64,000 bases of DNA from Tsukamurella conjunctivitidis (GTDB lineage: Bacteria > Actinomycetota > Actinomycetes > Mycobacteriales > Mycobacteriaceae): the NCBI RefSeq assembly GCF_007858475.1, contig NZ_VIGX01000003.1:1-64000 (forward strand), given 5' to 3'. The notes beneath the pieces were generated by a model, which saw only the letters and a program-made list of their open reading frames with translations, made no database searches and was not told the DNA's origin. The position numbers and the translations under genes were made by a program. This document shows positions 1 through 64,000 of the stretch, one piece after another (position 1 is the stretch's first letter; the number at the start of each line of letters is the position of its first letter).

Positions 1-65
1 TCCCGGGCAACCCGGACCACATCATCACGGAACTCTTTCGGATAAGGCTTAGGCACAGTAGTCAT
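1..65 (-). CDS. IS3-family transposase OrfA, N-terminal fragment (continues outside window)
   Basis: The frame from ATG at 65 reads MTTVPKPYPKEFRDD followed by VVRVAR. This is the opening of the helix-turn-helix OrfA (HTH_Tnp_1) of a large group of actinobacterial IS3 elements. OrfA binds the element ends and is normally fused by frameshift to the DDE integrase OrfB. Only 21 codons are in the window, so completeness and activity cannot be judged. The family call rests on this short but characteristic N-terminus. Confidence 0.75.
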   Translation of the reverse strand, partial: MTTVPKPYPKEFRDDVVRVAR

Positions 66-180
66 CCTTCCAGGCCGCCCTCCCGGGGCAAGCCAGATCA
101 GATGTCACCTAACCGTGCACCAGTCCCCACCTGAAAAATAGCCACTGGACTGCACTTATTGCGGCTACTACGGATCCTCT
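1..180 (-). mobile_element. End of an IS3-family insertion sequence (partial)
   Basis: The first 65 bases encode, on the minus strand, the N-terminus of an IS3-type OrfA. The following 100 or so bases are non-coding and less GC-rich (for example an A/T run near 133-140), as expected for the left end of such an element. The terminal inverted repeat and target duplication cannot be placed because the other end lies outside the window, so the right boundary given here is approximate. The element sits only a few bases past the sufT stop codon. Confidence 0.6.
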
Positions 181-186
181 GAGGAG

Positions 187-567
187 CTAGACGGTGAAGC
201 CCAGGGCGCGCAGCTGCTCGCGACCGTCGTCGGTGATCTTGTCCGGGCCCCACGGCGGCAGCCAGACCCAATTGATCTTGGCGTCGGTCGCCAGGCCCGA
301 CGAGACCAGCGCGGCGCGGGTCTGATCCTCGATGACGTCCTGCAGCGGGCAGGCCGCCGAGGTGAGGGTCATGTCGATGAGGACCGAGGCGTCGTCCTCG
401 ACCTTGAGGTCGTAGACCAACCCGAGATCGACCACGTTGATGCCCAGCTCGGGGTCGACGACGTCGCGCATGGCCTCTTCGACGTCGAAGAGGGTGGGCA
501 GGTTCAGCGGGTTGTCCGCCGCGCCGGCCGCGGCGCTCCGGTCGGTCTCAGCAGCGTTCTCGCTCAT
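187..567 (-). CDS. sufT: SufT, DUF59/MIP18-family iron-sulfur assembly factor
   Basis: A 126-residue protein of the DUF59 (MIP18/SufT) family, thought to help load iron-sulfur clusters into target proteins in the cytosol. The domain begins near residue 28, with the conserved acidic DPE at 38-40, a DLGLVYDL stretch at 47-54, and the reactive cysteine C73 in a TSAACPLQD context. The N-terminal 25 residues are Ala/Asp-rich and variable. It is the last gene of the suf operon, and its ATG overlaps the sufU stop codon (ATGA), as in mycobacteria where the orthologue (Rv1466) closes the operon. Confidence 0.9.
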   Translation of the reverse strand: MSENAAETDRSAAAGAADNPLNLPTLFDVEEAMRDVVDPELGINVVDLGLVYDLKVEDDASVLIDMTLTSAACPLQDVIEDQTRAALVSSGLATDAKINWVWLPPWGPDKITDDGREQLRALGFTV

Positions 568-1021
568 GCCGTCTTCTCCTCCGAGTCGATGATCTGGGAC
601 AGGGCGTCCTTGAACGCCATCCAGCCGAGCAGCGCGCACTTCACGCGCGCGGGGTATTTGGAGACGCCGACGAACGCGATGCCGTCGCCGATGAGGTCCT
701 CGTCGCCCTCGACCTGCCCCCGCGACTGCAGCATCTCGGTGTAGGCCTGCAGCATCTTCAGTGCCTCGCCGACGGGCTCGCCGATCACCTGGTCGGTGAG
801 GACCGAGGTCGAGGCCTGCGAGATGGAGCAGCCCTGACCGTCGTACGAGACGTCGACGACGGTCTCGCGATCGTCGGAAAGGCGGACGCGCAGTGTGACC
901 TCGTCGCCGCACGTGGGATTGACATGGTGCACCTCGGCCCCGAAGGGCTCACGCAGGCCGCGGTTGTGCGGGTGCTTGTAGTGATCCAGGATCACGTCCT
1001 GGTACATCTGCTCCATGCGCA

Positions 1022-1022
<1 letters not shown>
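564..1022 (-). CDS. sufU: SufU, zinc-dependent sulfur acceptor of the SUF system
   Basis: A 152-residue SufU/IscU-like protein. In Gram-positive bacteria SufU accepts persulfide sulfur from SufS and passes it to SufBCD. Three cysteines and an aspartate of the Zn/sulfur site are visible: C38 and D40 (NPTCGDE), C65 (DGQGCSIS) and C129 (RVKCALLGW). The SufU-specific insertion between the second and third cysteines is present. The start chosen is the ATG at 1022 that overlaps the sufS stop (ATGA); an alternative ATG lies two codons downstream. Confidence 0.95.
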
Positions 1023-3060
<2,038 letters not shown>

Positions 3061-3078
3061 AATGATTCCCTATCAGTC

Positions 3079-4254
3079 TTAGACGCCGGCGGTGGCGAGT
3101 TCGTTCTCGATGGCTGCGGAGAGCCGCTCACGCAGCTCGGGGACGGAGATCCGGTCGATCAGCTCCTGGAAGAAGCCACGCACGACCAAGCGGCGGGCCT
3201 CGTCCTCGGGGATGCCGCGCGAGCGCAGGTAGAACAGCTGCTCGTCGTCGAACCGCCCGGTGGCGCTGGCGTGACCCGCGCCCTCGATCTCGCCGGTCTC
3301 GATCTCCAGGTTCGGCACCGAGTCGGCGCGGGCACCGTCGGTCAGGACCAGGTTGCGGTTGAGCTCGAAGGTGTCGGTGCCCTCGGCCTCGGCGCGGATC
3401 AGCACGTCGCCGACCCACACGGTGTGCGCGTCGGGGAGCTTCGAGGACGGATCGCCCTGCAGGGCGCCCTTGTAGATCACGTTGGACTTGCAGTTGGGCA
3501 CGGAGTGGTCGACCAACAGGCGCTGCTCGAGGTGCTGTCCGGCGTCGGCGAAGTACAGGCCGAAGAGCTCGGCGTTGCCTCCGGGCGCGTCGAACTGCAC
3601 GCGCGGGGTCATGCGGACCAGCTCGCCGCCCAGCTGCACCGCGAAGTGCCGGACGTGCGCGTCGCGCCCGACCCGCACGTGGTGCTGGGTGACCCAGACG
3701 GCGTCGTCGGCGAAGTCCTGCGCGTCAATGATCTGCAGCGACGCACCATCGCCCAGGATGACTTCGACGTTCTCGGCGACCGTGCCCGAGCCGGTGTGGT
3801 CGAGCACGACGACGGCGCGGGCGTGCCGCTCGAGCCGCACCTGGATGTGCGTGAACGCGGTCTTCCCCTCGCCGGGGCCGGCGATGCGGACGAAGACGGG
3901 CTCCGCTACCTCGGCCTCCTTGGCGACGGTGAGCACGAACGCCTCCGTCATGGACGTGAAGGCCTGCGCCGCGACGCGGTCGAACGGCGTGCCGCCCTGA
4001 CCGAGACGCTCGTCGCCCTTGGCGACGGTCTCGAAGGCCACGCCCTCGGGCGCCGCGTCGACGGTCGCGGTCACGGCACCGTCGGCCTGGGCCGACCCGT
4101 CGTGCAGGCCCCGCAGGCGGCGCAGCGGGGTGAACCGCCACGCCTCGTCGCGGTGACTAGGGACCTCGAAGGCCGCGGCGTCGAACGAGGTGAACAGCTC
4201 ACCCTTGTTCGCGACGGGGTGGGCCTCGACGGCCTCGTTGAGAGTGTTCGTCAT
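3079..4254 (-). CDS. sufD: SufD, scaffold subunit of the SufBCD complex
   Basis: A 391-residue SufD, the partner of SufB in the SufBC2D scaffold. The beta-helix core and C-terminal helical region with a DDEQLFYLRSRGIPEDEARRL-type motif, shared with SufB, are present. The start [10 protein letters not shown] is the ATG overlapping the sufB stop by one base (TGATG). The frame stays open upstream inside sufB, but that part is non-homologous. Position between sufB and sufC is standard for actinobacteria. Confidence 0.95.
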   Translation of the reverse strand: MTNTLNEAVEAHPVANKGELFTSFDAAAFEVPSHRDEAWRFTPLRRLRGLHDGSAQADGAVTATVDAAPEGVAFETVAKGDERLGQGGTPFDRVAAQAFTSMTEAFVLTVAKEAEVAEPVFVRIAGPGEGKTAFTHIQVRLERHARAVVVLDHTGSGTVAENVEVILGDGASLQIIDAQDFADDAVWVTQHHVRVGRDAHVRHFAVQLGGELVRMTPRVQFDAPGGNAELFGLYFADAGQHLEQRLLVDHSVPNCKSNVIYKGALQGDPSSKLPDAHTVWVGDVLIRAEAEGTDTFELNRNLVLTDGARADSVPNLEIETGEIEGAGHASATGRFDDEQLFYLRSRGIPEDEARRLVVRGFFQELIDRISVPELRERLSAAIENELATAGV

Positions 4255-5684
4255 CAGCCCACGGACCCTTCCATCTGCAGCTCGATCAGGCGGTTCAGCT
4301 CGAGCGCGTACTCCATCGGCAGCTCCTTGGCGATGGGCTCGACGAAGCCGCGCACCACCATCGCCATGGCCTCGTCCTCGGTGAGGCCGCGGCTCATCAG
4401 GTAGAAGAGCTGGTCGTCGGAGACCTTCGAGACGGTGGCCTCGTGGCCCATCGTCACGTCGTCCTCGCGGATGTCGACGTACGGGTACGTGTCCGAGCGG
4501 GAGATCGTGTCGACCAGCAGCGCGTCGCACTTCACGGTGGAGCGGCTGCCGTGCGCGCCCTTGTTGATCTGGATCAGGCCGCGGTAGCTGGCCCGGCCGC
4601 CGCCGCGGGCCACCGACTTGCTGACGATGTTGCTCGACGTGTTCGGCGCGAAGTGCACCATCTTCGAGCCCGTGTCCTGGTGCTGGCCCTCGCCGGCGAA
4701 CGCCACGGAGAGCACCTCACCCTTGGCGTGCTCGCCCATCATCCACACGGCCGGGTACTTCATGGTGACCTTGGAGCCGATATTGCCGTCGATCCACTCC
4801 ATGGTGGCGCCGGCCTCGGCCTTAGCGCGCTTGGTGACCAGGTTGTAGACGTTGTTCGACCAGTTCTGGATGGTCGTGTAGCGGCAGCGGCCGCCCTTCT
4901 TGACGACGATCTCGACGACAGCGGAATGCAGCGAGTCCGACTTGTAGATCGGCGCGGTGCAGCCCTCGACGTAGTGCACGTAGGCGTCCTCGTCGACGAT
5001 GATCAGCGTGCGCTCGAACTGGCCCATGTTCTCGGTGTTGATCCGGAAGTAGGCCTGCAGCGGGATGTCCACGTGGACGCCCTTGGGCACGTAGATGAAC
5101 GAGCCGCCCGACCACACCGCGGTGTTCAGCGCGGAGAACTTATTGTCGCCCGCGGGGATCACCGAGCCGAAGTACTCCTCGAAGAGCTCCGGGTGCTCAC
5201 GCAGACCGGTGTCGGTGTCCATGAAGATGACACCCTTCTCCTCCAGGTCCTCACGGATCGAGTGGTAGACGACCTCGGACTCGTACTGCGCGGCGACGCC
5301 GGCGACGAGGCGCTGCTTCTCCGCCTCGGGGATGCCGAGCTTGTCGTAGGTGTTCTTGATGTCCTCGGGCAGGTCCTCCCAGGACTCGGCCTGCTTCTCC
5401 GAGGAGCGCACGAAGTACTTGATGTTGTCGAAGTCGATGCCGTCGAGGTCACTGCCCCACGTGGGCATCGGCTTCTTCTCGAAGATGCTCAGGGCCTTGA
5501 GGCGCTGCTGCAGCATCCACTCCGACTCGTTCTTCTTCGCGGAGATGTCGGCGACCACGGCCTCGGAGAGGCCGCGCTGCGCCGAGGCGCCGGCGGCGTC
5601 GGAATCGTGCCAGCCGTAGCCGTAGGTTCCCAGGGACGCAATGGTCTCCTCCTGGGACAGCGGGCCGTTCTCGACCGTTGTCAT
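4254..5684 (-). CDS. sufB: SufB, cluster-assembly scaffold subunit
   Basis: A 476-residue SufB, the main scaffold on which new Fe-S clusters form. The conserved [11 protein letters not shown] segment, [20 protein letters not shown] and the C-terminal [19 protein letters not shown] are clear. No intein interrupts it, unlike SufB (Rv1461) of M. tuberculosis, where this gene carries one; the reading frame here is continuous. An AGGAG ribosome site lies inside the end of sufR, and the ATG overlaps the sufR stop (ATGA). Confidence 0.97.
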
Positions 5685-6367
5685 CGAAGCTCCTTAGCGG
5701 GTTGCTCGCGGACCACGCGCTCGAGGGGCACGTGGGTGGTGCATGCGCGGTCACCATTGGCGATGGTGGCCAAACGCTGTACATGAGTTCCCAACGCCTG
5801 CTCGATCGCCGAAATTTCGGCCTCGCACAGTTCGGGGAACTCGGCTGCGACCTCCGACACCGGGCAGTGGTGCTGGCAGATCTGGACGCCGTTGCCCACT
5901 TCTCGGGCATCGGCGGAGAATCCGGCGTCCGAAAGCGACGCCGCGATCCTACGGGCACCGTCCGCCGGGTCCGCGGACTCGGTGGGGCTGATGGTGCCGA
6001 TGGCCTGCTCGGCCCGGCGGCGCGCGAAGGTGCGCACCGCCTCCTCGCCGCCGACCTCGCGCAGAGCGCGGAGGGCGTCGACCGCCAGGGCGTCGTAGCC
6101 CTGGCCGAGGCGCCGCCGCCCGGAGGGCGTGAGCAGGAACTCCTTCGCGGGACGTCCCCGCCCCCGGCCGCCCAGGCCCGACGGTGGCGCCACCGTCACG
6201 TCGCCCGCCTCGAGCAGATTGTCGAGGTGACGGCGCACGGCGGTGGTCGTGATCCCCAGGGCCTCGCCGATATCGGCCGCGGTGGCCTGGCCCCGGTTCA
6301 TGAGCAGCCCGACCACGGCGTCGCGGGTGTCCCCGTCACGCTGCGCCTCGTGCTGCTCGTTTTTCAC
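5681..6367 (-). CDS. sufR: SufR, iron-sulfur-sensing repressor of the suf operon
   Basis: A 228-residue winged-helix (ArsR/DeoR-like) regulator. The N-terminal HTH spans roughly 15-75 ([24 protein letters not shown]). The C-terminal half carries the cluster ligands in [22 protein letters not shown], spaced C-x3-C-x12-C, as in actinobacterial SufR. Holo-SufR represses suf and apo-SufR releases it. The GTG at 6367 is chosen because an operator-like site and a weak -10 lie directly before it; the frame remains open further upstream. First gene of the operon and divergent from mptB. Confidence 0.92.
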
Positions 6368-6378
6368 AACACGATTGT
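6364..6378 (-). promoter_or_regulatory. Candidate SufR operator overlapping the sufR start
   Basis: On the minus strand the bases read ACAAT-CGTGT-TGTGA. The mycobacterial SufR operator is described as ACACT-N5-TGTGA, so this differs at one position. It overlaps a possible -10 (AACAAT) and the GTG start of sufR, a position suited to autorepression. The match is from memory of the published motif and is not a computed score. Confidence 0.5.
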
Positions 6379-6403
6379 TTCTTAATTCGCCCGGCACTTC
6401 CAG

Positions 6404-6422
6404 CAAGGTCAGGCTAAGCTCA
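6404..6422 (+). promoter_or_regulatory. Candidate IdeR/DtxR iron box between sufR and mptB
   Basis: CAAGGTCAGGCTAAGCTCA matches the DtxR/IdeR 19-mer consensus TTAGGTTAGGCTAACCTAA at 14 of 19 positions, including the central AGGCTAA. It lies 37-55 bases before the sufR GTG and 49-67 before the mptB GTG. It would be upstream of the -35 of a leaderless sufR transcript. Confidence 0.45.
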
Positions 6423-6457
6423 GCGCCGTCCTGCGTCGGAACGCACCGGCCACCGTC

Positions 6458-6463
6458 TACTCT
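6458..6463 (+). promoter_or_regulatory. -10 box of a probable leaderless mptB promoter
   Basis: TACTCT (TAnnnT type) ends seven bases before the GTG of mptB, and no Shine-Dalgarno sequence precedes that GTG. This is the usual geometry of leaderless actinobacterial transcripts, with transcription starting at the G of GTG. Confidence 0.5.
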
Positions 6464-6470
6464 TGCGGAC

Positions 6471-8267
6471 GTGCGCGCTACCCCCTCCGTCCCCGCTCCC
6501 GTGCGCACGTTCGCGGATTACCTGGGCCTGACCAGGCCCGGCGGGGCCCCGTCGAGTATCGCGGCCGAGGGCCCGGGCGGCACCGTGAACCGCCTGCACA
6601 CCGACGAGCAGCAGTACCCGGACCTGAATCCGCAGGAGAAGCGGACCGTCCGGAGGATCGCGACCTTCGGCGGCGTCGGCGCCGTGCTCATCGCCTTCGG
6701 TGCGCTGGGCGTGGGCTCGTTCCCTGTGGTGCAGAACCCCATCGCCGGACGCCGGCTGATCGGCCTGATGTTCCGGATGCAGTCCACGGCGCTCACGGTG
6801 ACCATGGTCGGCACCGCGATGCTGATGATCGCGTGGGTGCTGCTGCGCCGGTACACCATCGGCTACCTCAACCCGAACGCGCACGCCGAGCCCGCGCCGC
6901 CGCGCCGGCTCACCCGCCGCGGCTTCGACCGGATCCTCGCACTGTGGGTGCTGCCCTTCCTGTTCGCGCCGCCGATGTTCAGCAAGGACGTCTACTCGTA
7001 CCTGGCGCAGTCGGAGATCACCGCCCGCGGCCTGGACCCGTACAGGATCGGGCCCGCCGCGGCGCTCGGCATCGACCACGTCTTCACCCGGTCGGTGCCC
7101 AACATCTGGCGCGACACCCCTGCCCCGTACGGGCCGCTGTTCCTCTACCTGGGCCGCGGCATCACCTGGCTGACCGGCGAGAACGTCGTCGCCGGGGTGG
7201 TCCTGCACCGGGTCCTCGCCCTCGTCGGCGTGGCGATGATCGTGTGGGCACTCCCCCGCCTCGCCCGCCGCTGCGGCGTCAACGAGGTGGCCGCGCTGTG
7301 GCTCGGCGCCGCGAACCCGCTGGTGATCTTCCATCTCATCGCGGGCATCCACAACGAGGCCCTGATGCTCGGCATGATGCTCGTCGGGATGGAGTGGGCG
7401 CTCCGCGCGATCGACTCCGGCCTCCCGTTCCTGCACGGCCTCGCCCCGACTCGGGCCGGCGGACTCCTCACCGCGGGCGCCGCGATGATCGCACTGTCGG
7501 GACTGATCAAGATCACGTCCGTGCTGGCCCTGGGCTTCATCGGCATGGCCCTCGCGCGGCGGCTGGGCGGCGGCTTCCCCAACATCGGCGGGCGCCTGAA
7601 GGACTGGCGGACCGCGCTCTCCGAATGGAGACCGAACGCCGGCCGTACCATGCTCGCGCTCGCGACGTCCGCCGGATTCCTCGTGGTCGTCCTCGTGGTC
7701 GTCGTGGTCGCCGTCTGCCAGACGACGGGGCTCGGCTACGGCTGGCTCGACGCCGGCACCCTGGGCACGGCCAACAAGGTCCGCTCGTGGCTGTCCATCC
7801 CGACGGTGCTGGGCCTGGGCACGGGCCAGGTGGGCGTGCTGCTCGGACTCGGCGACCACACGACCGCGATCCTCGCGATCACCCGTCCGATCGCCGCCGC
7901 ACTCGCCGCCGTGATCGTGCTGCGCATGCTCATCGCGACCCTCTCCGGCCGGATCCACCCCGTGGGCTCGCTCGGCATCTCGATGGCGGCCCTGGTTCTG
8001 CTCTTCCCGGTCGTCCAGCCCTGGTACCTGCTCTGGGCCATCGTCCCGCTCGCGGCGTGGGCCACCGCCCCCGGATTCCGCCTGGCAGCCGTGATCGTCT
8101 CGAGCGTGATCTCCGTGATGCTCATGCCCAACGGCGGCGAGATCGAGCCCTACGTGATCGCCAAGGCGGGGATGTCGACGGTGGTCATCGTCGCGCTGGC
8201 CGTCTACCTGGCCTTCGAACTCCCCCGCCACCGCGAACGGCGCCGTCGCAGCGGCCGAGTAGTCTGA
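6471..8267 (+). CDS. mptB: MptB-type alpha-(1->6)-mannopyranosyltransferase (GT-C, membrane)
   Basis: A 598-residue polytopic membrane protein of the polyprenyl-phosphomannose-dependent GT-C family (MptA/MptB). These enzymes extend the alpha-1,6-mannan core of lipomannan and lipoarabinomannan on the outer face of the membrane. A cytosolic N-terminus of about 60 residues is followed by at least 12 hydrophobic segments. An acidic loop motif FSKDVYSYLAQ follows the third segment, and RPHxxAxP-like loops are seen later. Divergence from sufR matches Rv1459c/Rv1460. The GTG start at 6471 is supported by the leaderless -10 box. Confidence 0.88.
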   Translation: MRATPSVPAPVRTFADYLGLTRPGGAPSSIAAEGPGGTVNRLHTDEQQYPDLNPQEKRTVRRIATFGGVGAVLIAFGALGVGSFPVVQNPIAGRRLIGLMFRMQSTALTVTMVGTAMLMIAWVLLRRYTIGYLNPNAHAEPAPPRRLTRRGFDRILALWVLPFLFAPPMFSKDVYSYLAQSEITARGLDPYRIGPAAALGIDHVFTRSVPNIWRDTPAPYGPLFLYLGRGITWLTGENVVAGVVLHRVLALVGVAMIVWALPRLARRCGVNEVAALWLGAANPLVIFHLIAGIHNEALMLGMMLVGMEWALRAIDSGLPFLHGLAPTRAGGLLTAGAAMIALSGLIKITSVLALGFIGMALARRLGGGFPNIGGRLKDWRTALSEWRPNAGRTMLALATSAGFLVVVLVVVVVAVCQTTGLGYGWLDAGTLGTANKVRSWLSIPTVLGLGTGQVGVLLGLGDHTTAILAITRPIAAALAAVIVLRMLIATLSGRIHPVGSLGISMAALVLLFPVVQPWYLLWAIVPLAAWATAPGFRLAAVIVSSVISVMLMPNGGEIEPYVIAKAGMSTVVIVALAVYLAFELPRHRERRRRSGRVV

Positions 8268-8273
8268 CTTCCC

Positions 8274-9206
8274 GTGCCCGCACTGTCCGCGACCTCCGTC
8301 ACCAAGCGATTCGGCGACGTCGTCGCCGTCGACGGGCTCGATCTCACCGTGGAGCGCGGCAGCGTTCTCGCCCTGCTCGGCCCCAACGGCGCCGGCAAAA
8401 CGACCACCGTCGAGCTGTGCGAGGGCTTCGACTCCCCCGACTCCGGGACCATCGAGGTGCTGGGACTCGACCCGGTCGCCGACGCGGCGCGGCTCAAGCC
8501 GCGTATCGGCGTCATGCTCCAGGGCGGCGGCGCCTACCCGGGCGCGAAGACCGGCGAGATGCTGCGGCTCGTGGCGGCCTACGCCGCGAACCCCCTCGAC
8601 CCCGACTGGCTGCTCTCCACGCTCGGCCTCACCGACGTCGTGAACGTCGGCTACCGCCGCCTCTCGGGCGGCCAGCAGCAGCGCCTCTCGCTGGCGTGCG
8701 CGCTGGTCGGACGCCCGGAACTCGTCTTCCTCGACGAGCCGACCGCGGGCCTCGACGCCCAGGCGCGCCTGCTGGTCTGGGACCTCATCGCCGCGCTGCG
8801 CCGCGACGGCGTCACGGTCCTGCTGACCACGCACCTGCTCGACGAGGCCGAGGCGCTCGCCGACCGGGTGGTCATCGTCGACCGCGGCCGCGCGGTGGCG
8901 GCGGGCACGCCGGAGGAGCTCACGCGCCACGGCGCCGAGCACGAGCTGCGGCTGACGGCACCGTCGGGACTGGACACCGCGGCGCTCGCCGCGCGACTGG
9001 GGACCGGCTTCACGGCGACCGTGGACGCGACGGACGCGCACGGCACGGTCTACGTGATCCGCGGCGGCGCGGTGACGCCGACGGTCATCGCCGACGCGAC
9101 CACGCACCTCGCCGCGCAGGGCGTACTGCTGACGGACCTGCGAGTGGGCACGCGGACCCTGCAGGACGTCTTCCTGGACCTGACCGGCCGCGACCTGAGG
9201 GGATGA
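8274..9206 (+). CDS. ABC transporter ATP-binding protein (ABC-2 exporter type)
   Basis: A 310-residue ATPase of the DrrA/CcmA class. Walker A GPNGAGKTT is near 39-47, signature LSGGQQQRLSLA, Walker B LVFLDEPTAGLD, and switch histidine in TTHLLDEAE. It has the C-terminal extension with an LQDVFLDLTGR ending typical of ABC-2 exporters. It pairs with the permease starting two bases downstream. Orthologues (Rv1458c/Rv1457c) are conserved at this place in mycobacteria with unknown substrate. GTG start; a TAGTCT box eight bases before it may give an additional leaderless transcript. Confidence 0.9.
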   Translation: MPALSATSVTKRFGDVVAVDGLDLTVERGSVLALLGPNGAGKTTTVELCEGFDSPDSGTIEVLGLDPVADAARLKPRIGVMLQGGGAYPGAKTGEMLRLVAAYAANPLDPDWLLSTLGLTDVVNVGYRRLSGGQQQRLSLACALVGRPELVFLDEPTAGLDAQARLLVWDLIAALRRDGVTVLLTTHLLDEAEALADRVVIVDRGRAVAAGTPEELTRHGAEHELRLTAPSGLDTAALAARLGTGFTATVDATDAHGTVYVIRGGAVTPTVIADATTHLAAQGVLLTDLRVGTRTLQDVFLDLTGRDLRG

Positions 9207-9207
9207 C

Positions 9208-9993
9208 GTGACCCGATCCGAGCCCCGATTCGCCCCCGGCACCTTCCTGCCGAACCCCGAGGCGGCCCGCCCCTCGGCGATGCTGGCGGCGCAGACCCGG
9301 ATGGAGCTCACGCTCCTGCTGCGCAACGGCGAGCAGTTGCTGCTCACCATGTTCATCCCGATCGCCCTGCTCATCGGCTTCGCCGTGCTGCCGATCGGCG
9401 GCGACGCGACGCGCATCGAGGCGCTCGTCCCCGCGGTCATGGCGGTGGCGGTGATGTCGACGGCGTTCACCGGCCAGGCGATCGCCGTCGGCTTCGACCG
9501 GCGGTACGGCGCGCTCAAGCGGCTCGGCGCGACACCGCTGCCCCGCTGGGGCGTCATCGGCGGCAAGACGCTGGCCGTGGTGATCGTGGTGATCCTGCAG
9601 GCCGTGATCCTCGGCGGCATCGGGCTCGCGCTGGGCTGGCGACCGGAACCCGTCGGGCTGCTGCTGTGGGTGCCGATCCTCGCGCTCGGCGTCTTCGCCT
9701 TCGCCTCGCTCGGGCTGCTGCTCGGCGGGACGCTCAAGGCCGAGATCGTGCTCGCGCTCGCGAACCTGCTGTGGTTCGTGATGGGCGCGATCGCCTCCCT
9801 CGTCGTGGTCCGCGAGCACGTGCCGGACGCGGTGCTGGTGCTCGCGCGACTGTCCCCGTCGGGCTCGCTGACCGAGGCGCTGACCCTCGCGTCGACCACG
9901 GGCGGCGTCGACTGGCTCGGCCTGACGGTGCTCGCCGCGTGGGGCGTCATCGGGTCCGCCGCGGCCGTGCGGCTGTTCCGCTTCACCGGTTAG
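9208..9993 (+). CDS. ABC-2 type transporter permease
   Basis: A 261-residue membrane protein with six hydrophobic helices, starting near residues 48-66 (LLLTMFIPIALLIGFAVL). It is the membrane partner of the ATPase immediately upstream, from which it is separated by one base. The DrrB-like arrangement, with a cytosolic N-terminus and a long loop RRYGALKRLGATPL after the second helix, is visible. Substrate unknown. Given its constant position between mptB and ctaA in this order, a role in envelope or heme/quinone export is possible, but that is inference only. Confidence 0.88.
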   Translation: MTRSEPRFAPGTFLPNPEAARPSAMLAAQTRMELTLLLRNGEQLLLTMFIPIALLIGFAVLPIGGDATRIEALVPAVMAVAVMSTAFTGQAIAVGFDRRYGALKRLGATPLPRWGVIGGKTLAVVIVVILQAVILGGIGLALGWRPEPVGLLLWVPILALGVFAFASLGLLLGGTLKAEIVLALANLLWFVMGAIASLVVVREHVPDAVLVLARLSPSGSLTEALTLASTTGGVDWLGLTVLAAWGVIGSAAAVRLFRFTG

Positions 9994-10028
9994 CCACTAC
10001 AGGTCGTAGTAGCTCCGAGCGGCCCACG

Positions 10029-10034
10029 TACGAT
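10029..10034 (+). promoter_or_regulatory. -10 box of a probable leaderless ctaA promoter
   Basis: TACGAT lies seven bases before the GTG at 10042. Because the ATG at 10033 falls inside this hexamer and has no ribosome site, the GTG is the better start for ctaA. Confidence 0.45.
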
Positions 10035-10041
10035 GATCGGC

Positions 10042-11013
10042 GTGTACCAGCTCTTCCTGCGCCTCGTCGACCGCCTGCCGCTCCCCAGCGTGAAGGCGCA
10101 GCAGCGATTCGCGCTGGCCGCGCTGCTCTCCCAGGCGCTGATCGCCGTCACCGGTTCGGTGGTGCGCGTGACCGGATCCGGGCTCGGGTGTCCCACCTGG
10201 CCCAAGTGCTTCGACGATTCGCTGCTGCCGATCCCGCAGGACGAGGTCCCGTGGTGGCATCAGGCCATCGAGTTCGGCAACCGGCAGATCGCGGTGTGGA
10301 TCGTGGTCACCACGTCGATCGCCATCGTGCTGGCCGTGACGCGGGCCCGTCGTCGCCGCGAGATCCTGGTCTACGCCTGGATCCTGCCCTTCTCGACCTT
10401 CGCCCAGGGCATCCTCGGCGGCGTCACCGTGCTCACCGGCCTGCGCTGGTGGGTCGTCGGCGCGCACATGCTGGTCTCCTGCGCCATGGTGTGGATCGCC
10501 GCCACGCTGTACGCGAAGGTCGGTGAGCCCGACGACGGCGTCGAGATCGAAGCGGCGCCCGCCGGCGCGCGGCGGCTCGTCGCCGCCTCCGCGGTGGTCA
10601 TGTCCCTCGTGCTCGCCGCCGGCGTCGTCGTGACCGCCGCGGGGCCGCACGCGGGCGACCGCACCAACCCGAAGGCCATCGACCGCCTCGACGTGTCGAT
10701 CCCCTTCCTCTCGCTCACTCACGGCCTGCTGGTGGCGGTGTACGTCGCGATCCTCGTCGGGGCGGCCGTGCTCATCATGCGGGGGCCGTCGAGCGAGGCC
10801 GTGCGCCGCCGCCTCAAGATCCTGTTCGTCGTGGTCGCGGCGCAGTCGCTCATCGGCGTGGTCCAGTACTTCACCGGAGTCCCGGCGTTGCTGGTGGTGC
10901 TGCACGTCGCGGGCGCGATGTCGGTGATCGCCGAGACCGCGATCCTCTACCGGCTGATGTCGGCGCGGGTGCTGCGCGGCTCGGACGTCACGCCGGATAA
11001 GCTGGCGGCATGA
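10042..11013 (+). CDS. ctaA: CtaA/COX15, heme A synthase
   Basis: A 323-residue, eight-helix membrane protein that oxidises the C8 methyl group of heme O to give heme A for cytochrome aa3 oxidase. The first extracellular loop has the Cys pair GLGCPTWPKCF typical of Gram-positive CtaA, and heme-ligand histidines occur in the second and later helices (WWHQAIEFGNR, THGLLVAVY, LHVAGAMSV). The partner farnesyltransferase ctaB lies 5 kb downstream. The start is GTG 10042 (leaderless); an ATG three codons upstream is the alternative. Confidence 0.92.
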   Translation: MYQLFLRLVDRLPLPSVKAQQRFALAALLSQALIAVTGSVVRVTGSGLGCPTWPKCFDDSLLPIPQDEVPWWHQAIEFGNRQIAVWIVVTTSIAIVLAVTRARRRREILVYAWILPFSTFAQGILGGVTVLTGLRWWVVGAHMLVSCAMVWIAATLYAKVGEPDDGVEIEAAPAGARRLVAASAVVMSLVLAAGVVVTAAGPHAGDRTNPKAIDRLDVSIPFLSLTHGLLVAVYVAILVGAAVLIMRGPSSEAVRRRLKILFVVVAAQSLIGVVQYFTGVPALLVVLHVAGAMSVIAETAILYRLMSARVLRGSDVTPDKLAA

Positions 11014-11303
11014 CTGATCAGGCACCCGGCAACGTCGTCTCCCGCCTGAAGGGCTTCGCCGCCAAGCACGACGGTGCGACCGCCGTGCTGCAGAACATGG
11101 GCGAGGAGGGCGTGCGCATCACCCTCGTCGGCGGCGACGGAGTGATGGGCGATCAGATCGTCGCGAACCCGGCGCAGGCGAAGGACGCGGCCGAGAAGGC
11201 CGGACTGGACACCTCCGAGTGGGACCGCGACCTGGTCAGCAAGGCCACCACGGAGCCCGGCCACCACGAGCGGATGGCGGGCTACCGGGCGTCGTCGCGC
11301 TAG
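11010..11303 (+). CDS. Conserved small protein of unknown function, coupled to ctaA
   Basis: A 97-residue soluble protein without signal or membrane segment. It is rich in Gly, Ala and charged residues, with a hydrophobic core stretch GVRITLVGGDGVMGDQIV near 29-46 and a C-terminal helix with two histidines (TTEPGHHERMAGY). Its ATG overlaps the ctaA stop (ATGA), so it is probably made with CtaA. No family was recognised. It ends nine bases before the convergent DHFR-like gene. Confidence 0.75.
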   Translation: MTDQAPGNVVSRLKGFAAKHDGATAVLQNMGEEGVRITLVGGDGVMGDQIVANPAQAKDAAEKAGLDTSEWDRDLVSKATTEPGHHERMAGYRASSR

Positions 11304-11312
11304 CGGGCCGGC

Positions 11313-11882
11313 TCAGGCGCGCTCGTACTGCGCCAGGATCACGCCGATGTCGAACGCGCGGTGCGAGACCAGCTTCCACTGCTGCGGCGCGAAGCCGCCC
11401 GCGAACAGCGGCACACCGTCGCCCGCGGTCACCGGGTAGATCTTCAGCGCCAGCTTGTCGACCTCGGGCGCGAGCGTCGCGGCGAGCGCTCCCCCGCCGC
11501 ACAGCCAGATGTCGCCGCCCTCCTCCTGCTTGAGGGCCCGCACGTGCTCGACGGGATCCTGGGCGACCACCTCGACCTCCGGGAAGTCCGCGGGGTCCAG
11601 CGACCGCGAGTAGACGACCGTGCGCAGGTGCGAGTAGGGATCCTTCACCCCCATGTCCGCGCCGATCCGGTAGGTGGCGGTGCCCATGACGACGGTGTCC
11701 CACTTGGTGAGCAGCGGTGTGATGCCGAGAGCCTCGTGCAGGCCGGTGGGCAGGCCGTCGCCCCACTCCTCGTTCATCTGCCGCGAGTACTCCTCGTCGA
11801 CGGGGTAGAAGTCGTACTGGCCCTCGGGGCCGGCGATCCGACCGTCCAGCGAGACGGCGACGTAGTACACGAGAGAACGCAC
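11313..11882 (-). CDS. Dihydrofolate reductase/RibD C-terminal-like reductase
   Basis: A 189-residue protein of the DHFR-like superfamily (RibD_C domain). The N-terminal YYVAVSLDGRIAG is the classic substrate-side strand, TVVMGTATYR is the dinucleotide-binding turn, and DIWLCGGGALAATL is the Gly-rich second nucleotide motif. Such single-domain members are NADPH-dependent reductases of unassigned substrate. The GTG start at 11882 precedes the conserved VRSLVYYV; upstream in-frame sequence lacks similarity. It converges with the gene ending at 11303 and is divergent from the quinone oxidoreductase. Confidence 0.85.
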   Translation of the reverse strand: MRSLVYYVAVSLDGRIAGPEGQYDFYPVDEEYSRQMNEEWGDGLPTGLHEALGITPLLTKWDTVVMGTATYRIGADMGVKDPYSHLRTVVYSRSLDPADFPEVEVVAQDPVEHVRALKQEEGGDIWLCGGGALAATLAPEVDKLALKIYPVTAGDGVPLFAGGFAPQQWKLVSHRAFDIGVILAQYERA

Positions 11883-11968
11883 GGAGGGACTCCTCGGTCG
11901 TGGGGACTGACGGCCGGATTCTGCAGCCGACGTCGACCCTGCCACACCGCGTGGGGTAGAGATGAGTC

Positions 11969-12934
11969 ATGCGCGCGATCACGGTGATAGAACACGGCGG
12001 CCCCGACGTCCTCGTCTACGGCGAGGCGCCGGATCCGGTGCCGGGCCCCGGCCAGGTGCTGGTCCGCACCGGCGCCATCGGCGTGAACTTCATCGACACG
12101 TACCTCCGCGAGGGCATGTATCCCACTGCGCTGCCGTACATCCCGGGCAGCGAGGGCTCCGGCACCGTCGTCGCTCTCGGCGAGGGCGTGCCCAACCGAA
12201 CGGTGGGCGACGTGGTCGCCTGGTGCGACGGCCCGGGCTCGTACGCCGAGCTCGTCGCGGTCCCGGCGGACCGCACCGTCGTCGTGCCCGACGGTGTCGC
12301 GCCCGAGGTCGCGGCGTCCGTCCTGCTGCAGGGCATGACCGCCCACTACCTGACCCACGACTCGCACCCTGTGCGCCCGGGCGACACCGTGCTCGTCCAC
12401 GCCGGCGCCGGCGGCACGGGCCTGCTGATCACGCAGATGGCGACGGCGTTGGGGGCGCGCGTCGTCACGACGGTCTCGACGGACGAAAAGGAGCGGCTCT
12501 CCCGGGAGGCGGGCGCCTGGCAGGTCCTGCGCTACGACGAGGACGTCGCCGCCCGCGTGCGGGAGCTGACCGACGGGGGCGGCGTGGCCGCCGTGTACGA
12601 CGGCGTCGGTAAGGACACCTTCGAGGCCTCGCTGCTCGCGACCCGGCACAAGGGCATCGTCGTGCTCTTCGGCGCAGCGTCGGGCCCGGTGCCGCCCTTC
12701 GACCTGCAGCGACTCAACCCGCTCGGCTCGCTGTTCGTTCAGCGTCCCACGCTGGCGCACCACGTCGCGACGCCCGAGGACTTCGCGCGGCGCAGCACCG
12801 CGGTGCTCGACGGCCTGCGGGACGGCTCGCTGCGATTCACCGTCGGCGCGACCTACCCGCTGGCCGAGGCCGGGCGCGCCCACACGGACCTGCAGGCTCG
12901 CCGCACCGCGGGTTCGGTGGCGCTACTCCCCTGA
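11969..12934 (+). CDS. qor: NADPH:quinone oxidoreductase, zeta-crystallin type
   Basis: A 321-residue medium-chain dehydrogenase/reductase without structural zinc. It has the N-terminal GroES-like domain with GVNFIDTYLREGMYP and a Rossmann core with the motif VHAGAGGTGLLITQMA near 142-157. It reduces quinones with NADPH by one-electron transfer. It corresponds to Rv1454c, which lies at the same place near ctaA/ctaB in M. tuberculosis. The promoter looks leaderless, with TAGAGA six bases before the ATG. Its end overlaps the convergent flavin oxidoreductase by 12 bases. Confidence 0.92.
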   Translation: MRAITVIEHGGPDVLVYGEAPDPVPGPGQVLVRTGAIGVNFIDTYLREGMYPTALPYIPGSEGSGTVVALGEGVPNRTVGDVVAWCDGPGSYAELVAVPADRTVVVPDGVAPEVAASVLLQGMTAHYLTHDSHPVRPGDTVLVHAGAGGTGLLITQMATALGARVVTTVSTDEKERLSREAGAWQVLRYDEDVAARVRELTDGGGVAAVYDGVGKDTFEASLLATRHKGIVVLFGAASGPVPPFDLQRLNPLGSLFVQRPTLAHHVATPEDFARRSTAVLDGLRDGSLRFTVGATYPLAEAGRAHTDLQARRTAGSVALLP

Positions 12935-14254
12935 CGCGACGCCGGCCGCCGTGAGTGCGGCCCCGTCGGCCGGGCGGTCCGCGAGCCAGCGGCGGTAGCG
13001 GCCCAGGGCGCGGCGCACGACGACCAGGTCGCGCACCAGTGCGAGCGCGGGAAGCACGCCGGGGCGCGGCTCCTTCCCCACGGCCATGCGCCGCAACTGG
13101 TAGCGCACCTGCGCCATGGAGGTCATCGACGCGAGGGGCTTGTTCTTCCAGGTCACGGGCCGCAATGCCGCGACGGTGCCGTTCCCCGCCCGCCAGCGGG
13201 CCGGCAGGTCGGGGGTGACGGAGAGCGCGGTGCCGATGCCCACGACGGCGACGTTCTCCGCGAGCACCGCCTCGGCGGTCTCGCGCCGGGTGATGCCGCC
13301 CGTCAGCATGAGCGGGATCTCGCTGGAAACGGCGAGGTCGGCGGCGAGCTCGAGGAAGTAGGCCTCGCGGGCCACGCTGCGGGCGTCGCCCGGGCGGCCA
13401 TCGGCCGCGGGCCGCGTGGCGCCCGTGTCGGCCTGACCCGTGGCGCGGCCGGTCATCGCCGGGCTCTCGTAGCTGCCGCCGGAGACCTCCACGAGGTCGA
13501 CACCGAGCGGGGCCAGCATCGCGATCACGGCCTGGGCGTCGGTGGCGTCGAAGCCACCGCGCTGGAAGTCGGCGGAGTTGAGCTTGACCGCCACTGCGAA
13601 ATCGGGCGCGACCTCGGCGCGGATCGCGCGGACGATCTCGAGGAGCAGGCGCGCGCGGTTCTCGAGGCTGCCGCCCCACTCGTCGGTGCGGGTGTTGACC
13701 AGCGGCGAGAGGAACTGGGAGAGCAGGTAGCCGTGGGCGGCGTGCACCTCGACACCGTCGAATCCGGCTTCCTCGGCGCGGCGGGCGGTGGTCGCGAAGC
13801 GGGCGATGGTGGCGCGGATCTGCGGGACGGTCATGGCGACGGGGGTCGCGAACCGGTTCGACAGGGCACTGCCCAGGTCGACGGGCTTGGCGGACGGCGC
13901 CCACACGACACCGGGCATGTCCTTCTGGATCTGCCGGCCCGGGTGGCTGATCTGCATCCAGATGCTCGCGCCGTTCTCCTTGGCGGCGTCGGCCCACGCC
14001 CGGAAGGGCTGCAGCGGCGAGCGCGCGTCGAAGACGATCGCGCCGGGGCCGGTGAGTGCCTCGGCGTGCACCATCACGTTGCCGGTGATGAGCAGGCCCG
14101 TTCCGCCCGCGCCCCAACGCCGGTACAGCTCGACGGTGCGAACGTCCGGTGCCTGCTCGGCGCCGGCGATCCCCTCCTCCATCGCCGCCTTGGCGACGCG
14201 GTTGGGCAGTACCGCCCCGGAGCGGAGCGTGAGCGGCGAGAACAGGTCGGGCAT
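12923..14254 (-). CDS. NADH:flavin oxidoreductase, old yellow enzyme family
   Basis: A 443-residue TIM-barrel FMN enzyme. Visible are LPNRVAKAAMEEG near the N-terminus, the barrel motif VHAAHGYLLSQFLSPLVNTRTDEWGGSLENRARL with the HxxHGYL substrate-binding residues, and the FMN-phosphate loops ending in a GGITRRETAE strand. Length and lack of a C-terminal FAD/iron-sulfur domain put it with the single-domain ene-reductases. Start ATG at 14254; an upstream ATG at 14293 is rejected because it falls inside the operator. Probably controlled by the divergent TetR gene. Confidence 0.9.
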   Translation of the reverse strand: MPDLFSPLTLRSGAVLPNRVAKAAMEEGIAGAEQAPDVRTVELYRRWGAGGTGLLITGNVMVHAEALTGPGAIVFDARSPLQPFRAWADAAKENGASIWMQISHPGRQIQKDMPGVVWAPSAKPVDLGSALSNRFATPVAMTVPQIRATIARFATTARRAEEAGFDGVEVHAAHGYLLSQFLSPLVNTRTDEWGGSLENRARLLLEIVRAIRAEVAPDFAVAVKLNSADFQRGGFDATDAQAVIAMLAPLGVDLVEVSGGSYESPAMTGRATGQADTGATRPAADGRPGDARSVAREAYFLELAADLAVSSEIPLMLTGGITRRETAEAVLAENVAVVGIGTALSVTPDLPARWRAGNGTVAALRPVTWKNKPLASMTSMAQVRYQLRRMAVGKEPRPGVLPALALVRDLVVVRRALGRYRRWLADRPADGAALTAAGVASGE

Positions 14255-14277
14255 GGCGTGGCCTTCCGAAGACGCGA

Positions 14278-14294
14278 TGTGAGCAGCGCTCACA
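14278..14294. promoter_or_regulatory. Operator 1 for the divergent TetR regulator
   Basis: TGTGAGC-AGC-GCTCACA is a perfect 7-bp inverted repeat with a three-base centre. It lies 24 bases before the flavin oxidoreductase start. Its near-copy follows at a centre-to-centre distance of 20 bases. Confidence 0.75.
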
Positions 14295-14297
14295 TGA

Positions 14298-14314
14298 TGT
14301 GAACGGCGCTCACA
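14298..14314. promoter_or_regulatory. Operator 2 for the divergent TetR regulator
   Basis: TGTGAAC-GGC-GCTCACA is the same repeat with one base changed in the left arm. Two sites about two helical turns apart between divergent genes suggest cooperative binding of two TetR dimers. A much weaker third copy (TGTAAGC-GGT-GTCAACA) is at 14325-14341. Confidence 0.7.
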
Positions 14315-14349
14315 CTAGCAGATATGTAAGCGGTGTCAACACGATGTTG

Positions 14350-14355
14350 TAGAGT
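14350..14355 (+). promoter_or_regulatory. -10 box of a probable leaderless tetR promoter
   Basis: TAGAGT ends six bases before the ATG of the TetR gene and there is no Shine-Dalgarno sequence. The weak third operator copy immediately upstream would cover the -35 region. Confidence 0.5.
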
Positions 14356-14361
14356 GAACCC

Positions 14362-14928
14362 ATGACCACGACCTACCACCACGGCGACCTGCCCGGCGCC
14401 CTGGTCAGCGCGGCCGTCGAGATCCTCGACGAGGAGGGCGGCGCGAACGATCTGTCGCTGCGCGCCGTGGCCCGGCGGGCGGGCGTCTCCACCGCCGCGC
14501 CCTACCGGCATTTCCCGGACCGGGGCGCGCTGATCTCCGCCGTCGCCGCCGTCGGGTACCGCGAACTCGCCACCGCACTGACGAAGGCGAGCCCGGCACC
14601 GTCGGGCCCCGAGGACCTCGCCGACATCGCGATCGCCTACGTCGACTTCGCACTGCAGCGGACCGGAATGTTCCGGGCCATGTTCGCCGAGCCCTGCGGC
14701 ACCGAACCGGATCGCGTCGAGGCGGTCGAGGCGATCAAGGCGTATCTCACCGCACTGGTCCGCAGCACCCTGCCCGCGTCCGAATCCGAGGACACCGCCA
14801 CGGCCGTGTGGGCGCTGGTCCACGGGCTGGCCTTCCTGCACCTCGACGGGAAGTTCGACGCCACCTCGCCCGACGAGGTCCATCGGCGCGTCCGCGCGAC
14901 CGTGAACGCCGCGCTGCACATCGCCTGA
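14362..14928 (+). CDS. TetR/AcrR-family transcriptional regulator
   Basis: A 188-residue TetR-type repressor. The N-terminal HTH covers about residues 8-55 with LRAVARRAGVSTAAPYRHFPDRGALISAVA. The C-terminal ligand domain is of the WHG type (WALVHGLAFLHLDGKF). It sits head to head with the old-yellow-enzyme gene across a 107-base region holding the twin operators, so it most likely controls that gene and itself. The ligand is unknown. Confidence 0.9.
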   Translation: MTTTYHHGDLPGALVSAAVEILDEEGGANDLSLRAVARRAGVSTAAPYRHFPDRGALISAVAAVGYRELATALTKASPAPSGPEDLADIAIAYVDFALQRTGMFRAMFAEPCGTEPDRVEAVEAIKAYLTALVRSTLPASESEDTATAVWALVHGLAFLHLDGKFDATSPDEVHRRVRATVNAALHIA

Positions 14929-14939
14929 CGGCCGGACGG

Positions 14940-15560
14940 TCAGCGCGCGGCGAACTCCGCGAGGCCGTCGCCGGACAGTTCCGGCAGATACGCATCCCGC
15001 CCGGTCAGCGCCATGACCAGCGCCAGCGTGGTCCCCGCCACCTCGGGCCCGGAGCCCGCGGTGAAGTCACCGTCGGTCGCGCGCAGCCGCACCCCGCGAG
15101 CGCGCGATGCGGAGGGCACCATGAGGTCGGACCCGGAGTAGAGCTGCGCGAGCCGCGTCAGCGCTTCCATCGGGTACTCCCGCTGCAGGCCCGACGGTCG
15201 GCGGATGTCCTCGGCGTGGACGACGGCTTCGCCGAGCATCGCCACGACGGGGATCGGCGCCTTCGTCCTACTGGTCTCGATCGCGCGGAAGCGCCGCAAG
15301 GTGTCGGCGGAGTCGCCCCCGAGGCGCTTGGCCAGCCGCTGGGCGACATTGGCATCGAAGTCGAACCGGTTGCGGAGCACGCCCGCGAACCAGACGACGG
15401 GGTTGTCGGAGGCGCCCGCGGTCAGGTGTGCGAGCACCTCGCGCACCGTGAGTCCCGCACAGAGCGACGGCGTACGCCACTGCTCCTCGGTGAGATCGGC
15501 CAGATCGTCGGCGAGTGCGGCGCGTTCCGCGAAGATCAGACTCCAGAGGCGCGCGTCCAT
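14940..15560 (-). CDS. DinB/maleylpyruvate isomerase-like (mycothiol-dependent family) protein
   Basis: A 206-residue protein of the TIGR03083 family (DinB-like four-helix bundle, mycothiol-dependent maleylpyruvate isomerase N domain). Metal-ligand histidines are expected in VREVLAHLTAGA near residue 48 and in GEAVVHAEDIRRP near residue 121; both are seen. The conserved N-terminal EERAALADDLADLTEEQW-like helix and LCAGLTVREVLAH motif fit well. Activity is unproven for most members. It lies 10 bases downstream of ctaB on the same strand, so it may be co-transcribed. Confidence 0.82.
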   Translation of the reverse strand: MDARLWSLIFAERAALADDLADLTEEQWRTPSLCAGLTVREVLAHLTAGASDNPVVWFAGVLRNRFDFDANVAQRLAKRLGGDSADTLRRFRAIETSRTKAPIPVVAMLGEAVVHAEDIRRPSGLQREYPMEALTRLAQLYSGSDLMVPSASRARGVRLRATDGDFTAGSGPEVAGTTLALVMALTGRDAYLPELSGDGLAEFAAR

Positions 15561-15570
15561 GCCGATCAGA

Positions 15571-16551
15571 CTAATGCCCGAGCAACTGCCAGACCGTGCT
15601 GTAGTTGAGGATCGAGTCGACGGAGAGCGCGCAGAACAGCAGCGCGAGGTAGTTGTTCGACTGCAGGAAGACCTTGAGCGGCTTGATCTCCTGACCGGCC
15701 TTGGTCTGCGCGTACAGCTTGTGCACCGCGTACAGGAACCAGCCACCGCACAGTGCGGCCGCGATGGCGTACACCAGGCCCGCGGCGGGGATCAACACGA
15801 GCGTGGTGATCACGGTGGCCCACGTGTACCAGACCATCTGCCGCGCGACGACGGTCTCCGGCGCCACGACGGGCAGCATCGGCACACCGGCGGCCTTGTA
15901 GTCCTCGCGGTAGCGCATGGCGAGCGCCCAGGTGTGCGGTGGCGTCCAGAAGAAGATCACCAGGAACAACACGATCGCCGGCCACTCGATGGTGCCGGTG
16001 GCGGCCGCCCAGCCCACCAGGGTGGGCATGCAACCGGCCGCGCCGCCCCACACGACGTTCTGCGAGGTACGCCGCTTGAGCAGCATCGTGTACACGAACA
16101 GGTAGAACGCGATCGTGACCAGCACCAGCACCGCGGCCAGCAGGTTCGCCATCACCGAGAGCCACGCGAAGGACGCCGCTGCGAGCACGAGCCCGAAGAT
16201 CAGGGCGTGCCGGACCGGCACGGCGTGCCGGGCGAGCGGGCGCCGCTCGGTGCGCTTCATCTTCTGGTCGATGTCGGCGTCCGCGACCATGTTCAGCGTG
16301 TTCGCCGACGCGGCGCCCAGCCAGCCGCCGAACAGCGTCGACAGGATGAGCGGCAGGTTCACGTGGCCGCGGTCCGCGAGCAGCATCACGGGGATGGTCG
16401 CGACGAGCAGCAGCTCGATCACCTTGGGCTTGGTGAGGGCGATGTACGCGAGCACGGTCTGCAGGACGCGGCCGGCGAAGGTGCCGGGCACCGGCGCGGC
16501 CGCCGAGCGAGCGTCTGGGGTGTTCGTCCCGTGCCCGCCCTTGAAAACCAT
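15571..16551 (-). CDS. ctaB: CtaB, protoheme IX farnesyltransferase (heme O synthase)
   Basis: A 326-residue UbiA-family prenyltransferase with nine membrane helices that joins farnesyl diphosphate to heme B, giving heme O for CtaA. The two Asp-rich motifs are present: [20 protein letters not shown] near 83-102, and in the second half [16 protein letters not shown] after [12 protein letters not shown]. The start MVFKGGHGT is the first ATG before homologous sequence; a weak AAGAAGAGAG ribosome site lies upstream. It is divergent from tkt, as in M. tuberculosis (Rv1451/Rv1449c). Confidence 0.94.
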
Positions 16552-16594
16552 CTGTGCCGCACTCTCTTCTTCACGGGTCCGGGCGCAGCCGGAC

Positions 16595-16693
16595 TCATTT
16601 CCTCCGCGGCCGGGGCTGACCGACCGCGGGCGCCGGGACTCGCGCCCCGCCGCGGGCCCGCGACCGGCGCCGACCCCATCTACTACGAGCCAT
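16595..16693 (-). CDS. Possible 32-codon arginine-rich leader ORF upstream of ctaB
   Basis: An ATG at 16693 is preceded by a full GGAGG ribosome site six bases away, stronger than that of ctaB itself. It opens a 32-codon frame with about eleven arginines ([10 protein letters not shown] at its start) that ends at a TGA 43 bases before the ctaB ATG. It could be a regulatory upstream ORF or chance in GC-rich DNA. No homologue is known to me. Confidence 0.3.
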
Positions 16694-16857
16694 GGTAGTC
16701 CTCCGTCCCCGCGGCGCCGAATCGGGTTCGTCACTGCGAAGAGTGATGCCGACCGCCTCGGAGACCTACCCGGTAGTTTCCGCAGACCGTGCATCGGCGC
16801 CGAGTAGGGTTCACACTTGAGCACGCACGCCCCCACGACCAGGAGAGTCCGCCAGCC

Positions 16858-18957
<2,100 letters not shown>

Positions 18958-18964
18958 CCACACC

Positions 18965-20071
18965 ATGGCTCAGAACCCGAATCTCGCAGCACTGTACGAA
19001 GCCGGCGTCTCCGTCTGGCTCGACGACCTCTCGCGCAGCCTGATCGAGTCCGGCGACCTCAAGGCGCTCACCGAGACCGACTCCGTCACCGGCGTCACCA
19101 CGAACCCGGCGATCTTCCAGTCCGCGCTGTCCAAGGGCACCGATTACGACGCGCAGGTCGCCGAGCTCAAGGCCCGCGGCGCCGACGTGGACGAGACGAT
19201 CCGCACCGTCACCACCGACGACGTGCGCGCCGCGTGCGACGTGCTCGCCCCCGTCTTCGAGAAGACCGGCGGCCTGGACGGGCGCGTCTCGATCGAGGTC
19301 GATCCCCGACTCGCGCACGACACGGACGCCACCGTCGCCCAGGCGATCGAGCTGCACCGCATCGTCGACCGGCCGAACGTGCTCATCAAGATCCCCGCGA
19401 CACTGGCCGGGCTCCCCGCGATCACCCGCGTCATCGCCGAGGGCATCTCGGTGAACGTGACGCTGATCTTCTCGGTCGAGCGGCACCGGCAGGTCATGGA
19501 CGCCTACCTCGACGGCATCGAGGCGGCGGCCGCGGCGGGCAGGAACGTCGCCGACATCTACTCGGTGGCCTCGTTCTTCGTCTCCCGCGTGGACACCGAG
19601 ATCGACAAGCGGCTCGAGGCGATCGGTACCGACGCGGCGCTCGCGCTGCGCGGCAAGGCGGGCCTCGCCAATGCGCGTCTGGCGTACGCGGCGTACGAGG
19701 AGATCTTCGGCGCCGCCCGGTTCGCCGCGATCGAGGGCGCCAACGTCCAACGGCCGCTGTGGGCGTCGACGGGCGTGAAGAACCCGGACTACCCGGACAC
19801 GCTGTACGTGGCCGGACTGATCGCGCCGAACACCGTCAACACCATGCCGGGCGCCACGATGTCCGCCTTCGCCGACCACGGCGAGGTCACCGACGGCACC
19901 ATCCTCGGCCGCGCCGAGGACTCGGCGCAGGTCTTCGGCGATCTGCAGGGCGCGGGCGTCGACCTCGCCGAGGTCTTCGAGCTCCTGGAGACCGAGGGCG
20001 TGGAGAAGTTCGAGCAGGCCTGGCAGAAGCTGCTCGACGCGACTGCCGAGCAACTCGAGGCCAAGGCCTAG
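18965..20071 (+). CDS. tal: Transaldolase
   Basis: A 368-residue class I transaldolase of the bacterial/actinobacterial type. The N-terminal SVWLDDLSR and [13 protein letters not shown], and the Schiff-base lysine in [16 protein letters not shown] near residue 142, are clear; the C-terminal barrel strand carries [21 protein letters not shown]. It transfers dihydroxyacetone units between sugar phosphates. It starts seven bases after tkt and precedes zwf by 68 bases. Confidence 0.95.
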
Positions 20072-20139
20072 CTCCCGGTGATCTGGACGATGCGCACCGC
20101 CGGAACCACGGACCGCCACGAGCTGGGCGGGGCCCGGTG

Positions 20140-21657
20140 ATGCCCGGCAATCCCCTCCGGGATCCGAAGGACCGGCGCCTGCCGCGGATCGCGGGGCCCT
20201 CGTCCCTGGTGATCTTCGGTGTCACCGGTGACCTCTCGCGGCGCAAACTGATGCCCGCCGTGTACGACCTGGCCAACCGCGGCCTGCTCCCGCCGGGCTT
20301 CTCGCTGGTCGGCTTCGGCCGTCGCCCGTGGACCGACGAGGACTTCGCGGCCACGGTGCGGGAGGCCGCGAAGGCGCACTCGCGCACCGAGTTCCGCGAG
20401 GACGTCTGGGAGCGTCTCGCGGAGGGCATCCGGTTCGTCCAGGGCGCGTTCGACGACGACGACTCCTTCGATCGGCTCTCCGCCGCCTTGGAGGATCTCG
20501 ATCGGGTGCGCGGCACCGGCGGCAACACGGCGTTCTACCTGTCGATCCCGCCGGACGCCTTCCCGACCGTGTGCGAGCAGCTCAAACGATCGGGGCTGGC
20601 CGACCAGTCGCAGGGCTGGCGGCGCGTGGTCATCGAGAAGCCCTTCGGGCACGACCTGGAGTCGGCGCAGAAGCTCAACGCCGTGGTCAACGACGTCTTC
20701 CCCGAGCAGTCGGTTTTCCGGATCGACCACTACCTCGGCAAGGAGACGGTGCAGAACATCCTCGCCCTGCGCTTCGCAAATCAGCTCTTCGAGCCGACGT
20801 GGAACAGCCACTACGTGGACAGCGTGCAGATCACCATGGCCGAGGACATCGGCCTCGGCGGCCGCGCCGGCTATTACGATGGCATCGGCGCCGCCCGCGA
20901 CGTGATCCAGAACCACCTGCTCCAGCTCATGGCGCTCATCGCGATGGAGGAGCCGACGAGCTTCCATCCGGCGGAGCTGCAGGCCGAGAAGATCAAGGTG
21001 CTCTCGGCGACCTCCCCCGTCGAGCCGCTCGCCGAGACCTCCGCTCGCGGCCAGTACGGGCCGGGCTGGCAGGGCAGCGAGAAGGTCGTGGGCCTGCTGC
21101 AGGAGGAGGGCTTCAGCGAGACCTCCACGACGGAGACCTACGCCGCGATCACCGTCGAGATCGCCTCGCGCCGATGGGCCGGCGTGCCCTTCTACCTGCG
21201 CACGGGCAAGCGGCTGGGCCGGCGGGTCACGGAGATCGCTCTGATGTTCAAGCGCGCCCCGCACCTGCCCTTCGACGACACCATGACGGAGGAGCTCGGC
21301 CAGAACGCGCTCGTCATCCGCGTCCAGCCCGACGAGGGCGTGACCCTCCGGTTCGGTTCCAAGGTGCCGGGCAGCTCGATGGAGGTCCGCGACGTCAACA
21401 TGGACTTCAGCTACGGCGAGGCCTTCACGGTGAGCTCGCCCGAGGCCTACGAGCGGCTGATCCTCGACGTCCTGCTCGGCGAGCCCTCGCTGTTCCCCGT
21501 GAACGCCGAGGTCGAGCTCTCCTGGAAGATCCTCGACCCGGTGCTCGCGCTGTGGGCCGAGGGCGGTAGGCCCGAGCAGTACGAGTCCGGGTCCTGGGGC
21601 CCGACGACGGCGGACGAGATGCTGGCCCGGACCGGAAGGACGTGGCGCCGACCATGA
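20140..21657 (+). CDS. zwf: Glucose-6-phosphate 1-dehydrogenase
   Basis: A 505-residue enzyme making 6-phosphogluconolactone and NADPH. The NADP fold starts VIFGVTGDLSRRKLMPA near 24-40, the phosphate-binding VIEKPFGHDLESA and active-site RIDHYLGKETVQNI follow, and the C-terminal WEGVPFYLRTGKRL-like segment (here WAGVPFYLRTGKRL) is present. The ATG at 20140 is used; a GTG directly before it is possible. The 3' end overlaps opcA by four bases. It corresponds to zwf2 of mycobacteria. Confidence 0.95.
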   Translation: MPGNPLRDPKDRRLPRIAGPSSLVIFGVTGDLSRRKLMPAVYDLANRGLLPPGFSLVGFGRRPWTDEDFAATVREAAKAHSRTEFREDVWERLAEGIRFVQGAFDDDDSFDRLSAALEDLDRVRGTGGNTAFYLSIPPDAFPTVCEQLKRSGLADQSQGWRRVVIEKPFGHDLESAQKLNAVVNDVFPEQSVFRIDHYLGKETVQNILALRFANQLFEPTWNSHYVDSVQITMAEDIGLGGRAGYYDGIGAARDVIQNHLLQLMALIAMEEPTSFHPAELQAEKIKVLSATSPVEPLAETSARGQYGPGWQGSEKVVGLLQEEGFSETSTTETYAAITVEIASRRWAGVPFYLRTGKRLGRRVTEIALMFKRAPHLPFDDTMTEELGQNALVIRVQPDEGVTLRFGSKVPGSSMEVRDVNMDFSYGEAFTVSSPEAYERLILDVLLGEPSLFPVNAEVELSWKILDPVLALWAEGGRPEQYESGSWGPTTADEMLARTGRTWRRP

Positions 21658-22568
21658 TTCTCGATCTGCCGGACACCTCCACGCAGGAGGTCTCGAAGCG
21701 GCTCGTGCGCCTACGCGAGTCGGGCGGCGCCGTCACCCTGGGCCGGGTCCTCACGCTCATCATCTCCGCCGAAGAGGGCGAGCCCACCGAGAGCGCGATC
21801 GAGGCGACCAACGCCGCGTCGCGCGAGCACCCCTGCCGCGTCATCGTGGTGGCCCGCGGGCCGCGCGCCGAGCGGACCCGCCTCGACGCGCAGATCCGCG
21901 TGGGCGGCGACGCGGGCGCGTCCGAGGTCGTCGTGCTGCGCCTGTTCGGCGAGCTCGCGGACCACGGCGCCTCGGTGATCGTGCCTTTCCTGCTCCCGGA
22001 CACCCCCGTCGTGGCCTGGTGGCCCGGCGCCGCGCCCGCGGTGCCGTCCGTCGACAAGGTGGGCGCGTTGGCGTCCCGCCGGATCACCGACGCGACCGCC
22101 TCCGACGACTCGGTGGCGGTGCTGGCGCTCCGCCGCGACGGCTTCGCGCCCGGCGATTCGGACCTCGCCTGGTCGCGGATCACCCCGTGGCGCGCACTTC
22201 TGGCGTCCGCGCTCGACCAGCCCCCGTTCGAGGCGATCACCTCGGCGGTGGTGACGGGGCCGTCGAACAGCCCCGGCATCGACCTGCTCGCGGGCTGGCT
22301 GCGGGCACAGCTCGACGTGCCGGTGCGGCGGCGCGCGGGCAGTTTCGAGGTGCAGCTCGACCGCGCGAGCGGGCCGCTGCGCCTGGAGTTCGACCAGAAC
22401 TCGACGGCCGTCCTCGTGCGGCCGGGTCAGCCCGACGGCCGTGTCGCGATCCGACGACGGGACGTGGCCGACTGCCTGGCGGAGGAGCTGCGCCGCCTGG
22501 ACGACGACGACATCTACTTCACGGCGTTGGGCGGCGTGTCCGACGTGGACCGATCGGAGATGCCCTGA
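21654..22568 (+). CDS. opcA: OpcA, glucose-6-phosphate dehydrogenase assembly protein
   Basis: A 304-residue OpcA, an allosteric activator and assembly partner of Zwf in actinobacteria and cyanobacteria. N-terminal MILDLPDTSTQEVSKRLVRLRES, the middle VIVPFLLPDTPVVAWWPG and the C-terminal RRRDVADCLAEELRRLDDDDIY are family hallmarks. The ATG at 21654 within ATGA at the zwf stop is preferred over GTG 21642. Coupled to zwf and pgl, so the three are made in balance. Confidence 0.92.
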   Translation: MILDLPDTSTQEVSKRLVRLRESGGAVTLGRVLTLIISAEEGEPTESAIEATNAASREHPCRVIVVARGPRAERTRLDAQIRVGGDAGASEVVVLRLFGELADHGASVIVPFLLPDTPVVAWWPGAAPAVPSVDKVGALASRRITDATASDDSVAVLALRRDGFAPGDSDLAWSRITPWRALLASALDQPPFEAITSAVVTGPSNSPGIDLLAGWLRAQLDVPVRRRAGSFEVQLDRASGPLRLEFDQNSTAVLVRPGQPDGRVAIRRRDVADCLAEELRRLDDDDIYFTALGGVSDVDRSEMP

Positions 22569-23332
22569 TGACCGCACCGGAGCCCACCGTCCGCCGCTTC
22601 GACGATGCCGCTGCCCTGGTCGCTGCGGCCGCGGACGACGTGGTCGCGGTCATCGAGCAGGCGCAGGCGGAGCGGGGCTTCGCCTCGGTCGTGCTGACCG
22701 GCGGGACCAACGGCAACGCCCTGTCGGCGGCCCTGCGCGAGAAGGTGATCGACTGGTCGAGGGTCGATGTCTTCTTCGGCGACGAGCGTTTCGTGGCGGG
22801 CGACGATCCCGACCGCAACGTGCTGCAGGCGGAGGACGCCCTGCTCGCGCACGTGCCGATCCCCGATGCGAACGTCTACCGATTCCCCGCCTCCGACGAG
22901 TTCAGCGGCGACGGCGCGTTGGCCGCCCGGGTCTACGCCAAGCGGCTCGCCGACAACGCCGCCTCCCGCGACAACGCGGTGACGGCGGGTACGGGCACGG
23001 TGCCGCGGTTCGACGTGCACCTGCTGGGCATGGGGGGCGAGGGCCACATCAATTCGCTGTTCCCGCACACCGATGCGGTCCGCGAAGAGGACGCCACCGT
23101 GGTCTCGGTGCGCGACTCCCCCAAGCCGCCGCCGCGGCGTCTGACGCTCACGCTGCCCGCGGTCGGCGCGGCACGCCGCGTCTGGTTCCTGGTCTCGGGT
23201 GCGGACAAGGCGGAGGCGGTCGCGGCCGGCGTCGGCGGCGCAGCACCGGAGGACTGGCCCTGCGCCGGCGCGCACGGTTCGGAGGAGACCGTCTGGTACC
23301 TCGACGGTGCCGCCGCCTCCCAGCTGTCCTAG
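22568..23332 (+). CDS. pgl: 6-phosphogluconolactonase
   Basis: A 254-residue Pgl/DevB family enzyme hydrolysing 6-phosphogluconolactone. Motifs: VVLTGGTNGNALSAAL near 40-55, DVFFGDERFVAGDDPDRN near 68-85, and the catalytic-site HLLGMGGEGHINSLFPHT. The ATG overlaps the opcA TGA by one base. It ends the pentose-phosphate operon. Confidence 0.94.
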   Translation: MTAPEPTVRRFDDAAALVAAAADDVVAVIEQAQAERGFASVVLTGGTNGNALSAALREKVIDWSRVDVFFGDERFVAGDDPDRNVLQAEDALLAHVPIPDANVYRFPASDEFSGDGALAARVYAKRLADNAASRDNAVTAGTGTVPRFDVHLLGMGGEGHINSLFPHTDAVREEDATVVSVRDSPKPPPRRLTLTLPAVGAARRVWFLVSGADKAEAVAAGVGGAAPEDWPCAGAHGSEETVWYLDGAAASQLS

Positions 23333-23517
23333 CGGATCGAGGCTCACACCGCACTCGTTGAGGGGCGGGTGCGACGAAGACGTGCAGCCCCTCGTCCACG
23401 CCGCGATCCGTCCCCCTGGGCGGTGACGAAGGCGTGCGCGCGCCGGTTGTCCTCCGTAGGTCGTCGACCGGCTCCGCTCGGCTCAGTCCGCACGCGCGAG
23501 CCGCCGAACGGCGAGGG
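23333..23517. other. Intergenic region between convergent pgl and VOC genes
   Basis: These 185 bases lie between two convergent genes. They contain GC-rich partial inverted repeats (for example GAGGGGCGGG near 23359 and CAGCCCCTC near 23391) that may act as a bidirectional terminator, but I see no gene and no clear poly-T terminator. Confidence 0.4.
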
Positions 23518-24210
23518 TCATCGCTGCTCGAGCACGATCGTCGGGACGCCCAGTGCGGGATCCTTGACGGTGGCGACGCGCGTGCCCGGCTTGGCGCCGC
23601 GCCGCACGTCGCCCATCGTGATCCCCTGTCCGGACAGGCGGGCGTGCGTCGCCTCCGCGTCGACGGTCCGCCAGGCGAGACCCCACAGCGCATCCGGGCC
23701 GCCGAAGTCGACGTCGTCGCCCTCCTGCAGGATCACCTCGACGAGGAGATCGCCACGGCGGAAGAAGAGCTGGTGCACGCCCCAGGACTGCACGCGGTCC
23801 AGCCGGAGGTCGAAGTCGAGGCGGCCGCTGAGCGTGGCGATGATCCGGTCGCGGTTCGGCGAGGTCAGCACCACGTGGTCCACGCCGGTGATCTCCGCGC
23901 GGGGCTCGGCACCGGATTCCGCCGGTGCGGCGAGACCCAGCGCGAGTCCGGCCGAAGCACCGGCGAATCCGGCTTCGACCGCGGTCAGGGGCAGGCCGCG
24001 GCGTTCAACGAGCTTCGCCGCCGCGGCGGCATCGTCCGCGGCCACGAGCAGCCCCGGCCCGTCGGCCCACGACGGTGCGCCGACGGCCACATCGATCCCG
24101 CTCGCGGTGTACCGCGCCGCGGGTTCCGTGCCGAGGAGCCGCGCATGCGCGTCCCGCGCCTCGGCGGGAACGTCGAGGATGACCAGATCACGTGCTTCAG
24201 CGGTGCCCAC
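23518..24210 (-). CDS. VOC-family (glyoxalase/bleomycin resistance-like) protein, two domains
   Basis: A 230-residue protein made of two vicinal-oxygen-chelate modules. The N-terminal half is degenerate (VILDVPAEARDAHARLLG). The C-terminal half is better conserved, with TGVDHVVLTSPNRDRIIATLSGRLDFDLRLDR followed by WGVHQLFFRRGDLLVEVIL, giving the His and Glu expected as metal ligands. Substrate unknown. The GTG at 24210 is chosen because the next gene upstream ends at 24228. It may be the last gene of the type VII substrate transcription unit. Confidence 0.82.
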   Translation of the reverse strand: MGTAEARDLVILDVPAEARDAHARLLGTEPAARYTASGIDVAVGAPSWADGPGLLVAADDAAAAAKLVERRGLPLTAVEAGFAGASAGLALGLAAPAESGAEPRAEITGVDHVVLTSPNRDRIIATLSGRLDFDLRLDRVQSWGVHQLFFRRGDLLVEVILQEGDDVDFGGPDALWGLAWRTVDAEATHARLSGQGITMGDVRRGAKPGTRVATVKDPALGVPTIVLEQR

Positions 24211-24227
24211 GCCGCCATCCTGCCGTA

Positions 24228-25157
24228 TCAGGCCGACGTGGGCGTCGCCGCGGCACCCGCGGCCCAGCCGTCGCCGGCGATCTTCAGCCCACTGCCGATT
24301 CCCGTGACCGCCCACTCCCGCGCGGATGTCGTGACCGGCGATCCGCCGGCGATCGATGTAGCCGAGTCGACGACGCGCTGCCAATTCACACCGTTCGTCG
24401 CCGCGCGCAGCGACCGTGTCGCGGACGTGAGGTCGGACATCTTGGTCGCGACGGTCTTGAGCTTGGCGCCCAGTTTCTGGAGAAGCCGCGAGAACTTCTG
24501 CGCCGTCATCGCCGCGCGGTACAGAACGGTGTTCGTCGCGGTGACGACCGACGCGCCCGCCGTGGGCACCGACGCCGCCGCGCCCGCGGCCACCGTGGCG
24601 ACGACCCACACGCAGAGCTTGGACAATTCGTCGCGGATCGTGTTGCGCACCTCGAGAACGAAGGATCCCGCCGCGGCGAGCCCGCCCGCGCTCTTCGCCG
24701 CAGCCGCGCTCAGGGCGTCGCTGATCGTGGAGAGCGACTCCGTGGCCTTGCGGTAGGCGTCGCCCGCACTCGACTCCCAGCTGTCGGTCGTGACGGAGGC
24801 GGCGCTGCGCACATCCTCACCGACGGAGACGAGGGCCTCGCCGACCTTCGACTTCCATTCCTCGCTGACTCGCTCGATCTCCTCCGGATTCCCCGAGACC
24901 GCATCCAGGGCGTCCTTCAGGAAGGGGACGTGCTCGATCACCCATCCGACGCCCGACGCGGCGAAGTAGCCGATCGGGTCTTCCACGACCGAGGCGACTT
25001 CTGAGGCGCCTCCCACGATCGCGGCGAGGGCGCTGCCCCCGCTCGCTGCACCGTCGAGGGCGTCGGCGGCCGCGGTGACGAGGTCCACCCCCTGCTCCGC
25101 GATCGGGACGCCGGCGACCGCACTCGAGATCGTCGAGAGCGGACCGTCGCCGCTCAT
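24228..25157 (-). CDS. Large WXG-type putative ESX (type VII) secretion substrate
   Basis: A 309-residue, Ala/Ser/Gly-rich, mainly helical protein. A WXG100-like hairpin lies at about residues 95-150: EEWKSKVGEALVSVGEDVRSAASVT, then SWESSAGDAYR, which resembles the W-E-G-x-A-ADAYR turn, then a second long helix. A hydrophobic segment VWVVATVAAGAAASVPTAGASVV follows near 185-207 and could insert into a membrane. No signal peptide. Its ATG overlaps the stop of the EspC-like gene. Role inferred as a secreted partner or effector; the C-terminal 100 residues match no family I know. Confidence 0.65.
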   Translation of the reverse strand: MSGDGPLSTISSAVAGVPIAEQGVDLVTAAADALDGAASGGSALAAIVGGASEVASVVEDPIGYFAASGVGWVIEHVPFLKDALDAVSGNPEEIERVSEEWKSKVGEALVSVGEDVRSAASVTTDSWESSAGDAYRKATESLSTISDALSAAAAKSAGGLAAAGSFVLEVRNTIRDELSKLCVWVVATVAAGAAASVPTAGASVVTATNTVLYRAAMTAQKFSRLLQKLGAKLKTVATKMSDLTSATRSLRAATNGVNWQRVVDSATSIAGGSPVTTSAREWAVTGIGSGLKIAGDGWAAGAAATPTSA

Positions 25158-25462
25158 GCGCCGCCCGCCCGGTTCACGCCGCTCGCGCCCGCGCTGTCTG
25201 TGACCTGATACGCGTCGATCGTCTTACGGCACCCGGACACGTTCCTCGCGATGTCCGTGCTGTGGGTCTTGATCGATTCCTCGGTCGCGGCCAGCATGTC
25301 GTTGACGATCGACGCGAACCACCCGAACGCGACACCGTAGTCGCCGTCCCCCACACGCAGCGACGCCGCGCTCGCCACGGCGCTCACGCGGCTCGCGATG
25401 CCATCGAGCCTCGCGGCGTGCGCCTTCATCGCGACCGGATCCAGGCTCAGATCGTCGGTCAT
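25154..25462 (-). CDS. EspC-like ESX secretion-associated protein (DUF2580 type)
   Basis: A 102-residue small helical protein resembling the EspC/DUF2580 family of type VII secretion-associated proteins. It opens with LSLDPVAMKAHAARLDGIASRVSAVASA, a typical first helix in which the substrate pairs. FGWFASIVNDMLAATEESIKTHSTDIARNVSGCRKTIDAYQ is the second helix, with a YxxxD/E-like tail (YQVTD). It has ATGA-type overlaps with both neighbours, so it is co-translated with the YbaB-like and WXG-type genes. Confidence 0.75.
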   Translation of the reverse strand: MTDDLSLDPVAMKAHAARLDGIASRVSAVASAASLRVGDGDYGVAFGWFASIVNDMLAATEESIKTHSTDIARNVSGCRKTIDAYQVTDSAGASGVNRAGGA

Positions 25463-25830
25463 GGTGCGTCTCCCCCGGTGTACTGATCCCAGAAGTCAAG
25501 GCCCGGATAGAACTCGGTGGCGATCGAGTGGACCTCCCTGGCCGCAGCCTTCTCGGCCAGGGAGGCCGCCGTCATGATCTCCGCGCTCAGAGCCTCCCCC
25601 GAGTACTCCATCGCGCGGCCCGCGATCACCACCCCCGTGAGCCTTCCCCCCATTCCGACGGTGACCCGCACGTCCCCCCGTGCGGCCGTCCCGGTGCCCG
25701 AAACTCGGGCCAATCGCTCACGGACCTCGTGTGCCTGATCGGCCACCTTCTCCGCGTCAGCGGCGTCCGACCAGAACTGCGGTGTCGTGTCCAACTCGTT
25801 CCCCCGATCTCGTTGGTTTTTCTCCCGCAT
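25459..25830 (-). CDS. YbaB/EbfC-like protein linked to type VII secretion substrates
   Basis: A protein of about 123 residues with a YbaB-like fold: an N-terminal helix (AADAEKVADQAHEVRERLARVSG), the strand pair GDVRVTVGMGGRLTGVVIAGRAMEYSGEALSAEIMTAA, and a C-terminal helix. YbaB proteins bind DNA, but copies next to EspC- and WXG-type genes are common in Mycobacteriales and their job there is unknown. The start is uncertain: ATG at 25830 is listed, while TTG at 25794 has a better ribosome site (GGGGG) and removes a 12-residue charged tail. Confidence 0.7.
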   Translation of the reverse strand: MREKNQRDRGNELDTTPQFWSDAADAEKVADQAHEVRERLARVSGTGTAARGDVRVTVGMGGRLTGVVIAGRAMEYSGEALSAEIMTAASLAEKAAAREVHSIATEFYPGLDFWDQYTGGDAP

Positions 25831-25938
25831 CAATTAGACGCACCGGCCCGGCGATCGGTTCCGAACTCGTGTTCTCCCAGTTCACAGCCCCCTTAGCTCG
25901 AAGCCCGGACCATCACTGCCGCGCGATCCGAGGCGGGG

Positions 25939-26715
25939 TCAGGCCCGGGGACGCCACCGGCGCAGGCGTGCCACCGCGGCGCCGATCACGATGCACACGG
26001 CCCAGATCGCCACGCCCGTCGCGACGGCGCCGACGGCCTGGTGGGCGTGCGCGAAGGGTTGGGCTCCGGGAGTCCGTCGGTGCACCGAACCGACGCCCGG
26101 CAGATGGCTGCGCCGCCCTTGCGCGGGTACGAGCACCCACAGCAACACGTACGGCACCGCGACCGAGAAGACCCGCCACGCCGACGCACGGAGGTCACGG
26201 CGCTCTCGCCACCACGCGAGCGGGCTCGCGAGCACGACCGGGAACAGCGCGGCCACGATGGAGCACAGCCCGAACCACACGGAGATCTGCAGGACCTCCG
26301 AGGCGATCGCCGCCGGGACCGCACCCGCGTGCCCGCTGAGGGGGACGAGCACCGCGGTCACTACGAACACCGGCCCGCCGAGCACCAGGAGCAGCGTGAG
26401 ATTCCGTGCGACGAGGATCGCGAGCCCCTCCCAGAAGCCCGTCGACGCGGCCCGGTCCCCGGAATCGGCCGACCGCCGCGCGACCTGATCGCTCAGCATG
26501 TTGGTCGTGACGGAGTCGGCGAGGACGAAGGTCACGAAGTACACCACGACCACGCCCACCTCGGACCGGTCCGTGTACTCCAGCGGATCGACGGCCAGCC
26601 ACGCCACCGCCAGCACGAGGTTCAGGACGAGCCCGATCACGATCCGCCGCAGCACCCGCACCTCGTACCGCGCGACACGACGGACGGCGACGCCCGCCCG
26701 CGCGATGATCTGCAC
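25939..26715 (-). CDS. Integral membrane protein of unknown function
   Basis: A 258-residue protein with about six hydrophobic helices (near 25-43, 54-72, 98-125, 140-165, 182-197 and 230-250). Arg-rich stretches face the presumed cytosol. No transporter motif or enzyme signature is seen. The GTG start at 26715 is supported by a TATCAT box seven bases upstream, the leaderless arrangement. It lies on its own transcription unit, divergent from the acyl-CoA dehydrogenase. Confidence 0.72.
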   Translation of the reverse strand: MQIIARAGVAVRRVARYEVRVLRRIVIGLVLNLVLAVAWLAVDPLEYTDRSEVGVVVVYFVTFVLADSVTTNMLSDQVARRSADSGDRAASTGFWEGLAILVARNLTLLLVLGGPVFVVTAVLVPLSGHAGAVPAAIASEVLQISVWFGLCSIVAALFPVVLASPLAWWRERRDLRASAWRVFSVAVPYVLLWVLVPAQGRRSHLPGVGSVHRRTPGAQPFAHAHQAVGAVATGVAIWAVCIVIGAAVARLRRWRPRA

Positions 26716-26722
26716 GTTCCCG

Positions 26723-26728
26723 ATGATA
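26723..26728 (-). promoter_or_regulatory. -10 box of a leaderless promoter for the membrane-protein gene
   Basis: On the minus strand TATCAT is followed by seven bases and then the GTG at 26715. It is close to the TATAAT consensus and has no Shine-Dalgarno sequence after it. Confidence 0.55.
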
Positions 26729-26800
26729 GAGAGGGCACACCGGCGCCGCGCCGGACTCCGTCGCTGACCAGCACGTTAACCGCTAATCCTTCACTCGTGC

Positions 26801-26828
26801 TTGTTTTCGTCGAGACGGTTCTGATTAA
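26801..26828 (+). promoter_or_regulatory. Possible promoter of the acyl-CoA dehydrogenase gene
   Basis: TTGTTT at 26801-26806 and GATTAA at 26823-26828 are 16 bases apart and stand in a short AT-rich stretch before a 50-base leader. The leader carries a good ribosome site (GAAAGGTGG) before the ATG. Confidence 0.4.
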
Positions 26829-26877
26829 GTGGTGTTCAACAAGCCCGCAGAACCCCCTGCAGAAAGGTGGTCACCCC

Positions 26878-28026
26878 ATGGCCGCACGCCGCCGCTCGAG
26901 CTGGATGAACGAGGAGCTCGACGCCCTCCGCGACCTCGCGGACAAGTTCCTCGCGAAGGAGCTCACCCCCAACATCGAGAAGTTCGCCGAACAGCACCAC
27001 GTCGACCGCGACCTCTGGAACAAGGCCGGCGAGCTGGGCCTGCTGTGCCTGTCCATCCCCGAGGAGTACGGCGGCGGTGGCGGCGACTTCCGCCACGAGT
27101 CGGTGCTGATCGCCGCGCAGGCGCAGGCCTTCGACACCAGCTGGGGCGTCTCGCTGCACAACGGCATCGTCGCGCACTACATCCTCGCGTACGGCACCGA
27201 GGAGCAGAAGCAGACCTGGCTGCCGAAGATGGCCTCCGGCGAGGCCGTGGGCGCGATCGCGATGACCGAGCCCGGCACCGGCTCGGACCTGCAGAACGTC
27301 AAGACTCGTGCGATCAAGACCGGCGGCGAGTACGTCATCAACGGCAGCAAGACCTTCATCACGAACGGCCAGCAGGCCGACATCGTGGTCCTGGTCTGCA
27401 AGACCAACCCCGACGAGGGCGCCGCCGGCATCTCCCTGATCCTGGTCGAGGCCGACCGCGAGGGCTTCCGCAAGGGCAACATCCTCAACAAGATCGGCCA
27501 GAAGGGCCAGGACACGTCCGAGCTGTTCTTCGACGACGTGCACGTGCCGGTCGAGAACCTCCTCGGTACGCAGGAGGGCCAGGGCTTCTACCAGCTCATG
27601 CAGCAGCTGCCGCAGGAGCGTCTCATCATCGGCCAGGCCTGCGTCGCCGGCATGGAGGTCATCTTCGAAGAGACCCTGCGCTACACCAAGGAGCGCGAGG
27701 CCTTCGGCCGCCCCATCTTCGGCTTCCAGAACACCAAGTTCAAGCTCGCCGAGGCACTCACCGAGACCACGATCGCGCGGGTCTTCGTGGACGACTGCAT
27801 CGAGAAGCACGTCAAGGGTGAGCTCGACATCCCCACTGTCGCCATGGCGAAGTGGTGGACCTCGGACCGCGCCCAGGAGGTCGCGTCCGAGTGCCTGCAG
27901 CTGTTCGGCGGCTACGGCTACATGGCCGAGTACCCCGCGGCGCGCTTCTGGGTCGACAACCGCGTCCAGATGATCTACGCCGGCACCAACGAGATCATGA
28001 AGGAGATCATCGCGCGCACGCTCTGA
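26878..28026 (+). CDS. Acyl-CoA dehydrogenase
   Basis: A 382-residue FAD enzyme of the medium/long-chain acyl-CoA dehydrogenase family. Seen are the FAD/substrate motif AIAMTEPGTGSDLQNVKTRAI, YVINGSKTFITNG, the C-terminal ERLIIGQACVAGMEVIFEETLRYTKEREAFG and the signature end LFGGYGYMAEYPAARFWVDNRVQMIYAGTNEIMKEIIARTL. The glutamate in AGTNEIM is the usual catalytic base of this family. Single-gene unit with its own promoter and terminator; substrate chain length cannot be told. Confidence 0.93.
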   Translation: MAARRRSSWMNEELDALRDLADKFLAKELTPNIEKFAEQHHVDRDLWNKAGELGLLCLSIPEEYGGGGGDFRHESVLIAAQAQAFDTSWGVSLHNGIVAHYILAYGTEEQKQTWLPKMASGEAVGAIAMTEPGTGSDLQNVKTRAIKTGGEYVINGSKTFITNGQQADIVVLVCKTNPDEGAAGISLILVEADREGFRKGNILNKIGQKGQDTSELFFDDVHVPVENLLGTQEGQGFYQLMQQLPQERLIIGQACVAGMEVIFEETLRYTKEREAFGRPIFGFQNTKFKLAEALTETTIARVFVDDCIEKHVKGELDIPTVAMAKWWTSDRAQEVASECLQLFGGYGYMAEYPAARFWVDNRVQMIYAGTNEIMKEIIARTL

Positions 28027-28044
28027 GCGCGTGAGATCCCCGGC

Positions 28045-28078
28045 GCCCGGGTGACATCCGTTCGGATGCCACCCGGGC
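28045..28078 (+). terminator. Hairpin terminator after the acyl-CoA dehydrogenase
   Basis: A long GC-rich hairpin: GCCCGGGTG (28045-28053) pairs with CACCCGGGC (28070-28078), and inside it CATCCG pairs with CGGATG around a TT loop. No clear T-run follows, which is common in high-GC actinobacteria. It begins 18 bases after the stop codon. Confidence 0.7.
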
Positions 28079-28168
28079 GTCCTCGTCTGTCGGGACTGGC
28101 TCATCACGCCCGTTCGCGCCGGTCGATCCCGCTACGATCAGCGCAGCACACCGCGGGAGGGGACGTCC

Positions 28169-29827
28169 ATGGGCGAGGGCACACGCAGCGGATCCACACT
28201 GGGACCGTACGAAATCGGGCGCCTGCTCGGCCGCGGCGGAATGGGCGAGGTGTACCTCGCGCACGACGGACAGCGGGACCGGGATGTCGCGTTGAAGCTG
28301 CTGCACGCATCGGCCGCGGAGGATCCGCAGTTCCGGGAGCGCTTCTCCCGCGAATCGCAGACGGTCGCGCGGCTCGCGGACCCGCACGTCATCCCCATCC
28401 ACGACTTCGGCGAGATCGACGGGGTGCTGTTCATCGACATGCGGTTGGTCGAGGGGCGCAACCTCGCGGAGGTCCTGCACGACGGTCCGCTGCCCCCGGA
28501 GCGCGCGGTCGCGCTCATCGAGCAGGTCGCCGGCGCACTGGACGCGGCGCACGCGAAGGGCCTCGTGCATCGGGACGTCAAACCAGCCAACATCGAGCTC
28601 ACCGAGTCCGGCTTTCCGTACCTGCTCGACTTCGGATTGGCCGTGGCGGACACGCAGTCCCGGATGACCTCTGCCGGGCTGTTCGTGGGCTCGCAGGCCT
28701 ACGCGGCGCCCGAGCGCTTCGACGGTGACTCGGCCACCGTCGCGAGCGACGTGTACTCGCTGGCCTGCGTCCTGTACGAGGCGCTCACCGGGCGCGCTCC
28801 CTATCGCGGCGAGAGCCTGGGCGCGATGCTCAAGCAGCACCTCACCGCCGCGATCCCCCGGCCGAGCGCCGCGGCACCTGTCCCGCCGGCGATGGACACC
28901 GTCGTGGCGCGCGGCATGGCGAAGGACCCGGTGGACAGGTTCGGCAGCTGTGGTGACCTCGCTCGCGCCGCGCGGGAAGCGCTCAGCGGCCACAGCGTCG
29001 ACGTGCCGCTGCCCTCGCCCGCGTACGACCGCACCCTGATCCGGCCGCTCGCGGAGCCCTCGGACCCCACCGTGATCTCCCAGCCGCAGCCCCCGGCGGA
29101 CTCCCACCCCACCGTCGTGTCTCAGCCGTCGCAGCCGCACTCGTACCCGCAGGGCGCATCGTATCCATCGGCACCGTCCTACCCGGCGGCACGGTCCTAC
29201 CCGGCGGCACCCGCCTACCAGCAGGCACCGCCGCCCGGGAGGAGCCGGGCGGTCCCGATCCTGTCGGTGGTCGCGGCCGTACTCGTCGGGGCGACGGCCG
29301 TGCTCGGCTACGTCGCGCTCTCCGGCCGGAAGACCGCACCCGCCGCGCAGACCGGAGCCGCCGCCGCGACCGCCACGGCCACCGTGACCGCGCCCGCGCA
29401 GACCACCGCGGACGCGCCGCCCACCACGACGACGACCACCGTCACGCCGAACCCGCTCGCAGCGCTGCAGGCCCGCGCCGCGGCGGACCGGCCCGTCGTC
29501 CTCGCGGCGCTCAACAACCGCTGGGTGCCGCAGCTGGCGTCCAAGTTCTCCGGAGCGTTCGACGATGGGAAGACCTGGCTCGAAGCCGATATCCTGGGCG
29601 AAATCGCCTACTTCGACCAGCGATTCGGCGACATCCGGGTACTGCAGAGCGGCGAGTGGCCGGTGTTCGAGCGGCGCGACTCCTGGGTTCCCGTGTACGC
29701 CGGTCAATCGTGGGAGACCTATGAGCCCGCCCTCGCCTGGTGTCGCGCCCAGGGCCTCGATTCAGGGCACTGCGTCGCGAAGCTGATCTCGACCACCGCC
29801 GGCCCCGTCGGCACGACCAAGAGCTGA
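28169..29827 (+). CDS. Receptor-type serine/threonine protein kinase (Pkn family)
   Basis: A 552-residue membrane kinase. The catalytic domain (about 13-270) has LGRGGMGEVYLA, the ATP lysine in DVALKLLHA, catalytic loop HRDVKPAN, DFG in LLDFGLA and APE as AAPERFDG. A Pro/Ser/Tyr-rich linker with SYPAA-type repeats (about 295-355), one membrane helix (about 362-385), a Thr/Ala-rich segment and a small extracellular domain of about 100 residues with two cysteines (CRAQGLDSGHC) follow. A TACGAT box at 28133-28138 and a GGGAGGGG ribosome site precede the ATG. The ligand and targets are unknown. Confidence 0.93.
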   Translation: MGEGTRSGSTLGPYEIGRLLGRGGMGEVYLAHDGQRDRDVALKLLHASAAEDPQFRERFSRESQTVARLADPHVIPIHDFGEIDGVLFIDMRLVEGRNLAEVLHDGPLPPERAVALIEQVAGALDAAHAKGLVHRDVKPANIELTESGFPYLLDFGLAVADTQSRMTSAGLFVGSQAYAAPERFDGDSATVASDVYSLACVLYEALTGRAPYRGESLGAMLKQHLTAAIPRPSAAAPVPPAMDTVVARGMAKDPVDRFGSCGDLARAAREALSGHSVDVPLPSPAYDRTLIRPLAEPSDPTVISQPQPPADSHPTVVSQPSQPHSYPQGASYPSAPSYPAARSYPAAPAYQQAPPPGRSRAVPILSVVAAVLVGATAVLGYVALSGRKTAPAAQTGAAAATATATVTAPAQTTADAPPTTTTTTVTPNPLAALQARAAADRPVVLAALNNRWVPQLASKFSGAFDDGKTWLEADILGEIAYFDQRFGDIRVLQSGEWPVFERRDSWVPVYAGQSWETYEPALAWCRAQGLDSGHCVAKLISTTAGPVGTTKS

Positions 29828-29830
29828 GCG

Positions 29831-30274
29831 TCAGCGCTGCAGGGGCGTCATCTTCCGCTGCGCCGCGGGGACGGCGAGCGCCAGCACACCGCGCACGATT
29901 CCCTTGAAGACGTCGACGTTGTCGAAGTAGTCCCGCCACAGCACGATCCGGCCGTCCTGCACGTCGAACCGGCCGCACACCCAGAACCGCACGCGGAGCG
30001 GGCCGACCCGCAGCTCGTCGATGCGCTCGGTGAGGACGAGGGCACCGTCGGAGGCGATGGAGGTGACCTCGACACCGAACCCGAGGGCGGGCTGCGCGAG
30101 CAGCCGGATCACCCGGCCGGCGCGCTTGCGTCCGCGCAGCGTCGCGAGGCCCACGTTCGTGTAGACCACGTCCTCGTCGAAGGCCGCGACGGCCTCCTCG
30201 GCTCGGCCGTCGGCCATGTCGGCGAGGAAGGTCAGCACCGTCGCCCGTTCGTCCTGCACCACCACGTCAGTCAT
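29831..30274 (-). CDS. Limonene-1,2-epoxide hydrolase-like (NTF2-fold) protein
   Basis: A 147-residue member of the limonene-1,2-epoxide hydrolase/NTF2-like family. The catalytic Arg-Asp pair is seen in VLTERIDELRV, and the second Asp in LWRDYFDNVDVFKG; together they make the Asp-Arg-Asp triad of this enzyme class. Mycobacterial relatives (EphG type) hydrolyse lipid or sterol epoxides. It is convergent with the kinase gene, which ends three bases away. It lies after ppc on the same strand. Confidence 0.8.
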   Translation of the reverse strand: MTDVVVQDERATVLTFLADMADGRAEEAVAAFDEDVVYTNVGLATLRGRKRAGRVIRLLAQPALGFGVEVTSIASDGALVLTERIDELRVGPLRVRFWVCGRFDVQDGRIVLWRDYFDNVDVFKGIVRGVLALAVPAAQRKMTPLQR

Positions 30275-30310
30275 GCGGCCGACAGTACCGCCGCGCGGCC
30301 CGCCCCGTCC

Positions 30311-30326
30311 TCCGCCCTGGGGCGGA
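30311..30326 (-). terminator. Short hairpin just after ppc
   Basis: TCCGCC (30311-30316) and GGCGGA (30321-30326) form a compact GC stem, three bases after the ppc stop on the minus strand. It lacks a T-run. It could end the ppc transcript or allow partial read-through into the epoxide-hydrolase-like gene. Confidence 0.45.
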
Positions 30327-30328
30327 AA

Positions 30329-33082
30329 CTAGCCGGAGTTGCGCAGGGCGGTGGCGAGGCCGTTCATCGTCAGCAGGATGCCGCGTTGCACCAACGGGTC
30401 CTCGTCGCCGGAGCGGTACCGTCGCAGTAGTTCCACCTGCAGGTGATTGAGCGGCTCGAGGTACGGGAACCGGTTGAACACCGACCGCTTGAGGGCGTGG
30501 TTGTCGGCCAACAGGTCGTCGGTCTCGGTGATCGCGTAGTACATCTCGATCGTCCGGCGGTGCTCGTCGGCGATCTTGCCGAAGACGCGCTCCCGCAGCG
30601 CCGCGTCGGGAACGAGGTCGGCGTACCGAGCGGCCAACCCCAGGTCCGACTTGGCCAGGACCTGCGCCATGTTGGAGAGCACGGAGCGGAAGAAGGGCCA
30701 GCGCCGGTACAGCGCGCGCAGCCGTTCCAGCCGGGCCGGGTCTCCCCCGATCCAGGTCTCGAACGCCGACCCCGTTCCGTAGAAGCCGGGCAGCATCACC
30801 CGCGACAGCGACCACGCCATGACCCACGGGATCGCGCGCAGGTCGGAGATCTTCGCCGTCTGCTTGCGGGAGCTGGGCCGCGAGCCGATGTTCAGCGAGC
30901 CGATCTCCGCGACGGGCGTGGAGGTGGTGAAGTACTCGACGAAGCCGTCGGTGCGATGCACCAGGTCGCCGTATGCGTCGCGGGCGAGCGCGGCCAGCTC
31001 GTCGAGCACCGCGTAGGCCTCCTCGGCGTCGTCGCCGAGGCCCTCGACGTCGAGCAGCGAGGACTCCAGCGTCGCCGCCACCAGCGATTCCAGGTTGCGA
31101 ACCGCCAGCGCGGGTTCGGCGTACTTCGCGGCGATGATCTCGCCCTGTTCGGTGAGCCGGAGCGAACCGCGGACCGCACCCGGGGGCTGCGCCAGAATCG
31201 CGTCGTAGCTGGGCCCGCCGCCGCGACCGACGGTGCCGCCGCGGCCGTGGAAGAGCCGCAGCGTGATCCCGGCCTCCCGCGCCATCGCGACGAGGTCGAG
31301 TTCGGCCCGGTACAGCGCCCAGTTGGCGGCGAGGTATCCGCCGTCCTTGTTGGAATCGCTGTAACCCAGCATGATCTCCTGCAGGCCGCCCTTGCCGTCC
31401 ACGAGCGAGCGGTACACCGGCACGGCGAGGGCGGCGCGCATCGTCACGGCCCCCTGCTGCAGGTCCTCGATGGTCTCGAAGAGCGGGACGATGTTCACGG
31501 GACACTCGGCGGCGCCATCGGTGCCGGGCCGAAGCAGGCCCGCTTCCTTGAGCAGCACCGCGGCCTCGAGCAGGTCCGAGACCGAGGTGCACATGGAGAT
31601 GATGTAGTTCGGGATGGCCCGGGCGCCCAGGGCCTCCACCGCGCGGGCGCCCGCGCGCAGGACACCGAGTTCCTTCGCGGTCTGCTCGGTGAACTCCGCG
31701 CCCGGCCCCACGAGCGGGCGTCGCAGCCGCAGCTCGTCGGTGAGGAGCCGCACACGCTCGCCCTCGTCGAGAGCGGCGTAGTCGGGGTGCACGCCGGCCC
31801 ACGCGAAGAGCTCCGCGATCGTCTCCTCGTGCACGTCGGAGTTCTGCCGCATGTCCAGCCCGGAGAGGTGGAACCCGAAGGTGTTCACGGCCTCCCGCAG
31901 GTCCCGCAGCCGGTCGTCGGCGATGAGGCCGTCGCCGCCCGCCCGCAGGGAGGCGTCCACGACACCGAGGTCCGCCAGCAGTTCCGACGGTGCGCCGTAG
32001 GGCCGCGCCCCGATGTCCGTGCGCGCGTCGAGGTGCTCGTCGAGCAGCGCGTCGGCGGTGGCGGTGAGGCGGCCGCGGATGCCGTGCAGGGCCCGTCGGT
32101 AGGGCTCGTCCGCGCGCTTGGGCGAGTCGTCCCACGCGGCGAGGGCGAGCAGATCGTCGGAGATCGTGGTGAGACGGGAGCTGAGGGCGAGCTCCTGCTC
32201 GAGCTGCAGGAGCTCGCCGAGGTAATGCCCGATGGCGGTGGCGGCCGCGCGGCGGGTGGCCATGGTGACCACCTCGGCGGTGACGTTCGGATTGCCGTCC
32301 CGGTCGCCGCCGATCCACGAGCCCGGACGGACGATCGGTTCGGGCAGCAGTGGAGTGCCGGGGTACAGCGCGCGGAGCCGGGTGCGGGTCTCGCGGTTGA
32401 TCGCGGGCATCACCCGCAGGAAGGCGGCGTCGAAGTAGCGCAGACCGTTCTCGATCTCGTCCTGGATGCGCAGGCGCTCGAGCCGGACGAGGGCGGTGTC
32501 CCACAGGGTGAGGACCTGACGCCGGAGCGCGACCTGGACCTGTTCCTCCTCCTGCGGGTCCAGCTGGGTGCGGTCGCGGTAGCGCATGAGCTCGGTGATC
32601 CGGTGCTGGGTGTCGAAGACGGTGCGCCGCCGGGTCTCGGTCGGGTGGGCGGTGATCACCGGCACGACGAGCGCGTGGCGGAGCGCAGCGGCGACGGCGG
32701 CACCGTCGAGCCCCGCGTCCTCCAGCAGTCCGTAGGTGTGCGCCAGCGAGGAGGCCTGCGGAGGTTCGCCCGCGCGGACGTGGATGGCGCGACGGCGTTC
32801 GCGGTGCAGGTCCTCGGCGAGGTTGGCAAGGAGTGCGAAGTGCGAGAAGGCACGGATGACGGGGATCGCCTCGGCGGTCGGGACGTCGGCGAAGAGCGCC
32901 GCGAGCTGCTCGCGGTCGAGCTCGGACCGGCGGACCGCGAAGGCCTCCTGCCGGGCCCGTTCGACGAGGTCGAAGACCTGTGGGCCGGCCTGCTCGCGGA
33001 CGGTGTCGCCGAGGATCCCGCCGAGCAACCGGATGTCGTCACGGAGCGGTTCGGTGGCGGCGCGGCCTGGCTCACTGGTCAT
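30329..33082 (-). CDS. ppc: Phosphoenolpyruvate carboxylase
   Basis: A 917-residue enzyme making oxaloacetate from PEP and bicarbonate. Active-site elements are present: [19 protein letters not shown] (catalytic His), [35 protein letters not shown], and [20 protein letters not shown] (bicarbonate loop). It ends LRNSG, close to the usual NTG end needed for activity. It lies downstream of secG, an order known in Corynebacterium and relatives. M. tuberculosis is not known to have this gene in the locus. Confidence 0.96.
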
Positions 33083-33134
33083 AATATGTAGTATGCCCTG
33101 TCATATTGGCGCTTGCTCGGCGTATCGGGACCGT

Positions 33135-33148
33135 CGCCCATATGGGCG
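33135..33148. promoter_or_regulatory. 14-bp perfect palindrome upstream of ppc
   Basis: CGCCCATATGGGCG is centred 60 bases before the ppc ATG, between the secG terminator and the start. A CATACT box lies seven bases before the ATG, so the palindrome could be an operator for a ppc-specific regulator. The protein that binds is unknown. Confidence 0.4.
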
Positions 33149-33184
33149 CGACACCCGCCCGGCTCCGCCCCGCCGATGACGAAA

Positions 33185-33214
33185 GCGCCCCGAACCCTGC
33201 CGGGTTCGAGGCGC
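33185..33214 (-). terminator. Rho-independent-like terminator after secG
   Basis: On the minus strand, GCGCC and GAACCC pair with GGGTTC and GGCGC (33185-33189 with 33210-33214; 33192-33197 with 33202-33207). A short TTTC follows. It lies 23 bases after the secG stop and separates secG from ppc. Confidence 0.65.
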
Positions 33215-33237
33215 CTCATTGCGTCTGCGAGCGACGT

Positions 33238-33483
33238 CTAGGACGTCAGCTTGATACTGAGCGTAACGCCGACGATGCACACCGTCCAGATGATGCCGAC
33301 GAAGATCGTCACCCGGTCGAGGTTCTTCTCCACCACCGACGAGCCCGAGAGCGACGACTGCACGCCACCGCCGAACAGCGACGACAGGCCGCCGCCCTTA
33401 CCGCGATGGAGCAGAACGAGCACCACCAGCAGCAGGCTCAGCACGAGGATGGCGATCTTCAGCACCAGCTGCAATGTTTCCAC
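33238..33483 (-). CDS. secG: SecG, preprotein translocase subunit
   Basis: An 81-residue protein with two membrane helices (about 5-25 and 58-77) joined by a Gly/Ser-rich loop with GKGGGLSSLFGGG, the SecG signature. It stimulates SecYEG-mediated protein export. Position between tpiA and ppc is typical for this order (Rv1440 near tpiA in M. tuberculosis). No ATG alternative. Confidence 0.93.
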   Translation of the reverse strand: METLQLVLKIAILVLSLLLVVLVLLHRGKGGGLSSLFGGGVQSSLSGSSVVEKNLDRVTIFVGIIWTVCIVGVTLSIKLTS

Positions 33484-33545
33484 GAGGATCCAGTGTACCT
33501 TCCGGTCGGCGTCGGTCGATCAGGGCGTACGGGCGCGTCGAGCCA

Positions 33546-33567
33546 CAGTGGCCCGGCCGGGCCACTG
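33546..33567 (-). terminator. 22-bp perfect palindrome, terminator of gap-pgk-tpiA
   Basis: CAGTGGCCCGG is followed directly by its exact reverse complement CCGGGCCACTG, eight bases past the tpiA stop. As RNA it would make an 8-9 bp stem with a tight loop. No T-run. It separates tpiA from secG. Confidence 0.6.
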
Positions 33568-33574
33568 AACGTTC

Positions 33575-34357
33575 CTACAGCGGCCCGCCGGCCGCGATGG
33601 CGCTGAGCGCCGCGAACTCGTCGGGCTTGAGCGAGGCGCCACCCACGAGCCCGCCGTCGACGTCGGGCTGCGCGACGAGCTCGCCCACGTTCTTACTGGA
33701 CACCGAGCCGCCGTAGAGCACGCGGATCCCGGCGGCGACCTCGGTGCCGCCCAGCTCCGCGATGGTGGCACGCACCGCGGCGCACACCTCCTGCGCATCC
33801 TGCGGGGTGGCGACCTTGCCGGTGCCGATGGCCCACACCGGCTCGTACGCGATGACCGTCTTGGCGAGCTCCTCGGCGCTGAGGCCGGCGAGCGAGCCCT
33901 TGAGTTGCTCGACGTTGTAGTCGACCTGGGCGCCCTGCTCCCGGATGTCGAGCCCTTCGCCGATGCAGACGATCGGCGTCAGCCCGTAGCGGAGCGCCGC
34001 CTTGGTCTTGGCGAGCACGGTCTCGTTCGTCTCACCGTGGATCGTGCGGCGCTCGCTGTGCCCGACCACGACGAACGTGCAGCCGAGCTTGGCGAGGAAG
34101 GCGCCCGAGATGTCCCCGGTGTAGGCCCCCGAGTCGTGCGGCGAGAGGTCCTGGGCGCCGTAGGTGATCTTGAGGTCGTCACCGTCGACGGCGGTCTGCA
34201 CCGAACGCAGATCGGTGAACGGCGGGATCACCGTGACGTCGACGTGCGCGAAGTACTTGTCCGGCAGCGCGAAGGCCAGCTTCTGCACCACCGCGATCGC
34301 CTCGAGGTGGTTGAGGTTCATCTTCCAGTTGCCGGCGATGAGCGGCTTACGGCTCAT
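33575..34357 (-). CDS. tpiA: Triosephosphate isomerase
   Basis: A 260-residue TIM-barrel enzyme. N-terminal [14 protein letters not shown] (substrate Asn and Lys), catalytic His in [15 protein letters not shown], catalytic Glu in [16 protein letters not shown], and phosphate loops [11 protein letters not shown] and GGLVGGASL are all present. Its ATG overlaps the pgk stop by four bases. Confidence 0.97.
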
Positions 34358-35591
34358 GCGTCACCCCTTTCGAGCACCTTCAGCCCCGGGAGCTCCTTGC
34401 CCTCGAGGTACTCCAGCGAGGCGCCGCCACCGGTCGAGATGTGGCTGAATCCGTCCTCGTCGAGCCCCAGGGTGCGCACAGCCGCGGCCGAGTCGCCGCC
34501 GCCGACCACGGTGAACGCCCCGTTGGAGGTGGCCTTGATGACAGACTCGGCGACGGCCTTCGTGCCGGCCGCGAAGGCCGGGAACTCGAAGACGCCCATG
34601 GGGCCGTTCCAGAAGACCGTCTTGGCCTCGGTGAGCACGGCGCCGAAGCGCTGCGCCGACTCGGGACCGATGTCGAGCCCCATCCAACCGTCCTCGATGG
34701 CATCGGCAGCGACGGTCTTCGACGCGGCGTCGGCGGCGAAGGCGTCCGCGATCACGACGTCGACGGGCAGGTGCAGCACGTCGCCGAACTCCTCGAGGAG
34801 CTGCTTGCAGGTCTCGATCTGGTCCTCCTGCAGCAGCGAGGTACCCACCGAGTAGCCCTGCGCAGCGAGGAAGGTGAAGGCCATCCCGCCGCCGATGACC
34901 AGCGTGTCGACCTTCGGCGCCAGGGCGCGGATGACGCCCAGCTTGTCCGAGACCTTCGAGCCGCCGAGCACCACCGCGTACGGCCGCGACGGATTCTCGG
35001 TCAGCTGCGCCAGCACGCGGACCTCCGCGTCGACGAGGCCGCCGGCGTACGCGGGCAGCAGCTTCGCGACGTCGAAGACCGACGCCTGCTTGCGGTGCAC
35101 GACACCGAAGCCGTCGGAGACGAAGGCGCCCTCACCGGCGTGCGAGGAGACGTCGACGAGTTCGGCGAGGTCGCGGGCGAGCGCCTCGCGCTCGGCGTCG
35201 TCCTTGCTCGTCTCGCGGGCGTCGAAGCGCACGTTCTCCAGGAGCAGGACGTCGCCGTCGGTGAGGCCCTCGGCGCGCGCGAGCGCGTCCTGGCCCACGA
35301 CGTCGCCCGCGAGCTGGACGTTGCGACCGAGGCGCTCCCCCAGTTCCTTCGCGACCGGCGCGAGGGAGAACTTCGGGTCGGGCTCGCCCTTCGGGCGCCC
35401 GAGGTGCGCGGCGACGATCACCTTGGCGCCCGCCTCGGCGAGCGCCTTCAGCGTGGGCACCGAGGCGGTGATGCGACCGGCGTCGGTGATGACGCCGGCG
35501 TCGTCGAGCGGCACGTTCAGGTCGCTGCGGACCAGGACGGTGCGTCCCTCGACGCCCTCGGACAGCAGGTCGGAAAGAGTGGAAACGGTCA

Positions 35592-35592
<1 letters not shown>
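34354..35592 (-). CDS. pgk: Phosphoglycerate kinase
   Basis: A 412-residue glycolytic kinase. N-terminal [37 protein letters not shown], and the C-terminal ADP-binding [11 protein letters not shown] and GGGDSAAAV are clear. The ATG overlaps the gap stop by one base (TGATG) and the end overlaps tpiA, so gap-pgk-tpiA is a coupled operon. Confidence 0.97.
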
Positions 35593-36713
<1,121 letters not shown>

Positions 36714-36746
36714 TCACCCGGGTTTCGCGGTGCGACGGACGGGGTA

Positions 36747-37730
36747 TCAGCCCTCGTCGAGCATGTCCGCGGTGACGGCGGACTCGGTGTCCGGAACGCC
36801 GTCGGCCGCGGCGCGCTTGTCCGCCATCGACAACAGCCGGCGGATCCGGCCGGCGACCGCGTCCTTGGTCATGGGCGGGTCGGCGAGCTGTCCCAGCTCC
36901 TCGAGCGAGGCCTGGCGGTGCTGCACGCGCAGAGAGCCCGCCTGCGCGAGGTGATCGGGCACGTCGGAGCCCAGGATCTCGAGCGCCCGCTCGACGCGCG
37001 CTGCGGCCGCCACGGCGGCCCGGGCGGAGCGGCGGAGGTTGGCGTCGTCGAAGTTCGCCAGACGGTTCGCGGTGGCCCGGACCTCGCGCCGCATGCGGCG
37101 CTCCTCCCACACGAGTCGGGTGTCATTGGCGCCCATGCGGGTCAGCAGCGCACCGATGGCCTCGCCGTCGCGGACGACGACGCGGTCCGCGCCGCGCACC
37201 TCGCGCGCCTTCGCGGTCACGCCGAGCCGGCGCGCGCACCCCACGAGTGCGAGCGCGACCTCCGGTCCCGGGCAGGAGACCTCGAGTGCGCTGGATCGAC
37301 CGGGCTCGGTCAGCGAGCCGTGCGCCAGGAAGGCACCGCGCCACGCGGCCTCCGCGTCGTGGACCGAGCCGCCGACGATCTGCGAGGGCAGGCCGACCAC
37401 CGGGCGCCCGCGCATGTCGAGCAGTCCCGTCTGCCGGGCGAGCGCCTCCCCGTCCTTCACCACCCGGACGATGTACCGGGCCGCCTTGCGCAGCCCGCCC
37501 GCACTGAGCACGTGGACGTCGGAGTTGTAGCCGTACAGGTCGAGGATCTCCTTGCGGAGCCGCCGCGCGGTGATGCCGGTGTCGACCTCGGCCTCGACGA
37601 TCACCCGGCCGCCCTGGATGTGAAGGCCGCCCGCGAAGCGCAGCAGCGAGGCGACCTCGGCGCGGCGCGCGCTCACCTGGGTGATGGAGAGCCTGCTCAG
37701 CTCGTCCTTGACCTGGGATGTCAGCGCCAC
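36747..37730 (-). CDS. whiA: WhiA, sporulation/cell-division regulator with LAGLIDADG-like fold
   Basis: A 327-residue WhiA. The N-terminal homing-endonuclease-like domain ([29 protein letters not shown]) and the C-terminal HTH ([38 protein letters not shown]) are complete. In streptomycetes it works with WhiB to start septation; in non-sporulating actinobacteria it is thought to influence division. GTG start with an AGGG ribosome site. It is downstream of yvcK, as is standard. Confidence 0.94.
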
Positions 37731-37787
37731 AGCTGGACCCTCCTAGGGAAACGTCGACTACATCGGATGAGGAAACGGAAAGGTTGA

Positions 37788-38750
37788 CTATTCGCGGTCC
37801 GAGAGTTCACTGTAGGCCACTTTCGCGATCGCGGCTGCCAGTGCCTCGGGGTCGTGCTGGTGCGTCCCCGGCACGCCGACGTCCACGAAGTGGGGCGTCG
37901 CACCCAGCAGCGCCGTGGCACGGATGAGGTGCTCCCGCTCGGTGCCCGGGGGCACCGTCCGGGCGTCGACGAGGACGTCGTCGAAGCGCAGACCGTCGGC
38001 GTGGGCGGCGAGGACGTGCAGGTGCCGCTCGGGCGAGTAGCCCCCGGTCTCCTCGGGCTCGGGAGCCAGGTTGAGGATCAGCACCCTTCGGGCTTTCGTG
38101 CGTCGCAGCGCGTCCACCTGCTCGGGTACGAGGACGTGCGGGATGACGGAGCTGAACCACGATCCCGGGCCGAGGGTGACGACGTCGGCGGCCAGGATCG
38201 CTTCGACCGCGTCGGCGCACGCCTCCGGGTGCGGAGGCAGCAGCCGGACCCGGCGCACCTGCCCCGGCGTCACGGCCACGGCGACCTGACCGCGGATCAC
38301 CCGAGACAGGCGCGGGTCGTCCTCGAGCCCGGTCACGTCGGCCTCGATCCGCAGGGGTCCGGGCACCATGGGCAGCACGCGCCCCTGCACGCCGAACCGG
38401 TCCGCGATCGCATCGAGTGCGTCGACGGGGTCGCCGAGCACCTCGCAGAGTCCCGCCAGGAGCAGATTCCCGACGGGGTGGCCGGCCATCGCCCCGCCGC
38501 CTCCGAAGCGGTGCTGCAGGATCCCGGCCCAGAACTCACCGCGGTCGTCGTCGGGCATGAGAGCGGCGAGCGCCATGCGCAGGTCGCCGGGCGGGATGAT
38601 GCCGAGTTCGCTGCGCAGCCGGCCCGAGGACCCCCCGTCGTCGGCGACGGTGACGATGGCGGTGATCTCCGCATCGAGCGCGCGTCCCGCACGCAGGGTC
38701 GCGAACAGTCCGTGTCCGCCTCCGAGCGAGGCCAGCCTGAGCGGACTCAT
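37788..38750 (-). CDS. yvcK: YvcK/CofD-family UDP-GlcNAc-binding gluconeogenesis/envelope factor
   Basis: A 320-residue CofD-like protein. N-terminal LASLGGGHGLFATLRAGR and VTVADDGGSSGRLR (nucleotide-binding loops), GHPVGNLLLAGL, and DVVTLGPGSWFSSVIPHVLV are signature segments. YvcK homologues (CuvA, Rv1422) bind UDP-GlcNAc and adjust peptidoglycan synthesis to carbon source; they are substrates of PknB-type kinases. The ATG overlaps the rapZ stop (ATGA). The gap to whiA is 57 bases. Confidence 0.92.
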   Translation of the reverse strand: MSPLRLASLGGGHGLFATLRAGRALDAEITAIVTVADDGGSSGRLRSELGIIPPGDLRMALAALMPDDDRGEFWAGILQHRFGGGGAMAGHPVGNLLLAGLCEVLGDPVDALDAIADRFGVQGRVLPMVPGPLRIEADVTGLEDDPRLSRVIRGQVAVAVTPGQVRRVRLLPPHPEACADAVEAILAADVVTLGPGSWFSSVIPHVLVPEQVDALRRTKARRVLILNLAPEPEETGGYSPERHLHVLAAHADGLRFDDVLVDARTVPPGTEREHLIRATALLGATPHFVDVGVPGTHQHDPEALAAAIAKVAYSELSDRE

Positions 38751-39676
38751 TCGAGCCCCAGATCCCGATGCGCGGCACGGACTTCGATTCCCGGTCGATC
38801 GGCGAGGCGGTGCACCAGCTCCTCGGTCATCGCGACGCTGCGGTGCTTGCCGCCGGTGCACCCGATGCCGACCGTGAGGTAGGTCTTGCCCTCGCGGCGG
38901 TACCCCGCGAGCAGCGGATCGAGCAGTTGCGCGTAGGTGTCGAGGAAGTCGGACGCGCCCGGTTGCCCCAGCACGTACCCGGAGACCTCCTCGGTGAGGC
39001 CGTTGAGCGGACGCAGCTCGGGCACCCAGAACGGGTTGGGCAGAAAGCGCACGTCGAGCACCATGTCCGCGTCGAGCAGGATGCCGTTCTTGAAGCCGAA
39101 GGACTCCACGGTCACGGTGATCGTGCCGGAACGCAGGGTGCGGAAGGAGCTCTCGATCGTCTCGCGCAGCCGCGCCACCGACAGGGTCGAGGTGTCGAGC
39201 ACCAGGTCCGCGGTCGCGCGGATGGGCTGCAGGATCCGCCGTTCCGCGGCGATGCCCTCGGCGAGCGTGCCGCTTCCCTGCAGCGGATGTTTGCGGCGCA
39301 CCTGTTCGAACCGGCGGATCAGCGTCTCGTCGGAGGCGTCCAGGAAGAGCACCCGCGGCTCGATGTCCTTCTCCGCCAACTCCCGACGGATGTTCGCGAA
39401 GTCGCCAGTGAAAGTGCGGCTGCGCACGTCGGTCACGATGCACAGCCGGTGGATCCGGGACTCGTCGGCGAGGGAGATGTCCACCATGTTGCTGATCAGC
39501 GCGGGAGGCAGGTTGTCGGCGACGTACCAGCCGAGATCCTCGAGCACCTTTGCCGCGGTGCCGCGCCCCGCACCGGACAGACCCGTCACGAGGAGCACGT
39601 CCATCGGCCCGTCGCTGCGGTGTTCGCCGACGGTCCGCTCCTCGGCTCGGTCGTCCGGATTCCCGGTCGGGCGCAC
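38747..39676 (-). CDS. rapZ: RapZ-family nucleotide-binding protein (RNase adapter)
   Basis: A 309-residue P-loop protein of the RapZ/YvcJ family. Walker A LLVTGLSGAGRGTAAKVLEDLG near 28-49, ADNLPPALI, VLFLDASDETLIRRFEQVRRKHPL, and C-terminal VGIGCTGGKHRSVAMTEEL are typical. In E. coli RapZ guides RNase E to GlmZ; in actinobacteria the function is not settled. GTG start with AGGAGGAGGG before it, and a TAGGCT box at 39709-39714 that may be its own -10. In M. tuberculosis this gene directly follows uvrC; here 8 kb intervenes. Confidence 0.9.
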   Translation of the reverse strand: MRPTGNPDDRAEERTVGEHRSDGPMDVLLVTGLSGAGRGTAAKVLEDLGWYVADNLPPALISNMVDISLADESRIHRLCIVTDVRSRTFTGDFANIRRELAEKDIEPRVLFLDASDETLIRRFEQVRRKHPLQGSGTLAEGIAAERRILQPIRATADLVLDTSTLSVARLRETIESSFRTLRSGTITVTVESFGFKNGILLDADMVLDVRFLPNPFWVPELRPLNGLTEEVSGYVLGQPGASDFLDTYAQLLDPLLAGYRREGKTYLTVGIGCTGGKHRSVAMTEELVHRLADRPGIEVRAAHRDLGLE

Positions 39677-39776
39677 GGACCCTCCTCCTGGCTCGTCGGT
39701 ACCGCTTCAGCCTAGCCATCGCGCGCGGTTCCCGCGGTGCTCTCGACGGGCCGTTCCCCGTGCCCGGCGCACCGCC

Positions 39777-39782
39777 TAGAGT
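39777..39782 (+). promoter_or_regulatory. -10 box of a leaderless promoter for the VanY-like gene
   Basis: TAGAGT is followed by seven bases and then the GTG at 39790, with no Shine-Dalgarno sequence. It is back to back with the probable rapZ promoter. Confidence 0.5.
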
Positions 39783-39789
39783 CGTCACG

Positions 39790-40263
39790 GTGTCCGTCCG
39801 TCGCAGCACCTCCCTCGCCGCCGTCGCCCTCGCCGCCACGGCGTCCGCACTGGTGACTCCCATCGCGTCGGCGGAGACGGCGCCCGGCGCAGCGGGTCTC
39901 GAACCGGCCCTCGCGGAGGCCTACTCGGCGGCGTACCGGGCGGCCGCGACGAACGGAGTGGTGCTCAGCATCACGTCCGGCAAGCGCTCCTGGGCCCAGC
40001 AGCAGTCGCTGTGGGAGGACGGCGTCGCGCGGTACGGCTCCCCCGCGGCGGCCCGCCGCTGGGTGCTCCCGCCCGCCGAGTCCACCCACGTCAGCGGCGA
40101 GGCCGTGGACGTCGGTCCGTGGCAGGGAGCGGCCTGGCTGCAGGCGAACGGGAACCGCTGGGGGCTGTGCCGCACCTTCGACAACGAGTGGTGGCACTTC
40201 GAACTCGTCGCCTCCCCGGGCTCCGCGTGCCCGCCGACGGTGCCCGACGCGTCGTACCGCTGA
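39790..40263 (+). CDS. Exported D-alanyl-D-alanine carboxypeptidase-like protein (VanY, peptidase M15)
   Basis: A 157-residue secreted protein. A Sec signal (VRRSTSLAAVALAATASALVTPIASAE) is cut after about residue 29. The M15 zinc site is present: SxHxxGxAxD as STHVSGEAVD near 99-108, and EWWHFEL near 135-141 supplying the third ligand and base. It likely trims peptidoglycan stem peptides in the cell wall. The protein is short for VanY, so it is essentially the catalytic domain alone. First gene of the block lying between rapZ and uvrC. Confidence 0.85.
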   Translation: MSVRRSTSLAAVALAATASALVTPIASAETAPGAAGLEPALAEAYSAAYRAAATNGVVLSITSGKRSWAQQQSLWEDGVARYGSPAAARRWVLPPAESTHVSGEAVDVGPWQGAAWLQANGNRWGLCRTFDNEWWHFELVASPGSACPPTVPDASYR

Positions 40264-40337
40264 CGTCTCGCCGAAGCCTTCGCGCGCCTCCTGGGCCGGT
40301 GTTAGGTTTCGATGACCCGATTCTCGTGGAGGACGTC

Positions 40338-42311
40338 ATGCCCCGTCTCAGGTCGGCGGCCGCCGCCGCATTCGTGATCCCTCTCGCGCTCACCGCGTGC
40401 GGTACCTCCGGGACCGACAGCGGTCCGTCCGGCGGACCGTCGTCGGTGACGATCGCGGCCGGAGGCTGCGACGCGACCACCCCGACCGGGACGATGTACC
40501 GGCCGTCGGCCACGGCGTCGCCCAGCGGTCCGCGGGACATCAGCACCAACCCGGAGGGCGCCTCCGGGTACAGGTCCGGCCTCCCCGTCACGCACACCAA
40601 GGACTACGGCGTCGCCACGGCGAACCCGATCGCCACGAAGGCGGCGTGCGAGGTGCTCGAACAGGGCGGCACCGCGGCCGACGCGCTCGTGGCGGCGCAG
40701 ACGGTGCTCGGCCTCGTCGAGCCGCAGTCGTCGGGCATCGCCGGCGGCGCCTTCCTGCTGTACTACGACGCGAAGTCGAAGAAGGTGCAGGCCTACGACG
40801 GGCGCGAGACGGCGCCCGCGAGCGCCGACGAGAACTACCTCCGTTGGATCTCCCCGACCGACCGGACGGCACCCAAGCCCGACGCGCGCTCCTCGGGCCG
40901 GGCGGTCGGCGTGCCCGGGGCGCTGCGCCTGCTCGAGGCGGTGCACGGCGAGCACGGCGCCAAGACCTGGCGCGAACTCTTCGACCCCGCCGTGAAGATC
41001 GCCGACGACGGCTTCGAGATCAGCCCACGCCTGGCCGGCGCCATCGCGGACGAGGCCAAGAACTTCGCCAACGACGCCGATCTGAAGGGCTATTTCCTCG
41101 AGCCCGACGGTGCGCCGAAGAAGGCGGGGGTGAGACTCACCAATCCCGCCTACGCGAAGACGCTGGGCGCCATCGCCTCCGAGGGCGCGAAGGCCTTCTA
41201 CACCGGCCCGATCGCCGACGCGATCGTCGCCTCCGTGCGCGACGAGACCGGCGGGCGCACGGCGGGCACGATGACGGTCGAGGACCTCGCGAAGTACACC
41301 GTCAAGACCCGTGAGGCCGTGTGCACGCCGTACCGCGACCGGGAGCTGTGCGGCATGCCCGCGCCCTCGTCCGGCGGTATCACCGTGGCGCAGGCGCTGG
41401 GCATCCTGAACTCCTTCGACCTGTCGAAGCTCGGCCCGGATGCGGTGCACGGCGGCGACGCCGGGCCCGACGGCGGCATCCCGACCGCGGAGGCCATCCA
41501 CCTGATCTCCGAGGCCGAGCGGCTCGCCTACGCCGACCGGGACAAGTACATCGCCGACCCCGACTTCATCCCCCTTCCCGGCGGTTCGCCGGCCGCGCTG
41601 GTCGACCCGGCCTACCTGGAGGGCCGCGCGAAGCTGATCGACCGGACGAAGTCCATGGGCACCGCGAAGCCGGGCGAGTTCGCCACGGCGACACCGGGCG
41701 TCACGACCACCCCGGAGCACGGCACCAGCCACATCACGGTCCTGGACAAGGCGGGCAACGTGGCGTCGATGACCACCACGATCGAGTCGGCCTTCGGCTC
41801 GTACCACATGGTCGACGGCTTCCTGCTGAACAACCAGCTCACCGACTTCTCCGCGGAGCCCGCCGATTCCGCGGGGCTTCCGGTGGCGAACCGGGTGCAG
41901 CCGAACAAGCGGCCGCGCAGCTCGATGTCGCCCACGATCCTGTTCGGCAGAGGCGCGGACGGTGCCCGTGGCGACGCGATCGGCGCGCTGGGCTCCCCCG
42001 GCGGCGCCGTGATCATCCAGTTCGTCATCAAGACGATCATCGGTCTGACCGACTGGAAGCTGAACCCGCAGCAGGCCGTCGGCATGACGAACTTCGGTGC
42101 GGCGAACTCGGCGAAGACGAACGTGGACAGCGCGCACCCCGTTCTGAGCACCGAGGAGGGGAAGAAGGTCGTCGAGCAGCTGCGCGCGCTCGGGCACACG
42201 CTCAACCTCGCACCCCAGGTCTCGGGGCTCTCCGCCATCGTCAAACAGGGCGATGTCTACGCCGGCGGCGCCGATCCGCGCCGCGAGGGCGTCGTGCTCG
42301 GCGGCGGCTGA
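40338..42311 (+). CDS. ggt: Gamma-glutamyltransferase lipoprotein
   Basis: A 657-residue Ntn-hydrolase. The N-terminus is a lipoprotein signal with lipobox LTAC (cysteine near residue 19). The large-subunit part has ATANPIATKAACEVLEQGGTAADALVA and the phosphate/Glu-binding GRAVGVPGAL. The autoprocessing threonine is in TPEHGTSHITVLD, which becomes the catalytic N-terminus of the small subunit. GSPGGAVI is the oxyanion motif. It hydrolyses gamma-glutamyl amides outside the membrane. TGGAGG ribosome site before the ATG. Confidence 0.92.
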   Translation: MPRLRSAAAAAFVIPLALTACGTSGTDSGPSGGPSSVTIAAGGCDATTPTGTMYRPSATASPSGPRDISTNPEGASGYRSGLPVTHTKDYGVATANPIATKAACEVLEQGGTAADALVAAQTVLGLVEPQSSGIAGGAFLLYYDAKSKKVQAYDGRETAPASADENYLRWISPTDRTAPKPDARSSGRAVGVPGALRLLEAVHGEHGAKTWRELFDPAVKIADDGFEISPRLAGAIADEAKNFANDADLKGYFLEPDGAPKKAGVRLTNPAYAKTLGAIASEGAKAFYTGPIADAIVASVRDETGGRTAGTMTVEDLAKYTVKTREAVCTPYRDRELCGMPAPSSGGITVAQALGILNSFDLSKLGPDAVHGGDAGPDGGIPTAEAIHLISEAERLAYADRDKYIADPDFIPLPGGSPAALVDPAYLEGRAKLIDRTKSMGTAKPGEFATATPGVTTTPEHGTSHITVLDKAGNVASMTTTIESAFGSYHMVDGFLLNNQLTDFSAEPADSAGLPVANRVQPNKRPRSSMSPTILFGRGADGARGDAIGALGSPGGAVIIQFVIKTIIGLTDWKLNPQQAVGMTNFGAANSAKTNVDSAHPVLSTEEGKKVVEQLRALGHTLNLAPQVSGLSAIVKQGDVYAGGADPRREGVVLGGG

Positions 42312-42377
42312 CTCCGGAACACGGTGCCGCTGGCATCCGCCTAGCCGCTCGCAAGGTCGCGCCGATACCTTCGCCGC

Positions 42378-42968
42378 ATGGGAATGAAGTGCAATTTCAT
42401 CGTGGCCTGCCCTCCGGCGAGCGACCCGGCAGCGCTGCTGCGGGACCTGCCGCCGCTGGACGTGGCCGCGTCCGACGCGCTGGCTACGGAGATCCTCGGC
42501 AAGCGGTCTTGGGGTAGGCGGCGTCGCCCGCAGCGCACCGGCGACCTCGCCCAGGACGTCTACTCGCGGGACGGGGAGGTCGCGGTCGGCGTGTACGGAG
42601 ACCTGATCATCGCGGCTTTCGACGACGCGATCGGCTGGATCAGCGAGGCGATCGACGACTGGGGATGGAGCCTCATCGGCACCCACGACGTCGACGCCTT
42701 CCTCCTCCACTCGGTCGTCGGTCTGGGCGGATTCGCCCGGTGGCGCGATGGCTCGCTCGTCCGGACCTTCAGCGGCTCCGCCGACGACGGTCTGATCGAC
42801 GAGGACGGCGATCGACTCCCGTTCGAGCGCGACCACGACGGCGAGGACGATGACTTCGAGTCGATCACCGAGCTCGCGATCCGCGATCGCCTCGGATTCT
42901 GTTACGAGGGCATCTACTACCCGAACGACCTCGATCCGGCGACGGTGCCGCTCCTCGTCTATCGCTGA
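42378..42968 (+). CDS. Acidic protein of unknown function
   Basis: A 196-residue soluble protein. N-terminal MGMKCNFIVACPPASDPAALLRDLPPLD, central GEVAVGVYGDLIIAAFDDA and LHSVVGLGGFARWRDGSLVRTFSGSADDG are reminiscent of the DUF6928 family of actinobacteria, a tentative link. The C-terminal third is strongly acidic (DHDGEDDDFES). Transcript may be leaderless: TACCTT lies six bases before the ATG. Its last ten bases overlap the convergent fbpC-like gene. Confidence 0.6.
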   Translation: MGMKCNFIVACPPASDPAALLRDLPPLDVAASDALATEILGKRSWGRRRRPQRTGDLAQDVYSRDGEVAVGVYGDLIIAAFDDAIGWISEAIDDWGWSLIGTHDVDAFLLHSVVGLGGFARWRDGSLVRTFSGSADDGLIDEDGDRLPFERDHDGEDDDFESITELAIRDRLGFCYEGIYYPNDLDPATVPLLVYR

Positions 42969-44020
42969 GCCGCGGGCGATTCGAGGACGACCGCCTCCCC
43001 CACCACCTGCAGCCGCACCTCATCGCCGGGCGACGGCAGCTCGGTGCTCGGGTGCCGGATCTCGATGCCCGTACCGTCGGTGAGCGCCAAGCCCACGGTG
43101 GCGTCCGGCCCGAAGAATTCGACCCGGACGACGGTGGCGGGCACGCCCTCCCCCGCGATCCGGATCTGCTCGGGGTGCAGCAACAGCGGCACCGGGCCGG
43201 ACGCGGCGGCACCGTCGGTCCCGGCGACGGGGATCCGCCCCAGCACCGTCTCGGCGGCGGCGCCGTCGAGCTCACCGTCGAGGACGACGACGTCGCCGAG
43301 GAATCGCGCGACGGATTCGGACGCCGGTCGTGAGTACACGCCGGCCGGCGGGCCGACCTGCTCCAGCGCACCGTCCCGCAGCACCGCGACCTGGTCGGCG
43401 AACGACAGTGCCTCGCCCTGGTCGTGGGTGACGAGCACCGTCGTGATCCCGGCCGCGCCGAGAACGTCGGCGACGGCGGCGCGGGTCGCCACCCGCAGGC
43501 CCGCGTCGAGGGCGGAGAAGGACTCGTCGAGCAGCATGATCCTGGGGCTCCCCGCCAGCGCCCGCGCCAGGGCGACGCGCTGCTGTTGGCCGCCGGACAG
43601 CTCGTGCGGATAGCGCCGCGCCAGAGCAGGATCCAGCGAGACCGTCTCCAGCAGCTCGGCGACCCGCGCGGCGGCCGACCGGCGCCGCACCGGCAGCGAG
43701 GCGCCCAGGCCGAAGGCGATGTTCCGCGCCACCGAGAGATGCGGGAACAGCGCGCCGTCCTGCGCGACGTAACCGACGCCGCGTCGGTGCGCGGCGACCC
43801 ACGCGGTCTCGGAGGCGAGTTCACGGTCGCCGAGCCGGACGGTCCCGGCGTCGGGCCGCACGAACCCCGCGACGAGGCGGAGCAGCGTCGTCTTCCCGGA
43901 CCCCGACGGTCCGACCACGGCGGTGATCGAGCCGGCGGGCACCGTCAGGTCGACGTCCCGCAGGACGGTGTCGGCGCCGTAGCGCTTGGTGAGTCCGCGT
44001 AGCGCGAGTTCGGTGCTCAT
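42959..44020 (-). CDS. fbpC: Fe3+ ABC transporter ATP-binding protein (FbpC type)
   Basis: A 353-residue ATPase. Walker A GPSGSGKTT near 37-45, Q-loop YVAQDGALFPHLSV, signature LSGGQQQRVALARAL, Walker B IMLLDESFSALD, and switch histidine VTHDQGEAL. The C-terminal TOBE-like domain (PEQIRIAGEGVPATVVRVEFFG) puts it in the FbpC/PotA group. Note S instead of P in the DESFSALD Walker B stretch, common in FbpC. Its ATG overlaps the permease stop by four bases. Last gene of the iron-uptake operon. Confidence 0.9.
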   Translation of the reverse strand: MSTELALRGLTKRYGADTVLRDVDLTVPAGSITAVVGPSGSGKTTLLRLVAGFVRPDAGTVRLGDRELASETAWVAAHRRGVGYVAQDGALFPHLSVARNIAFGLGASLPVRRRSAAARVAELLETVSLDPALARRYPHELSGGQQQRVALARALAGSPRIMLLDESFSALDAGLRVATRAAVADVLGAAGITTVLVTHDQGEALSFADQVAVLRDGALEQVGPPAGVYSRPASESVARFLGDVVVLDGELDGAAAETVLGRIPVAGTDGAAASGPVPLLLHPEQIRIAGEGVPATVVRVEFFGPDATVGLALTDGTGIEIRHPSTELPSPGDEVRLQVVGEAVVLESPAAQR

Positions 44021-45546
44021 GCGGCTCCTCTCGTACGGGTGGAACGTCCGACGGTCCGTCGGGACTGGCGGAACAGCAGGTACGTGGTGGGCAGGGAGAG
44101 CAGCACCATCGCGAGGGCGTAGGGGGCCGCGCCCGCGTAGTCGATCTCGCTGCTCTTCGCCCAGAACTCCGTCGCCAGCGTGCGGGTTCCGTTGGGAGCG
44201 AGCAGGAGCGTCGCCGTGAGTTCGTTGGTGACCGCGAGGAAGACGAGGGCCGCGCCCGCCGCGGAGGCGGGGGCGGTGAGGCGGAGGGTGATCCGGGCGA
44301 AGGCGACCGGGGGCGGCGCCCCCAGCGCGCGGGCGGCCTCCTCCAGCGAGGCCGGCGCCTGCGCCAGCCCCGCCCGCAGCCCCACGGCGGCGCGGGGCAG
44401 GAACAACAGCACGTAGGCGACCACCAGGACGGTCGCGCTCTGGTACAGATCCGGGATCGCGCGGATCGAGACGGTCACCAGCGCGAGGCCGATGACGATC
44501 CCGGGCATCGCGCTGCTCACGTAGGTGGACGCCTCGAGTGTCCGGGTGAGGCGGCTCGGCCTGCGGACGGCGACGTACGCGAGGGGGAACGCCGCGGCGA
44601 CGGTGAGGACGGCGGTCGCCGCGCCGTAGCCGAGCGATGTACCGAGCGCGTCGGCGAGGTCCGCCGGTGCCGTCTGCGCGGCGCCGCGCAGCGTCCACCG
44701 GAGCACGAACCACAGCGGGAGCCCGAGCGCGGCCCCCACCAGGGCGAGCAGAGCGAGTTGCGCGCCGGCGTGATAGCCGCGCAACGGGATCCGTTGCGGC
44801 GCGGCGACGGCGCCGGAGCCCACGCGGGCGTAGCGGGCCCGGCCGCGGGCGGCCACTTCGCCCACCAGGAGCAGCAGACACAGCAGCGCCAGAACGCTGG
44901 CGAGCATCGACCCGGCGGTGCCGTTGAAAGTCGACTGGTACTGCACCATGATCGCGGTGGTGAAGGTGTCGAACCGGATCATCGCGAAGGCCCCGTACTC
45001 GGCCAGGAGGTGCAGCGCGACCAGCACGGCACCGCCGAGGGTGGCGAGCCGGAGCTGCGGCAGCACCACCCGCATGAAGACCCGCCAGCGGCCGAGGCCG
45101 AGCGCCGCGGCGGACTCCTCGAGGGCGGGATCGAGCCGGCTCAGCGCGGCCGCGACCGGGATGTAGACGAGCGGGTAGTAGAAGAGCACCGCGATGAGCA
45201 CACCCGACCACAGCCCACCGAGCGACGGGATCGCCGAGACCCAGCCGTAACTGCCGACGAAGGCGGGGATCGCCAGCGGCGCAGCCAGCAGCAGTGACCA
45301 CGCACGACGGCCCCACAGCGTGGTGCGCTCCACGAGCCAGGCTCCGCCGACGCCGATGACGACGCTGAGGGGCACCGCGATCACCGTGAGCAACACGGTG
45401 TTGGCGAGGAGCTCGGCGACGCGGGGACGCAGGACGAGCCGGACGGATTCCGCCCAGCCGGTGTCGATCGCCGTGTAGACGACGAAGCCCAGCGGCACCG
45501 CCGCGACCGCCGCGATGGCGGCGGCCGCGAGGGTGAGCAGTCTCAG
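44017..45546 (-). CDS. fbpB: Fe3+ ABC transporter permease (FbpB type, fused double permease)
   Basis: About 509 residues with twelve membrane helices, formed by two tandem BPD_transp_1 domains, each with an EAA loop (EESAAALGLGRWRVFMRVVLPQL in the first; EEAARALGAPPPVAFARITLRL in the second). The standard-codon start would be GTG 45498, but this cuts the first helix in half. In the same frame, CTG at 45546 overlaps the substrate-binding-protein stop as CTGA and restores the helix (LRLLTLAAAAIAAVAAV), so CTG is listed as the likely start. Part of the iron operon. Confidence 0.82.
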   Translation of the reverse strand: MRLLTLAAAAIAAVAAVPLGFVVYTAIDTGWAESVRLVLRPRVAELLANTVLLTVIAVPLSVVIGVGGAWLVERTTLWGRRAWSLLLAAPLAIPAFVGSYGWVSAIPSLGGLWSGVLIAVLFYYPLVYIPVAAALSRLDPALEESAAALGLGRWRVFMRVVLPQLRLATLGGAVLVALHLLAEYGAFAMIRFDTFTTAIMVQYQSTFNGTAGSMLASVLALLCLLLLVGEVAARGRARYARVGSGAVAAPQRIPLRGYHAGAQLALLALVGAALGLPLWFVLRWTLRGAAQTAPADLADALGTSLGYGAATAVLTVAAAFPLAYVAVRRPSRLTRTLEASTYVSSAMPGIVIGLALVTVSIRAIPDLYQSATVLVVAYVLLFLPRAAVGLRAGLAQAPASLEEAARALGAPPPVAFARITLRLTAPASAAGAALVFLAVTNELTATLLLAPNGTRTLATEFWAKSSEIDYAGAAPYALAMVLLSLPTTYLLFRQSRRTVGRSTRTRGAA

Positions 45547-46589
45547 AGCAGACCCGCCTCGGTCATCAGGGAGACGACCTGCGGACCGTTCAGCTTCGCC
45601 GGATCGACGGTCGGCGCCTGCAGGTCCGCCATCGGCACGAGCTTCGGATTCGCCGGCACGTCGGAGGCCACCGGGTACTCGAAGGACGTGCCCTTCTCGA
45701 GCACCTCCTGGCCGGTCTTGGAGGTGATGAACTTCAGCAGCTGCTGAGCCTGCGCCTGCTTCTTCGAGGACTTCAGCACGCCGCCGCCCGAGATCGAGAC
45801 GAAGGCGCCCGGGTCCTGGTTCTTGAAGTAGTGCGTGCCCACGTTGCCGGAGTTCTCGGCGGTCTTGGCCTGGTCGCCGTAGAAGTAGTAGTGGTAGATG
45901 AGGGCGGTGTCGACCTCACCTGCGTTGACGGCCTTCATCGCGGCGCCGTTGCCCTTGTACTCCTTGGCACCCGCCTTCATCGCCTTCAGCCAGTCCTTCG
46001 TGGCCTGCTCGCCCTTGAGCTGCAGGTACGCGGAGACGATCGCCTGGAAGTCCGCCCCGGACGGCGACGCGCTCCAGCGGCCCTTCCACTCCGGCGCGGC
46101 GAGATCCGCCATCGATTTCGGGAGCTGCTCGGGCGTGACCTTGCGCTTGTCGTAGACCAGCACCGTCGAGCGGGCCGCGATGCCCGTCCACTTCCCGGTC
46201 GACGGCTTGAGGCCGTTCCCGACCTGGGCGAGGGTCGCGGGATCGACGTCGGCGAACAGGCCCCTGTTCTCGACCTGCGTCATGGCGGGCGAGTTCTCCG
46301 TGAGGAAGACGTCGGCGGGCGAACGATCCCCCTCGGCGATGATCTGTTGGGCCAGTTCGGAATCCTTGCCCTGGCGGATCGTGACCTTGATCCCGGTCTC
46401 CGCGGTGAACTTCTCCACCCACTCCTTGGCGAGGGTGTCGTGCTGGGCGTTGTAGAGGGTCAGCTCGCCGCCCGCGGCGCCGGAGCTCGACGGTGCCGCG
46501 CCGTCTCCGCTCGAGCCGCAGGCCGTGATCGTGAGGGAGGCCACCGCCAGGAGGGCGGCCGCGAGGGTGGAACGCGTGCGCAACGACAT
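45543..46589 (-). CDS. fbpA: Fe3+ ABC transporter substrate-binding lipoprotein (FbpA type)
   Basis: A 348-residue extracytoplasmic solute-binding protein with a lipobox LTITAC (cysteine near residue 24) and a Ser/Gly linker. The transferrin-like iron site is suggested by LTLYNAQHDTLAKEWVEKF and the double tyrosine in TALIYHYYFYGDQAKT. Start ATG 46589 with an AAGGA site; an upstream ATG (46625) only adds a charged tail. First gene of the operon; a weak iron-box-like sequence lies 49-67 bases upstream. Confidence 0.88.
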   Translation of the reverse strand: MSLRTRSTLAAALLAVASLTITACGSSGDGAAPSSSGAAGGELTLYNAQHDTLAKEWVEKFTAETGIKVTIRQGKDSELAQQIIAEGDRSPADVFLTENSPAMTQVENRGLFADVDPATLAQVGNGLKPSTGKWTGIAARSTVLVYDKRKVTPEQLPKSMADLAAPEWKGRWSASPSGADFQAIVSAYLQLKGEQATKDWLKAMKAGAKEYKGNGAAMKAVNAGEVDTALIYHYYFYGDQAKTAENSGNVGTHYFKNQDPGAFVSISGGGVLKSSKKQAQAQQLLKFITSKTGQEVLEKGTSFEYPVASDVPANPKLVPMADLQAPTVDPAKLNGPQVVSLMTEAGLL

Positions 46590-46637
46590 CGGCGAATCCT
46601 TTTCTTGTGCAACGAAATCACTCACGACGGACGAGAG

Positions 46638-46656
46638 TAAGGCGACGCTACACTAA
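46638..46656 (-). promoter_or_regulatory. Weak IdeR-box-like sequence upstream of fbpA
   Basis: TTAGTGTAGCGTCGCCTTA on the minus strand matches the DtxR/IdeR 19-mer at 12 of 19 positions, with both outer TTA-type ends. The location before an iron transporter makes it worth testing, but the score is poor. Confidence 0.25.
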
Positions 46657-46695
46657 GCATCGGCGGAGCGGAACGGTCCGGAGTTACCGGACGCG

Positions 46696-47763
46696 TCAGA
46701 GAACGAGAACGGCCAGAATGGTCGCCGGAACCGCCAGGACCAGGCCGTGGACGGCGAACCGTCGGGCATCGATCCGCACCCCCGCGCGCAGGCACCGCTC
46801 CCGCCAGAGGAGCGTCGCGAGGGACGCCCACAGCGTCACGATCGGGGCGACGCCGACCCCGATGAGGAGTGCCATGAGCCGGACCGGGTCGCCGGCGGCG
46901 ACCGGTTCGAGCGCGAGATACGCGGGGAGGTTGTTCACCCCGTTCGCCGTGAGAGCCCCGACGCCCGCCACGCGCAACAGGTCCGACGGGGCGGTGCCCG
47001 TCCCCGCAACACCCCGCAGGACACCCTCGAGGCCCGCCGCGAGCGCCACCTGCACTGCGGCGAAGACGGCCGCGAGGAGCAGGACCATTCGCCACGGCAC
47101 GACGATCTCGCGGAGCCGCTGCGGCGCGCGGGCGGCAACCACTGCGACCAGCACGACCGCGGAGACGGTCGCGGCTGCGGCGGGCGGGACGCCGAGCGCG
47201 AAGGCCGGGCCCAGAGCGAGGCAGGCGGCCGCCGCGACGCCGAACAGGACCCGGTCCGGCGGGGGCTCGAACTCCGGCACGTCGTACCGCCCGCGCAGGT
47301 CCCGGCGGTGCAGCAGCCACAGCACGACGACGGTGACGGCGATCGCGACCAGGGCGGGGCGCCAGGACAGCGCGAGGTAGGCGCGCACTCCCCCGTCGAG
47401 GTGGTAGACGGCGAGCAGGTTCGTCAGGTTCGAGACCGGCAGCAGCAGCGACGCGGTGTTAGCGAGCCACACCGTGGTCATCGCGAAGGGCAGGGGCGCC
47501 ACTCCGAGGCGTGCGGCGGCCGCGAGCACCACCGGGGTGAGGAGCACCGCGGTGGTGTCGAGACTGAGGACGATCGTCGCCACGCAGGCGAGCAGCACGA
47601 CGCCCAGCCACATCAGGAGGACGCTGCCGCGGCCCAGGCGGGCCGCGAGGACCCCCATCGCGTCGAACACCCCGGACAGCTGGGCGATCTCGGCGACGAC
47701 GGTGATCGCGAGCAGGAAGAGGAGAACGGGGGCGACCTGCGCCACCACGTCGGCCGCGGTCAC
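46696..47763 (-). CDS. ArsB/NhaD/SLC13-type ion permease
   Basis: A 355-residue protein with ten to eleven membrane helices, of the ion transporter superfamily (CitMHS/ArsB/NhaD). Signature-like segments are [19 protein letters not shown] and [25 protein letters not shown], and, in the second half, [19 protein letters not shown], the two half-helix hairpins with Asn/Thr that bind the ion. The substrate (anion, arsenite or Na+) cannot be told. The GTG overlaps the uvrC stop (GTGA), so it is translated from the uvrC mRNA. Confidence 0.85.
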
Positions 47764-49796
47764 GCGCCGTCGGTGCGCAGGCCGTCGAGCACGGTGCGGG
47801 CGGTGGTCAGGCCGATTCCCGGGACCTCCACGATCTCCTCCAGACTCGCCTCGCGGAGCTTGGTGACCGAGCCGAAGTGCTGCAGGAGCGCGGTCTTCCG
47901 GGTGTCCCCCAGCCCGGGGATCGCGTCGAGCGCGCTCGCCGTCATCCGCTTGGAGCGCTTGTTGCGATGGAAGGAGATCGCGAACCGGTGCGCCTCGTCG
48001 CGCACGCGTTGCAGCAGGAACAACGCGTCCGAGCTGCGCGGCAGGATCACGGGGTCCTCCTCGCCGGGAACCCACACCTCCTCGAGTCGCTTCGCGAGGC
48101 CGACCACGGCCACATCGGTCACGCCGAGTTCGTCCAGGACCTCCTGGGCTGCGGCGGCCTGCGGCGCGCCACCGTCGACCACGAAGAGGTTGGGCGGGTA
48201 CGCGAACCGGCGCGGGCGGCCGGTCTGCGGGTCGATGGCGGCCTCCGGGGCGAGGTCGCCCCCGTTGTTGTCGGCGGCGAGGTCGCCCCCGTTGTCGCCG
48301 GCGACGACCGTTGATCCGGCCTCGGGTGAGCCCGCGCCGTCGGCCGCTCGTGCGTCCGCGCGGTGCCGGAGGAAGCGGCGACGGGTGACCTCGGCGATCG
48401 AGGCGACGTCGTCACTGTGTCCGTCGCCCGCGGCCTCCTTGATCCCGTAGTGCCGGTAGTCGGACTTCTTCGCCAGGCCGTCCTCGAAGACCACGAGCGA
48501 GGCCACCACGTCGGAGCCCTGGATGTGGCTGATGTCGACGCACTCGATCCGCAGGGGCGCCTCGTCGAGGTCGAGGGCGTCCTGCAGGCCCTGCAGCGCC
48601 GCCGAACGTGCCGTGAGATCGCCGGAGCGTTTGAGCTTGTGCTGGTGCAGCGCCTCGATGGCGTTGCGCTCCACGGTCTCCATGAGCGTGCGCTTGTCGC
48701 CGCGCTGCGGGACCCGCAGGGAGACCTTGGCGCCACGCAACTCCTCGAGCCATTCCTGCACCTCGTCGGCGTCGTCCGGCAGTACCGGGACGAGCACCTC
48801 GCGTGGGACCGGGTTCACGGCGGCCGCGCCCGACTGCTTCGCCCGCTCGGCCTCCTCGCCGTAGAACTGCGTGAGGAACTGCTCGATGAAGTCGGCGTTC
48901 TCGCTGCCCTCCGCATCGCCCGGCTTCTCCACCACCCAGCCCCGTTGACCGCGGACCCGGCCGCCGCGGACGTGGAAGATCTGCACCGCCGCCTCGAGAT
49001 CGTCGGCGGAGAAGGCGATGACGTCGGCGTCGGTACCGTCGCCGAGCACGACGGCCTGCTTCTCCACGGCCTTGCGCAGGGCCGCGACGTCGTCCCGCAG
49101 CCGCGCGGCGCGCTCGAAGTCCAGCTCCTCGCTGGCGCCGAGCATGTCGCTCTCGAGCTGCTTGATGAGGTTGTCGGTCTTACCCGCGAGGAAGTCGCAG
49201 AAGTCGAGCACGATGTCGCGGTGCTGGTCGGCCGTGACCCGCCCGACGCACGGCGCCGAGCATTTGTCGATGTAGCCCAGCAGGCACGGGCGGCCCATCT
49301 GGTTGTGCCGCTTGAAGACCCCCGCCGAACAGGTCCGGGCGGGGAAGACGCGCAGCAGCAGGTCGAGCGTCTCGCGGATGGCCCAGGCGTGGCTGTAGGG
49401 GCCGAAATATCGCACGCCCTTGCGCCGGGGGCCGCGGTAGACGTACAGCCGCGGGTACTCCTCGTTCAGGGTGACCGCGAGCATCGGGTAGGTCTTGTCG
49501 TCCCGGTAGCGGACGTTGAACTGGGGGTCGAACTCCTTGATCCAGTTGTACTCGAGCTGCAGCGCCTCCACCTCGGTGCCGACGACCGTCCATTCGACGG
49601 ACGCGGCGGTGGTGACCATCTGGTAGGTGCGCGGGTGCAGGCCGTAGACGTCGGCGAAGTAGGAGTTGAGGCGGCTGCGCAGCGACTTCGCCTTGCCCAC
49701 GTAGATGACGCGGCCGTGCTTGTCCCGGAACTTGTACACGCCGGGCTGCAGGGGAATGGTGCCCGGTGCGGGACGGTAACTCTGCGGATCGGCCAC
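47760..49796 (-). CDS. uvrC: UvrC, excinuclease ABC subunit C
   Basis: A 678-residue nuclease of nucleotide excision repair. GIY-YIG domain at the N-terminus ([26 protein letters not shown]), the Cys-rich [30 protein letters not shown], the UvrB-binding UVR segment ([28 protein letters not shown]), RNase H-like domain ([24 protein letters not shown]) and C-terminal helix-hairpin-helix pair. An insertion before the second half of the RNase H domain contains a repeated NNGGDLAP-like unit. GTG start at 49796. The permease gene is coupled downstream. Confidence 0.96.
48253..48302. repeat. Imperfect tandem repeat inside uvrC
   Basis: The bases CGAGGTCGCCCCCGTTGT occur twice, 27-30 bases apart, encoding two copies of a (D/N)NGGDLA unit in a non-conserved loop of UvrC. 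The repeat keeps the reading frame. It is the sort of sequence in which slippage can change the copy number. Confidence 0.6.
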
Positions 49797-49884
49797 CCGT
49801 CCAGATTAGGACGGCGGGCCGACATGTTCGGGTGCGGGCGGTGCTCGCCCCGGCCGCCGACGGCGATGCGAGCCGGTCAAGCGG

Positions 49885-51111
49885 TCACGCGGGCGCCGCG
49901 GTCACCGCCGTCCCGGCCTCCACGGCGCGCCGGTCCTGCGCGGCGCGTCGGGGCGCCCGCGGACGGGGCGGGACCATGCTGCGGGAGGCCAGCGGGTCGT
50001 CGCCGGCAAGGTCGAACCGTCCGCGGTAGCCCGGTGCGTCGATCCGGTGCGCCACCAGATGGGGCGTGAGCAACGCCACCCACAGGCCGCAGAGGTGGCA
50101 CTGCACCCGGTCGCCGTCGTCCTCCAGGTGTCCGCGGTGCGAGCGCAGCAGCTCACCCAACGACTCGGCGTAGTCGTCGTGGGCGGCCATGCGGTCCAGC
50201 AGCTCGGCCACCCGTTGGTCCGTCGCGTCGATCCGGGTGCGGAACTGGGCCGGGCTCAGGTGTTCGAGCACGCAGCGCCGCAGCTCGAGATAGTGATCGA
50301 GCAGGCCCTCGCGCTCCATCGCGTGCTCGAAGGCGGTGCGTGGGGCGGCGTGACCGTCGTGCTCGGGGCGCGCGGCCCAGCGCGCCGGCGTGCGGGCCGA
50401 GCCCCGTCGCCGTCCACTGATCCGCCCGTGCGCCGCGACGTGGTTGTCGACGCTGGCGAACCACAGGCCGCACGCCGGGCACTGCTTGAGCGCGCCGCCG
50501 GGGGCGTTGACGGCCGAGGGCACGGTGAACGCCGCCGGGTCGTGACTCCACGCGTCGATGATCGCCACGGTCACGGACGCCGCGTCGGTGCCCACCCGGT
50601 CCGCGAGCCGGCTCGGCCCGAGGCCGTTCGCCGCGGCCCAGTTGGCGGCTTCCGCCCAGCTGCTCCAGGGCGCATCGGGCGGCAGTTCGGTCAGTGGCAC
50701 ACCCCGGCCGGGCGGCGGGGGCTCGAGAGAGCCTTCCAGGGCCGTCGGCGACGCCCGTGGACGCACGGGCCGACCGGTCGACCGCGCGGGCTCGGCCACC
50801 CGCTGCTTGCTCGCCCGCCGGGCCCGCGCCGTCGTGGGGCGTTGACGCCCCCGCCGGTGCACCACCCGGTGCGCCTCGACGTCGGAGAACCAGATCCCGC
50901 ACTCGGGGCACTGGTCCACGCCGACCGGCGGTACCGCCGCCGGCGGCCGGGTGAACAGATCCGGCGATCGCGCCCATGCGTCCGCGATCGCCAGCAGCGC
51001 GTCGATCCGGGTGACCCCCTCGCGCTGGGCGATCGCGCCCACGCCGAACCCGCCGGCCGCCGCCCAATTAGCAGCGGCGACCCAGCGCGGATCGTGAGAC
51101 TGCTCGGGCAT
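49885..51111 (-). CDS. Protein with three Ros/MucR-type zinc fingers and an internal duplication
   Basis: A 408-residue protein. Three Cys2His2 fingers share the exact spacing C-x2-C-x9-H-x3-H: C68/C71/H81/H85, C211/C214/H224/H228 and C338/C341/H351/H355, the spacing of Ros/MucR regulators. After the third finger comes APGYRGRFDLAGDDPLASRSM, like the YRxxFxLxxDxPL tail of MucR. Residues 9-85 and 151-228 are a duplication of a helical module (W..AANWAAAxG..., ending IxDAW) plus finger. Arg/Pro-rich linkers separate the modules. Probably DNA binding; target unknown. Not an annotated family that I can name. Confidence 0.7.
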   Translation of the reverse strand: MPEQSHDPRWVAAANWAAAGGFGVGAIAQREGVTRIDALLAIADAWARSPDLFTRPPAAVPPVGVDQCPECGIWFSDVEAHRVVHRRGRQRPTTARARRASKQRVAEPARSTGRPVRPRASPTALEGSLEPPPPGRGVPLTELPPDAPWSSWAEAANWAAANGLGPSRLADRVGTDAASVTVAIIDAWSHDPAAFTVPSAVNAPGGALKQCPACGLWFASVDNHVAAHGRISGRRRGSARTPARWAARPEHDGHAAPRTAFEHAMEREGLLDHYLELRRCVLEHLSPAQFRTRIDATDQRVAELLDRMAAHDDYAESLGELLRSHRGHLEDDGDRVQCHLCGLWVALLTPHLVAHRIDAPGYRGRFDLAGDDPLASRSMVPPRPRAPRRAAQDRRAVEAGTAVTAAPA

Positions 51112-51130
51112 GCCTTTCAGAATGCATCAT

Positions 51131-51157
51131 CGTGTCAACCCCAGGTGTTCTGACACG
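51131..51157. terminator. Inverted repeat between the acyl-CoA ligase and zinc-finger genes
   Basis: CGTGTCA (51131-51137) and TGACACG (51151-51157) form a 7-bp inverted repeat with a 13-base spacer, in the 59 bases between the fadD-type stop and the zinc-finger gene's ATG. It may terminate fadD or be an operator before the zinc-finger gene. Confidence 0.4.
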
Positions 51158-51170
51158 CCCGTCCGAGTCT

Positions 51171-52829
<1,659 letters not shown>

Positions 52830-52892
52830 GGACCATGCGTACCGCATGTCCGACGGTGCGCGGCCCTGTTTCGACCAGCCCACCGGGATCGC

Positions 52893-53552
52893 TCAGGCGA
52901 CCGACCGGACGAGTCGCAGGTCGACGGCGGCCCCCAGACCATTCGCCGGACGGCGCTCCCCCGGCCACCAGTCGTCGAGGATCACCCGGACCGCCCACCC
53001 GGTGAACTGTCCGGCGTCGGAGTCGAACCCCGCGGGCTGCGACACCTCCAGATGGATCGCCTCACCGTCGGTGCGGTATAGGAGCACCCACGCGCCGGAC
53101 AGCGCACCGTCGGCCTGCTGGACGGGGCCGAAGTCGGACAGTGGGAACAGCACCTCGTCGGGGCGGAAGGAATCGGCGGTGGCGCGCCCTTTGCGCCGGG
53201 CGGTGTGCGGGCCGAACGCCGACAGCGGACTACCCGTGGCCCAGTCACCGCTCATGACGGCGAGGGTGCGGCCGCTCTCGAGGTGTCGGCTGATCGGCTG
53301 GCCGCGACGATCGTCCGGGAACCAGCGCTCCGTGGCTGCGAGTCGGCGGCGCAGCGCGGCGACCACACCGATCCAGCGCACGAGCCCCGGCGCCGTGGGC
53401 GGGGCGAAGTGATCGAGCTCCTCCGCGCAGCGCACCCCCTCGGCGACCGCGGCGTAGAGGTCATCGACCTCGACGTCCATCGCGCGCAGGTAGTCCGCCG
53501 CCCGCTCGGGCGGGACGATCTGCGCGGTGAGCAGTGGCTGCAGGTCCGACAT
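52893..53552 (-). CDS. Protein of unknown function
   Basis: A 219-residue soluble protein with no signal peptide. The N-terminal half is helical (PPERAADYLRAMDVEVDDLYAAVAEGVRCAEELDHF), the C-terminal half is strand-rich with several Trp and Asp residues (WAVRVILDDWWPGERRP). It matches no family I know. It is divergent from the intradiol dioxygenase and 63 bases upstream of the acyl-CoA ligase on the same strand. Confidence 0.7.
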   Translation of the reverse strand: MSDLQPLLTAQIVPPERAADYLRAMDVEVDDLYAAVAEGVRCAEELDHFAPPTAPGLVRWIGVVAALRRRLAATERWFPDDRRGQPISRHLESGRTLAVMSGDWATGSPLSAFGPHTARRKGRATADSFRPDEVLFPLSDFGPVQQADGALSGAWVLLYRTDGEAIHLEVSQPAGFDSDAGQFTGWAVRVILDDWWPGERRPANGLGAAVDLRLVRSVA

Positions 53553-53703
53553 CGCTCCCCCTTCGACGATGCCCGCACGCTATCGCCGAGGTCTGACATC
53601 TTCGGGCTCCCAGCGGGTTCACAGCGACATCGGAGACGCCGGGACGAAACGGTCGTTAGCGTTCATTTCGACGCGGGGATCGGCCCCGCCCGAAAGGAAC
53701 GTC

Positions 53704-54630
53704 ATGCGCCGCACGTACCAGGGACGCGCCCTACCCCGACCGGACGAGGAGGTCGTCGATCAGGGACTCGGCTTCGACCTCGGAACCCTGACCAGCCGCC
53801 GGCGGATGCTCTCGATGCTCGGGATCGGCACTCTCGGGCTCGGGTTGGCCGCGTGCGGGACGAACGCGAACACGACGTCCGGGGCCTCGTCCTCGTCGGC
53901 GTCCGCGACATCGTCGGCGGCCGGCACCGCGACGGCCCTGGCGGAGATCCCCGACGAGACCGCCGGCCCGTACCCCGGCGACGGGTCGAACGGACCCGAC
54001 GTTCTGGATCTCGAGGGCGTGGTTCGGAGCGACATCCGGTCCAGCTTCGGCGAGATGCGCGGGACCGCCGAGGGCGTCCCGATCGACCTGGAGCTGACGG
54101 TGCGCGACCTCGCGAACGGCGGCGTGCCCTTCGCCGGCGTGGCGGTGTACGTCTGGCACTGCGACCGCGAGGGCCGCTACTCGCTGTACACCGAGGGCGC
54201 GACCGATCAGAACTACCTGCGCGGCGTGCAGATCGCCGACGGCGCCGGTGTCGTTCGGTTCACGAGCATCTTCCCCGCCTGTTACGAGGGCCGTTGGCCG
54301 CACATCCATTTCGAGGTCTACCGCGACCGCGCGGACATCACCGATGCCACGAGGGCGATCGCCACCTCGCAGCTGGCGTTCCCGAAGGACGTGTGCGACG
54401 CCGTCTACGCCACCGCCGGATACGAATCGTCCACCAGGACTCTGAGCCGAGTGTCGCTGACCTCCGACGGCATCTTCGGCGAGGACGGTGCCGCGCACCA
54501 ACTGGCCACCGTCACCGGTGATGTGAAGGCCGGGTACCGGGTGTCGCTCCCCGTCGGCGTGGACACCCGGACGGAACCGACGGCCCCGAGCATGCCCGGG
54601 CCGCCGCCGGGCGGCGGGCGACCGCGGTAG
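53704..54630 (+). CDS. Exported intradiol ring-cleavage dioxygenase-like protein
   Basis: A 308-residue protein with a twin-arginine lipoprotein-type signal (SRRRMLSMLGIGTLGLGLAACG near 32-53) and a Ser/Ala linker. The dioxygenase domain resembles protocatechuate 3,4-dioxygenase beta: AGVAVYVWHCDREGRYSLY (Fe tyrosine region) and FPACYEGRWPHIHFEVY (second tyrosine and histidines of the non-heme Fe site). Extracytoplasmic members of this family are common in actinobacteria and their substrates are unproven. AAAGGAA ribosome site before the ATG. Confidence 0.88.
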   Translation: MRRTYQGRALPRPDEEVVDQGLGFDLGTLTSRRRMLSMLGIGTLGLGLAACGTNANTTSGASSSSASATSSAAGTATALAEIPDETAGPYPGDGSNGPDVLDLEGVVRSDIRSSFGEMRGTAEGVPIDLELTVRDLANGGVPFAGVAVYVWHCDREGRYSLYTEGATDQNYLRGVQIADGAGVVRFTSIFPACYEGRWPHIHFEVYRDRADITDATRAIATSQLAFPKDVCDAVYATAGYESSTRTLSRVSLTSDGIFGEDGAAHQLATVTGDVKAGYRVSLPVGVDTRTEPTAPSMPGPPPGGGRPR

Positions 54631-54678
54631 CGGCGGGCGGGTGCCACCGCAGCTGCGGGCGAGCCACTTCCATGCACG

Positions 54679-54749
54679 GGGATCCCAAGGGTTCCGCGCG
54701 GCATCGGCGGCCCGAAGACTGCAGGCAACCGCCCGATGAAAGGAACGCC
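54679..54749 (+). ncRNA. Structured leader RNA, possible S-box-like (SAM) riboswitch before the flavin monooxygenase
   Basis: The 119-base gap before the monooxygenase contains GGCCCGAAGA at 54709-54718 and GCAGGCAACC at 54721-54730, two pieces that resemble the conserved GGCCC-GA-GAA and CGGCAACC of SAM-binding S-box leaders. CATCGG (54702-54707) can pair with CCGATG (54733-54738). GTTCC (54691-54695) can pair with GGAAC (54742-54746), which would hide the ribosome site AAAGGAA. GGGATCCC at 54679-54686 is a further hairpin. The fold is not a full match to any class I recall. Confidence 0.35.
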
Positions 54750-56102
54750 ATGACCCGCCAGCTCCACCTCGGTGGTTTCCAGATCGCCTCGCACGTCACA
54801 CATTCGCACGCCGCGTGGCGCCATCCGGCATCCGATCCGGCGTTCCTCACGCCGGAGTACTACCACCGGATCGGGCGGATCCTGGAGCGTGGCAGGTTCG
54901 ACTTCTTGTTCTTCGCGGACCTGCTCTCCGTGCCTACGAGGTTCGGGAACGACATCGACGAATCCTTGCGCCGAGGGACCCAGGCCTCCGCGACGCTCGA
55001 TCCGTCGATCGTGGCGGCGTCGATCGGCGCCGTCACCTCGCGGCTCGGGATCGCGATCACCAAGTCCACCACCTATTTCCATCCGTTCGAGCTCGCGCGG
55101 ATCTTCTCCAGCCTCGACCACGTCACTCGCGGGCGGATCGCGTGGAACATCGTGACGTCGCTCAGCCAGTCGGAGGCCCTCAACTTCGGTCATGACGAGC
55201 ACCTCGAACACGACCTGCGGTACGTGCGAGCGCAGCAGTTCGTGGAGACGGCCGTCGACCTGTGGGCGTCATGGGAGCCGGATGCGCTGGTACAGGACAA
55301 GGAATCCGGCGTCTTCGCCGATCCGACGCGGATCCGCGCCGTCGATCGGCGGTCCGAGCACTTCCGCACGCGCGGGCCGCTGCCGACGCCGCGTTCCCCG
55401 CAGGGAAGGCCGGTGCTGATCCAGGCCGGATCATCGGGCCGGGGCAAGGACTTCGCGGCGAAGTGGGCCGAGGCGATCTTCGAGATCGATCCGACGCCCG
55501 AGGGCAGGCGCGCGTACTACGACGACGTGAAGTCGCGAGCGACGAACTTCGGCCGGAACCCCGACCACGTGAAGATCTTCCCGTCCTTCATCCCGTTCGT
55601 GGGTGAGACGGAGTCGATCGCGCGCGAGAAGCAGGCCTTCCACAACGATCTGGCCGATCCGATCTCCGGACTGATCACCCTGTCCGTCCACACCGATCAC
55701 GACTTCTCGCAGTACGACCTCGACAAGCCGGTGGAGGACGTCACGGTCAGCGGAACGCAGGGCCTGTTCGACGTGGCCCGGCGCCTGTCCGAGCGCGACA
55801 ACCTGACGCTGCGCGACATCGGCAAGCTGTACGCGCAGGGGGTACTGCTCCCGCAGTTCGTCGGGACCGCCTCGGACATCGCGGACCAGATCGAGGAGGG
55901 GTTCACCGGCGGAGAGGCCGACGGGTACATCCTCTCCGCCGCCAGTTCGCCCGGCACGTTCAACGACTTCGTCGACTTCGTGGTCCCCGAGCTGCAGCGA
56001 CGCGGCCTGTTCCGCCGGGAGTACACGGGCACCACGCTGCGCGAGCACCTCGACCTCCCCGCCGATCCGTTCGCGCCGCTGGAGACGGCGAAAGCGAGCT
56101 GA
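54750..56102 (+). CDS. FMN-dependent monooxygenase, NtaA/SnaA/DszA (SoxA) family
   Basis: A 450-residue luciferase-like monooxygenase using FMNH2 from a separate reductase. Typical segments: LHLGGFQIASHVTHSHAAWRHP, RGRFDFLFFADLLSV, TTYFHPFELARIFSSLDHVTRGRIAWNIVTSLSQSEALNFG, and GRPVLIQAGSSGRGKDFAAKWAEAIFEI. Members attack dibenzothiophene sulfone, nitrilotriacetate, EDTA or alkyl sulfur compounds. The leader with S-box-like bases hints at a sulfur-scavenging role, which is inference. ATG with GAAAGGAAC site. Confidence 0.9.
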   Translation: MTRQLHLGGFQIASHVTHSHAAWRHPASDPAFLTPEYYHRIGRILERGRFDFLFFADLLSVPTRFGNDIDESLRRGTQASATLDPSIVAASIGAVTSRLGIAITKSTTYFHPFELARIFSSLDHVTRGRIAWNIVTSLSQSEALNFGHDEHLEHDLRYVRAQQFVETAVDLWASWEPDALVQDKESGVFADPTRIRAVDRRSEHFRTRGPLPTPRSPQGRPVLIQAGSSGRGKDFAAKWAEAIFEIDPTPEGRRAYYDDVKSRATNFGRNPDHVKIFPSFIPFVGETESIAREKQAFHNDLADPISGLITLSVHTDHDFSQYDLDKPVEDVTVSGTQGLFDVARRLSERDNLTLRDIGKLYAQGVLLPQFVGTASDIADQIEEGFTGGEADGYILSAASSPGTFNDFVDFVVPELQRRGLFRREYTGTTLREHLDLPADPFAPLETAKAS

Positions 56103-56167
56103 TCACCGCGCTGCGCGCGACCTACCTGTCAGCGACCGGTGCCACCATGGGCACCAGGAGGTAGGAC

Positions 56168-56608
56168 ATGACAATCGATGCGATCGCCGATTCCGTCGCG
56201 GAAACCGCGCATGCAGGTCAGACGGACAAGGCCGGGAACGACTACATCACCCACCCGCGCAGGGTGGCGAGCCTGGTCGCGCCGCAGACTCCGGAGAACC
56301 GCGCAGCGGCACTGCTGCACGACGTGCTGGAGGACACGTCGGTGACTGCGCGAGACCTCGTCGACGCCGGGATCCCGGCGTCCGTCGTGCACGCCGTCGC
56401 ACTGCTCACCCGTCGGGACGAGGTGCCGAGCGACGAGTACTACGCCGCGATCCGCACGGATCCGATCGCGCTGGCGGTCAAGCGGGCCGACATCGCCGAC
56501 AACACCGATCCGGCGCGGCTTGCGCTGCTCGATCCCGCGACCCAGGCTCGATTGCGGGCCAAGTACACCGCAGCACTGACGGCTCTGGGCGTCACCACGG
56601 TCGACTGA
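56168..56608 (+). CDS. Small HD-domain hydrolase (MESH1/SpoT-hydrolase-like)
   Basis: A 146-residue single-domain protein like the N-terminal (p)ppGpp hydrolase domain of RelA/SpoT. Metal and substrate motifs: AHAGQTDKAGNDYITHPRRVASLV (first His and the YxxHP motif), ALLHDVLEDTSVTARDL (HDxxED), and VKRADIADNTDPARL (third metal ligand, KxxDxxxN). No synthetase or regulatory domains. It may hydrolyse (p)ppGpp or other nucleoside pyrophosphates. An AGGAGG site precedes the ATG. Confidence 0.85.
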   Translation: MTIDAIADSVAETAHAGQTDKAGNDYITHPRRVASLVAPQTPENRAAALLHDVLEDTSVTARDLVDAGIPASVVHAVALLTRRDEVPSDEYYAAIRTDPIALAVKRADIADNTDPARLALLDPATQARLRAKYTAALTALGVTTVD

Positions 56609-56849
56609 GTACCTCCTCCGCCCGAGCCGACACCGCAGCAATGGGGTCGAGCACGGGGGACCAAGGCCGAGCGGCTGAACCACCACGACGTCCGGGACGC
56701 GGGCGCTGGCGGGGGGTGCGCGGGTTCCAGTACCACGTAGACCTCCACTCGCCATGTTCGGAAGCGCGGCGTCCAATACCGCCCACGGCCGAGACGGCGC
56801 CACGGAATGCTTCGAACTCGACCGTGGCGACACGATCCGGGGCCCACAC
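56592..56849 (-). pseudogene. Possible remnant ORF, minus strand
   Basis: An open frame of 85 codons (MWAPDRVATVEFEAF at the start, ending AVSARAEEVLSRPW) that overlaps the end of the HD gene by 17 bases. Its codons are poorer than the neighbours (runs such as PRTPRQRPRPGRR), and no ribosome site is evident. It may be the remains of a gene or chance. No family recognised. Confidence 0.25.
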
Positions 56850-57166
56850 TCTCGCTGACGGTCGGCGCGCACGCGCGACCGCCGTCGGATCAACGGCGAC
56901 AACGCGGTCGACGGGCTCCTGACGTGCGGTCGCCGGCTGCCGAAGAACTTGTCAGTGGTCGGTGCGATGCTTCCTCCATCAGGTCCTGGGGAGGATGAAA
57001 TGACCGCATGCACAAGCATTCTGACGTGAACTAACAGTCACCACTTCTGACGGGTGCAGTCCGCGCACCGTCGACCTGATCCACCGGAGCCGAGGGCTCC
57101 ACTCACGACGTAAGGCACTTCCCGCCTCCCGTCGACTTCACCGATCCCAAGAATCGAGGATTCGTC
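56850..57166. other. Non-coding stretch, probably decayed DNA
   Basis: No reading frame with good codon use is seen in either strand. GGGGAGGATGAA before an ATG at 57000 is a good ribosome site, but the frame closes after nine codons (MTACTSILT). The sequence around 56953-57002 looks like the 5' region of a gene whose body is lost. The last 110 bases are the upstream region of the DUF4352 gene. Confidence 0.4.
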
Positions 57167-57835
57167 ATGTCTCAGCAGCCCTTCCCGCTGCAGCCCGGCC
57201 GGCCCGAGCAGCCCGGTCAGCCCTACGCCGGACAGCAGTACCCCGGCCAGCCCGCGCAGTACGGCACCCCGCCGCCTCCCCCGGCCAAGAAGAAGCGCAA
57301 GTGGCCGTGGATCGTGCTCGCGGTGATCGCCTTCCTGGTGGTCGTCTCCGTCGCGACCGGCGGCGGCGACAAGGACGAGGCGACCGCCGCCGGCAACACC
57401 ACCGCCGCCGCCACCTCGAAGTCGGATCCGAAGGCCGCCGGCCTGAACACCCCCGTCCGCGACGGCAAGTTCGAGTTCGTCGTCACGGGCGTCCAGACCG
57501 GGCTCGCCGAGGTGGGCGACAACCCGTACCTGGCGAAGAAGGCGCAGGGCCAGTTCGTGATCGTCGCGATGACCGTGAAGAACATCGGCACCAAGCCGCA
57601 GGACTTCAGCCCGTCGTCGCAGAAGGTGAAGGACGCGCAGGGTCGCTCGTTCGAGTCGGACTCCATGGCGCAGATCGCGCTCGGCGACTCCGACGTGCCG
57701 GTGTGGGACAACATCAACCCGGGCAACACGGTGCAGATCAAGGTCGTCTTCGACATGCCCAAGGACGCCGCACCCGCCACCGTCGAGCTGCACGATTCGA
57801 TGTTCTCCGGTGGCGCGACCGTCGCCCTGAAGTAG
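57167..57835 (+). CDS. Membrane-anchored DUF4352 protein
   Basis: A 222-residue protein. The first 40 residues are Pro/Gln/Tyr-rich ([22 protein letters not shown]), then a KKKRK stretch, one membrane helix ([19 protein letters not shown] near 46-64), a Thr/Ala linker, and an extracellular immunoglobulin-like DUF4352 domain ([14 protein letters not shown]...[33 protein letters not shown]). Such proteins are cell-surface or shed antigens of unknown binding partner. GAATCGAGGATTCGTC precedes the ATG; the ribosome site is GAGGA. Confidence 0.88.
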
Positions 57836-58007
57836 CGGACACGTCCCGGTCGCCGCACCGCGGCGGCCGGGGCGGTCGTCACTGCAGCGTCAGTCTCCGG
57901 TGCCCACCATGGCTCCGGCGGAAATCACACGGCTCTGTCACGGTCGCCGCGGCGCTCATCCTTGGATTCTCGGTACATTCGAGGTAGGGCTCTGGAGGAG
58001 GTTCGAG

Positions 58008-59012
58008 ATGGCGGAGACGGTGCCCCAGGAGATCGCCCAACGGGTGACCACGGCGGCGGACGCGGTCCCGGTCGGGCGGGAGCAGGCGCAGGCCGCGGCG
58101 CACGACGCCGCCCACTACCTGCAGAACCTGCGCGCGACTGCGATCGACGACGCCTACCGGCGGTATACCGCGAGCAACACCCCCGGCTACCTCGCGCACC
58201 TGCAGTACGGGCCGCCGCCCCAGATCAAGAAGGGCGCCGCCATCGTCGTCGTGATCGGCGCGCTCGTGGTCAGCAGCGTGGTCGCGACGGCCGGGATCCC
58301 CGCGATCGTGGTCTTCCTCCTCGCGGCAGTCGGCGTCGCCGGGTTCCACTTCTGGCGGCTGGCGCAGTACCGGAGCCGGATCGCCGAGCGGGAGCAGGCG
58401 CGTCTCGACGCGAACCCGTGGCCGTTCCGGGCCGAGCGCACGCCCGCCTACAACCCCGACGCCGAACCGGGCCAGACCCGCGTGGAGACCCGGCTCCTCG
58501 GCGTCGCGGTCCTGCTCACCGAGGAGATCCGCCGCTCCCCCGCGTGGAACAACCCGATCCTCGACCAGCACCGCGTCCGCATCAACCTGGACGCCACGCT
58601 GCAGGACATCAGCCACCGCGCCCACCGGGTGTGGCGCATGCGCACCGACACCCCGCGGCCGTCGGGCGAATCTCCCGTCACGCAGGCCCTCGCGGACCAC
58701 GTCGACGAGTACACGCACGCCGCACGCATGGCCGAGAACGCGCTGCGCGACCACGTCGCCGCACTCGCCGAGTACCTGGGCGAGCTGCGCCCCGTCGAGC
58801 GGCTCCTCGGCGACCTGCAGATCCTCGACCGCACGAACAGCAGCGCGCACCGCGAACTGCTGGATCAGCTGTACCGCGACGCCGTCGGGAACGAGGCCGA
58901 CGCGCTGCGCTTCCAGCACCACGCCGACGAGCTGCGCGACCTCCAGGCGAGCCTGGACACCCAGTTCCACTTCCTGCGCGAGCAGGTCGCCAGGACCAAC
59001 CTGCTGCGCTGA
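58008..59012 (+). CDS. Membrane protein with long helical C-terminus, unknown function
   Basis: A 334-residue protein. The N-terminal 70 residues are helical, followed by two adjacent membrane helices (IVVVIGALVVSSVVATAG and IPAIVVFLLAAVGVAGFHFW near 79-118). The rest is cytosolic and rich in coiled-coil-like helices (ERLLGDLQILDRTNSSAHRELLDQLYRDAV...). The ATG at 58008 has a strong GGAGGAGG site; an in-frame ATG at 57909 lacks one. It precedes the ankyrin gene by 25 bases and may be co-transcribed. Confidence 0.75.
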   Translation: MAETVPQEIAQRVTTAADAVPVGREQAQAAAHDAAHYLQNLRATAIDDAYRRYTASNTPGYLAHLQYGPPPQIKKGAAIVVVIGALVVSSVVATAGIPAIVVFLLAAVGVAGFHFWRLAQYRSRIAEREQARLDANPWPFRAERTPAYNPDAEPGQTRVETRLLGVAVLLTEEIRRSPAWNNPILDQHRVRINLDATLQDISHRAHRVWRMRTDTPRPSGESPVTQALADHVDEYTHAARMAENALRDHVAALAEYLGELRPVERLLGDLQILDRTNSSAHRELLDQLYRDAVGNEADALRFQHHADELRDLQASLDTQFHFLREQVARTNLLR

Positions 59013-59037
59013 GCGATCGACGAGGGGCGGAGGCATC

Positions 59038-60048
59038 ATGGCGGACCGGGCACGCAGCGGCTCCCCCGGCGCGTCGAACACGGAACTGACCGTGGACCCG
59101 TGCGCGGTCGACGAGTCCGCGCTCGCCCCGGAGGACCTGTTCTGCTCGCTGGCCAGTCTGCGCTACGGCCCGTCGGACGAGCCGCCCCGCTGGCGCGAGG
59201 CCGCCGACCTGCTCGCGCGCGACCCCGGCATCGTCGACCGCAGCATCTGGGCGGCGGCCACCGCGGGCGACTCGGATGCGCTCACCGCGCACCTGCACGA
59301 CGATCCGTCGCTCGCCGCCTCCGCCGGCGGCCCGTTCGGCTGGCATCCGCTCACCTATCTCTGTTACTCACGGCTCCCGCTCCCCGGCGCACAGGACAAC
59401 GCCCTGGAGGCCGCGGCCCTGCTCCTCGACGCGGGCGCCGACCCGAACACCGGCTTCCTGCACTCCGGCCTGCCCACCCCGTTCACCGCGCTGACCGGGG
59501 TCTTCGGCGAGGGCGAGCAGGGCGCGGGCCGGGAGCCCCGGCACACCCGCTGCGACGAGCTGGCGACCCTGCTGCTGAACCGCGGCGCGCACCCCGTCGA
59601 CCAGCAGACGCTGTACAACAGGATGTTCCGTCCCGACGACGCGCACCTGGAACTGCTCTTCGCGCACGGGCTCGCCGACGCCGGGCCCGGCCCGTGGGAC
59701 ACACGGGAGGGCGCCGAGACCGAGGACCGCGAGCAAGTGTGGCGGCGTCAGGTCGAGTGGGCCGCGCAGCACGGCTTCACCGAGCGCTTGCACCTCCTCG
59801 CCGAGCACGGCATCGACGTCTCGGGCGTGACGGTCACCGTCCCGACCCTCCCCGACGATCCGAACGCGCGGGACGAGGCGGGCGCGACGCCGCTGCATCA
59901 CGCCGCCTGGGCGGGCGACCTCGACCTGATCCGCACGCTGCTCGACGCCGGGGCCGACCGCACCGTCGTCGACGGGAGGCACGGCACCACCCCGCGGGAG
60001 TGGGCCGCACACGCCTACCAGCCGGACGCCGAGCGACTCCTGCGCTGA
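59038..60048 (+). CDS. Ankyrin-repeat protein
   Basis: A 336-residue cytosolic protein with several ankyrin units. Clear ones are AAALLLDAGADPNTGF near 122-137, LATLLLNRGAHPVDQQTL, and the best at the C-terminus, DEAGATPLHHAAWAGDLDLIRTLLDAGADRTVVDGRHGTTPREWA near 280-325. Repeats are spaced irregularly with Pro/Glu inserts. Ankyrin arrays bind partner proteins; no enzyme domain is attached. Translated after the membrane protein, whose helical tail could be its partner, which is inference. Confidence 0.85.
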   Translation: MADRARSGSPGASNTELTVDPCAVDESALAPEDLFCSLASLRYGPSDEPPRWREAADLLARDPGIVDRSIWAAATAGDSDALTAHLHDDPSLAASAGGPFGWHPLTYLCYSRLPLPGAQDNALEAAALLLDAGADPNTGFLHSGLPTPFTALTGVFGEGEQGAGREPRHTRCDELATLLLNRGAHPVDQQTLYNRMFRPDDAHLELLFAHGLADAGPGPWDTREGAETEDREQVWRRQVEWAAQHGFTERLHLLAEHGIDVSGVTVTVPTLPDDPNARDEAGATPLHHAAWAGDLDLIRTLLDAGADRTVVDGRHGTTPREWAAHAYQPDAERLLR

Positions 60049-60088
60049 GCTGCCACGCCCGGCGGCCCGCGCATGGTTACATCAACGA

Positions 60089-61543
60089 ATGACCACCACC
60101 CCCGGTTACAAACCCGACACCCGCTTCTTCGGACATCCCTGGCCGCTGGTGAACCTGTTCGGCGTCGAGATGTGGGAGCGCTTCTCCTTCTACGGGATGC
60201 AGGCGATCCTCGCGTACTACCTGTACTACTCGGCATCCGAGGGCGGCCTCGGGTTCGACAAGACCACCTCGCTCGGCATCGTCGGCGCCTACGGCGGCTT
60301 CGTCTACCTCTCGACGATCGCCGGCGCCTGGGTGTCGGACCGCCTCCTCGGCGCGGAACGCACCCTCTTCTACTCCGCCTGCCTGGTGATGGCCGGCCAC
60401 ATCGCACTCGCGCTCATCCCCGGCGCGGCGGGCGTCGCGATCGGCCTCGTGCTCGTGGCGGTCGGTTCCGGCGGTGTGAAGGGCAACGCCACCAAGGTCG
60501 TGGGCGACCTCTACCCCGACGGCGACACCCGCCGCGACGCCGGCTTCTCACTCTTCTACATGGGCGTGAACCTGGGCGCCTTCATCGGCCCGCTGCTGAC
60601 CGGTTACCTGCAGGACAACGTCGGCTTCCACTGGGGTTTCGGCCTCGCGGCGGTCGGCATGGCGCTGGGCCTCCTGCAATACGCGCTCACCCGCAAGATG
60701 CTGCCCCGGATCAGCCAGGAGGTACCGAACCCGGCCTCCCGCAGCGACATCCAGCGGGTGGGCGCCGCTGCCGCGGTCGCGATCGCGATCTTCGTCTCAC
60801 TGATCCTGTTCGGCGTGATCACCGCGAAGAACCTGGTCGACGCCGTCATCATCACGGTCGCCGTCATCTCCGTGGCCTACTTCGTCTTCCTCCTCGGCAG
60901 CAACCGGGTCGACGCCGCCGAGCGCAACGGCGTCAAGGCCTTCATCCCGCTGTTCCTGTCCCAGGTCGCGTTCTGGGCGTTGTTCCAGCAGATGTTCACC
61001 TTCGTCGCCGTCTACGCCGACGAGCGCCTCGACCGCAGCCTCGGCGGCTGGGAGTTCCCCGCCTCCTGGATCCAGTCCGTGGACCCCGTGTACATCCTGC
61101 TCTTCGCGCCCGTCTTCGCCGCGCTGTGGACGAAGCTCGGCACGCGCCAGCCCAGCACGCCGATCAAGTTCGCCATCGGCACCATGGGCATCGGCGTCGC
61201 CTTCCTCGCCTTCCTGCTCATGCCCGCGGGCGTGAACACCGCACCGCTGATCGGCCTCCTCGGGATCATGCTCATCTTCGCGCTCGCGGAGCTGTGCATC
61301 TCGCCCGTCGGCCTCAGCGTCTCGACGAAGCTGGCCCCGCGCGCCTTCGCCACACAGATGGTGGCCCTGAACTTCCTGTCGATCAGCCTGGGCACCGCCC
61401 TGGCCGGCCGCCTGGCGACGTTCTACGACCAGAACGACGAGGCGCCGTACTTCCTGGTGCTGGGCGGCACCGCCATCGGCATCGGCCTGGTCGTGGTGGC
61501 GCTGACGCCGATGATCAAGCGCCTCGCACCCGCGGTCGCCTGA
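60089..61543 (+). CDS. Proton-dependent oligopeptide transporter (POT/PTR2 family)
   Basis: A 484-residue MFS transporter with 14 hydrophobic helices importing di- and tripeptides with protons. The first helix has the ExxERFxxYG motif as VEMWERFSFYGMQAILAYYL, and FSLFYMGVNLGAFIGPLLTGYL is the second family signature (PTR2). The helix-7 FALFQQ-like segment WALFQQMFTFV is present. A TTACAT box six bases before the ATG suggests a leaderless transcript. Confidence 0.93.
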   Translation: MTTTPGYKPDTRFFGHPWPLVNLFGVEMWERFSFYGMQAILAYYLYYSASEGGLGFDKTTSLGIVGAYGGFVYLSTIAGAWVSDRLLGAERTLFYSACLVMAGHIALALIPGAAGVAIGLVLVAVGSGGVKGNATKVVGDLYPDGDTRRDAGFSLFYMGVNLGAFIGPLLTGYLQDNVGFHWGFGLAAVGMALGLLQYALTRKMLPRISQEVPNPASRSDIQRVGAAAAVAIAIFVSLILFGVITAKNLVDAVIITVAVISVAYFVFLLGSNRVDAAERNGVKAFIPLFLSQVAFWALFQQMFTFVAVYADERLDRSLGGWEFPASWIQSVDPVYILLFAPVFAALWTKLGTRQPSTPIKFAIGTMGIGVAFLAFLLMPAGVNTAPLIGLLGIMLIFALAELCISPVGLSVSTKLAPRAFATQMVALNFLSISLGTALAGRLATFYDQNDEAPYFLVLGGTAIGIGLVVVALTPMIKRLAPAVA

Positions 61544-61654
61544 CGGCGGCGGACGGACCCCGATCGGCCCCGTCGAACCTGCCGATTCCGTTCACGATCG
61601 CGAGACTTCCGAGTAACTTCGTGGGCAAGCACTGGAACGACGCGAGGAGCGGGT

Positions 61655-63235
61655 TTGCCGGCGGACGAGTACGACTACATCGTGGTAGGGGCCGGCAGCG
61701 CGGGCGCCGTCATGGCGGCGCGACTGTCGGAGGATCCGGGCGTCACCGTCCTGCTCCTCGAGGCCGGCGGCGAGGCGGATGCGGACGAGGTCCACATCCC
61801 GCTCGCCTTCTCCGCGCTGTTCAAGACCAAGTGGGACTGGAACTACACCACCACCCCGCAGAAGCACCTGGACGACCGTCCCACGTACTGGCCGAGGATG
61901 AAGGCGCTCGGCGGCTGCTCGTCGATGAACGCGATGATCTACATCCGCGGCAACCGCGCGGATTTCGACGCCTGGGAGTCGGAGTACGGCGCGCAGGGCT
62001 GGTCCTACGACGACGTGCTGCCGTACTTCATCAAGGCCGAGAACAACACCGCCCGGCGCGATGACTTCCACGGCACGCGGGGCCCGCTCAACGTCGAGGA
62101 CCGGGTCTACACCCACCCCCTGGTCAGCGCGTGGGTCGAGAGCGCCGTCAGTTCCGGGCTCAAGCCCAACGACGATTTCAACGGCGCCACCCAGGACGGC
62201 GCCGGCCTGTACCAGGTCACCTGCAAGGGCGGCCGGCGCTGGTCGACCGACAAGGCCTACATCGAACCGGCGCGGTCGCGGCCGAACCTCACGGTCGCGC
62301 TGGGCGCCACCGCCCGGCGGATCGAGTTCGACGGTGACCGCGCCTCGGGGGTGACCTTCAAGCAGCAGGCCGCGGAGCACACCGTGAGCGCCCGCCGGGA
62401 GGTGATCCTGTCCGGGGGCGCGATCAACTCGCCGCAGCTGCTGATGCTCTCGGGCATCGGCCCGGCCGAGCACCTGGCCGAGTTCGGTATCGACACCCGG
62501 GTGGCCCTCGCCGGCGTGGGGGCCAACCTGCACGATCACCCGATCGTGCCGATCATCTTCGACACCCACGGCGTCAGCGACCTCATGGAGGCGCAGAACC
62601 TGCAGAACCTCCTCCGCTGGAAGATCTTCGGCAACGGCCCGCTCGCCTCGAACGGCGGCGAGGCGGGCGGCTTCTACCGCTCCCGCGACGATCTCGAGCA
62701 CCCGGACCTGCAGTACCACGTGATGGGCTCGGGCTTCTACGACAACATGCTTCACGAGCCGACCAAGCGCGGCTTCATCTGCGGCCCCACCCTGGTCAAC
62801 GTCGCCAGTCGCGGCCAGGTGCGGCTGCGCTCGGCGAACCCCGACTGGCACCCGTCGCTGGAACCGAACTACTTCGACCAGTCGGCGGATCTCGACGCCC
62901 TCCTCGCCGGCACCCGGGCCGGCTTCGAGCTGTGCCGGCAGGGTCCGCTCGCGCGCAACCTGGGCAAGCCCTGGCACGTGCCCGAGGATCCGTCCGACGA
63001 CGACTTCCTCGCCTTGATCCGCACATACGGCCAGACGCTCTTCCACCCCGTGGGTACCTGCGCCATGGGGTCCGGCGAGGACGCCGTGGTCGACCCGCAG
63101 CTGCGCGTCCGCGGCACCGAGGGACTGCGCGTCGTGGACGCCTCGGTCATGCCGATGATCACCCGCGGTAACACGAACGCCCCCACCATCATGATCGCCG
63201 AGAAGGCGGCCGACGAGATCAGGAAGTCAGCATGA
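61655..63235 (+). CDS. GMC-family FAD alcohol/choline dehydrogenase
   Basis: A 526-residue flavoprotein of the glucose-methanol-choline family. FAD motif [33 protein letters not shown] near 7-39, [25 protein letters not shown] (signature 1), [24 protein letters not shown] (signature 2), and the C-terminal catalytic His in [11 protein letters not shown] and Asn in [17 protein letters not shown]. Start codon is TTG at 61655 with a GAGGAGC site. Its stop overlaps the aldehyde dehydrogenase ATG (ATGA), so the pair would oxidise an alcohol to aldehyde and then acid. Confidence 0.93.
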
Positions 63236-64000
63236 CTGCAGCGAACACGACGACCTTCGACTCCCTCAACCCCCGCACGGGTGACGTGGTCGAGACCTAT
63301 CCCATCCACTCGGCCGACCACGTGCACGCCGTCGTCGCGCGGGCCCGCGAGCAGGCCGACTGGTGGCAGGAGATCGGCTTCGACGGGCGCAAGCAGGCGC
63401 TCAACACCTGGAAGGGCGTGATCACCAGGCGGATCAACCAGCTGGCGCAGATCGTCCACGACGAGACGGGCAAGCCGCACGGCGACGCGCTGCTCGAGGC
63501 CGCGCTCGGCATCGATCATCTCTCGTACGCCGCCTCGCACGCGAAGAAGGTCCTCGGGCCGCGGCGCGTCGGCTCCGGCCTGGTCATGGCGAACCAGTCG
63601 GCGACGGTGCGCTACCACCCGCTCGGAGTGGTCGGCGTGATCGGCCCGTGGAACTACCCCGTCTTCACCCCGATGGGCTCGATCGCCTACGCCCTCGCCG
63701 CCGGCAACGCCGTGGTCTTCAAGCCCTCGGAGTACACCCCCGGCGTCGGGGTCTGGCTGGCCCGCACCTTCGAGGAGGCCGTGGGCCGCCCCGTGCTGCA
63801 GACGGTCACCGGCCTCGGCGAGACCGGCAACGCGCTCTGCACCTCCGGCGTGAACAAGGTCGCGTTCACCGGCTCCACCAACACGGGCAAGAAGGTCATG
63901 GCGGCCTGCGCCGAGACCCTGACGCCCGTGGTGATCGAGGCCGGCGGCAAGGACGCCTTCCTGGTGGACCGCGACGCCGACCTCGACGCCGCCGCGGACG
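63232..64000 (+). CDS. Aldehyde dehydrogenase, N-terminal part (continues outside window)
   Basis: The first 256 residues of an NAD(P)-dependent aldehyde dehydrogenase. Seen are [57 protein letters not shown] (cofactor and catalytic Asn region), [22 protein letters not shown], and the general-base Glu in [14 protein letters not shown] near 240-253. The catalytic cysteine lies beyond the window edge. It is coupled to the GMC oxidoreductase by ATGA. It may be a betaine- or fatty-aldehyde dehydrogenase; the fragment cannot decide. Confidence 0.92.

Follow-up and report, generated by a model that had tools for sequence, protein, structure and literature searches.

Ros/MucR proteins, typified by Agrobacterium Ros and Brucella MucR, are described as oligomerizing DNA-binding proteins that in several cases regulate themselves (PMC9779718, PMC13297338), and the members described so far work as oligomers of single-finger subunits (PMC13297338). 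None of the titles and abstract openings found in the open literature describes a multi-finger or an actinobacterial Ros protein. Here, we analysed a 64,000-nucleotide stretch of DNA (hereafter, the window) from an actinobacterium of the genus Tsukamurella, that is, not a proteobacterium. On the minus strand (49885..51111), the window contains an ORF with an ATG start for a 408-aa protein (P0001) consisting of three units, each combining a helical segment with a Ros-type zinc finger. The protein is real and conserved, and its several units are related to the finger of Ros/MucR.

Protein architecture and relationship to Ros/MucR

The three fingers start at residues 68 (CPECGIWFSDVEAHRVVH), 211 (CPACGLWFASVDNHVAAH) and 338 (CHLCGLWVALLTPHLVAH) and all have the form C-x2-C-x9-H-x3-H, as the original prediction had it, falling within the Ros/MucR pattern C-x2-[C/D]-x9-H-x3-H. 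In classical eukaryotic C2H2 fingers, about 12 residues separate the second Cys from the first His, compared to nine in the window protein. Unit 1 comprises a helical segment (residues 4-55; 50947..51102, minus strand, as are all features of the gene), with helices modelled at residues 9-20, 24-31 and 35-48, and finger 1 (residues 68-85; 50857..50910), recognized by its motif. A basic linker (linker 1, residues 91-138; 50698..50841; net charge +8) connects it to the helical segment of unit 2, delineated from structure models (residues 142-198; 50518..50688), which is followed by finger 2 (residues 211-228; 50428..50481) and a conserved basic tail (GRISGRRRGSAR; residues 229-240; 50392..50427). 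Unit 3 includes a helical segment assigned from a low-confidence model and a bridge to Gordonia-like repeats (residues 257-325; 50137..50343), finger 3, identified by motif and Pfam (residues 338-355; 50047..50100), and a Ros/MucR-like tail (residues 356-378; 49978..50046).

Finger 3 and its tail (residues 333-383) align with positions 62-113 of the Pfam family ROS_MUCR (PF05443), which correspond to the Ros DNA-binding domain, with a score of 18.9 bits, below the gathering cut-off of 25.4, lending substance to the earlier suggestion of a MucR-like tail at this place. The characteristic Y-R...L tail is present behind finger 3 and absent behind fingers 1 and 2. Consistent with this kinship, the best sequence match of the unit profile in the PDB is Ros (2jsp, E 8.9e-6). 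A match to zf-C2H2_4 (26.4 bits) also falls under its cut-off (27), and in NCBIfam, PHROGs and PADLOC no family reached its cut-off or carried weight. The protein differs from Ros/MucR in having three units rather than one C-terminal DNA-binding domain, in lacking Lys or Arg residues in its finger loops and in its N-terminus, where a helix and finger unit stands and the N-terminal oligomerization region of Ros/MucR is unmatched. Binding of zinc and of AT-rich DNA is a further trait of the Ros/MucR family. Single-finger actinobacterial ROS_MUCR proteins, among them one from a Rubrobacter plasmid and gp29 of Gordonia phage Finkle, share the Ros-type finger and HTH-like segments with the window protein but have one finger each rather than three.

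In the window protein, the sequence identity between units 1 and 2 is 42%. A duplicated module had been proposed for the first two fingers; this part stands, and the third finger likewise has a helical segment in front of it. Repeats encoded in a Gordonia-like genome (G194) tie all three units together in profile alignments covering both helix and finger, with E-values of 4.9e-13 (82 columns) for units 1/2 and 4.4e-23 (111 columns) for unit 3; at least two helix and finger units of the chain are thus alignable to these repeats. When the fingers were removed, units 1/2 still scored 29.28 against the G194 repeats, compared to 17.78 for the best of 100 column shuffles, and unit 3 scored 22.29, compared to 19.8, a weak result. 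A direct comparison between units 1/2 and unit 3 did not establish the link, as the finger alone aligned (34 columns) and the helical parts, scoring 10.35 without fingers, did not stand out from shuffles, 6 of 100 of which reached this score; the membership of unit 3 hence depends on the bridge provided by the relatives. The third unit is likely to be real, with its helical part the weak link. Modelling of the whole protein yielded a poor structure (pLDDT 49, pTM 0.28) in which, at low confidence, a pattern of helices, small hairpin and helix occurs three times. Unit 2 alone, modelled with 18 rows of sequence taken from the window and from named loci, was predicted with pLDDT 81.4 and pTM 0.74 as three helices, two strands and a last helix, and a fold search with this model found nothing at E <= 0.001 in the PDB (best 0.5) or BFVD (best 0.44).

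Conservation and selection

A tblastn-type search detected the gene in 9 of the 16 genus genomes, the window's own included, and it is also present in five named Tsukamurella contigs. The nine distinct orthologous proteins, 71-86% identical to that of the window, keep all fingers with the exact spacing (9/9). Averaged over pairs of the nine orthologues, pN/pS is 0.25, 0.11 and 0.33 for the helical segments of units 1, 2 and 3, respectively, 0.14 for finger 1 (residues 64-90), 0.06 for finger 2 (residues 207-238), the most constrained part of the protein, and 0.34 for finger 3 with its tail; outside the units, it reaches 0.76 in linker 1, 0.37 in linker 2 and 0.80 at the C-terminus. Purifying selection thus acts on the units and hardly on linker 1 and the C-terminus. 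The retained spacing in all nine orthologues and the low pN/pS in the units indicate that the three fingers exceed chance. None of the 48 columns of the fast-evolving linker 1 is invariant, as opposed to 29 of the 32 columns around finger 2 (residues 207-238). The tail behind finger 2 retains G229, R230, I231, S232, G233, R235, R236, G237 and R240 in all nine rows of the alignment, and unit 2 contains an invariant hydrophobic run, VTVAII. Antisense ORFs overlapping the gene were rejected because the pattern of selection agrees with the minus frame.

Multi-finger relatives in actinobacteria

The architecture, initially presented as new, is not a one-off. Multi-finger relatives are encoded in another Tsukamurella genome (G012; a three-finger protein of 873 aa) and in Gordonia-like genomes, namely, G194 (six fingers spread over a pair of neighbouring ORFs, 512 and 402 aa long) and G1037 (four fingers in one 640-aa ORF), both of genus group g9, and G1072 (three fingers), so that the window protein is a member of a small actinobacterial group. 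These relatives share the repeated helix and finger unit with the window protein, but are longer and mostly retain a complete tail and basic residues in the loop; in addition, those of G194 and G1037 carry a Helicase-associated-like segment (below cut-off), unlike the window protein. Pfam HTH models match the helical parts of the relatives weakly, with scores under the cut-off. The full-length profile matched at least 16 of 301 family genomes, nine of them with orthologues and seven from three other genera, the unit profile at least 15 of 397 order and at least 4 of 396 phylum genomes and the repeat profile, at E <= 1e-6, at least 15 of 401 family genomes, all counts being lower bounds given that 11 candidates per genome (samples A3 and A8) or 6 (A1) were scored. 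Two of the 72,556 records in the plasmid collection match, one search of viral contigs gave a single relative and three others gave none, and the phage records searched contained no match. The window's own genome also carries, on another contig (C32; L056, ~3093-3416), a decayed single unit with the finger CPACRLYFTDVAAHYRAAH, and a broken stretch similar to it is found in G006 (C2).

Several relatives lie near genes of defence type, which may be a matter of chance. The four-finger 640-aa gene of G1037 is divergent from genes for Wadjet JetA, JetC and JetD, recognized by PADLOC and Pfam (L191, 1985-10665); JetB would be expected among these. Of the other relatives (L021, 1802-9667; L022, 2798-5594; L051, 8029-11903; L058, 2417-4366), some neighbour genes for a type I restriction-like HsdR, an AbiEi-like protein, a VapBC-like pair or a NADAR-family protein (below cut-off), and on plasmid pGKT3 of Gordonia sp. 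KTR9 the relative forms a fusion with an AbiEi_4-like domain (score under the cut-off).

Genomic context and history of the locus

As correctly recognized in the original prediction, the gene is flanked by uvrC (47760-49796, minus strand) and a fadD-type gene for an AMP-binding ligase (51171-52883, minus strand). Of the 16 genus genomes, 9 have it in this fadD-uvrC interval, the order being fadD, the gene, in some genomes a small secreted-type ORF, and uvrC. In five genomes (G003, G005, G007, G009 and G014) the gene is absent and fadD directly adjoins the small ORF or uvrC; in G010, which also lacks the gene, 1.1 kb separates fadD from the uvrC side, and in G011 the contig stops before the fadD position. 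On a midpoint-rooted tree of uvrC, at least three changes are needed to account for where the gene occurs, with two forced by well-supported branches, and its distribution may reflect one gain and two losses.

The small ORF (116 aa; L060, 1816-2166) was counted by hand in 10 of the 16 genus loci; it is missing in the window's genome and has no Pfam match. In Tsukamurella tyrosinosolvens, uvrC and an orthologue of the 408-aa gene are carried by a replicon labelled 'plasmid 5' (L060, NZ_LR134447.1). The small ORF of G015 is identical to that of L060, and since the gene is part of a 4.9-Mb contig in G015, the plasmid label may be a matter of assembly.

A conserved upstream block with a candidate operator

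Immediately upstream of the gene lies a conserved block of 48 bp (51112..51159, minus strand), recognized by its invariant columns. In the eight orthologue genomes other than G004, 39 of the 48 columns are invariant; including G004, in which the block is one base shorter, 30 of 48 are invariant in an ungapped comparison. Within the gene, only 20 of 122 fourfold sites are invariant, and in the first 25 codons, 7 of 14. The block includes a palindrome-like 25-base site, GTGTCA-N13-TGACAC (51132..51156, minus strand), which is a candidate operator. With up to three mismatches, this site occurs once each in 9 of the 16 genus genomes, namely, eight with the gene and G005, and its reversed control has no match in any of the 16. 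The arms are exact in seven of the nine orthologue genomes and broken in G001 and G006; in G004, they are separated by 12 instead of 13 bases. One gapped palindrome was observed in the window, compared to 0.03 expected, and 3 of 100 shuffles have one. The retention of the upstream block without the gene in G005 points to gene loss in that genome.

The block may merely be a promoter. A search of 49800-51300 revealed no sigma-70-type promoter, and no terminator was found nearby. The TGACAC motif, which was picked for comparison after the site in the window had been seen, was rejected as a common feature of the relatives' promoters: one copy lies upstream of the 873-aa gene and none was found for G002-376, G1037 or G194.

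Charge distribution and possible modes of action

The original prediction envisaged three fingers jointly reading a long DNA site. This is weakened by the distribution of Lys and Arg in the loop of nine or ten residues from the second Cys to the first His: none of the 27 orthologue fingers has a basic residue here, in contrast to 30 of 38 fingers of the relatives, tallied by hand across all motifs in the collected loci after exclusion of the orthologue pieces, L125 and L091 (unrelated motifs) and one duplicate. The conclusion is somewhat weaker than with hand-picked relatives, which gave 25 of 29. The eight exceptions come from L074, L075, L076, G1072 (two fingers), the 873-aa protein (two) and the 376-aa protein, and in the two Tsukamurella relatives, one of four fingers has a basic loop, so that the low Lys/Arg content is not special to the window gene; in several relatives, the basic residue is located directly behind a glycine, not within the helix. 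The third helix segment of the window protein contains no Lys or Arg in unit 2 and two each in units 1 and 3, where it is net negative, compared to two to four in the aligned relatives and none in unit 1 of the 873-aa protein; the overall helical charge of orthologues and relatives overlaps. DNA contact might still be made through the linkers or the invariant basic tail behind finger 2.

The explanation that we tentatively favour, well aware that it may prove incorrect, is that the protein is a regulator that associates with DNA and controls its own gene, some of its units being given over to protein contacts; the mechanism is largely inferred. The putative regulator would bind near its own promoter and repress itself, as proposed because the upstream block is conserved and self-repression and oligomerization are known for Ros/MucR proteins (PMC9779718, PMC13297338). 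DNA would be touched mainly by the basic tail behind finger 2, the basic linkers and the remainder of unit 3; units 1 and 2, with few or no basic residues in their fingers and third helices, would serve mostly for protein contact or self-association. A single multi-unit chain could in this way do the job performed in Ros/MucR by oligomers of single-finger proteins.

It is possible, albeit unlikely, that DNA binding has been lost altogether and the protein acts as a protein-contact adaptor, holding, for example, a partner regulator, a sigma factor or a defence protein. Such a role would fit the loss of basic residues from finger loops and third helices, the VTVAII run and the defence or toxin-antitoxin genes adjoining some relatives, but not the invariant basic tail behind finger 2 or the basic linkers; moreover, the window copy has no defence gene among the neighbours seen and no PADLOC match. 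Quite unlikely, in our estimate, is a sequence-specific DNA reader in which three fingers and three helical segments jointly recognize a long or split site. Despite the kinship with Ros, the HTH-like segments and the retention of all three units in nine orthologues, this role is difficult to reconcile with loops devoid of Lys and Arg, third helix segments that lack such residues (unit 2) or are net negative (units 1 and 3), and fingers 1 and 2 without the Ros tail. That the protein silences genes like H-NS or bridges DNA as classical MucR does is very improbable: finger 3 is kin to Ros/MucR and several units per chain could bridge DNA, but the candidate site occurs once per genome and is not AT-rich, and the N-terminal part of ROS_MUCR is unmatched.

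Implications

A broader evolutionary scenario, which we regard as unlikely but worth stating, would place the protein among actinobacterial modular arrays of an HTH-like segment and a Ros-type finger, with up to six fingers per locus. The Tsukamurella array would have become fixed beside uvrC, its N-terminal units having turned from DNA readers to modules for protein contact or self-association, and one chain would replace the MucR oligomer. Linked multi-unit chains would give bacteria a second way of acting multivalently, beside oligomers of single-finger proteins, and would allow one to test how a bacterial finger gains or loses DNA contact; with the conserved site lying beside the gene, an initial binding assay is straightforward.
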